Source: Nitrospirae bacterium RBG_16_64_22 (GTDB lineage Bacteria; Nitrospirota; RBG-16-64-22). Taken from it: 40,011 nucleotides of DNA. The notes below the pieces were generated by a model. That model saw only the letters and a program-made list of their open reading frames with translations, made no database searches and was not told the DNA's origin. Positions within the stretch are counted from its first letter, which is position 1, and every line of letters starts with the position of its first letter. The stretch spans positions 1 through 40,011 of the forward strand of contig MHEK01000105.1 of NCBI GenBank assembly GCA_001803795.1. The letters run 5' to 3'. The translations under genes and the position numbers were made by a program. Shown one piece after another: positions 1-40,011 of this stretch.

Positions 1-2
1 AG

Positions 3-284
3 GGCACGGCCGCGTCGAAGATGGCGGCGCTCCGCAAGGCCGGCGTGGCCGTGACGGACAACCCGGCCCTGATCGGCGAGACGCTGGCCGGACTCCTGGC
101 GAAGGGAAAGAAGGCCGCGGCCAGGCCGAAGAAGGCAAAGGCCAACAAAGCGGCGGCGAAGAAGCCGAAGGCGAAAAAAGCCCTGGCAAAGAAAGGCGTC
201 AGGAAAGCCGCTCCCAAGAAACCGGCGAAGAAAGCTTCTCCGAAACGCAAGGCTGGAAAGAAGGGCGGCAAGGGACGGAGATAA
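3..284 (+). CDS. sucD: Succinyl-CoA ligase (ADP-forming) subunit alpha, C-terminal fragment (5' end outside window), with Lys/Ala-rich C-terminal extension
   Basis: Frame from nt 3 reads GTAASKMAALRKAGVAVTDNPALIGETLAGLL, which matches the SucD C-terminus, followed by ~55 residues rich in K/A/P/R. Confidence 0.75.
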   Translation, partial: GTAASKMAALRKAGVAVTDNPALIGETLAGLLAKGKKAAARPKKAKANKAAAKKPKAKKALAKKGVRKAAPKKPAKKASPKRKAGKKGGKGRR

Positions 285-300
285 CCGTCCTCCCGTTTGT

Positions 301-1590
301 ATGGAACCCGTTCTCCTTCATCCCGATCGCCTCGACCTCCCCGATCTCGCGGCGTACGAGCGCGCGGGCGGGTACGAAGGGCTTCGGAAGGCGCTCGCGA
401 TGCCGCCGGCCGGGATCGTGGCGGAGGTGGAGCGGGCGGCGCTCCGCGGCCGGGGCGGGAGCGGTTTCCCCACGGCCGTCAAGTGGCGGATGGTTCTGGA
501 GACCCCGTCGCCGGAGAAGTACCTCGTCTGCAACGCCAACGAGGATGAGCCGGGGACGTTCAAGGACCAAGCCCTTCTTCTTCGCGCGCCGCATCAGCTC
601 CTCGAAGGGATCCTGATCGCGGCGTACGCCGTCGGCGCGAAGACCGCCTGGCTCTACATCAACGGCCGGTTCAAGAACGAGATCGCCGTCATGGCCCGCG
701 CCATGGACGAGGCCCAGATCGCGGGACTCATCGGGACCGCAGAGAGGCCAGGCCGCTCCGGGGTCGAGGTCCGCGTCGTGGAGAGCCCCGGTCTTTACAT
801 CGGCGGCGAGGAGACGGCCTGCCTCGAAGTGATCGAAGGGAAAGCGCCGATTCCGCGCCAGAAGCCGCCGTTCTATCCCGCGGCCATCGGCCTCTTCGGG
901 AAGCCCACGGTCGTGAACAACGTGGAGACGCTCTCGAATCTCCCGCACATCCTGGCGCGCGGGGCGGACTGGTACGGGACGATCGGCCCGGCGAACAACC
1001 ATGGGACGCGGGTCTTCTGCCTCTCGGGTGACGTTCTGCGGCCGGGGCTCTATGAGCGGCCGATGGGGTATCCGCTTAGGGACCTCGTCGAGAAGGACGG
1101 CGGAGGAATCCGCGGAGGCGGGAGGCTCAAGGCCGTCTTCCCCGGCGGCCCCTCTCTTCCTCTCCTGCCGGCGGACAAGATCGACGTGCGTCTCGACTTC
1201 GATTCCATGAAAGAAGCGGGAACCGGGCTCGGGACGGGGGGGATGTTCGTCGTCGGAGAAAACACCTGCGTCGTCGAACTCGTCCGCGGGTTCGTCTCCT
1301 TCTTCGAACACGGGTCCTGCGGCCAATGTCCGCCGTGCCGGTTGGGGACCGAGGCGCTGGGGCAGATTGTCTCCCGAATCGAGAGCGGAAGCGGATCGAC
1401 GGCGGACATCGACGCCGCCCTCCAGGTGTGCCGGATGATCGAGCGGAAGGGGATCTGCCACCTTGTCACGGCGGCCGTCCAGCCGGTGCAAAGCTCCATC
1501 CTTTACTTCCGCGAAGAGTACGAGCGGCACATTGCGGAGCGCGCCTGCCCCTTCAGGGGGGCGAAGGCGGCCGCGGGGGGCCGCCGGTGA
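301..1590 (+). CDS. NADH-quinone oxidoreductase subunit F (NuoF)-like flavoprotein
   Basis: RGRGGSGFPTAVKWRMV, CNANEDEPGTFKD, YIGGEETACLEVIEGK, HGSCGQCPPCRLGTE: FMN/NADH-binding, SLBB and 4Fe-4S motifs of the NuoF/HoxF family. Confidence 0.9.
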   Translation: MEPVLLHPDRLDLPDLAAYERAGGYEGLRKALAMPPAGIVAEVERAALRGRGGSGFPTAVKWRMVLETPSPEKYLVCNANEDEPGTFKDQALLLRAPHQLLEGILIAAYAVGAKTAWLYINGRFKNEIAVMARAMDEAQIAGLIGTAERPGRSGVEVRVVESPGLYIGGEETACLEVIEGKAPIPRQKPPFYPAAIGLFGKPTVVNNVETLSNLPHILARGADWYGTIGPANNHGTRVFCLSGDVLRPGLYERPMGYPLRDLVEKDGGGIRGGGRLKAVFPGGPSLPLLPADKIDVRLDFDSMKEAGTGLGTGGMFVVGENTCVVELVRGFVSFFEHGSCGQCPPCRLGTEALGQIVSRIESGSGSTADIDAALQVCRMIERKGICHLVTAAVQPVQSSILYFREEYERHIAERACPFRGAKAAAGGRR

Positions 1591-2117
1591 GACAGGGGGC
1601 GCTCTCCCCGCTTCAGGAAGAGGTCCTCAAGACCCTCTACTGCCGCAATCCGAAGCGAGACCCGGACGGCGCGGAGGAAGAGAAGGCCCACGCGCTCGGT
1701 GTCGAGATGGTGTCCAAGGAAGTCCTCGAGCTGGAGATCTACCTTCTCGGGCGGGAGACGTTCTCCGATCTTCCGCAGAAGGTCGATCCCGCCGTGTGTC
1801 TTCCCCAGGGGGTGTTCCGGTTCATCTACTCCCTCCTCCGCAATCCCCTTCCTATCCCTGAGTCCGAGGAGAAGGTCCGCAAGGAATACCACCTCGACTT
1901 CTACGATGCTCTTCGGGACCTGATCGCGAGGAAGCTCCTCGTCGGGTTCACGGCCGGGTACCGGCTGGCGCTTTCCGAGGACGGCTCCAAGATTCCGATT
2001 CCTCTTCCGTGGAGCGAGAAGGACGCGAAGGACCGGATCATCGGCGTGGATCTGACGCGGGGAGGCTTCATCGCGGCCCGGGCTGCCATGATGGTTCGTT
2101 CGACGGGCCAGTCGTGA
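1587..2117 (+). CDS. Conserved hypothetical protein, translationally coupled to the NuoF-like gene
   Basis: GTG start at 1587 overlaps the upstream TGA stop (1588-1590); open to 2117. No family recognised. Confidence 0.6.
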   Translation: MRQGALSPLQEEVLKTLYCRNPKRDPDGAEEEKAHALGVEMVSKEVLELEIYLLGRETFSDLPQKVDPAVCLPQGVFRFIYSLLRNPLPIPESEEKVRKEYHLDFYDALRDLIARKLLVGFTAGYRLALSEDGSKIPIPLPWSEKDAKDRIIGVDLTRGGFIAARAAMMVRSTGQS

Positions 2118-2174
2118 ATCGCGCGCGTTTTCCCGCTCCCCGTGTGCTAGCATAAGGGGCCGGCTGGAGAATCT

Positions 2175-2831
2175 ATGCCGATCAGGAGCCTGGCGGGAGC
2201 GGTCGTCCTTCGCAACATCCCGTTCACGATCGACGAGAAGAAAGTCCTGCGGGAGATGCGGATTCCCAAGGCCGGTTCGCTCGCCGAGCTGGACTCCGCC
2301 GCGCTTTCCCGGGACATCAAGAAAGCGATCGACCTGGCCTATTCGCTCATCCAAGGGCAGGCCTGTTACCGGACGTTCCGGATCACGGAGGTCCGGCCCG
2401 ACACGATTGTCATTGAGGGGAGCGGAACGCTTCTCGCCGGATCGAACATGGTGAAGCTCCTCGCGGACTGCGACTGTGCGACGCTCATGGCCTGCCACAT
2501 CGGGGGGGCGCTTCCTGCCAGGGTCGAGGCGTTGTCCGCGGAGAACCTGGCGGAGGCGTTCTACCTGGAGCGGGTCGGGACTTGGATGGCCGACTACATG
2601 GCGGACCAGGTGGACCGCGTGGTCGAGAGCGAGATCGTCAAGAACGGATACGAGAGGACATTTCGATACGCCTGCGGCTACGGTGACTGGGCGCTTTCGC
2701 ACCAACCGGAGCTTCTTCGTCTGGTCGAAGCGGAAAAGATCGGGCTCAAGGCAATGCCCGAATCGCACATCATGATTCCCCGGATGGCCGTGTCGGCCGT
2801 GATCGGGTGGAAGAGGAAAGAGGCGGCATGA
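2175..2831 (+). CDS. Stand-alone vitamin B12-dependent methionine synthase activation (reactivation) domain protein
   Basis: Residues RFACGYGDW-like (RYACGYGDWALSHQPELLRLVEAEKIGLKAMPESHIMIPRMAVSAVIG) typical of split MetH activation-domain proteins; stop overlaps the metH ATG (ATGA). Confidence 0.85.
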   Translation: MPIRSLAGAVVLRNIPFTIDEKKVLREMRIPKAGSLAELDSAALSRDIKKAIDLAYSLIQGQACYRTFRITEVRPDTIVIEGSGTLLAGSNMVKLLADCDCATLMACHIGGALPARVEALSAENLAEAFYLERVGTWMADYMADQVDRVVESEIVKNGYERTFRYACGYGDWALSHQPELLRLVEAEKIGLKAMPESHIMIPRMAVSAVIGWKRKEAA

Positions 2832-5254
2832 CGGGACATTTTCTGGAGCGGGTCAGGAGGGAGGTCCTCCTTCTCGACGGGTCCATGGGGGCTCTCCTCC
2901 AGAACCGGGGTCTGCCCGCGGGGTACGCCCCGGACCTCTGGAACCTGGAGAACCCGGCGGCCATCGAGGCCGTGCACCGGGAGTACGTCGACGCCGGGAG
3001 CGACGTGATCCTCACGAACACGTTCGGCGCCTCCCGCCTGCGTCTCGCCGAGTACGGCGCGGAAGGGCGGCTCGCGGAGATCAACCGGGCGGCCGTGGAG
3101 ATCGCCCGCCGGGCGGCGGGGACCAGGGCGTACGTCGCGGGCGACATCGGGCCGCTGGGAACAACGCTCGCGCCGTTCGGCGAGCTTCCGTTCGACGACG
3201 CCGTCGCGATCTTCGCCGAGCAGGCGCGCGCCCTCGCCCAAGCCGGCGCCGACTTGATCGTGATCGAGACGATGTTCGATCTCCTCGAGCTCCGCGCGGC
3301 GCTTATCGGCGCGCGGGACGCGGCGCCGAATCTTCCTCTCGTGGCGTCGATGACGTTCACGACCGACGGTCTGACCGACACGGGGACCGATCCGGAAACG
3401 GCCGCGGCGGCACTCGAGACGCTTGCCGACGTGATTGCCGTCAACTGCTCGACCGGTCCCGACGCGATGACCGCGGTCGTCGAGAAGATGGCGCGGACGA
3501 CGCGAAGACCGATCGGCGTCCAGCCGAACGCCGGCCTTCCCGTTCAGCGGGAGGGGAGGACGGTCTTCCCCCTCTCGGCGGAGGAAGTGGCGGCGTTCGG
3601 GACGGGCTTCGTCGAGGCGGGAGCGACGCTCGTCGGCGGGTGCTGTGGAACGACGCCGGATTACATCCGCCTCCTCAGGAAGACGATCGGGGGCCGTCCC
3701 GCGTCCCCGCGGGCCGTGCCGGGCGGCGTCAAGATCACGAGCCGGATGAAGACGGTCCGGATCGGCCCGGGGTTTCCCTTCCTCAAGATCGGCGAGAAGA
3801 TCAATCCGACGGGGAAGAAGGCGTTCGCCGAAGCGATCCGGGAAGGGCGGATGGACATGATCGTGGCCGAGGCCCGGAAGCAGTACGAGCACGGCGCGCA
3901 CGCGCTCGACGTGAACGTCGGCGTTCCGATGACGCCCGAGGCGGAGAACATGGCCCGGGCCGTGACGGCCGTCCAGAACATCGTGGACCTGCCGCTCGTC
4001 ATCGACTCCGCGAACGTCGACGCCCTGGAAGCGGGTCTCAAGGTCTATCCGGGCCGGGCGCTCGTCAACAGCGTGAACGCCGAGGAGGAGAAACTCGAAC
4101 GGGTCCTGCCGCTCGTGAAACGGTACGGCGCTTCCGTTCTCGGTCTCGTCTCCGGCGACGAGATTCCGGAGAAGGCCGCCGACCGTCTCCGGAATGCCGA
4201 GAAGATCCTGAAACGGGCGCTCGGCATGGGAATCGCCCTCGACCAGATCGTATTCGACGTCCTGGCCCTGCCGGTTTCGGCGATGCAGGACGGCTCCCGA
4301 GAAACGATCGAGACGGTCCGGCTCGTCGGCCGGGAACTGGGGGCCGCGACCTCGGCGGGCGTCTCGAACGTTTCCTTCGGCCTCCCCAACCGGCCGCTCA
4401 TTCACAACACATTTCTCGCCCTCGCCATCGGCGCGGGGCTCGACGCCGGGATCGTGAACCCGTACGACGAGGGGATGCACCGGGCCGTCGAAGGGGCCTC
4501 TCTCTTCTCCGGGCGCGACCCGGGGTGCAGGCGGTTCATCGAGATTCACCAGGCGAAGGCGGAGGAGCGGAAGAAACCAGCGGCGGAGGCCGGGACGCCG
4601 AAGAGCACGCGCGACAGGATCTTCGAGGCCGTGGTGGAGGGAGAGCGGGAATCGATCCAGGCCCTCGTCCGCCAGGGGCTGGCCGAGGGTCTCGATCCGT
4701 TCGCCGTCTTTCTCGACGCGATGACGCCGGCGATCCGCCATCTGGGCGAGCTGTTCGGGGCCCGGAAGAAATTCATCCCGCACCTCATCGCGGCGGCCGA
4801 GACGATGAGGAAGGGCGTGGAGATCCTGTCTCCGCTCATGGAGTCGGCCGGGATCGTGGAGAAGAAGGGAACGATCGTCATGGCCACGGTGAAGGGGGAC
4901 GTCCACGACATCGGAAAGAACATCTGCTGTCTTATGCTGAGGAACTACGGTTTCGCCGTGATCGACCTCGGCAAGAACGTCCCGTGCGAGGCGATTCTCG
5001 ACGCGGCCGCGAAGCACCGGGCGGACTTGATCGGCCTCTCGGCCCTCATGACGACGACGATGATGCAGATGAAGATCGTCCGGGATGCGGTGAAGGAAAA
5101 AGGATTGCCGTATAAGATTATGATCGGGGGGGCCGTGACGACGCCGGAGTTCGCCAGGGAGATCGGCGTGGACGGGCACGGGAAGGACGTGGGCGACGTG
5201 ACGGGCGTGGCCGAGCGGCTGGTCGAGGAGGCCAGGGGCGCGGGAAAACGGTGA
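2828..5254 (+). CDS. metH: Cobalamin-dependent methionine synthase (Hcy, pterin-binding, cap and B12 domains; no reactivation domain)
   Basis: N-terminal LLLDGSMGALLQNRG Hcy domain with GGCCGTTP; pterin-binding KIGEKINPTGKKAF; B12 motif GDVHDIGKN. Ends after the B12 domain. Confidence 0.93.
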   Translation: MTGHFLERVRREVLLLDGSMGALLQNRGLPAGYAPDLWNLENPAAIEAVHREYVDAGSDVILTNTFGASRLRLAEYGAEGRLAEINRAAVEIARRAAGTRAYVAGDIGPLGTTLAPFGELPFDDAVAIFAEQARALAQAGADLIVIETMFDLLELRAALIGARDAAPNLPLVASMTFTTDGLTDTGTDPETAAAALETLADVIAVNCSTGPDAMTAVVEKMARTTRRPIGVQPNAGLPVQREGRTVFPLSAEEVAAFGTGFVEAGATLVGGCCGTTPDYIRLLRKTIGGRPASPRAVPGGVKITSRMKTVRIGPGFPFLKIGEKINPTGKKAFAEAIREGRMDMIVAEARKQYEHGAHALDVNVGVPMTPEAENMARAVTAVQNIVDLPLVIDSANVDALEAGLKVYPGRALVNSVNAEEEKLERVLPLVKRYGASVLGLVSGDEIPEKAADRLRNAEKILKRALGMGIALDQIVFDVLALPVSAMQDGSRETIETVRLVGRELGAATSAGVSNVSFGLPNRPLIHNTFLALAIGAGLDAGIVNPYDEGMHRAVEGASLFSGRDPGCRRFIEIHQAKAEERKKPAAEAGTPKSTRDRIFEAVVEGERESIQALVRQGLAEGLDPFAVFLDAMTPAIRHLGELFGARKKFIPHLIAAAETMRKGVEILSPLMESAGIVEKKGTIVMATVKGDVHDIGKNICCLMLRNYGFAVIDLGKNVPCEAILDAAAKHRADLIGLSALMTTTMMQMKIVRDAVKEKGLPYKIMIGGAVTTPEFAREIGVDGHGKDVGDVTGVAERLVEEARGAGKR

Positions 5255-5400
5255 AGCGGTGAATGGGTGAAATGCATTGGAGCGGGTCCTGTCCTCGGCC
5301 AGCCCCATCGTCCTCATCCCGCGTTGGCGGGATTCCGGGCGACGGGGCGCCCCGGCCTCGGCCACCCGCTCCATACGATCGTGAATCGGTGAAGCGGTGA

Positions 5401-5967
5401 ATGGGTGAATCGGTGAATCGGAAAACAGAAGGGACGAAGATCGACCATCCGCATCACCAAGGCCCCGTTTTCGCCTACTGTCCGAGGTGCGGCGCGGGGC
5501 TCTCGGCGCGAAGGCTGCGGGACCACGAGCCGGAGCGCCTCTACTGCGAGGAGTGCCGGTTCATCTTCTTCCAGAACCCGAAAGTGGCGGCCTGCGCGAT
5601 CCCGCGCGTGGACGGAAAGATCGTTCTCCTGCGCCGGGGGATCGAGCCCTCGTACGGGAAGTGGGTCTATCCCGGCGGGTTCGCCGACGTGGGCGAGCGG
5701 ATGGAGGACGCCGCGCGGCGGGAGACGCGGGAAGAGGTGAACCTCGACGTGACGATCACGGGCCTCGTGGGCGTCTATTCGTATCCCGGCTATCCCGTCG
5801 TGATCATCGTCTACAAGGCCGAGGGAAACGGCGATCGGCCGTCGGTCGGAGACGAGACGCTGGAGGTCGGCCTCTTTGGGCCGGACGAGATTCCGTGGGA
5901 CGAACTCGCCTTTCCCTCGACCGTCCAGGCGCTCAGGGACTACTTTTCGCGGAGGGAAGACGGATGA
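5401..5967 (+). CDS. NUDIX hydrolase with N-terminal zinc-ribbon-like CxxC pairs
   Basis: NUDIX box GGFADVGERMEDAARRETREEVNLDV; YCPRCG...YCEECRF. Confidence 0.9.
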   Translation: MGESVNRKTEGTKIDHPHHQGPVFAYCPRCGAGLSARRLRDHEPERLYCEECRFIFFQNPKVAACAIPRVDGKIVLLRRGIEPSYGKWVYPGGFADVGERMEDAARRETREEVNLDVTITGLVGVYSYPGYPVVIIVYKAEGNGDRPSVGDETLEVGLFGPDEIPWDELAFPSTVQALRDYFSRREDG

Positions 5968-7055
5968 GACCCATTCGGAGGATCGGGATCTCGACGGGCG
6001 GCGGCGACTGCCCGGGACTCAACGCCGTCATCCGGGCGGTCGTGAAGACGGCCGTCAACACGCACGGATGGGAGGTCGTGGGGATCTTCGACGGGTTCGA
6101 CGGCCTTATCGACCCGGCCAAGTCGAAGGTCCTGACGCCGCTCGCGATCCGGGGGATCCTCCCGCAGGGGGGGACGATCCTGGGGACGACGAACCGGGGG
6201 AACCCGTTCAAGTATCAGACCGAGGTCAGGGGAAAGGTCGTCACGCGGGACCTCTCTCCGCTGGTCATCCGCAACGCGCGGAAGATGGGTCTCGACGCCG
6301 TGGTGACGATCGGCGGGGACGGGACGATGGGGATCGCGTACGATCTTCACCGGCGGGGGCTGCCGATGGTCGGCGTTCCGAAGACGATCGACAACGACCT
6401 TGCGTCGACGGACATCACGTTCGGGTTCAACACGGCGGTCACGACGGCCACGGAGGCCCTCGACAAGCTCCACACGACGGCTGAGAGCCACCACCGGGTC
6501 ATCGTCCTGGAAGTCATGGGACGGTACGCCGGCTGGATCGCGCTCGAGAGCGGGATCGCGGGCGGGGCGGACGTAATCCTGATCCCCGAGATCCCGTTCG
6601 ACTACGAGGCCATGTGCGACAAGATCATGACCCGGCGCCGCCGCGGGTCGAAGTTCTCCCTCATCGTCGCGGCCGAGGGGGCGAAGCCCCGTGGGGGATC
6701 GGTGTCGCTGGTGGAGAAGGGCGTGGGGGGCCGGGCGGAGCGCCTGGGGGGGATCGGGCAGAAGATCGCCGCCGAGATCACCCAGCGGACGGGGATCGAC
6801 ACGCGCGTGACCGTCCTGGGGCATCTGCAGAGGGGCGGGAGCCCAACGCCGTTCGACCGGATTCTGGCGACGCGCCTGGGCGTCGCGGCCGTCGATCTGG
6901 TCCGCCGCCGGCGGTTCGGACGGCTTGTCTGCGTTCGGGGGGGGGATATCTCTTCTGCGTCTCTTGCGAGCGCCGCCGGAAAGATGCGGGGCGTCCCGCC
7001 GAGGGGCGAGCTGGTCCGGGTGGCCGAGGCGCTCCGGATTTCGTTCGGAAGGTGA
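5964..7055 (+). CDS. 6-phosphofructokinase family protein
   Basis: GISTGGGDCPGLNAVIRAVV, TIGGDGTMGIAYDL, GVPKTIDNDL, EVMGRYAGWIAL, GHLQRGGSPTPFDR. ATG 5964 overlaps the NUDIX stop. Confidence 0.92.
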   Translation: MRPIRRIGISTGGGDCPGLNAVIRAVVKTAVNTHGWEVVGIFDGFDGLIDPAKSKVLTPLAIRGILPQGGTILGTTNRGNPFKYQTEVRGKVVTRDLSPLVIRNARKMGLDAVVTIGGDGTMGIAYDLHRRGLPMVGVPKTIDNDLASTDITFGFNTAVTTATEALDKLHTTAESHHRVIVLEVMGRYAGWIALESGIAGGADVILIPEIPFDYEAMCDKIMTRRRRGSKFSLIVAAEGAKPRGGSVSLVEKGVGGRAERLGGIGQKIAAEITQRTGIDTRVTVLGHLQRGGSPTPFDRILATRLGVAAVDLVRRRRFGRLVCVRGGDISSASLASAAGKMRGVPPRGELVRVAEALRISFGR

Positions 7056-7170
7056 CAAGGGCGGGTGAATCGGTGAGTCGGTGAGTCGGTGAATCGGAAA
7101 GCCCTCCTCCCCTTTGTAAGGGCCCCGACTTTGTCGGGACAGGGAGGCTGGGTGGGGTAGAGGAGGATTG

Positions 7171-8838
7171 ATGCGTTCGGATGCAATTAAGAAAGGAATC
7201 GAGCGGGCGCCCCACCGGGGTCTTCTCAAGGCGTGCGGCGTGACCGACGCCGACATGGAGAAGCCGTTCATCGGCGTGGCCAACTCTTATATCGACATCG
7301 TCCCGGGGCACGTCCACCTTCAGGAATTCGGCCGGATCGTCAAGGACGAGATCCGCGCGGCCGGGGGGATGCCGTTCGAGTTCAACACGATCGGCGTCGA
7401 CGACGGGATCGCCATGGGGCACGCCGGCATGCACTACTCCCTGCCCTCCCGGGAGCTGATCGCCGACGCCGTCGAGACGGTGGCGAACGCCCACGCGCTG
7501 GACGGGCTCATCTTCATCACCAACTGCGACAAGATCGTTCCGGGGATGCTCATGGCGGCGATGCGCGTGAACGTCCCGTCGATCCTCGTGTCCGGGGGAG
7601 CGATGGCGGCGGGGCATCTCTCAAACGGCCGCGCGGTGGACCTCATCACGATCTTCGAAGGCGTGGGCGCGCGGATGGCGGGGAAGATCGGGGACGCCGA
7701 GCTCAAGGAGCTGGAGGACAAGGGGTGCCCCACGTGCGGCTCGTGCTCCGGCCTCTTCACGGCGAACTCGATGAACTGCCTGATGGAAGCCCTGGGAATC
7801 GCGCTCCCGGGGAACGGGACGATCCTGGCCGTCGATCCGAGGCGGAAGGACCTGGTCCGGCGCGCCGCGCGGCGGATCGTCGATCTCGTCCGCGACGGCG
7901 TCCGGCCGCGCGACATCGTTACCCGCGAGGCGATCGACAATGCGTTCGCCCTCGACATCGCCATGGGGGGGTCGACGAATACGGTCCTCCACACGATCGC
8001 CATCGCGCACGAGGCTGGGATCGAGTATCCCCTCCGCCGGATCAACGAGCTGGCCGAGAAGGTCCCTCATCTCTGCAAAGTCGCGCCCGCTTCCTCCTGG
8101 CACATGGAGGACGTGGACCGGGCCGGGGGGGTGTCGGCGATCCTAAAGGAGATCTCGCGGAAGAAGGACGTGCTTCGTCTCGACCAGCGGACCGTGACCG
8201 GGAAGACGCTGGGAGAGAACATCGCGGACGCGGGAATCCTCGATCCCGATGTCATCCGGCCGATCGAGAAAGCCCACTCTGAAAGAGGCGGGCTCGCAAT
8301 CCTGTTCGGCAGTCTTGCCCCCGAGGGATCGGTCGTCAAGACGGCCGCCGTCACTCCGGGGATGATGAAGTTCGAGGGGACGGCGGTCATCTTCGAATCG
8401 CAGGAAGAGGCGAACGCGGGAATCCTGGCCGGTAAGGTGAAGGCCGGAGACGTGGTGGTCATCCGCTACGAGGGGCCCAAGGGAGGCCCGGGTATGGTCG
8501 AGATGCTGGCTCCCACGGCGAACATCGTCGGGATGGGGCTTGGCGAGTCGGTCGCCCTCGTCACGGACGGACGGTTCTCCGGCGGCACGCGCGGCGCCTG
8601 CATCGGCCACGTTTCCCCCGAGGCGGCCGAGGGAGGGCCGATCGCCCTGCTCCGGAACGGCGACACGATCCGGATCGACCTCGAGCGGCGGACGCTCGAC
8701 GTGGACGTGAGCGAGGACGAATTGAACGCCCGGCGGGAGTACTGGAAGCCGCCCGCTCCGCGCGTCACTTCGGGCTGGCTCGCCCGCTACGCGAAGATGG
8801 TGACTTCAGGCTCGACGGGGGCGGTGCTGAAGGCGTAA
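7171..8838 (+). CDS. ilvD: Dihydroxy-acid dehydratase
   Basis: [50 protein letters not shown] Shine-Dalgarno 5 nt upstream. Confidence 0.96.
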
Positions 8839-8860
8839 CAACTGGACGGTTGAGATTCCC

Positions 8861-11044
8861 TCATTCCCGCGGAGTCTCGATCGCGAGATGTTCCCGGTCT
8901 TCCGGCCGCGCTTCCTCGGGGGGCGGCGGCATCCGGATGGGCAGCATGATGACGAACGTCGTCCCGCGTCCCGGCGTGCTCTCTACGTCAATCGTACCGG
9001 AGTGCTCCTGAATGAGGCGGTGGACGATGGAGAGGCCGAGCCCCGTCCCCTTCCGGTCTTTGTCCCTTGTCTTCGTCGTGTAGAACGGCGTGAATATCCG
9101 TTCGATCTGGTCGGGGCGTATTCCCTTTCCCGTGTCTGCGATGGTCAGGCGGGCGAAGGGGACGTTCTCCGACACGACGAGCCGCGTGGCGATCGTGATC
9201 CCTCCGCTTCCCTCGACGGCTTCGACGGCGTTCAGGATGAGATTGATCAAGACCTGCCGGATCTTGTCCTCGTCCATGGGGACATGGGGCAGGGACTCGT
9301 CAAGATCGGTCTGGAGTTCGATCGACCGTTCCCGGCACGTGGGCTTGAGAAGGACGACCACGCTCTCGATGATTGTGTTGAGCGGCTGTTTCCTGAGCCG
9401 CGGCGGCTTGGGCCTGCTCAGGTTGATCAGTTCCGTGATCAACCGTTCGATTCGCGCCATTTCCCGGATGGCGGCCTGGTAGTAGGTGCGGACGAAGTCC
9501 TCCTGGGTCCGGATCTGCGGCAGGAGCTGAAGAAACATCTTGATGCTCGTCAGGGGATTGCGGATCTCGTGCGACAATCCCGACACCACGTCTTCGATCC
9601 CCTTGAGCCGATCGATCCGCTCCAATTGTTTTTGGGCGTCCAAGTGGAACTCGTGGAGTCTTGCGTTCTCCATGGCGACCGCCGCCTGGGACGCGAGAGT
9701 CTCCAGATACTTCAGCTCGTCGGCCGTGTACGGCCGCCGGGACTCCTTCTGGCCGATGCCGCAGAATCCGATCAGCCGCCCGTTCTCCTTGTTTGAAGGC
9801 TCGCGGAACGCAAGGAGAAGGGCGAAATCGTCCGCCGCGAAAAGCTGCTCCACGGAACCGGCGGCCTCCTGAAGACGGAGTCCCGGCACCTCTTCGCGAA
9901 GGATGAGGGGGTTCGTTTTCAGGACCTGGCAGACGGCGTGTTCGGGCGAGATTCCTCCGTCCTTGGGCGAGAGACGGGCGGGAGGGTGGGCCGCGGACCG
10001 CCGGAGGTAGCCGGTTGAGTCCTCGACGAACAGCACGCACGACTTCGCGCCCGTGGCTGTCGCGATCGTGGCGGCGAGCTTCTGGCCGATCTCCCTCAGG
10101 TCGAGCATCTGGACGACGGCGCGCGCGAGCTCCGCCAGGGATTGCGTCACCTCGTGGCTCGAGGCGAAGAAGGACCTCGAAACGGCCGACTCGATCCGCG
10201 CCTTGAGGCGGTAGAAGGCCACGGCGATGAGCCCGAACGCCGCCAGAAGGATGGCCGAGAAGCCGGGGTCGATTGCGCCGAAGAAGCGTTTCTGCGCGAA
10301 CAGCGCGATACCGAAGAGCGGGAGAAGGACAAGAAGGAGCGTGACGCCGTACGCAAGCCCCCTCTTCATGATTGTGTGAACGTCCAGAAGGCGGTATCTG
10401 ATCAAGATGTAGCCGTTTGCGGCCGTTACGAGTGGAACGAGGATGTTTCCGTACGGGAGAATGGATATATCGTACCAGAGTGGGAAGTTTGTGCTTCCGC
10501 CGATGTACCCCACGACTGTTGAAATCAGAATGTACTCCAGTTGAGTTCTTCCGATACCAGTGGTTTCCCTTCTTCGCTTGAACATCATGGCCGTCGATAG
10601 GGCCAAGTATGCGAAGAAGTAGGCGAGGTAGAACGGAAAGGCAACTCCAGGCGTCGGCCAGTAGGGGGTGACAGGAGTCTGGTGCGTACCTTGAATGAAG
10701 AAACCGGTCGGATCGAGAAGCAAGAAGAAAACCCCCAGGGAATAACCCGAGGCGAGTAGTTTCGCGTGGTGCTTCGGACGTCCAAAGAGGGTGGTAACGT
10801 GATGATAGTGGAGAACCGGGATCATGGTAGCCCCGGCCATCATCAACCTGGCAAAGAGAAGGGCCTGCGGAACGCTGTCGGCCGTTAGCCAGAGAAAATA
10901 GAAACCGCTCCAGAAAGAAAGACTGACGCAGTAGGCGGCGTACGTACGGTGTCTTGGGTCTTCCGGCTTCTGGGCGAGGACAAATATTCCGAGGAACGTA
11001 TTGATGACCGCAATGACGAGAGCGGTGACTGCAAAGAAGCTCAT
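8861..11044 (-). CDS. Sensor histidine kinase with N-terminal 7TM region, GAF, HisKA and HATPase_c
   Basis: Seven hydrophobic segments at the N-terminus; H-box GLSHEIRNPLTSIKMFLQ; N/G boxes (NLILNAVEAVEG, ADTGKGI, GTGLGLSIVHRL). Confidence 0.92.
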   Translation of the reverse strand: MSFFAVTALVIAVINTFLGIFVLAQKPEDPRHRTYAAYCVSLSFWSGFYFLWLTADSVPQALLFARLMMAGATMIPVLHYHHVTTLFGRPKHHAKLLASGYSLGVFFLLLDPTGFFIQGTHQTPVTPYWPTPGVAFPFYLAYFFAYLALSTAMMFKRRRETTGIGRTQLEYILISTVVGYIGGSTNFPLWYDISILPYGNILVPLVTAANGYILIRYRLLDVHTIMKRGLAYGVTLLLVLLPLFGIALFAQKRFFGAIDPGFSAILLAAFGLIAVAFYRLKARIESAVSRSFFASSHEVTQSLAELARAVVQMLDLREIGQKLAATIATATGAKSCVLFVEDSTGYLRRSAAHPPARLSPKDGGISPEHAVCQVLKTNPLILREEVPGLRLQEAAGSVEQLFAADDFALLLAFREPSNKENGRLIGFCGIGQKESRRPYTADELKYLETLASQAAVAMENARLHEFHLDAQKQLERIDRLKGIEDVVSGLSHEIRNPLTSIKMFLQLLPQIRTQEDFVRTYYQAAIREMARIERLITELINLSRPKPPRLRKQPLNTIIESVVVLLKPTCRERSIELQTDLDESLPHVPMDEDKIRQVLINLILNAVEAVEGSGGITIATRLVVSENVPFARLTIADTGKGIRPDQIERIFTPFYTTKTRDKDRKGTGLGLSIVHRLIQEHSGTIDVESTPGRGTTFVIMLPIRMPPPPEEARPEDREHLAIETPRE

Positions 11045-11048
11045 GATT

Positions 11049-13067
11049 TCAGGCCTTCACGGCGGCAATGAGGATGGCTTGATTTCCGAAGGAGATCCTC
11101 GATGACAAGGGGACCGCTCCCGACGCTTCGAGCAGAGCTTCCAACTCAAGTTGGGAGAAGAAGCGGTAGAGGCCATGGGTTTCCTTGACGGCGATTCCTC
11201 CGGCGTTGTTCAGCAGTGTTCGCGCCTGGTCGATCTGTTCGTGACTCCGGGCTTTCTCCGCGACATTCCGGTATATCTGGGAGCAGTCCGCCATCGGTTT
11301 CAACGTGCTGATCACCATCCGCCCCTCGGGCTTGAGGACTCTGACGAATTCCCTCAGCAGGCCGAGCGGATCATTGAGATACGAGAGCACGAGATTGCAG
11401 ACGATCTGATCGGCCGTGCCGGAGCGGAGCGGGAGAGATGCGTCAAGGTTGCCTTGGATGAATGTGTAAGAACCCGGCGCCGCTTCTCCAGCCGGTCTGC
11501 GCATTGGCTCCAGGGTCTTGCTCGTGTTCATGGCCGTCAGGAGGGCCTCGTGCACGAAATCGATTCCGACGTAAAGAGAAAGAGGGCGTCTCCCTGAGAG
11601 GAAGAAAAAGGCAAGATTGCCCGAGCCGCATCCGGCGTCCAGGAGGATCATAGGTCCTGCGGAGGGGCCGATCATTTCGACGACGTCGCTTGCCAACTGT
11701 TGATAGTCTTCGACTTGCCGGATAAGCGTGAAATCGGATAGATAGGACCTCCAGAATTCTCTCTCGTCTTCCATTCTCTTGTCCATGTGCAATCTCATCC
11801 GGTCCTTTTCGATCCTTCGCTGTGTTACAACTTCCCGCAATGACGGTGATTGAAAAGCGAGAGGGACGGATGGGAGCAGGCTTCGATGTGTTTGCTCAAC
11901 CAGATGTTGAAAGGCAGCGGAAAGGTCCTTCGGATTCTCCTCCAGCCTGTGCATGGACTGATCCAGCAGATACAGAGTCTTGCATTCCGAAGAAATGCTC
12001 TCCAGGGCCAACTTGACCGCATCGAGAGAGACCCATGTATCTCTCAACCCTGCAATGACATGCACGGGGACCTGGGTCGACCGGCTGTCTTCGAGCGTTG
12101 CTTGTAGATTGTGGAAATTGAAGGCGACGGAATTGCCCAGAAAATGGTCGGCTTTTATCGAGTGCCCAAGCACGTTCATGGTTCCGTAGTCATGTCCCCT
12201 CAGGTGGCGATCGACGAGATCTTCCAAGTGGACTGCCGTGAGCGTGGCTTGCAGGTCCACGACGGGTACGAGCAGAGCCAGCGCCCGGATGCGGGGGTCG
12301 CAGCTTGCGGCCTTGAGGGCGGACCGGGCGCCGAGGCTCGCCGCGCAGACGACGATCGGGTACGCCTGGAAGGAGTTCTCGACGTAGTCGAGGGCGGCGT
12401 GGAGGTCCTCCTCGTGCTGGGAGAGGGTGAAGTCGAGGATGCTCCCGTCGCTTTCCCCGACGCTGTCGGTCGTGTCGTACCGGAGGATGTGGAAGCCGTT
12501 CGCGGCGAATGTGTAGGCCGGAAGAAGGGCGGTCGTCTTGTGCTCTCCGTACGCGGGAGGCATGACGACGAACGGCGTGTCGGGCTTGTACATTTCCCCG
12601 ACCGGATGGTCGTAGAACGCGACGATCCTCTTGCCCCGCCGGTTCGCGAACGAGATCAGATCGCTCTGAATGGTCGTCGGGACCTTCCGCCCGCCGATCC
12701 GGCTCCTGTCGAGAAGAAGGTCCGCGAGATGTCGCCGGAGTCTTGTCTTTTCGGGCCCGTCTTCGCCCGCGAACGAAAACCCGTAGCGGCAGGAATTCGT
12801 CTTGGGATCGCGGGCGGACCAGCAAAGCCGGCCGGGAAGCGCGATCCCGTCGTTCCCCGGAATCTTCAGGACGAGGACGCAGTCGGCGAGGTCGACGGGG
12901 GACGAGCACGCGAGGCCGATTCCCCGGTCGCTCACGTCGATCGACGTGCAGGATTGGGGGAGCGGGCGAGGGCGGCCCGGATCCGAGGGAGGCTCAATAG
13001 CGACGGGGACGGACAAGAGAAGGCGCGTGGAAAAGCGCTTCTCTTTTACCCGATTGAGGACGGACAT
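11049..13067 (-). CDS. Tripartite fusion: PilZ domain + LuxD-like acyl-transferase/thioesterase (alpha/beta hydrolase) + class I SAM methyltransferase
   Basis: PilZ motifs RFSTR (RxxxR) and DVSDRGIGL (DxSxxG); LuxD-like NGFHILRYDTTDSVGESDGSI, AASLGARSA, RDTWV, SMHRLEEN; methyltransferase motif I LLDAGCGSGNLAF. Confidence 0.85.
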   Translation of the reverse strand: MSVLNRVKEKRFSTRLLLSVPVAIEPPSDPGRPRPLPQSCTSIDVSDRGIGLACSSPVDLADCVLVLKIPGNDGIALPGRLCWSARDPKTNSCRYGFSFAGEDGPEKTRLRRHLADLLLDRSRIGGRKVPTTIQSDLISFANRRGKRIVAFYDHPVGEMYKPDTPFVVMPPAYGEHKTTALLPAYTFAANGFHILRYDTTDSVGESDGSILDFTLSQHEEDLHAALDYVENSFQAYPIVVCAASLGARSALKAASCDPRIRALALLVPVVDLQATLTAVHLEDLVDRHLRGHDYGTMNVLGHSIKADHFLGNSVAFNFHNLQATLEDSRSTQVPVHVIAGLRDTWVSLDAVKLALESISSECKTLYLLDQSMHRLEENPKDLSAAFQHLVEQTHRSLLPSVPLAFQSPSLREVVTQRRIEKDRMRLHMDKRMEDEREFWRSYLSDFTLIRQVEDYQQLASDVVEMIGPSAGPMILLDAGCGSGNLAFFFLSGRRPLSLYVGIDFVHEALLTAMNTSKTLEPMRRPAGEAAPGSYTFIQGNLDASLPLRSGTADQIVCNLVLSYLNDPLGLLREFVRVLKPEGRMVISTLKPMADCSQIYRNVAEKARSHEQIDQARTLLNNAGGIAVKETHGLYRFFSQLELEALLEASGAVPLSSRISFGNQAILIAAVKA

Positions 13068-13238
13068 TCCCGATCCATCCCTTCCTTGGCCGAAGGAACT
13101 TCCGATGGTCCAGCGCTCTTCCAGGTCCTGGATGGGCCGGGAGACCGCTGGATCACCAAGACAAGCCTATTCAAACGGGTGAAACCTTGTCAACCCGTAT
13201 TTCAACCGAACGTTTCTCCCGCGGACCCGTCGATCCGC

Positions 13239-13826
13239 CTACCCAGGTCCCTTGACCCACCAATCGCTCTTGTCCTTGAACCACCAGAGGGAGGAGTCCG
13301 TCTCCAGGATCGTCTCGGCTAATGCACGGGCCTGGTCGGTGAGAAGGCGCTTCATGGAGAAAGCGAGCCACTCGTCGGCGTACTTGTTTCCCAGGTCCTT
13401 GTACTCCTTGAGGGCCAGGATCATCTCGATCTGGTCCGCGTCATGGGCGAGGCGGGCCTCGGTCGTCTCCCCGGCGTTGTATTCCGCGATGAGAGACTTG
13501 ATCTCTCCGCCGAAGGGGAGCGTTTCGGCGAGGTCGGCAACCGCTTTTTCCTCGTTGGGCACGACGTACTTTTTGTTGACGTAGTTGAGGTCGCCCGTCC
13601 GGGCTTCCGGGAGGTCGTGGAAGAGGCAGAGCTGGACGAGGCGGTCCACGTTCGCGCCGGGCGTGATCTTGCCAAGAACGTACCCGATGCAGGTGGTCCG
13701 AAACGAGTGCTCGGCGACGGATTCGGCCCCGGAGCCCAGGAACTGGAACCCCGACCGGGGGGTCCGTTTGAGCATTCCCGCTTCGAATAGGAAATTGGCC
13801 AAGTTTTCCATCATCTTGGAAGCCAA
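13239..13826 (-). CDS. HD-domain protein (YfbR/HDDC2-like 5'-deoxynucleotidase family)
   Basis: AEHSFRTTCIGYVLG, LCLFHDLPEARTGDL, HDADQIEMILALKEY. Confidence 0.85.
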   Translation of the reverse strand: MASKMMENLANFLFEAGMLKRTPRSGFQFLGSGAESVAEHSFRTTCIGYVLGKITPGANVDRLVQLCLFHDLPEARTGDLNYVNKKYVVPNEEKAVADLAETLPFGGEIKSLIAEYNAGETTEARLAHDADQIEMILALKEYKDLGNKYADEWLAFSMKRLLTDQARALAETILETDSSLWWFKDKSDWWVKGPG

Positions 13827-14211
13827 TACTACCCCGATGAAGACCCGAAGTCAGCCGAATAGATAGAGCGATCCCATAAGAGAAATCAATCCGCCGATTG
13901 GCTATGCAAATCGCGTGCTTTCGTTGTGAAACCCCCCTCTTTTTCATTGACCCGGGCGCCCCAACGTGGTATTCGTTGGGGCCGCGAGAAAGGTTCCCCC
14001 CTCGCTTCCGCTCGGGCGTCTCGGTTCAACTATACATGGCATGCACGGCATGCTGTCCTGACGGCTCGTCTTCCGCGGTTGCGGTCCGCTTCCATCGGCG
14101 AGAGCAGGCGCCTTTCGGGGAAGCGTCGCTTGCGCGCACGGGGCCGGGGGAATGGGGAGAGTCTTGTTTCCGTCCCGTTCTTCGCGTAGTTCTTTTTCTT
14201 AGAGGTCGAGT

Positions 14212-14850
14212 CTGGAGATTGTCCTCGCCACGAGGAACCGAAAGAAAGTCGAAGAATTCGGCAGGATCCTGGCGCAGAGCGGGCTGACGCTTCGCTCTCT
14301 CGACGAATTTCCGGACTGCCCGGAGGTCGTCGAGGACCAAGCGACCTTCGAAGGAAACGCGGTCAAGAAGGCGCGGATCGTGTCCGCGCGAACGGGACTG
14401 CCCGCCGTCGCGGACGATTCGGGGCTCGAAGTGGACGCCCTGGGCGGCGCGCCGGGCGTTTTCTCGGCCCGCTGGGCCGGTCCTGGCGCGGATGATCGGA
14501 AGAACCGCGAGAAGCTTCTCTCAGAGTTGAGGAGCGTCCCCGCCGGCCGCCGTGCCGCAAGGTTCGTTTGCTGTATCGCCCTGGTTTTTCCGGGATGGCC
14601 GGATGGCAAGGCCGAGACCTTCTTCGGCCGGGTCGAGGGAACGATCGGATTCGAGCCCAAGGGCGCGAACGGATTCGGGTACGATCCTGTTTTCATTCCG
14701 GACGGGCCGGACGGGCCAAGTGGGCACGCCCGGACCTTCGCGGAAATGACCGGGGAAGAGAAAGACGCCCTGAGCCACCGCGGGCGGGCGCTGAGGTCGC
14801 TCAAGAATTATCTGGCGGGCAGGGTCGGTTCCCCGGCGCACAGCCGCTGA
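14212..14850 (+). CDS. rdgB: XTP/dITP (non-canonical purine NTP) diphosphatase, RdgB/HAM1 family, apparent CTG start
   Basis: Frame reads (M)[19 protein letters not shown]...[21 protein letters not shown]...FGYDPVFIP. In-frame TAG at 14200-14202; no ATG/GTG/TTG between it and the conserved N-terminus; AGAGG precedes CTG 14212 by 6 nt. Confidence 0.85.
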
Positions 14851-14920
14851 CCTGGTCCCGGGCTTCGCTGACCGGTCCGCCGCGAGCGCGGCGGCCCACG
14901 CACCAAACAGGGAGGAAACA

Positions 14921-16138
14921 ATGTCGAGACTGGTTCCGCCTCACGGCAGTGACAAACTCAAGCCCTTGCTTCTCTCGGGCGCCGAGCTGAAGGGGGAGCG
15001 GGAGCGGGCCAAGTCGCTCGCCCAGGTCAAGATGACGTCCCGCGAGACGGCCGACCTCATCATGATGGGGATCGGCGCCTTGACACCTCTCGACGGTTTC
15101 ATGGGATACGACGATTGGAAGGGCGTCTGCGACGACTACAAGACGGCAAAGGGCCTCTTCTGGCCGATCCCCTTCACGCTCTCCACGACGGAGGGGCAGG
15201 CGAAGAGCCTCAAGAAGGGCGACGACGTCGCCCTCGTGGACGAGGAGTCGGGCGAGACGATGGGGATCCTCAAAGTGCGCGAGACGTACAAGATCGACAA
15301 GGCCCACGAGTGCAAGCAGATTTTCCGGACGAACGACCCCGCCCACCCAGGCGTCACTCTCGTCATGAAGCAGGAAGAGGTGAACGTCGCCGGATCCGTC
15401 AAGGTCCTCTCCGAGGGGCACTTCCCCGAGACCTACCCCGGCATCTACATGCGCCCCGCCGAGACGCGGGCCCTCTTCGAGGAGAAGGGGTGGAGCCAGG
15501 TGGCGGCGTTCCAGACGCGGAACCCGATGCACCGCTCCCACGAGCACCTGGTCAAGATCGCCATCGAGACGCTGGACGGCGTCCTCATCCACCAGATTCT
15601 GGGCAAGCTCAAGCCGGGAGACATTCCCGCTGACGTCCGCTCGCGGGCCATCAACAAGCTCGTGGAGGACTATTTCGTCAAGGACACTTGCGTCGTGTCC
15701 GGATACCCGATGGACATGCGCTATGCCGGGCCCCGGGAGGCGCTCCTCCACGCTCTGTTCCGCCAGAACTTCGGATGTTCCCACCTCATCATCGGCCGCG
15801 ATCACGCCGGCGTGGGCGACTACTACGGCCCGTTCGACGCCCAGAAGATTTTCGACGAGATCCCCCGGCACTCCCTGGAGATCCAGCCGCTCAAAATCGA
15901 CTGGACCTTCTTCTGCTACAAGTGCGACGGCATGGCCTCGATGAAGACCTGCCCGCACGGCAAGGACGACCGGGTCCTCCTCTCCGGGACCAAGCTTCGG
16001 AAGATGATGTCGGAGGGGGAGGCGGTTCCGCCCGAGTTCAGCCGGCCCGAGGTCGTCGAGATCCTGAAGGCGTACTATGATTCTCTCGAGGAGAAGGTCG
16101 AGATCAAGCTTCACAAGCACACACAAGCCGGCGCCTAG
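14921..16138 (+). CDS. sat: Sulfate adenylyltransferase (ATP sulfurylase)
   Basis: [41 protein letters not shown] motifs; GGAGG upstream. Confidence 0.96.
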
Positions 16139-16260
16139 GCGGGCACGGCGCGAAATCGTCCGTCTGTCAGGAAGGGAGGTGACGGGAAGCCCGATCGGCT
16201 GTTTCTAAACGCCCCGGCGGCGGATGGCCAGCGCTGGGAATTCTTAAGAAGGAGGAAACC

Positions 16261-16695
16261 ATGCCAAGTTTTGTGTACACGGAGAAGTGCGACGGGTGCA
16301 AGGGGCAGGACAAGACGGCCTGCATGTACATCTGCCCGCACGACCTGATGATGCTCGACAAGGGAAAGATGAAGGCGTACAACCAGGAGCCCGAGCAGTG
16401 CTGGGAGTGCTACTCCTGCGTGAAGATCTGCCCCCAGCAGGCGATCGAGGTCCGGGCCTACGCCGATATCGTCCCGATGGGCGGGGCCGTGATTCCTCTT
16501 CGCGGGTCCGACTCCATCATGTGGACCGTCAAGTTCCGCAACGGCCAGGTCAAGCGGTTCAAGTTCCCCACGCGGACCACGGCCGAAGGCTCCGTCGATC
16601 CCTACAAGGGAAAGCCCGAGCCCAAGCTCGAAGACCTGACGAAGCCCGGTTTCTTCACGCACGCGGGCCAGACGCTCCCCACCCTCAAGAAGTAG
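16261..16695 (+). CDS. aprB: Adenylylsulfate reductase subunit beta (AprB)
   Basis: MPSFVYTEKCDGCKGQDKTACMYICPHDLMMLD...CWECYSCVKICPQQAIEVRAYADIVPMGG. Confidence 0.96.
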   Translation: MPSFVYTEKCDGCKGQDKTACMYICPHDLMMLDKGKMKAYNQEPEQCWECYSCVKICPQQAIEVRAYADIVPMGGAVIPLRGSDSIMWTVKFRNGQVKRFKFPTRTTAEGSVDPYKGKPEPKLEDLTKPGFFTHAGQTLPTLKK

Positions 16696-16713
16696 GCGAG
16701 AAGGAGGAATATC

Positions 16714-18618
16714 ATGGCAGAGAAGGGAACGTTCGGTAATCCAGAGGTCGTCGAGATCGAGACCGACCTTCTGATCATCGGCGGCGGCATGGCGGCCTGC
16801 GGCGCAGCGGTCGAAGCGAAGCGCTGGGCGCCCAAAGACATGAAGATCACGCTCGTGGACAAGGCGGCGCTCGACCGGAGCGGCGCCGTGGCCCAGGGGC
16901 TCTCGGCCATCAACACGTACCTTGGGGAGAACGACCCCGCGGACTATGTCAAGATGGTCGCCAACGACCTGATGGGGATCACCCGCGACGACCTCGTCTA
17001 CGACGTCGGCCGTCACGTGGACGACTCGGTCCAGCTCTTCGAGGAGTGGGGCCTTCCGGTCTGGAAGCAGCCGGGCGACGAAGGGAAGTCGCTCAAGGAC
17101 GGCGGTAAGCCGGTCCGGTCCGGCAAGTGGCAGATCATGATCAACGGCGAGTCGTACAAGGTCGTCGTGGCCGAGGCGGCGAAGAAGGCCCTCGGGATGG
17201 AGAACATCTACGAGCGTGTCTTCATCGTGAAGCTCGTCCTCGACGCCAAGAACGACAACCAGATCGCCGCGGCCGTCGGCTTCTCGACCCGCGAGCACAA
17301 GCTGTATATCTTCAAGGCCAAGGCCATGCTCAACGTCTGCGGCGGCGCGGTCAACGTCTTCCGGACCCGGTCCGTGGCCGAGGGAATGGGGCGCGCCTGG
17401 TACCCGGTGTGGAACGCCGGCTCCACGTACGCCATGGCGGCCGAAGTCGGCGCCGAGCTCACGATGATGGAAAACCGGTTCGTGCCCGCCCGGTTCAAGG
17501 ACGGCTACGGCCCGGTCGGCGCGTGGTTCCTCCTCTTCAAAGCCAAGGCGGCGAACGCCCTGGGCGAGAACTACATGGAGAAGAACGCCGATATGCTCAA
17601 GGAGTATCCGCCCTACGGCCTTTCGAAGGTCCCGGCCACCTGCCTCCGTAACCACCTCATGCTGAAGGAGATGAAGGAAGGGCGCGGTCCCATTTACATG
17701 GACACGGTGGCGGCCATGGCCAATCTCTCCAAGACGATGGACGCGAAGCAGGTCAAGCACCTGGAAGCCGAGGCGTGGGAAGACTTCCTCGACATGTGTA
17801 TCGGTCAGGCGGGGCTCTGGGCCGGCATGAACATTCAGCCGGAGAAGTCCCCGTCCGAGCTGATGCCGACGGAGCCGTACCTCCTCGGGTCCCACTCCGG
17901 CTGTGCCGGGATCTGGGTCTCCGGCCCTGAGGACATCGCCCCGAAGGAATGGCAGTGGGGCTACCGGAGCATGACGACGGTCAACGGCCTCTTCACGGCC
18001 GGCGACGGCGTCGGCGCGTCCGGCCACAAGTTCTCCTCCGGCTCGCACGCCGAGGGGCGGATCGCGGCCAAGGCGATGATCAAGTTCGCCCTGGACCACA
18101 AGGACCACAAGCCGTCGCTCGCGAAGAGCACGGCGGAACTGGCTGAGGAGATTTACCTCCCGGTCCGCAACTGGCTGGCGAACAACAGCCTCACCACGGC
18201 GCCGGATATCAACCCGAACTACATCCGGCCGAAGATGCTGCAGGCCCGCCTGCAGAAGATCATGGACGAGTACGTGGCCGGCGTCGCCACATGGTACGTG
18301 ACCAGCGAGAAGATGCTGGAGCGCGGCCTCGAACTGCTGACGATGCTCAAGGAAGATTCGAAGAAGATGGCGGCATCCGACCTCCACGAGCTTCTCCGGG
18401 CGTGGGAGAACTACCACCGGATCGTGACGGCGGAGGCCCACCTGCGGCACACCCAGTTCCGCAAGGAGACGCGGTACCCCGGCTTTACCTACAACGCCAC
18501 GTACCCGAAGCTCGACGAGGAGAACTGGAAGTGCTTCGTCAACTCCCGGATCGATCCCAAGACCGGCGAGTGGACCTGCAAGAAGGTTCCGCACATCGAC
18601 CTGGTGCCGAAGGGCTAA
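16714..18618 (+). CDS. aprA: Adenylylsulfate reductase subunit alpha (AprA)
   Basis: FAD-binding DLLIIGGGMAACGAAVEAKRW; AprA-typical sequence throughout (LSAINTYLGENDPADYVKMVANDLMGI, HSGCAGIWVSGPED). Confidence 0.97.
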   Translation: MAEKGTFGNPEVVEIETDLLIIGGGMAACGAAVEAKRWAPKDMKITLVDKAALDRSGAVAQGLSAINTYLGENDPADYVKMVANDLMGITRDDLVYDVGRHVDDSVQLFEEWGLPVWKQPGDEGKSLKDGGKPVRSGKWQIMINGESYKVVVAEAAKKALGMENIYERVFIVKLVLDAKNDNQIAAAVGFSTREHKLYIFKAKAMLNVCGGAVNVFRTRSVAEGMGRAWYPVWNAGSTYAMAAEVGAELTMMENRFVPARFKDGYGPVGAWFLLFKAKAANALGENYMEKNADMLKEYPPYGLSKVPATCLRNHLMLKEMKEGRGPIYMDTVAAMANLSKTMDAKQVKHLEAEAWEDFLDMCIGQAGLWAGMNIQPEKSPSELMPTEPYLLGSHSGCAGIWVSGPEDIAPKEWQWGYRSMTTVNGLFTAGDGVGASGHKFSSGSHAEGRIAAKAMIKFALDHKDHKPSLAKSTAELAEEIYLPVRNWLANNSLTTAPDINPNYIRPKMLQARLQKIMDEYVAGVATWYVTSEKMLERGLELLTMLKEDSKKMAASDLHELLRAWENYHRIVTAEAHLRHTQFRKETRYPGFTYNATYPKLDEENWKCFVNSRIDPKTGEWTCKKVPHIDLVPKG

Positions 18619-18650
18619 CGACGGGCCGAGACCTCTCGGCCAGGGCACGC

Positions 18651-18687
18651 GGGGCGGTCCGCCGGTTTGCGGACCGCCCCTTTTTTT
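18651..18687 (+). terminator. Rho-independent terminator downstream of aprA
   Basis: GGGGCGGTCCGC-CGGTTT-GCGGACCGCCCC: perfect 12-bp stem, 6-nt loop, followed by TTTTTTT. Confidence 0.95.
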
Positions 18688-18711
18688 GATATTCCAAGAG
18701 CAGGCAACCTG

Positions 18712-18831
18712 ACCGCGGAGAACGCAGAGGACGCAGAGAGTTGCTGGGAGGGTGGACGGCGATCGACGTCAATTGATCGGCGAAGGGAAGGAGACGATCC
18801 GGGAATGCCTGTCCTCCGCGCCCTCTGCGGT
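18712..18831. repeat. MITE/REP-like palindromic intergenic element (imperfect terminal inverted repeats)
   Basis: ACCGCGGAGAACGCAGAG at the left; reverse complement of the right end is ACCGCAGAGGGCGCGGAG (14/18). Confidence 0.55.
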
Positions 18832-18934
18832 GGAAGAAGTTCGTTTTTCAAATCCTTTACCCAACGGCCTGTGGTAACCTAAAGGCGATTCAATCCGCTT
18901 CCCCCAGCCCGCGCTTTCATCGAGGAAACAAGGA

Positions 18935-19741
18935 ATGGAAATCCCGACACCGTCCAGCCAGATCGAACCGGTCAAGCTCGTTCCGGAAAGCCGGTTCAGG
19001 TTCGCCTGCCACAAGGGGCTTTCGTGCTTCACCCAGTGCTGCCGCGGGATCGATATCATCCTGACGCCGTACGACATTCTCAGGATGAAGAAGCGCCTGG
19101 GGCTCACGGCCGAGGAGTTTCTGCTGGTTCACACGGACGTCGAAATCCTGGAGAAGACGATGCTTCCGGTCGTGCGGCTCAAGATGCGCGAAGAGGAGGG
19201 GTCTCCATGTCCCTTCGTGACATCGGAGGGGTGCTCGATCTACGAGGACCGTCCCGCCACCTGCCGGTACTATCCTGTCGGCATGGTCTTCCTCAAGAAG
19301 CAGGACGTGGCCGACAAGGAGGAGTTCTACTTCATGGTCCGGGAGGACCACTGCAAGGGATTTGCGGAGTCCCGGGAGTGGACGGTCGCCGAGTGGCGGG
19401 CCGACCAGGGGCTCGATCTCTACGACGAGCGGAACCGGGGTTGGATGGAGATCATCCTTCGGAAGAAATCGCTCGGTCCGACGGCCGAGCTGTCCCCGAA
19501 GGCCCTCCAGCTCTTCTTCATGGTCAGCTCGAACGTCGAAAGCTTCCGGCGGTTCGTCTTCGAGAGCCGGTTCCTGTCGTCGTACGACGTTCCGGCCGAG
19601 AGGATCGAGAAGATGAGGAACGACGACGTGGAACTGCTGGAATTCGGCTTCGAGTGGCTGAGGGGGGTTTTGTACGGGGACAAGGGGGTGGATCTCAAGC
19701 CCGGCGCGGCTCCGCGAGAAAGCGGCCCGGCAAGTTCGTAA
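18935..19741 (+). CDS. YkgJ-type cysteine-cluster (Fe-S/zinc) protein
   Basis: FACHKGLSCFTQCCRG...SPCPFVTSEGCSIYEDRPATCRYYPVG. Confidence 0.85.
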   Translation: MEIPTPSSQIEPVKLVPESRFRFACHKGLSCFTQCCRGIDIILTPYDILRMKKRLGLTAEEFLLVHTDVEILEKTMLPVVRLKMREEEGSPCPFVTSEGCSIYEDRPATCRYYPVGMVFLKKQDVADKEEFYFMVREDHCKGFAESREWTVAEWRADQGLDLYDERNRGWMEIILRKKSLGPTAELSPKALQLFFMVSSNVESFRRFVFESRFLSSYDVPAERIEKMRNDDVELLEFGFEWLRGVLYGDKGVDLKPGAAPRESGPASS

Positions 19742-19766
19742 ACAACCCTGGCCAAGGGGGTTCGTT

Positions 19767-20633
19767 ATGGAAGAGAAGATCCTGGTTACCGGGCCGACGG
19801 GAAACGTCGGCACGCACGTCGTTCGCCAATTGCTGGCCGCGGGAGTTCCGGTCCGCACGGTGGCCCACTCCCGGAACAGCATTGAGGCGCTGAGGAAGGC
19901 CGGCACGGAGGTCTTCGAGGCCGACTTCGGCGAGCCGGGGTCGATGCACGCTGTGTTTGACGGAATTTCGCGCGTGTTTCTGCTCACCCCCCTCGTTCCC
20001 CACATGGTTCGGATGGGAGCGACGCTCGTCGAGGAGGCCAAGAAGGCGGGCGTGAAGCATATCGTCCGGTTGTCCGGCATGGGCGCCGACGCCGCTCCTG
20101 GCATCACGCTTGGAAGATGGCACCGCGAGGTGGAAAGGGAGATCGAAGATTCGGGGATCGCCTACACCTTCCTGCGCCCGAATTCCTTCATGCAGACGTA
20201 CGCCGTCTTTTTCGGCGAGTCTATAAAGAACAGGGATGCCTTCTACCTGCCGGCCGGCGACGGGAAAGTGAGCCTCGTCGACACCCGCGACGTCGCGGGT
20301 GTCGCTGTCGAGGCGCTCACGAAGAAGGGACACGAGGGAAAGGCCTATACGCTCACAGGCCCGGAGGCGCTGTCGAATACGCGGGTGTCGGAGATTCTAT
20401 CCGAGGTCACGGGGAGGGCCATCCGGTACGTGGACGTTTCGGACGAGTCCGCCCGTCACAGGATGAAGAACGCACAAATCCCTGACTGGCTGATCGACGT
20501 CCTCATGGAACTCTATCAACTGCATCGAGAGGGCGCGACATCGGCCGTCCTGCCGACCGTCGAGCAGGTGACGGGGAAGCCCCCGATCGACTTCCGCCAG
20601 TTCGCGCTCGACCACGTCGAGGCATTCAAGTAG
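19767..20633 (+). CDS. NmrA/SDR-type NAD(P)-binding oxidoreductase
   Basis: ILVTGPTGNVGTHVVRQLLAAG Rossmann motif; ISRVFLLTPLVPHMVRMGATLVEEAKKAGVKHIVRLSG. Confidence 0.88.
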   Translation: MEEKILVTGPTGNVGTHVVRQLLAAGVPVRTVAHSRNSIEALRKAGTEVFEADFGEPGSMHAVFDGISRVFLLTPLVPHMVRMGATLVEEAKKAGVKHIVRLSGMGADAAPGITLGRWHREVEREIEDSGIAYTFLRPNSFMQTYAVFFGESIKNRDAFYLPAGDGKVSLVDTRDVAGVAVEALTKKGHEGKAYTLTGPEALSNTRVSEILSEVTGRAIRYVDVSDESARHRMKNAQIPDWLIDVLMELYQLHREGATSAVLPTVEQVTGKPPIDFRQFALDHVEAFK

Positions 20634-20724
20634 GCAAGCAGTCCCGGCGGCAGTCCTTTCCGAATCCCCATCCGGCCTGGTGCTCATGGCGCCGGAGCGG
20701 GTGTCCGACCCCAGCGGACTGTTC

Positions 20725-21648
20725 CTAGCGGATGATCGAGGAGAGGGCCTTCGCGGCGCCGGTCTCCATGTCGCCGAGCTTCATCTCGCCGGCGCTCGCG
20801 CCGAAGGCGAGGCCGATGAGTTGTGTCGCGTACACGATGGGGATGTGCCCCTTCTTGCCCGCTCCGGATTCCCGCTTTTCGGCCGCCTTGAGGACGTTCT
20901 CCTGCATGATGTCGAGACCGCCGGCACACTTGGGGCAGATGAGGGCGACGACGTCGGCCCCGGCCGCCTTCGCTTTCGAGAGCGTATCGTAGATCAGCCG
21001 GAAGGATGTGTCTTCGTCCTGGATCAGGGACCGGCCGCCGCAGCACGACGTCTCGTTTCCGTACGAGACGGTTGTGGCGCCGCAGGCCTCCAGGAGCGCG
21101 TGCATGAACCGCGGGCGCTCGGCGTCGTCCATCCTGGGATTCCGGGCCGTCCCCGTGTAGACCGACGGGCGCGAGTAGAGACAGCCGTAGTAGGGGGCAA
21201 CCTTGAGGCCCGTGAGCGGCTTCTTGACCTTGGCCTTCACTCCCGCGACGCCGACCTCGTTGAAGAGGAATTCGATGATGTGGCGCGGCTCGACGTCCCC
21301 CTCGTAGCCTGAACCGCCCCCTGTCCGGAGAAGATCGTTCACCTTCTCTTTCTCGTCCGCTCTCTTGTTCAGGACGGCGTTGGCCCGGGCGAGCTCGTGG
21401 TAGCAGACGGAGCAGGACATCACGAGGTCCTTGGCGCCGAACTGCTCCTTGGCCAGCATCAGGTTCCGGGCGGGGAGCATCAGGCCGGCCTCCCCCTGGC
21501 TCTTGAGTTCTCCGATCCCGCAACAGTTGTAGTCGCCGATTTCCTCCAGAGCGAATCCCAGAGATCCCGCGACGTACTTGGATGTGTCGTCGTACGCCCG
21601 GTCGATCGTCTTGAGGGCGCATCCCGGATAATAAGCAACCTTCTTCAT
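20725..21648 (-). CDS. hdrB: Heterodisulfide reductase subunit B-like protein (two CCG domains)
   Basis: MKKVAYYPGCALKTIDRAYDDTSK...NCCGIGE...SCSVCYHEL...YYGCLYSRP...SCCGGRS...CPKCAGGLD. ATG 21648, not the long upstream-extended ORF in the track. Confidence 0.88.
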   Translation of the reverse strand: MKKVAYYPGCALKTIDRAYDDTSKYVAGSLGFALEEIGDYNCCGIGELKSQGEAGLMLPARNLMLAKEQFGAKDLVMSCSVCYHELARANAVLNKRADEKEKVNDLLRTGGGSGYEGDVEPRHIIEFLFNEVGVAGVKAKVKKPLTGLKVAPYYGCLYSRPSVYTGTARNPRMDDAERPRFMHALLEACGATTVSYGNETSCCGGRSLIQDEDTSFRLIYDTLSKAKAAGADVVALICPKCAGGLDIMQENVLKAAEKRESGAGKKGHIPIVYATQLIGLAFGASAGEMKLGDMETGAAKALSSIIR

Positions 21649-22271
21649 GCCGCCGCCACCTCCTTCGCGCGCCTCTCCTTGATCTGGGTCAGGGCGCCCT
21701 TGAGCCCGGAGCGCCAGGCCCGGGGGCTGCCGAGCTGCATCAGCTTGAACATCCGGCCGGTGATGAACTGCTTGAATCCCTGTTTGGCTTCGGCCGGCGC
21801 GAGGAGTTCCAGGAACCGCCCGGTCTTGAGGAGGGACATGACGTGAAGTCGGGCGAGGTTGAGCCGGCCCGTTCCGATGATCTGATCGACGTACTCCTGG
21901 GTGATGGCCGCCTCGTGCTTGTGGACCGCCTCGGGGAAGTACTTGGGAACGACGTGGGAGAGCGCCTCCACGACCTCGGCGGGGTTCACGTCCCGCGGGC
22001 ACCGCTGGGAGCAGGTGTAGCACCCCAGGCACTTGTCGATGAGGTGGGCGCGGCGGCGGAGCTCGCCCAGGTTCCCCGTCTGCGTCAGATAGATGAAGAC
22101 CCGCGGGGAAAAGTCGGGAAAGAGCGGCGTGAGCGGGCATGAGCCCGAACAGACCCCGCACTGCATGCACAGGTAGACCCGGTCGGCAGTCTTCACACGG
22201 CTGAAGACGTCCCGGGCGAACCCGGGATCGTAGGCCACCGTGCCCGGACTGGACTCTGCGGCGCTTGCCAT
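21645..22271 (-). CDS. hdrC: Heterodisulfide reductase subunit C-like 4Fe-4S protein
   Basis: YLCMQCGVCSGSCPLTPLF...DKCLGCYTCSQRCPRDVNPAEV; ATG 22271 preceded by AGGAGG; 4-nt overlap with hdrB. Confidence 0.88.
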   Translation of the reverse strand: MASAAESSPGTVAYDPGFARDVFSRVKTADRVYLCMQCGVCSGSCPLTPLFPDFSPRVFIYLTQTGNLGELRRRAHLIDKCLGCYTCSQRCPRDVNPAEVVEALSHVVPKYFPEAVHKHEAAITQEYVDQIIGTGRLNLARLHVMSLLKTGRFLELLAPAEAKQGFKQFITGRMFKLMQLGSPRAWRSGLKGALTQIKERRAKEVAAA

Positions 22272-22370
22272 TCGCGTTCCTCCTCTGATCTTGTCGAGAG
22301 CACGCATTCCCCCCTCCGCCGCGAGCAGGGGAGAGGGATCGTTTAGCGAACCGGTCGCGCGACTGCCGCG

Positions 22371-24521
22371 CTAGAAGCCCTTCATCGGGTTGGGGCCGAA
22401 CGCCTGAAGCGATTCGGCGAACGCGCTCAGGATTTCCGGGGCGCGCCGGAAGTCCATGATCGAGATCGCCTCCTGCCGGACCCGCTCCGACTCGAGGGCC
22501 ATCCGGGAGAGCGTCTCGGCGATCTTGGACAGGCGGACGCTCGCGATCTCGCTTCCCTTGATGAAGTGACACTGGTAGTCGTCGCCGTGCCGGCACCCCA
22601 TGAGCATGATGCCGTCGAACCCCTTGGACATGGCGTCGGAGATCCAGACGAGGTTGACCGAGCCGAGGCACCGGACCGGAATGATCCGCACGTGCGGGTT
22701 CATCTGGATCCTGTTGATGCCGGCCATGTCGAGGGCCGGGTAAGCGTCGTTCTCGCACGCAAACACGAGGATCCGGGGTTTTTCCTCCTCCTCGCTGGGG
22801 ACGTCGATCGACTTGAGCATCGATCCGATCATGTCCACTGAGTAGTTCTTGAACGAGATGATCCGCTGGGGGCAGGCGCCCATGCAGGTGCCGCACCGCC
22901 GGCAGCGGGTGGCGACGAGGATCGGGTTGGCCTTTTCGTCCTCGTTGATGGCGCCGAAGGGGCATTCCTCGGTGCACCGCTTGCACTGCGTGCATCCTTG
23001 CATGGCGAACTCGGGGTACGTGAGGTCGCCCGCGCGCGGGTGGACCGCCGCTCCCCGCGTGGTCATCTCGATCGCCTGGATCGCCTTGAGAGCGGCGCCG
23101 GCCGCGTCTTCACGGGCGGCGGCGATCCCCATCGGGCGCCGGACGGTCCCGGCCGTGTAAATTCCGGTCCTCCGCGTCTCGTACGGGAAGCAGATGAAGT
23201 GTGAGTCGGGGAAGCCGTACTTGTGGGTCGGAAGCTCCGGGCCCTGGCGGTATTCGAGATGGAGGACTCCGCCGTTGTCGCCGCCGGCGTTGGGGACGAG
23301 CCCCGTGGCCAGGACGACGAGGTCCAGGTCGCCGATGACGGCGGGAGAACTGCCCAGAAGGGCCTCCGTCACTTCCAGGGAGAGCCGCTTGCCGGGTTCT
23401 TCCTTGACGCCGGAGACCTTGCCCTTGATGAACATGCCCCCGTCCTGCTGGACGCGGCGGTAGAATTCCTCGAGCTGACCGGGGGTCCGGATTTCGTCGT
23501 AGACGAGATAGATCGACGCGTCCTTGTTCTGCTCGCGGAGGTAGACAGCCTGCTTCATCGCCGCTCCGCAGCAATACGCGGAGCAGTACGGAAGATGCTT
23601 CTCGTCCCGCGACCCGGCGCAGAGGACGAACGCCGCGCGCTGGACTTCCTTCCCGTCGGACGGACGGACGATCTTCCCCTTCTGGGCCATCGCCTCGCAG
23701 GCTTCCATCGTGATGACGTCGGGAGAAAGGCCGTAACCCAGGTCCCCGAGCTTGGCCGGATCGTACGGCTTCGCTCCCGTGGCCATCACGATCGCGCCGA
23801 TCCGCTCCTCGATCGTCTCGGACCCCTTCCGGATGGTGACGTCGAAGAGGCACGGGCCGCCCTTGGTGTTCGCCACTTCGGCCCCGGTGTGGACCTTGAT
23901 CCGCGGATGCTCCATGACCCGCCGGATGGCCTCGCGCACGCCGGTGTCCTCCGGGTCGCGGTAAGGCGCGCGCGCGGGCGTCTGCTTGTGGAGCTTTGCG
24001 GCGGTCCCGCCGAGGGCCGGGGATTTCTCGACCAGGACGACGTCGGTGCCGGCTTCCGCCGCTTCCAGAGCGGACGTCATTCCCGTGATCCCGCCCCCGA
24101 TGACGAGGACGCTCCTCGCGAAGTCCTCCGCAAGGTAAGGAGTGGGCGAGTCCGTCTTTTGCATCCGGACGAGACTCATCCGAAGGTAGTCGTGGGCGAG
24201 CGCCTGAGTGTCCTCTGTATTCGGCGTCTGGCACCAGGCGACGTGCTCCCGGAGGTTGGCCCGTTCGATGAGGGCCGCCCCGAAGGAGAAGACGTCGGTG
24301 TTGACGCGGGGGGAGCAGGCGCCGATCACGACGGCGTTGATCCCCTCGCCGGCGATGTCCTTCTTGATGAGGTCGACGCCCTCCGGACCGCAGAGGAAGG
24401 CGTGCGTTCTGACAGCCTGGGCCTTTCCCTCCTTGGCGGCGAGGGCTTCGAGCTTGGCGATGTCAACCGCCTCGCCGATCCCGCACCCCGAGCAAAGGTA
24501 GACCCCCGTCTTCTTATCCAT
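22371..24521 (-). CDS. qmoB: Quinone-interacting membrane-bound oxidoreductase complex subunit B (QmoB/HdrA-MvhD-like)
   Basis: MDKKTGVYLCSGCGIGEAVDI; FAD VLVIGGGITGMTSALEAAEAG; 2x4Fe-4S QGCTQCKRCTEECPFGAI / CRRCGTCMGACPQRII; MvhD-like C-terminus. Confidence 0.92.
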   Translation of the reverse strand: MDKKTGVYLCSGCGIGEAVDIAKLEALAAKEGKAQAVRTHAFLCGPEGVDLIKKDIAGEGINAVVIGACSPRVNTDVFSFGAALIERANLREHVAWCQTPNTEDTQALAHDYLRMSLVRMQKTDSPTPYLAEDFARSVLVIGGGITGMTSALEAAEAGTDVVLVEKSPALGGTAAKLHKQTPARAPYRDPEDTGVREAIRRVMEHPRIKVHTGAEVANTKGGPCLFDVTIRKGSETIEERIGAIVMATGAKPYDPAKLGDLGYGLSPDVITMEACEAMAQKGKIVRPSDGKEVQRAAFVLCAGSRDEKHLPYCSAYCCGAAMKQAVYLREQNKDASIYLVYDEIRTPGQLEEFYRRVQQDGGMFIKGKVSGVKEEPGKRLSLEVTEALLGSSPAVIGDLDLVVLATGLVPNAGGDNGGVLHLEYRQGPELPTHKYGFPDSHFICFPYETRRTGIYTAGTVRRPMGIAAAREDAAGAALKAIQAIEMTTRGAAVHPRAGDLTYPEFAMQGCTQCKRCTEECPFGAINEDEKANPILVATRCRRCGTCMGACPQRIISFKNYSVDMIGSMLKSIDVPSEEEEKPRILVFACENDAYPALDMAGINRIQMNPHVRIIPVRCLGSVNLVWISDAMSKGFDGIMLMGCRHGDDYQCHFIKGSEIASVRLSKIAETLSRMALESERVRQEAISIMDFRRAPEILSAFAESLQAFGPNPMKGF

Positions 24522-24525
24522 CAAA

Positions 24526-25794
24526 CTACCTCCTGGAAATGGACTGGATCGCTTTGAGGGCCGCGGCGGTGCTCTGCTGCACGGCGGCGGCGACGTCGAG
24601 CGGCCCCCTCGCGCAACCCGCGGCGTGAATGCCGGGCCGGCCGGAATCGGCGGCCACGAAGCCGTACTGGTCCGTCACCACCTCGACGGGCACTTTCTCG
24701 CGGGCGGTGGTCGGGTTCATCCCCGTGGCCAGGACGACCAGGTCGTGGCGGTTCAGGTACCTCTCCCTTGCCGTGGTGTTCTCCCCCTGGAGGATCAGGT
24801 CCCCGGTGGCCTCGTCCTGCTGGATCGCCGCGACCTTGGACTTGATGAACGTCACGTTCGGGTCGTTCTTCACCTTTACGTAGAAGTCTTCGAGCGTGTC
24901 GAGGGCCCGGATGTCGATGTAGTACAGGGTGACCTTCGAATCGGGGTACTGCTCGCGGACGAACTGCGCCTCCTTGAGGGCGGCCATGCAGCAGATCCTC
25001 GAGCAGAACGGGAGGTGGAACTCGTCGCGGGAGCCCGCGCAGTGGATAATGGCGACGTTCTTCGCCTCCTTGCCGTCCGACGGCCGGACGATCCGGCCCT
25101 TCGTGGGTCCCCCGACGGCGGCGAGCCGCTCGATCATCATGTTCGTGATCACGTTGGGGAAAGTACCGAAGCCGTACGCGTGGAGGTTCCCGGCCTCGTA
25201 AGGGTCCCACCCGGTCGCCCAGACGATCGATCCCACGGTGAGCGTCACGTTTCTCGCCTGCATGTCGAAGTCGACGGCGCCGTACGCGCACGCATCGACG
25301 ATCCTCTTCTGGTCCGGCGTTCCCAGGACGGAAGGATCGACGACGTACCGGAGCGGGAAGGCCATATCGTGGGGAAGGTAGGCGGCTTTCATCCGGTCCA
25401 TGCCGAAATTGAAGGGGTTGGCTACCTCCGCCTCGCACGCCTCCGCGCACTTGCCGCAGGCCGTGCATCGCTCGTTCACGTACCGGGGGGAGGTCTTGAG
25501 CGTGACCTGAAAGTTCCCTTCCTCCCCCGCGATCCCGGAGACCTCGGTCATCGTGAAGACCTTGACCCGGGGATTGGCCTTGATCCGGCGGAAGTTGATC
25601 TCGAGCCCGCAGGAGGGAGGGCAGAGCTTCGGGAAGTACTTGTTGAGTTGGGCCACGCGTCCGCCGAGGTAGGGGTTCCGCTCGACGAGGAGGACGTCCG
25701 CGCCCGCTTCGGCCGCTTCGATGGCCGTCGTGAGACCGCTGATCCCGCCGCCGACCACAAGGATGGTCCGGTTTGCCGCTATCGCTTCAGACAC
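24526..25794 (-). CDS. qmoA: Quinone-interacting membrane-bound oxidoreductase complex subunit A (QmoA/HdrA-like), GTG start
   Basis: TILVVGGGISGLTTAIEAAEAGADVLLVERNPYLGGRVAQLNKYFPKLCPPSCGLEINFRRI. Confidence 0.93.
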   Translation of the reverse strand: MSEAIAANRTILVVGGGISGLTTAIEAAEAGADVLLVERNPYLGGRVAQLNKYFPKLCPPSCGLEINFRRIKANPRVKVFTMTEVSGIAGEEGNFQVTLKTSPRYVNERCTACGKCAEACEAEVANPFNFGMDRMKAAYLPHDMAFPLRYVVDPSVLGTPDQKRIVDACAYGAVDFDMQARNVTLTVGSIVWATGWDPYEAGNLHAYGFGTFPNVITNMMIERLAAVGGPTKGRIVRPSDGKEAKNVAIIHCAGSRDEFHLPFCSRICCMAALKEAQFVREQYPDSKVTLYYIDIRALDTLEDFYVKVKNDPNVTFIKSKVAAIQQDEATGDLILQGENTTARERYLNRHDLVVLATGMNPTTAREKVPVEVVTDQYGFVAADSGRPGIHAAGCARGPLDVAAAVQQSTAAALKAIQSISRR

Positions 25795-25921
25795 ACGCCA
25801 CCTCCGCTCACTTGAGTCCGGGAGGACTCAGGCCCAGATTCCCTTGTCCCTCAAGGCAAGGGAAGATCCTATTCCACCGCGTCCCTGTTCGTGGATTTTG
25901 AATGCAGGGTCTTCCAGCCGG

Positions 25922-26542
25922 TTACTTGATATTCACGCACTCCACCGTCTTCCAGTGGCCGAACAGATTGACCGACTTGATCAGGCGCACGTTGAGGTCC
26001 GCCATCCGGGCGAAATCGTCAAGCGCCAGGTCCGTCCGGAACCCGACCCTCCTGGTCAGCGGCGAGATAACGTGCTCGATCCATCCGAACGCCGGGTTCG
26101 TGCTTTGAAAGTGATTCAGGAGAACGAACCGGCCGCCCGGCTTCGTGACCCTCTTGATTTCGCGGACGAGCCGGATCGGGTCGGGAACGGTCGTCACGAC
26201 GTAGGCCGCGAGAACCCGGTCGAACGTGTCGTCGGCGAACTCCATGTCGAGCGCGTCCATCTTCTGGAGAGAGACGTGCCGGAGGTCTTCTTCCGCCACT
26301 TTCTTCTCGGCCTCCGCCAGCATTCCTTCCGAGATGTCGATCCCGGTCACCTTGCAGTTCCGCGGATAGAAGGAAAGAGACAGCCCCGTTCCCACGCCGA
26401 CCTCGAGCACCCGGTCGCCGAGGGACAGGTCCATCATCTCGACCGCCTGCCCGCGTCCGGAATGGAAGATCTTTCCAAAGAGAAGATCGTAGATGCCCGA
26501 GTAGCGGGAGTAGATCCGCTCGACAGACTCGACGGTATGCAT
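25922..26542 (-). CDS. Class I SAM-dependent methyltransferase (PmtA/UbiE-like)
   Basis: MHTVESVERIYSRYSGIYDLLFGKIFHSGR...RVLEVGVGTGLSLSFYP; AAGGAGGGA upstream. Confidence 0.88.
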   Translation of the reverse strand: MHTVESVERIYSRYSGIYDLLFGKIFHSGRGQAVEMMDLSLGDRVLEVGVGTGLSLSFYPRNCKVTGIDISEGMLAEAEKKVAEEDLRHVSLQKMDALDMEFADDTFDRVLAAYVVTTVPDPIRLVREIKRVTKPGGRFVLLNHFQSTNPAFGWIEHVISPLTRRVGFRTDLALDDFARMADLNVRLIKSVNLFGHWKTVECVNIK

Positions 26543-26875
26543 GTCGTTCCCTCCTTGCCGGAACCACCGGAACCAAAAACGACTGGAGCCAACGATCGTG
26601 TTGGAGTCTTTGGATTGGGGAAAGGCAACCTGTCCGCGTCCAGGCAAAAAAACCGCGCGGAGTGTAGCAGAGCGGCCGGGTCAAATCAAGGCGAAGTTTT
26701 GCCTCCGGCGGCCGCCCGCCCGGGGGCATTAGCTCTCGCAATATCCGCATAACCTTGAAGAAATAAACGGGAATTATGAATGAATTTGAAAGATGAATTT
26801 GACCCGTTTCAATCCGCTCACTATAGTGCGGCCCGGTTCAATCTGAAAACGTCTACAAAACGGGAGAGGTGGTCA

Positions 26876-29371
26876 ATGGCGCTTCGGTACGCGGGTGAGT
26901 CGGTTCGCGAGTACGACAGGGTCGTCGTGACGCACTGCAACAACCAGTGCGAGTCCACGTGCGGGATGCTCGTCTACGTGAAGGACAACAAGGTCGTCGA
27001 CATCAAGGGGGACCCGGAGAACCCGAACAACTACGGCGCGCTCTGCTGTAAGGGGTCCGGCCAGTTCCAGCACATCTATAATCCCCTGCGCCTCAAGTAC
27101 CCGATGGTCCGGAAGACCCTGGACGACGAGTTCAAGCGCGCCTCGTGGGACGCCGCGCTCGATTTCGCCGCCGAGCGGCTCCTCAAGGTCAAGAAGGAGT
27201 ACGGTCCGGAGGCTCTCTACATCCAGCGCACCGGCCGGTCCGACTTCTGCTGGAAGGAGGCGGCCGCCCGCCTGGGGAAGGTCTTCGGGACGCCGAACAT
27301 CGTCGGCCAGGGCCCCATCTGCACGGAGAGCCCGGGCGTGGCAATGCACTATTTCTTCGGGGCGAAAGAGTACGGCCGCCTCACGAACCCCTCGATGGAC
27401 TGGGTCAACTCCCGCTCCCTCCTCGTCGCCGGCTCCAACATGGGGGCGAACGAGGTCATCACGATCAACTGGGTCCTGAACGCCAAGGAGCGGGGGTGCA
27501 AGGTGATCTGGGTCGATCCCCGCTTCCACCCCTCCATGGCCAAGGCCGACATCGCCGTCCGGCTGCGCCCGAACACCGACGCGGCGTTCGTCATGGCGAT
27601 GATCCACGTGATGATCAAGGAGGGCCTGTACGACAAGGAGTTCACGGACAAATGGGTCCACGGCCTCGACGAGTGGCGGCCGCTCATCGACAAGATGCCG
27701 CCGGAGCGGGCGGAGAAGATCACCTGGGTCCCGAAGGAGACGATCATCCGCGCGGCCCGGGTCATCGGAAACAACCGTCCGTTCTCCGTGACGGGGACGC
27801 TCGGAACGGCCCAGACCTACAACTCCAACAACGTCAACCGCTGTTACGGCGCGCTCGTCGCGCTGACGGGGAGCATCGGCGTCCCGGGCGGCGGCTGGAA
27901 CTGGCTGCACAACTGCCGTCCGCCGCTGAATCCCGGCAACGACCTCAAGGGGCTTCCCGAGCCGAAGCGGCCGATCCTCTCCGACAAGCTCGTGAACATG
28001 GGGGACGTCTCCGCGGCGGGGCTTGCGAACGTGATCTCCACGCAGAAGCCGTACCCGATCCGCGCGGTCTGGTGGAACGGGAACATGCTGGCCCAGATGC
28101 CGAATACCCACAAGTACGCGGGGGCGTTCAAGAAGAACATCGACATCGCCATTCACAACGCGTTCCACCCGAACTTCACCTACCACCACGCGCACGTCGC
28201 CTTCCCCATCACGTCCCACTTCGAGCGGGAGGGCCTGGTCCATCACGGCAACAACCGCCTGCTCGCCTGGTACAACCAGTCGATCGAGCCGAACTGGGAG
28301 TGCCGGAACGACCTCGACGTCGTCGTCGGACTCGCCGAGCGGGTCCTCGCGAAGGAGGAGTTCGAGAAGTATTTCCCGAAGGAGACGATGAAGGAGCGCA
28401 AGGGGAACGCCTGGATCGCCGACATGGTCAAGTGGACGGAGTTCTTCCTCTCCCAGGAGCCGATGACGGCCGGCGCCACGAAGAAGACGCTCGATCCGGC
28501 TTCGACGCCCAAGGGCGGCGTGATGTGGCCCGTCTTCACCGAGCAGGACGCGATGCAGTTCGAGACGCCCGAGGCCAAGCTCCGCGGGAAGTGGATCATG
28601 TACCAGGAGGGGGAGAACTACCCCGGCTCCGACAAGCGGTTCCCGACTCCGTCCGGCAAGCTCGAGATCGCGTCCAGCACGCTCCGCGACCTCGGCTGGG
28701 ACTACGTGCCCCAGCACCGGGAGGGCGGGCACACGCCGGTCTCGAACCCGAAGGAGTTCGCGAACTACCCGGTCATCCTCTGCACGGGCCGGATCGTCTC
28801 CTCGTTCCACGAGATGGGGCACTGGTGGCCCTGGTGCGACGAGCTGGAGCCGGACCGCTTCATCCAGGTCCACCCGATCATGGCGCAGGCGCTGGGGATC
28901 GCCGACGGCGACCGCGTCATCGTCGAGTCCGAGCGGGCCGAGATCGAAGGATTCGCGTGGGTGACGGAGGAGACCGACCCGCGGCAGGTCTGGATCTGCT
29001 GTTCCACGGACGAATACCAGCCGTTCGTCCCCGGGCTCACGAACCGGAACGTCTCGTTCCTGATCGACGACATCATCAAGGACCCGGTCTACAACCAGCC
29101 GGAGTACAAGGCCCAGCTCGTGTGTGTCTACAAGAAGGGTACGGACAAGGCCCGGGCGGTGGAGATCGCCCGGAACCTCGTGACTGAGATGTCTCCGGAT
29201 TACGGCGTCGACACGAAGACGGAGCTGGGCGCCTACGTGAACGGCGTGGCGGAGGGGAGCGCGCCGAAGTTCGACAAGAAGAAGGAAAAGGTCGTGTACG
29301 AGGGGAAGGAGACCGAGCCGGGGAACCTGTTCGAGCACAGCCGGTCGACGGACCTCTTCGCGGGGATCTAG
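26876..29371 (+). CDS. Molybdopterin (Mo/W-bisPGD) oxidoreductase catalytic subunit, CISM/DMSO-reductase family, no Tat signal seen
   Basis: N-terminal Fe-S motif HCNNQCESTCGMLVYV...ALCCKG; GDPENPNN; NIVGQGPICTESPGVAMHYFFG (Cys as probable metal ligand); GTLGTAQTYNSNNVNRCYGAL. ATG 26876 follows AGAGGTGG; 26780 is an alternative start. Confidence 0.9.
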   Translation: MALRYAGESVREYDRVVVTHCNNQCESTCGMLVYVKDNKVVDIKGDPENPNNYGALCCKGSGQFQHIYNPLRLKYPMVRKTLDDEFKRASWDAALDFAAERLLKVKKEYGPEALYIQRTGRSDFCWKEAAARLGKVFGTPNIVGQGPICTESPGVAMHYFFGAKEYGRLTNPSMDWVNSRSLLVAGSNMGANEVITINWVLNAKERGCKVIWVDPRFHPSMAKADIAVRLRPNTDAAFVMAMIHVMIKEGLYDKEFTDKWVHGLDEWRPLIDKMPPERAEKITWVPKETIIRAARVIGNNRPFSVTGTLGTAQTYNSNNVNRCYGALVALTGSIGVPGGGWNWLHNCRPPLNPGNDLKGLPEPKRPILSDKLVNMGDVSAAGLANVISTQKPYPIRAVWWNGNMLAQMPNTHKYAGAFKKNIDIAIHNAFHPNFTYHHAHVAFPITSHFEREGLVHHGNNRLLAWYNQSIEPNWECRNDLDVVVGLAERVLAKEEFEKYFPKETMKERKGNAWIADMVKWTEFFLSQEPMTAGATKKTLDPASTPKGGVMWPVFTEQDAMQFETPEAKLRGKWIMYQEGENYPGSDKRFPTPSGKLEIASSTLRDLGWDYVPQHREGGHTPVSNPKEFANYPVILCTGRIVSSFHEMGHWWPWCDELEPDRFIQVHPIMAQALGIADGDRVIVESERAEIEGFAWVTEETDPRQVWICCSTDEYQPFVPGLTNRNVSFLIDDIIKDPVYNQPEYKAQLVCVYKKGTDKARAVEIARNLVTEMSPDYGVDTKTELGAYVNGVAEGSAPKFDKKKEKVVYEGKETEPGNLFEHSRSTDLFAGI

Positions 29372-29372
29372 G

Positions 29373-29492
29373 GCCGCGCCGATGGCCGTCGCATCTCTTC
29401 GTTCTCGGTTGTCGCCGATCCTCGACGTGCGAAGAGCACGCCTCCGGTCGGCTCCGCCCTGCGGCCTCGATCTGCTCGGCCCTAGGCGCGGC
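29373..29492. repeat. Structured intergenic element, copy 1
   Basis: Outer GCCGCGCC/GGCGCGGC; inner nested hairpin GCCGA-t-CC...CGTGC gaaga GCACG...GG-TCGGC (29414-29452). Confidence 0.65.
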
Positions 29493-29527
29493 TCAGGTTT
29501 GAAAATTGGACTCTGGGAGGATTCATA

Positions 29528-30169
29528 ATGCATGTGTTCAAGGCGGAAGAAGGGTTTGCGGCGAAGAAGGCTGGCGACAACGCCGCTTATCCGGCGATGG
29601 GACGGCAGTCCCGGACGACGCTCGAAAGCGGGAACACGCCGATGTACCACATGTTCCACGACGCGGAGCGGTGCATCATGTGCTTCTCCTGCGAAGTCCA
29701 CTGCAAGCTGGAGAACGATCTTCCCGTCGGGCCGCGGCTCATCCGGATGATCCAGGTCGGGCCGAAAGTGGTGGGGGGACGTCTCAAGTCGCAGTTCGTC
29801 TACATGTCCTGCCATCACTGCGATCCGGCGCCGTGCGTCTCCGCCTGCCCGACGGGCGCGATGCAGAAGCGGGCGGACGGGATCGTCTTCGTGGACGAGA
29901 AGGCCTGCATCGGATGCAAGACGTGCATCACGGCCTGTCCGTGGGGATCGCCCCAGTACAACCCGAAGACGAAGAAGGTCGTGAAGTGCAACTACTGCAT
30001 GGAGCGGGTGGACCGGGGGCTCTGGCCGGCTTGCGCCCAGATGTGCGCGACCCACTGCCTCTACTTCGGGAACATCAACGAGTACACGAGCGTTCTGCGG
30101 GAACGGTACGCCCGGCGGATCGCCGATTCGGTCGAAAGGCAGGTCGAGGCCGCGCTGGTCGGCCGGTAG
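29528..30169 (+). CDS. 4Fe-4S electron-transfer subunit (DmsB/PhsB-like) of the molybdopterin enzyme
   Basis: CIMCFSCEVHCKLEN, CHHCDPAPCVSACPTGAM, CIGCKTCITACPWGSP, CNYCMERVDRGLWPACAQMC. Confidence 0.93.
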   Translation: MHVFKAEEGFAAKKAGDNAAYPAMGRQSRTTLESGNTPMYHMFHDAERCIMCFSCEVHCKLENDLPVGPRLIRMIQVGPKVVGGRLKSQFVYMSCHHCDPAPCVSACPTGAMQKRADGIVFVDEKACIGCKTCITACPWGSPQYNPKTKKVVKCNYCMERVDRGLWPACAQMCATHCLYFGNINEYTSVLRERYARRIADSVERQVEAALVGR

Positions 30170-30242
30170 GCCGGCCCGGCCGAGTCAAAGGGGCGATACG
30201 GACGGTTCTTTTCGGCAGTTTGCTTCGGAAGGGGGCATTGGG

Positions 30243-30497
30243 ATGGCGGTTCAGGCGGGCGGAGGCAGTATCGGCACGATCGTCACGAGGCCGATCCGGG
30301 TGGCCTACATGAACGGCGACTATGACAAAGCGGAGGCTTTGATCCGGGGGGCGGGCGTCACGATCAGGGTTCGCACGGTCTCGACCGTGGAGCCTTACCA
30401 CGGGACGATCCACGTGGTCCCGGAGGACTACGAGAAGGCCGTCGCCCTTCTGGACGAGAAAAAGATCGCGCACTATCCGCCGACGCCGTACTTCTAG
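30243..30497 (+). CDS. Small conserved hypothetical protein (84 aa) inside the CISM cluster
   Basis: ATG 30243, MAVQAGGGSIGTIVTRPIRVAYMNGDYDKAEALIRGAGVTIRVRTVSTVEPYHGTIHVVPEDYEKAVALLDEKKIAHYPPTPYF. Confidence 0.65.
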   Translation: MAVQAGGGSIGTIVTRPIRVAYMNGDYDKAEALIRGAGVTIRVRTVSTVEPYHGTIHVVPEDYEKAVALLDEKKIAHYPPTPYF

Positions 30498-30498
30498 A

Positions 30499-30653
30499 GC
30501 GGCGCGACGCTGACCGTTGCGGCATTCTCAACCAGAGTGCCCGTTGGCCTCTGGGGGGCGCCCTCGGTCGTCGCCGGTCCTCGACGTACAGGGAGTACGC
30601 CTCCGGCCGGCTCCTCCCTGCGGCCTTGATCCGCTCGGTCTTCATCGCGCCGC
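30499..30653. repeat. Structured intergenic element, copy 2
   Basis: Outer GCGGCGCGA/TCGCGCCGC; inner nested hairpin GCCGG-t-CC...CGTAC aggga GTACG...GG-CCGGC (30573-30611). Confidence 0.65.
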
Positions 30654-30702
30654 GGAGAGCATTGGCGGACCCCATGATCGCTCCAACAGGAAAGAGGCTG
30701 GA

Positions 30703-31485
30703 TTGACCCACATCAACCCGAACGAGATTGACCTCCTCTACTCCGACAAGAAGGACGCGGATTTCTGGAAGAGGAACGCGCGCGAGCACGGCCGCTTGTA
30801 CTGGGTCCGGGCGATGACCACATGCGCGTTCGAGGAAGGCCCCGCGACGCCGGCTTCCCTTGCCCCCGGGAGTCCTTCTCCCGCCGTCCGTGCGGGCCTG
30901 TACAAGGCGCTCGCCCGCGCGTTCCGGTACGCGGACGAGGCGCTGGCGCGGGACGTCTCGTCCGGCGCGTTCCGCCGGGACGCGGCCTCGGCGGTCTCGG
31001 TCCTCGGGAAAGCCCCCGTCGTGGACGAAGGGCTTTCTCTTCTGGCCGTGTTCGAGGGTTTGAATCCGGAAGACGTGCTCGACCACCTTCAGACGAAACA
31101 CACGCGCCTCTTCTACGATTCGTACATGCCGTTCGTTCCGCCGTACGAGTCGATCTATTCCCACGAACAGCAGATGAACGGGGCAAGGGCCGAACGCGCG
31201 CGGGAAATCTACCGCCAAGGCGGGTTCCCGATCCCGGCGGAAGAGATGGTCGATCATATCAGCGTCGAGCTGGACTGCCTGGCCCACCTTCTCGGACAAC
31301 AGGGATCGGCGGAAGGAGCGGAGGGGCTGGCATCGAGCCTTCTCTTCGACCATCTCGTCCGCTGGGCTGGGAAGTTCTGCGCGGACGTGGAGAATCTGTC
31401 GGGGTCCGAGTTCTACCGGGGGGCGGCCATGATCCTTCGGGGCGCGCTGTCGCTTGAAGAAAAAGGGCGCGAAGGGGGAGCTTGA
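30703..31485 (+). CDS. TorD/DmsD-family molybdoenzyme chaperone, TTG start
   Basis: LYKALARAFRYAD...LQTKHTRLFYDSYMPFVPPYESIY...PAEEMVDHISVELDCLAHLL; AGAGG upstream of TTG 30703. Confidence 0.85.
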   Translation: MTHINPNEIDLLYSDKKDADFWKRNAREHGRLYWVRAMTTCAFEEGPATPASLAPGSPSPAVRAGLYKALARAFRYADEALARDVSSGAFRRDAASAVSVLGKAPVVDEGLSLLAVFEGLNPEDVLDHLQTKHTRLFYDSYMPFVPPYESIYSHEQQMNGARAERAREIYRQGGFPIPAEEMVDHISVELDCLAHLLGQQGSAEGAEGLASSLLFDHLVRWAGKFCADVENLSGSEFYRGAAMILRGALSLEEKGREGGA

Positions 31486-32249
31486 TGGGCTTGGCGAGGC
31501 GAAAGACGGCGAAGCGGAAAGCGTCTCCCCCGAGACACGCCGCGGCGAAGGCGAAGCGCCCCAGGAGAGCGGTCTCGGGACGCAAGCGAGCCCGAAGGAT
31601 CCCGCCCGTGGAGGCCGGCAAGCAGGCGGCCCGGCGCGAGGTCCTGACGGGCACGGTCTTTCCGCTGACGCCGGCCCTCCCCGCGGCCGATGCCGTCAGC
31701 ACGATCCCGCTCTCGGCGCGCCAGGAGATGGTCTCGGAGATGACCGCCGAGTTCCGCCGCGACATCCTCGTGGACGCCGCGAGCTGCACGGGATGCATGG
31801 ACTGCGTCGAGGCGTGCAGGAAGGAGGTCGCGCCCCAGCACAAGAAATGGAAGACGCCGGTCGTGCCGAGAATCGAGATTCGGAAGACGGGCGGCGTTTT
31901 CGTGCCGCTCCTCTGCCGCAACTGCGAAGAAGCGCCCTGCATGGTCTACTGCCTGACCGGCTGCCGGGCGCGGGACGCCTCGGGCTGGGTCGTCACCGAT
32001 TACGACCGTTGCGTCGGATGCTGGATGTGCGTCATGTCGTGCCCGTTCGCGGCCATCACGCCGGTCTACAAGGAGAAGATCGCCAGGAAGTGCGACGGAT
32101 GCACGCACCGCGAGGTTGCGCCGTGCGTCGCGGCGTGCGAAACGGGCGCGCTCGTTCAGTCCGGAACGGAGACGCTTTCGCTCCGGGCGCGGCGGGCGTC
32201 CGCCGACCGGATCGCCCGGGACAAGATGGCGGGGATGGCAGTCAAGTAG
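31485..32249 (+). CDS. CooF/HycB-like 4Fe-4S protein with Lys/Arg-rich N-terminal extension
   Basis: CTGCMDCVEACRKEV, CRNCEEAPCMVYC, CVGCWMCVMSCPFAAI, CDGCTHREVAPCVAACETGAL; ATG overlaps the TorD TGA. Confidence 0.88.
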   Translation: MGLARRKTAKRKASPPRHAAAKAKRPRRAVSGRKRARRIPPVEAGKQAARREVLTGTVFPLTPALPAADAVSTIPLSARQEMVSEMTAEFRRDILVDAASCTGCMDCVEACRKEVAPQHKKWKTPVVPRIEIRKTGGVFVPLLCRNCEEAPCMVYCLTGCRARDASGWVVTDYDRCVGCWMCVMSCPFAAITPVYKEKIARKCDGCTHREVAPCVAACETGALVQSGTETLSLRARRASADRIARDKMAGMAVK

Positions 32250-32329
32250 GCACAGAGGGGCAGAGTTGGAATGGTCAATACGGGAAATAAATTCGCCGTG
32301 TCTCTGTGGCAAGTCATTGAGGTAATTTC

Positions 32330-33649
32330 ATGAAGAACTACGTCATCATCGGTTCGTCGTATGCGGGGATTGGCGCGGTGGAGGCGATCCGAGAGCATGA
32401 TCGCTTCGGCCGGATCACGATCCTCTCCCGCGAGCCGTGGGACTTCACGTACGGCCGTCCGATCATCACCTACTGGATGGGCGGGGACAAGGCGTGGGAC
32501 CGGCTGTGGTACCGGCCCAAAGACCACTTCAAGCGGCTGGGCGTCGATTTCCGTCCCGGCGTCACGGTCGCGGGCATCGACACGGCCGGCCGGAAGGTCC
32601 TCATCGAGAACGGCGAGCCGGTTTCCTATGGCAAGCTGATGATCTCTACCGGCGGGACGCCGATCAACCCGCCGATGGAAGGGCGCGAGCTCAAGGGGAT
32701 CAGGAACCTCACGACGCTTCAGGATGCCGTCGAGATCATGGGCTGGATCAAGAAGCGGAAGGTGAAGAACGTCGTGGTCCTGGGCGGGGGGCTGATCGGC
32801 CTCTCCGCGGTCAAGGGACTCGCCCCGCACAAGGCGTTCAACATGACCGTCGTGGAGCTGGCCGACCGCGTCCTCGTCCTGGGTCTCGACCAGGAGGCGG
32901 GAGGGATCGTCGGCGGTCACTTGAAGAAGCAGGGCGTCGTGCTCGAGACGCAGACGACGATCGAGCGGATCGCGGGCAACAAGAAAGGCGAGGTCCAGGA
33001 GGTCCATCTCAAGAACGGGAAGAAGATCCCGGCCGAGCTGGTCATCATCGCCGTCGGCGTCCGCCCCAACGTCGAGTTTCTCAAGGGAAGCGGGATCGAG
33101 ATCGACCGGGGGATCCTGACCGACCGGACGATGCAGACGAACGTTCCCGGCGTCTACGCCGCGGGCGACTGCGCCCAGGCTTACGAGATCCAGTCGGGCG
33201 AGAGGCGGGTGATCGCCGTTCTCCCCGTCGCCTACAGCGAGGGGCGCGTCGCGGGGAGCAACATGGCGGGGTTCTCGCGGACCTACAAGGGATCGCTCGG
33301 CATCAACTCCTTCTATCTGCTCGGCCTCAACCTCATGACGATCGGCCTCAATATCGCCGATCCCGCGAAGCACGAGATCGCAGTTCGGAAGGACGGGAGC
33401 GCCTTCCGGAAGCTCATCTTCGAGGGGAACAGGATCGTCGGGGCGATCCTGTTAAACGACCTGGCCGGCGGCGGGTTCATCACGTCGCTCGTCGAGGCGA
33501 AGAAGGAGCTCGACCCGGAGACGAAGGCCTCCCTCATCGAGGGCGACTATCTCCGCTTCGTCGCCGCCAAACAGGCCCACGGCGCCGCAGCCGTCCGCTC
33601 GTGGCGCGGCGGCAAATCCGCCCCCACCGCGGTGCCGGCCCCGAACTAG
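32330..33649 (+). CDS. FAD-dependent pyridine nucleotide-disulfide oxidoreductase (FNOR/NADH oxidase-like)
   Basis: YVIIGSSYAGIGAVEAIRE, VVVLGGGLIGLSAVKGL, TNVPGVYAAGDCAQ. Confidence 0.9.
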   Translation: MKNYVIIGSSYAGIGAVEAIREHDRFGRITILSREPWDFTYGRPIITYWMGGDKAWDRLWYRPKDHFKRLGVDFRPGVTVAGIDTAGRKVLIENGEPVSYGKLMISTGGTPINPPMEGRELKGIRNLTTLQDAVEIMGWIKKRKVKNVVVLGGGLIGLSAVKGLAPHKAFNMTVVELADRVLVLGLDQEAGGIVGGHLKKQGVVLETQTTIERIAGNKKGEVQEVHLKNGKKIPAELVIIAVGVRPNVEFLKGSGIEIDRGILTDRTMQTNVPGVYAAGDCAQAYEIQSGERRVIAVLPVAYSEGRVAGSNMAGFSRTYKGSLGINSFYLLGLNLMTIGLNIADPAKHEIAVRKDGSAFRKLIFEGNRIVGAILLNDLAGGGFITSLVEAKKELDPETKASLIEGDYLRFVAAKQAHGAAAVRSWRGGKSAPTAVPAPN

Positions 33650-33709
33650 CTCTTCGGTTCCCAGCCCTTCCGACCGCGCGGCCAGGCCTTCGCCGCCGCG
33701 AACCTCTAA

Positions 33710-33765
33710 TTGACAATGGATTCCTTCATGGTGTATTTTTCGAGTTGACCACTTTTTTGGTCAAC
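33710..33765 (+). promoter_or_regulatory. Sigma70-type promoter plus palindromic operator for the toxin-antitoxin operon
   Basis: TTGACA (33710-33715), 18-nt spacer, TATTTT (33734-33739); perfect GTTGACCA-cttttt-TGGTCAAC palindrome at 33744-33765 over the predicted +1. Confidence 0.6.
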
Positions 33766-33777
33766 GCGAGGGGCGCC

Positions 33778-34071
33778 ATGTTGAAGACACTGCCAATTTC
33801 AGAAGTGAAGGCTCGGCTGCCTGAACTTGTAACGGGTGTCGAGGAGCGCGAAGAAGAGGTCCTTGTCACTCGCAAGGGGAAACCCGCCGCCGTCCTGATG
33901 AGTTACGCCGAGTACGAGCGGTTTCGAGAGACCATCGAGGTCCTGAGCGATCCCGACCTGATGGATCAAATCCGGAAGAGCCTGTCGTTCTATTCCAAGG
34001 GTGGAAGGGGCGCCTCGTTCGAAGAAGTATTCGGCGAACCGCTCAGGCCCGGCAAGAAGCGGCAAGGTTAG
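33778..34071 (+). CDS. Phd/YefM-family antitoxin
   Basis: LKTLPISEVKARLPELVTGVEEREEEVLVTRKGKPAAVLMSYAEYERFRETIEVLSDP. Confidence 0.88.
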   Translation: MLKTLPISEVKARLPELVTGVEEREEEVLVTRKGKPAAVLMSYAEYERFRETIEVLSDPDLMDQIRKSLSFYSKGGRGASFEEVFGEPLRPGKKRQG

Positions 34072-34391
34072 TGCCCGCTCTTCAGCCAGAGATACCTCCG
34101 CACATACGGGATTTGATCCGCCATCTTCCCCCGGACATCAAGGCGCTCGTCAAGGCCGCTCTGCGATTTCTCGCACAGAATCCCCGAGGCGGGACTCCTC
34201 TTGGCGGAGATCTGGAGGGTTTCTGGAAGTATCGCGTGAGGCGGTTCCGGGTCATCTACGCCGTCGATACGCGTAGAAAGGCCCTCCGCGTACTGGCAGT
34301 CGGTCATCGGCGCGAGATCTACGACGAAGTCACGCGGATTCTGAAAACTGCCGCCGAGAGCGGTCGTCGGGAAGCGGGACGAGATCGCTGA
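34071..34391 (+). CDS. RelE/ParE-family toxin, GTG start overlapping antitoxin stop
   Basis: KALVKAALRFLAQNPRGGTPLGGDLEGFWKYRVRRFRVIYAVDTRRKALRVLAVGHRREIYD. Confidence 0.88.
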   Translation: MPALQPEIPPHIRDLIRHLPPDIKALVKAALRFLAQNPRGGTPLGGDLEGFWKYRVRRFRVIYAVDTRRKALRVLAVGHRREIYDEVTRILKTAAESGRREAGRDR

Positions 34392-34459
34392 GGCTTGGTG
34401 GAGCGGGGATCTTGCGGTGGGTTTTGAGCAACTCATGGGCAAGAGAGGAGGGGCCAACG

Positions 34460-34696
34460 GTGAACGAGCCGGACCCGCCGATCCGTGTGGAGTGCTACGC
34501 GGGACACAAGGGAGAGGAAACGCCGCGGCGGTTCACGATCGGCGAGCGGCGGGTTGAGGTCGTCGACGTTCTCGACCGCTGGCTCGCGCCGGATCACCGC
34601 TACTTCAAGGTGAAGGGCGATGATGGGGCCCTCTATATCCTCCGGCACGATCTCCTGACGGGCCGATGGGAGATCACGCTGTTCGAGGCCGGATAG
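34460..34696 (+). CDS. Small uncharacterised protein, GTG start
   Basis: NEPDPPIRVECYAGHKGEETPRRFTIGERRVEVVDVLDRWLAPDHRYFKVKGDDGALYILRHDLLTGRWEITLFEAG; AGGAGGGG upstream. Confidence 0.75.
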   Translation: MNEPDPPIRVECYAGHKGEETPRRFTIGERRVEVVDVLDRWLAPDHRYFKVKGDDGALYILRHDLLTGRWEITLFEAG

Positions 34697-34752
34697 GCGG
34701 GAGAGAGAAAAAACGGTTCGGAGTTGGGAGTTCGGAGTTAGAAGATGGGAGG

Positions 34753-35673
34753 TTGCTGCGGGTGGCGGTTGTTGTTCTTCTGATCGGTGTTGCGCTCATC
34801 AGCACGTCGGCCATTCTGGTGACGCTCGCGGGTTCGCCGCCGACGGTCTCCGCCTTCTACCGGAACGCGTTCGCCGCGGGGATGTGGCTTCCCATCATCC
34901 TCGTCGGGCTCGCGCGGGGGAACGGAACGGCCCACCTTCGCCATTCGGGGCGGACGTGGCTGAGACTCTTTCTTCTCGGCTTCTTCTTCGCCGTGGACCT
35001 CTGGGCGTGGCACCGTTCCATCTTCCTCATCGGGGCGGGTCCGGCCACGCTGATCGGAAACTCCCAAATCTTCTTCATCGGCGCGCTCTCGTTCTGGTTT
35101 TTCAAGGAGCGGGCAGGCCGGTTCTTCTGGCCGGGGGCGGTTCTCGCCATGGCGGGAATCGCCCTCCTGACCCTGACGCGAGGGTTCGGGGGAGACGTTC
35201 TCGTGGGTCTCTTCATGGGGATGGTCACGGCCCTGACGTATAGCGCGTTCCTGCTCGTGCTGAAGTCTCTTCTGGACGCGGAGATCGACCTCCCGTCCGT
35301 TCTCTTCTGGACGGCCCTCATCGCGGCGCTCCTCCTCCTGCTCCCGGCGGCCTGGGAGCGGAACAATCCCTTGGACGAGCCGCCCGCGGCGCTCGGCTGG
35401 CTCGTCCTGCACGCCTTTCTCTCGTCGGTCCTCGGCTGGTGGCTGATCGCGAGGGGAATGGAGCGTCTCCCCGTCTGGACGGCGTCCACGCTTCTTCTCA
35501 TGCAACCCGTGATGACGTTCGCGGAGGGCTGGGCGGTGCTGGGGCAGGCCGTTACGCCGCTTCAGGTTTGCGGTGTTGTCCTGGCCCTCGCCGGAATCCG
35601 TCTGGCCAACGCGGGAGAAGCTCGCTTTACGCGCCCAGGAGCGGCAGGAGCTGGGGGAACGTGGGGAACATGA
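34753..35673 (+). CDS. EamA/DMT-family transporter, probable TTG start
   Basis: About ten hydrophobic segments, two EamA halves; GGGAGG immediately upstream of TTG 34753. Confidence 0.85.
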   Translation: MLRVAVVVLLIGVALISTSAILVTLAGSPPTVSAFYRNAFAAGMWLPIILVGLARGNGTAHLRHSGRTWLRLFLLGFFFAVDLWAWHRSIFLIGAGPATLIGNSQIFFIGALSFWFFKERAGRFFWPGAVLAMAGIALLTLTRGFGGDVLVGLFMGMVTALTYSAFLLVLKSLLDAEIDLPSVLFWTALIAALLLLLPAAWERNNPLDEPPAALGWLVLHAFLSSVLGWWLIARGMERLPVWTASTLLLMQPVMTFAEGWAVLGQAVTPLQVCGVVLALAGIRLANAGEARFTRPGAAGAGGTWGT

Positions 35674-36076
35674 CGGCGACGATGATGACGAGAGCGATGA
35701 GGACCAGGAACAGGGCTTTGTAGCCGGCGTCTTTCCCCCAGTCGGCCGACTCGATCCCGCCTCCGGCAGTGTCTCCGGGGGCGGTAGATTCCTCCGGCCG
35801 CGCTTCCGGCCGGTCCAGGTTCATCGCCAGCGTCTGGATCTGCGAATCGCTCAACAGGCCCAGGTTTTCCTTGACTTCCTCGACCTGCTCCGCGGAGATT
35901 CCTTTCTGCAGAAGGGCTGCCTGGACGGTCTCCTCGCCCAGGAACGACCGGATCGTCTGGATGTTCTCTTCCCGCGGTGTCGTATCGGCCGTGGAGGCGA
36001 GGGCGCTTCCAAAGCCGGCAAAGAGCGTAAACAGCGTCACGAGCATGACCTTGAGCGGAGCCGGGGCGTTCTTCAT
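35627..36076 (-). CDS. PA2779-family protein (signal peptide, C-terminal TM)
   Basis: MKNAPAPLKVMLVTLFTLFAGFGSALA...REENIQTIRSFLGEETVQAALLQKGISAEQVEEVKENLGLLSDSQIQTLA; AGGAGGAA upstream; 47-nt convergent overlap with the EamA gene. Confidence 0.8.
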   Translation of the reverse strand: MKNAPAPLKVMLVTLFTLFAGFGSALASTADTTPREENIQTIRSFLGEETVQAALLQKGISAEQVEEVKENLGLLSDSQIQTLAMNLDRPEARPEESTAPGDTAGGGIESADWGKDAGYKALFLVLIALVIIVAVMFPTFPQLLPLLGA

Positions 36077-36189
36077 CGTTTCTTCCTCCTCGGAAGGGTG
36101 ACAGCCGGGATCGCGCGGGCGGATCGCGTGGGCGAAGACTAGCACATCCTGGGGCGCGCAGGAACCTGTTTGGGGGCCGGAAAAAGGAG

Positions 36190-36221
36190 TTGATCCTTTC
36201 CCCTGGGGGAAGGTTTATCCT
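36190..36221 (+). promoter_or_regulatory. MerR-type promoter/operator
   Basis: TTGATC -35 (36190-36195), 19-20-nt spacer carrying dyad CCTTTCCCCTGGGGGAAGG (36195-36213), TTATCC/TATCCT -10. Confidence 0.7.
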
Positions 36222-36237
36222 TGTGGCGAGGCGACAG

Positions 36238-36729
36238 ATGGATCGACAGGCGCTCACGATCAGGCAGTTGGCGAGAGAGGGCGGCGTCTCGTCGAAGACG
36301 CTCCGTCACTGGGAAGAGCTGGGGTTGATTCGCTCGCCCGGGCGGACGCGGGCCAACTACCGCCTGTATGCCCAGGCCGACGTGGACCGTGTCCTCTTCA
36401 TCCTGAAAGCCAAGAGCCTGGGATTCACGCTCGCCGAGATCAGGCGGGTCTTCGATCTGGCGCGCACCCGGACGGCGCCCTGCGATGCCGTGATGAAGTG
36501 GGCGGCCGAGAGGACCAAGTCCCTCGAAGATCAGATCCGAATGCTGAAGGACCTGAAGAAACGGTTGGAGCGCTACCGGAAGCGATGGGCGTCCAAGAAA
36601 TCCGCGGAGCGTCTCGGGGCGAACGAAGTCTGCCGATGTATCGCTTCGGTCTCCGAGGAGGAGGCGCGGCAGAGCACCCAGGCCCCTCGCGTAATCTCCC
36701 GGAGGACCGGGAAGGCCTGGAAGGGATGA
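36238..36729 (+). CDS. MerR-family metal-responsive-type transcriptional regulator
   Basis: LTIRQLAREGGVSSKTLRHWEELGLIRSPGRTRANYRLYAQADVDRVLFI; Cys at TAPCDAV and CRC near the C-terminus. Confidence 0.92.
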   Translation: MDRQALTIRQLAREGGVSSKTLRHWEELGLIRSPGRTRANYRLYAQADVDRVLFILKAKSLGFTLAEIRRVFDLARTRTAPCDAVMKWAAERTKSLEDQIRMLKDLKKRLERYRKRWASKKSAERLGANEVCRCIASVSEEEARQSTQAPRVISRRTGKAWKG

Positions 36730-36732
36730 GAG

Positions 36733-37008
36733 ATGCCGATCGTCGTTGAAGTGTTCAGCTCGCCGGGATGCGCGAAGTGCGTCAGGGCGAAGGACGAGGT
36801 GCTCCGCTTCATCCGGGAGCACGGCCGCGGCGCGGTCGATCTCAGGGAAGTGAACGTCCTGGAGGCGATGGACCGGGCCCTGGATCTCGGCGTCATGGCG
36901 ACGCCTGCGATCGCCGTCGACGGGGAACTCGTGTTTCGCACTCTGCCCCGCGAGAAGGCCCTGCGGGCCGAGTTGGAATCGCGTCTCGACCGGAAGGGAA
37001 AACCGTGA
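36733..37008 (+). CDS. Thioredoxin/glutaredoxin-fold protein
   Basis: VVEVFSSPGCAKCVRAKDEV...LGVMATPAIAVDGELVFRTLP (CxxC and cis-Pro). Confidence 0.88.
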   Translation: MPIVVEVFSSPGCAKCVRAKDEVLRFIREHGRGAVDLREVNVLEAMDRALDLGVMATPAIAVDGELVFRTLPREKALRAELESRLDRKGKP

Positions 37009-37634
37009 TGGAGCCTTGGGCGATTCTCGTTTTCGCCGTCGTCCTCGGCGCCCTGGCCTTCTTCGAGCCGTGCGCGATCGCCTCGAACGTCCTCTTCACG
37101 CAGTATGTCCAGCGGATCTCCCGGCGCGAGCGGTTTGGCCAGTTGGGACGGATGGCCCTGGCCCGGATCGGCCTGCTGGTCGCGCTGGGGCTTGCCGTGA
37201 GCGGTCTCGCGCGGGCAGGGGGAATCGCGTTGCCGGACATCTTTCTCGAGGTCGCCTACGGTTCGTTCGGCGCCGTCTACGTCGTCAGCCGCTTCGTCTA
37301 CATTCCCGTTCCGCACATCCGGTTCTACGGCATCGTTCCCGGGGCCGAACGTCGTCTGGCCGAAGGCACGAAGCTCGGCTTGACGCTCCCCGCGTGCACG
37401 ATCCCCCTGGCGGGCGCTCTCCTGATGGCTCTGGCCGGGGCGGCCCGTCCGGCCCTTGGCGCGGCCGCGATGCTCCTGTTCGCCGTATTTTTCTCGATTC
37501 CGGCCTTCATCTACTCCTTCCGGCCGGCGACGGCGCGAACGCTCCGGTTTCTCGACCGCTCGGCCCGGACGACGCCGTACCTCACGGGCATCCTGTTCGC
37601 TCTCGTCGCGGCGGGAAAGGCGCTCGCGGCCTGA
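37008..37634 (+). CDS. CcdA/DsbD-type transmembrane thiol transporter 1
   Basis: FFEPCAIASNVLFTQYV and LTLPACTIPLAGALL in hydrophobic protein; ATG overlaps thioredoxin stop. Confidence 0.8.
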   Translation: MEPWAILVFAVVLGALAFFEPCAIASNVLFTQYVQRISRRERFGQLGRMALARIGLLVALGLAVSGLARAGGIALPDIFLEVAYGSFGAVYVVSRFVYIPVPHIRFYGIVPGAERRLAEGTKLGLTLPACTIPLAGALLMALAGAARPALGAAAMLLFAVFFSIPAFIYSFRPATARTLRFLDRSARTTPYLTGILFALVAAGKALAA

Positions 37635-37636
37635 CC

Positions 37637-38344
37637 ATGCCCGACGCCGCCGCGCTACGGGACGTTGTCGCGCACGTCTCCCTTTTGAGCTTCGCGTTCG
37701 CTTTTCTCGCGGGTCTGGTTCTCTCCTTCAATCCCGGCTCTTTCGCCGCCATTCCGGTCGCCGTGGGATACTTCGCCTCGGGTGCGCGCGATGCGCGCCA
37801 CGCTTTCCTTCTTGCGGGGGCTTTCGTCGCCGGGACGTCCGCGGCCGACGTCCTCCTGGGGGTCCTGTTCGCGGCGGCGGGGAACTACGCCGTTGCCATG
37901 GTTTTCGGGCCCCGATGGGGGCTGGTGATCGGACCGGTCCTTCTCTTGCTCGGGCTCCGGTGGCTGAACATCGTCTCGTTCCGCCTGCCGGTCCTCGCGC
38001 CCAAGGGAAGAAAGACGGCGACCTACGCCGGCGCGTTTGTCTTGGGGCTTCCGTTCTCGCTCGCCGTCTGCCCGTTCTGCGTGCCGGCGCTCGTCACGAT
38101 CCTGACCGTCGCGGCCGCCACGGGGAAGGTCTGGTACTCGGCAGGGCTTCTGCTGGCCTATTCCGCCGGGCGCGGGGTCCCGATCCTCGCGGCGGCCGCG
38201 GGTCTGGGGGCGGTCGAGCAGATGCGGGGGATGGAGCGGTTCGTCCCGTGGATCGAGAAGGGGGGCGGGGTCATCCTGGTCCTCGCGGGACTGTACATGG
38301 TCTGGAGCTACGCTCATCCGGCGTGGCTGATCGACCGGACTTAG
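37637..38344 (+). CDS. CcdA/DsbD-type transmembrane protein 2
   Basis: SFNPGSFAAIPVAVGYF; LPFSLAVCPFCVPALVTI; multiple TM segments. Confidence 0.8.
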   Translation: MPDAAALRDVVAHVSLLSFAFAFLAGLVLSFNPGSFAAIPVAVGYFASGARDARHAFLLAGAFVAGTSAADVLLGVLFAAAGNYAVAMVFGPRWGLVIGPVLLLLGLRWLNIVSFRLPVLAPKGRKTATYAGAFVLGLPFSLAVCPFCVPALVTILTVAAATGKVWYSAGLLLAYSAGRGVPILAAAAGLGAVEQMRGMERFVPWIEKGGGVILVLAGLYMVWSYAHPAWLIDRT

Positions 38345-38355
38345 GGAGGCGCTTG

Positions 38356-38655
38356 ATGAGGGCACGGTCTTTCCTGATGATCGGGGTTCTGATGCTCGTT
38401 CCGTCTGCCGCGGAAGCGGTGGGAAGCGAGGCGAGCGTGACGCTCGGCGTGAAGAACATGCTCTGCGTCAATTGCCGGGCGAACATCATCGGGGCCTTGA
38501 AGAAAACGGAGGGCGTCAAGCGGACCGACGCCGATCTGACGGCAAGGACGGTGACGGTTGCCTACGATCCGGCCGTCACGACGCCGGAGAGGATCTCCGA
38601 AACAATCCGGAAACTGGGGTACGAAGTACGGACCCGCATGCCCTTTAGCCCGTGA
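38356..38655 (+). CDS. MerP-like secreted heavy-metal-associated (HMA) domain protein
   Basis: Signal peptide MRARSFLMIGVLMLVPSAAEA; VKNMLCVNCRANIIGALKKTEGVKRTDADLTARTVTVAYDPAVTTPERISETIRKLGYEV. Confidence 0.88.
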   Translation: MRARSFLMIGVLMLVPSAAEAVGSEASVTLGVKNMLCVNCRANIIGALKKTEGVKRTDADLTARTVTVAYDPAVTTPERISETIRKLGYEVRTRMPFSP

Positions 38656-38885
38656 GGGACCCTGGCTGGATCCTGCCCGGCCGCCCAACAGTTGACTCCG
38701 ACTTTGGGGACGCGAGTTTGGGGACGTTGTGTGCGCCCCGATGAAAGGACGACAGGACGACAGGGACGACAGGGGGACGTTGCAAGGTTAGTTAGTTTAT
38801 TCGAGGAACTGGTCTTCTTGCCGGTGCATCCGGGCTTTTCGGACAGACTTGGAAAAGACTCCGGGACCCGGCGACCCTTTGGCGA

Positions 38886-38951
38886 CCCTTTGGGGACGTT
38901 GATAAAGGCGACCCTTTGGACCCTTTGGGGACGTTGATAAAAGTATAAATA
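38886..38951. repeat. Direct 21-bp repeats plus left inverted repeat of the RAYT cassette
   Basis: CCCTTTGGGGACGTTGATAAA at 38886-38906 and 38921-38941; TGATAAAAGTATAAATA at 38935-38951. Confidence 0.85.
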
Positions 38952-40011
38952 AGTTGACTGTCCGGCCCAGGATAGGTATGTTGCGCGCATGCCCCGTCAG
39001 GCGAGGATAGACGCTCCCGGAGCGCTCCACCACATCATCGTCCGTGGTATCGAGCGGCGAAGGATCTTCTTAGATCCCGCCGACTACGATGCCTTCCTTC
39101 AGCGGCTCTCCCGGGTTCTTGCCGAGGCCTCCACCCCCTGCTATGCCTGGGCCTTGATGCCGAACCATTTCCACCTCCTGCTCCGGACCGGCCAAGCCCC
39201 CCTGTCCGCCGTCATGCGCAGGCTCCTCACCGGCTACGCCGTTGAATTCAACCGCAGGCACAGACGGACGGGACACCTGTTTCAGAACCGCTACAAATCG
39301 GTTCTCTGCCAGGAGGACCCGTACCTCCTCGAACTGGTTCGATACATCCACCTCAATCCCTTGAGGGGCCGGGTTGTGGAAACCCTGGCCGATCTTGGGA
39401 AGCATCCGTACTGCGGCCACGGAGCCGTCCTGGGGAAGGTCCGAAGAGACTGGCAGGAGACCCGGTACGTCCTGGGGCTCTTCTCGAAGGACCTGGGCGA
39501 GGCCCGCAGGCGGTACGCGCGGTTTGTTCAGGAGGGGGAGAAGCAGGGGCGCCGGCCCGAGCTGACGGGCGGGGGTCTTCGGAGAAGCCTCAAGGGATGG
39601 GTCGAATCCGGAGCACGTCGGAAGGGTACCCGCGTCATGTCCGACGAGAGGATACTTGGGGAAGGGGACTTCGTCCTGGAGACGCTCAGGGCGGCCGAGG
39701 AGGCGATGACGAGGCGATCGGCCCTCAGGCGCAAAGGCTACAACCTCAAGCGGATCCTGAGACGGGTCTGCGAGCTGTTTTCTCTTGGGACGGAAGAACT
39801 CTTTTCTCCCCAGAGAACCCGCCGGGTTGCAAATGCTCGGAGCCTTTTCTGCTATTGGGCCGTTGGGGAACTCGGAGAGAGCGGGGCCTCCGTGGCCCGC
39901 CTGTTGGGGGTGACCCAGCCGGCTGTCAGCATCGCCGCCCGGCGGGGGAAGGCAGTCGCCCAGGAAGGCCGCTACCGCCTGGAGGCGTGAGGAATATTTA
40001 TACTTTTATCA
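38935..40011 (+). mobile_element. RAYT (REP-associated tyrosine transposase) cassette with 17-bp perfect inverted repeats
   Basis: TGATAAAAGTATAAATA (38935-38951) versus TATTTATACTTTTATCA (39995-40011). Confidence 0.8.
38989..39990 (+). CDS. REP-associated tyrosine transposase (Y1_Tnp, IS200-like) with C-terminal helix-turn-helix domain
   Basis: MPRQARIDAPGALHHIIVRGIERRRIF, WALMPNHFHLLLRTG, YAVEFNRRHRRTGHLFQNRYKS, LVRYIHLNPLRG; C-terminal VARLLGVTQPAVSIAARRGKAVA. Confidence 0.95.
   Translation: MPRQARIDAPGALHHIIVRGIERRRIFLDPADYDAFLQRLSRVLAEASTPCYAWALMPNHFHLLLRTGQAPLSAVMRRLLTGYAVEFNRRHRRTGHLFQNRYKSVLCQEDPYLLELVRYIHLNPLRGRVVETLADLGKHPYCGHGAVLGKVRRDWQETRYVLGLFSKDLGEARRRYARFVQEGEKQGRRPELTGGGLRRSLKGWVESGARRKGTRVMSDERILGEGDFVLETLRAAEEAMTRRSALRRKGYNLKRILRRVCELFSLGTEELFSPQRTRRVANARSLFCYWAVGELGESGASVARLLGVTQPAVSIAARRGKAVAQEGRYRLEA

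Follow-up and report, generated by a model that had tools for sequence, protein, structure and literature searches.

A PilZ, LuxD-type hydrolase and methyltransferase fusion protein paired with a seven-helix histidine kinase in Nitrospirota: a candidate synthase and receptor for a fatty-acid-derived signal

LuxD is the myristoyl-ACP thioesterase of luminous bacteria, and BioC is an acyl-ACP carboxyl methyltransferase that, like the alpha/beta hydrolase BioH, acts on carrier-bound acyl chains. In Ralstonia, the methyltransferase PhcB produces the methyl ester of a 3-hydroxy fatty acid, which is sensed by PhcS, a kinase encoded in the same operon (PMC11960443). In the RpfF/RpfC/RpfG diffusible signal factor system, which is also present in Leptospirillum, the output is an HD-GYP phosphodiesterase (PMC8357829). 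The papers that we found on signalling in Nitrospira and other nitrifiers are concerned mainly with acyl-homoserine lactones. Here, we describe a computational analysis of a gene pair in a 40,011-nucleotide stretch of DNA (the window) from contig C105, part of a 2.38-Mb draft genome of the Nitrospirota. The pair encodes an enzyme composed of PilZ, LuxD-type hydrolase and SAM methyltransferase domains and, directly downstream, a histidine kinase with a seven-helix membrane sensor (Table 1). Judged from sequence, it looks like an undescribed synthase-receptor system for a fatty-acid-derived signal.

The pair resembles PhcB and PhcS in that an enzyme gene adjoins a kinase gene, with the kinase start codon 4 bases after the enzyme stop codon in the window and the same pairing in 49 of 50 loci encoding an intact catalytic triad. 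The likeness is a functional one, that of a synthase to its receptor, and PhcB is likened by description rather than by sequence; the enzyme described here adds a LuxD-type hydrolase and a PilZ domain, and its kinase is of a 7TM-GAF type. Relatives of the window locus share with the RpfF/RpfC/RpfG system the clustering of a putative acyl signal synthase, a sensor kinase and a REC-HD-GYP gene. The predicted window synthase, however, is a LuxD-type alpha/beta hydrolase joined to a methyltransferase and not a crotonase-fold, enoyl-CoA-hydratase-like protein such as RpfF, and the REC-HD-GYP gene of many relatives is not found next to the window pair. Because the synthase differs in fold and in domain order, the pair is a member of neither system. 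With BioC and BioH the enzyme shares a methyltransferase and an alpha/beta hydrolase, but it scores below the BioC cut-off, its hydrolase is closer to LuxD and its context is one of signalling. LuxD is the top match of the hydrolase in both sequence and fold (PF02273, NF052253, PDB 1THT), and the enzyme retains both the unusual nucleophile elbow, A-x-S-L, and the complete triad; unlike LuxD, it is fused to PilZ and methyltransferase domains and paired with a kinase, in an assembly with no LuxC. The original prediction, made from the window sequence, knew of no protein with this order of domains, and we likewise found no description of the architecture in searches of open-access literature; this is weak evidence that the architecture is new to the literature.

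Table 1. Features of the enzyme-kinase pair in the window.
Feature	Position	Strand	Basis
PilZ / LuxD-type hydrolase / SAM methyltransferase fusion gene, 672 aa	11049..13067	minus	ORF, translation, Pfam, AlphaFold2
PilZ domain, residues 10-115, RFSTR (residue 11) and DVSDRG (residue 44)	12723..13040	minus	Pfam, own-genome search, motifs
LuxD-type alpha/beta hydrolase domain, about residues 133-400	11868..12671	minus	PF02273, NCBIfam, 1THT sequence and fold
Ser244 codon, predicted nucleophile (1THT Ser114)	12336..12338	minus	Alignment; invariant in 19 relatives
Asp343 codon, predicted triad acid (1THT Asp211)	12039..12041	minus	Alignment; invariant in 19 relatives
His373 codon, predicted triad base (1THT His241)	11949..11951	minus	Alignment; invariant in 19 relatives
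Class I SAM methyltransferase domain, about residues 453-672, motif LLDAGCGSGN	11052..11711	minus	Pfam; motif residues conserved
Partner histidine kinase, 727 aa, 7TM-GAF-HisKA-HATPase	8861..11044	minus	ORF, Pfam, conserved pairing, fused in L039
HisKA_7TM sensor domain of partner kinase	10379..11020	minus	Pfam; AlphaFold2

The enzyme is encoded by a single ATG-to-stop frame that occupies exactly the interval for which an uninterrupted 672-residue protein had been predicted. Every motif quoted in that prediction is present in the translation, which contains NGFHILRYDTTDSVGESDGSI, AASLGARS, GLRDTWV, QSMHRLEEN and ILLDAGCGSGNLAF. The proposed assignment of three domains also holds, as each scores above its curated Pfam cut-off, and the full-length AlphaFold2 model is confident (mean pLDDT 86.9, pTM 0.85). 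The fusion is neither an assembly join, an explanation that the original prediction had named as its possible undoing, nor a chance frame, because an independent congener MAG carries a full-length copy with 89% identity; the fusion also recurs in other genomes, and the family is present in a complete chromosome. In a third congener, G002, both parts of the enzyme are 95% identical to that of the window but lie in different frames (L056:8973-10929, minus), with a break near residues 195-213 that is either a real frameshift or a fault of assembly; in the other two congeners the gene is intact.

The middle domain matches Acyl_transf_2/LuxD (PF02273) over residues 187-388 (E 1.1e-19, 71.3 bits against a gathering cut-off of 20.3), and LuxD is also its top NCBIfam family (E 9.9e-21). 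In the PDB, the closest sequence (E 3.6e-14) is that of the LuxD thioesterase from Vibrio harveyi, 1THT, which is again the top fold match of the AlphaFold2 model (E 5.9e-16, with a TM-score of 0.82 when normalised on 1THT); the fold search places the hydrolase near lipases and esterases as well. A generic serine hydrolase or peptidase, the outcome that would have spoken against a LuxD-like domain, was rejected since LuxD scores higher in all four comparisons. Counted along the sequence alignment, Ser244, Asp343 and His373 align with positions 114, 211 and 241 of 1THT, which we take to be the LuxD triad, so that all three positions are kept as had been claimed, and the full triad is invariant, together with the SAM motif, in 19 relatives from the window's clade. 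Its profile scores place the enzyme in both the PF02273 branch and the PilZ family. The middle domain is nonetheless a LuxD homologue and not LuxD itself, because it scores 74.4 bits against an NCBIfam equivalog cut-off of 420. The original prediction saw no luxC in the window, and this absence extends to the assembly: no match to the LuxC family was found in G000, the window's assembly, which is 89% complete, or in G003, and for lack of LuxC a role in bioluminescence or as part of a fatty acid reductase is effectively excluded. A plasmid search returned one LuxD record and unrelated methyltransferases.

The N-terminal domain matches PilZ (PF07238, E 1.1e-7, 32.6 bits against a gathering cut-off of 22.5), and the RxxxR and D/NxSxxG motifs for c-di-GMP are present as RFSTR and DVSDRG, at the residues listed in Table 1, in line with the ligand motifs originally reported; the domain is predicted to bind c-di-GMP. 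Several class I methyltransferase Pfam families match within residues 456-651 (best E 2.3e-15). Among the best-scoring described methyltransferases is BioC (E 4.4e-12, 46.3 bits in a protein search, below the TIGR02072 cut-off of 184.95), and there are weak matches to the methyltransferase-like region of fatty acid synthase (E 0.005). The closest relatives of the domain are not informative as to its substrate.

The family is found in the Nitrospirota, where 92 of 396 genomes (24 of 169 genera) have a match at E<=1e-15, mostly over the hydrolase-methyltransferase core, and where it includes the complete chromosome of Ca. Nitrospira defluvii. Among the named relatives outside this phylum, a few Omnitrophota and one Nitrospinota MAG carry it. 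The core is the constant part of the family, and the N-terminus ahead of it ranges from nothing (L040) through one PilZ domain (window, L057) to two (L038) or three (L037), with a REC-PAS-PilZ arrangement in L036, L044 and L045. Of 110 distinct proteins, 61 have the strict PilZ motif pair ahead of the core. Because the core is constant and the N-terminus varies, PilZ is by sequence an accessory part of the family; because many relatives have no PilZ or no strict motif pair, gating by c-di-GMP cannot be general. In L039 the core continues into a 7TM-GAF-HisKA-HATPase kinase, joining enzyme and kinase in one protein of 1641 residues. Several proteins of about 1400 residues were considered as further fusions of this kind and rejected: their kinase HMM matches are weak and internal, the true kinase being encoded by the gene that follows. 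The enzymes of L049, L050 and L051 form a divergent third clade, in which Ser and Asp are kept and His is displaced in the alignment; they are followed by long hybrid kinases without HisKA_7TM.

The partner kinase, which the original prediction did not mention, scores above the Pfam cut-offs for the 7TM sensor (PF16927, 60.8 bits), HisKA (49.6 bits) and HATPase (99.6 bits), and the AlphaFold2 model of its sensor consists of seven long helices (pLDDT 87.1). A fold search with this model returned generic seven-helix receptors, none below E 0.001. The kinase matches PrsK, the XrtA/PEP-CTERM histidine kinase, over residues 264-702, but at 99.1 bits it is far under the TIGR02916 equivalog cut-off of 300, and a kinase of the PrsK/exosortase type was rejected. 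Its homologues lie directly downstream of the enzyme in nearly every locus. From 110 distinct cores, 50 loci had an intact Ser-Asp-His triad and either at least 1.5 kb of downstream sequence or a kinase in view; 49 of these encode a 7TM kinase (48 adjacent, 1 fused), and in the single exception (L054/L115) no kinase is encoded before the contig ends 2.4 kb on. By comparison, a kinase of any sort follows only 2 of the 678 other genes in these loci. The HisKA_7TM domain of the partner kinase is the only one found in the window's assembly, and each of the 4 genomes checked encodes no HisKA_7TM protein other than the partner kinase. The domain is more widespread in the phylum than the enzyme, occurring in 126 of 396 genomes, some of them without the enzyme. 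In L164 (7339-10179, plus) a HisKA_7TM domain is carried not by a kinase but by a PAS-GGDEF-EAL protein; this sensor has therefore also been coupled directly to c-di-GMP turnover. A genome-wide search singled out no cognate σ54 regulator for the window kinase, and such a search is uninformative because the genome carries dozens of these regulators.

The catalytic triad has been lost in part of the family, leaving predicted dead paralogues. In a large Nitrospiraceae clade Asp occupies the nucleophile position and the other two triad residues are missing, and at these loci all 39 adjacent kinases, counted where the flanking sequence gave room, are without the 7TM domain (39/39). Repeated, independent joint losses of triad and 7TM sensor had been expected, but in the tree all forms lacking the Ser (Asn, Gly and Asp) fall into one group (SH-aLRT 98), so that the two losses represent one stepwise history and not repeated evidence. 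In L092, the Ser-to-Asn form, a 7TM kinase is still encoded two genes downstream, beyond an intervening PilZ-KASIII gene. In L160 (a Gly form) and in L162, L163, L165 and L166 (the Asp lineage), a 7TM kinase is encoded elsewhere in the genome, directly preceded by a protein of about 580-600 residues. The C-terminal half of this protein in L160, L162 and L166 matches the acyl-ACP reductase family TIGR04058 (E 5e-21 to 9e-24) and PigE; these matches are below equivalog cut-offs, and we read the proteins as related enzymes. The N-terminus of the roughly 600-residue protein of L166 has a weak match to TIGR02266, a family that also matches the PilZ regions of L048 and L161. The other Gly form, L161, encodes PilZ fused to HMG-CoA reductase (8825-10657, minus; PF00368, E 1.2e-110), directly upstream of a 972-residue kinase with two 7TM matches. 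This protein was considered as a KASIII and rejected, the match being driven by PilZ and the Pfam domains being PilZ and HMG-CoA reductase.

Genes for acyl-carrier metabolism adjoin the pair in several relatives. The order in L040 and L043 is fabF, ACP, enzyme, 7TM kinase, with the genes abutting or overlapping; the small proteins match the PP-binding family (E 3.2e-13 and 3.5e-7), and the FabF proteins score above the fabF equivalog cut-off. Because a higher-scoring FabF is encoded elsewhere in each genome, the FabF and ACP of these loci look dedicated. In the Omnitrophota the pair lies among KAS, FabG, FabA-like and ACP genes; in L074 it is flanked by fabH-fabD-like and fabG-acp-fabF-like genes; and L171 has a KASII, an ACP, a different methyltransferase protein and a 7TM kinase in succession. 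Both KASII and KASIII genes occur in several loci. PilZ fused to a FabH-like KASIII is encoded beside the enzyme and kinase genes in L092 (4243-5838) and L048 (7237-8799), the latter locus having a methyltransferase protein without a detectable hydrolase domain. A σ54 response regulator and a REC-HD-GYP protein are encoded after the kinase in most Asp-form loci and in several intact loci. In the window itself no response regulator, HD-GYP, ACP or KAS gene is adjacent to the pair. A gene for an HD_3/YfbR-like hydrolase lies 171 bases upstream of the enzyme on the same strand (13239-13826, minus) and is present in both congeners; it is probably outside the system, because none was seen beside the enzyme in more distant relatives. 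Elsewhere in the window (14921-18618, plus), an ATP sulfurylase gene identified by Pfam is followed by two ORFs that by eye resemble adenylylsulfate reductase subunits B and A, and these genes look like dissimilatory sulfur metabolism in this Nitrospirota genome.

These observations suggest a model in which the enzyme and the adjacent kinase (13067-8861, minus) are a signal synthase and its receptor. The LuxD-type Ser-Asp-His hydrolase would take an acyl chain off acyl carrier protein or a related thioester, and an acyl thioester is quite probably its substrate. The methyltransferase would then either cap the acid set free, to form a fatty-acid methyl ester, or methylate the acyl product in some other way; a methyl ester as the specific product is a doubtful refinement of the model. 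The N-terminal PilZ domain would make the output of the enzyme depend on c-di-GMP, and the seven-helix membrane domain of the downstream kinase would detect the enzyme's product. In relatives, the REC-HD-GYP phosphodiesterase and σ54 regulator encoded after the kinase could close a loop back onto PilZ. We infer, then, acyl-ACP as the substrate, a methylated acyl compound as the product and this product as the ligand of the kinase. The original guess at a lipid signal, which is still a matter of inference, gains independent support from the pairing with a 7TM kinase, from the ACP and ketoacyl synthase genes of two loci and from the HD-GYP outputs of relatives. The model also draws on the single enzyme-kinase protein of L039, on the fatty-acid synthesis genes around the Omnitrophota pairs, on the missing 7TM sensors beside enzymes with a lost triad and on the acyl-ACP-reductase-like proteins that precede 7TM kinases in the Ser-loss lineage. 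Against it count the single origin of the triad and 7TM losses, the 7TM kinase of L092, the HisKA_7TM proteins of genomes that have no such enzyme, and the absence of regulator, HD-GYP, ACP and KAS genes next to the window pair. Taken as a whole, the model is the reading that we favor, with modest confidence.

Part of this evidence would also suit a cytoplasmic sensor-partner in place of a maker of a diffusible signal: the protein would bind c-di-GMP together with an acyl ligand and regulate the kinase through direct contact, its catalysis being minor or serving as a reset. Enzyme and kinase are fused in L039, REC and PAS domains have been added in relatives, and the loci with a degenerate triad keep the kinase pairing though the membrane sensor has been lost (39/39), as would be expected of protein-protein input. 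Mere binding, however, does not need the triad and SAM motif that are invariant in the window's clade, and the apparently dedicated FabF and ACP genes of L040 and L043 suggest a biosynthetic product; we regard such a role as unlikely. A different product would leave the circuit otherwise unchanged: KASII and KASIII genes in several loci and the weak match to the fatty acid synthase region are consistent with a C-methylated keto-acyl or other polyketide-like compound in place of a carboxyl methyl ester. We consider this improbable given that BioC, below its cut-off, is among the best-scoring described methyltransferases, and for the same reason sequence alone does not decide between a methyl ester and C-methylation.

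Those two are the main rivals of the model; two further readings dispense with a dedicated signal or with signalling altogether. The enzyme might belong to lipid metabolism, remodelling or releasing fatty acids in response to c-di-GMP while the kinase senses the state of the membrane, as the proximity of the hydrolase fold to lipases and esterases and the occurrence of HisKA_7TM kinases without the enzyme would allow; neither the one-to-one pairing and the L039 fusion nor the association of such kinases, at other loci, with proteins resembling acyl-ACP reductase is readily explained in this way, and we find it distinctly improbable. In coupling an alpha/beta hydrolase with a methyltransferase that matches BioC, and in adjoining FabF and ACP genes in two loci, the enzyme also recalls a BioH-BioC-like fusion for biotin (pimelate) synthesis. 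This is extremely unlikely: BioC scores in the genome search range from 48.8 to 31.6 bits against the cut-off of 184.95, other methyltransferases in the same genomes equal or exceed that of the enzyme, BioF is encoded elsewhere in 9 of 9 genomes, and the hydrolase resembles LuxD and is encoded among signalling genes.

Beyond the pair itself, we tentatively propose, at somewhat short of even confidence, that the HisKA_7TM kinases of the Nitrospirota and some neighbours may be receptors for a family of acyl-carrier-protein-derived signals. Each would be paired with an interchangeable acyl-releasing enzyme, whether a LuxD-type hydrolase with methyltransferase, an acyl-ACP-reductase-like protein or a KASIII, many of them bearing PilZ, in an undescribed form of c-di-GMP-coupled cell-cell signalling in nitrite-oxidising Nitrospira and their relatives. 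If the synthase-receptor model is true, a likely c-di-GMP receptor would be part of the enzyme responsible for the signal itself, and seven-helix kinases, a broad family, would gain a suggested class of ligand. The pair, present in complete genomes such as that of Ca. Nitrospira defluvii, would moreover provide nitrite oxidisers, and relatives of theirs not yet in culture, with a signalling circuit of their own that is directly testable.
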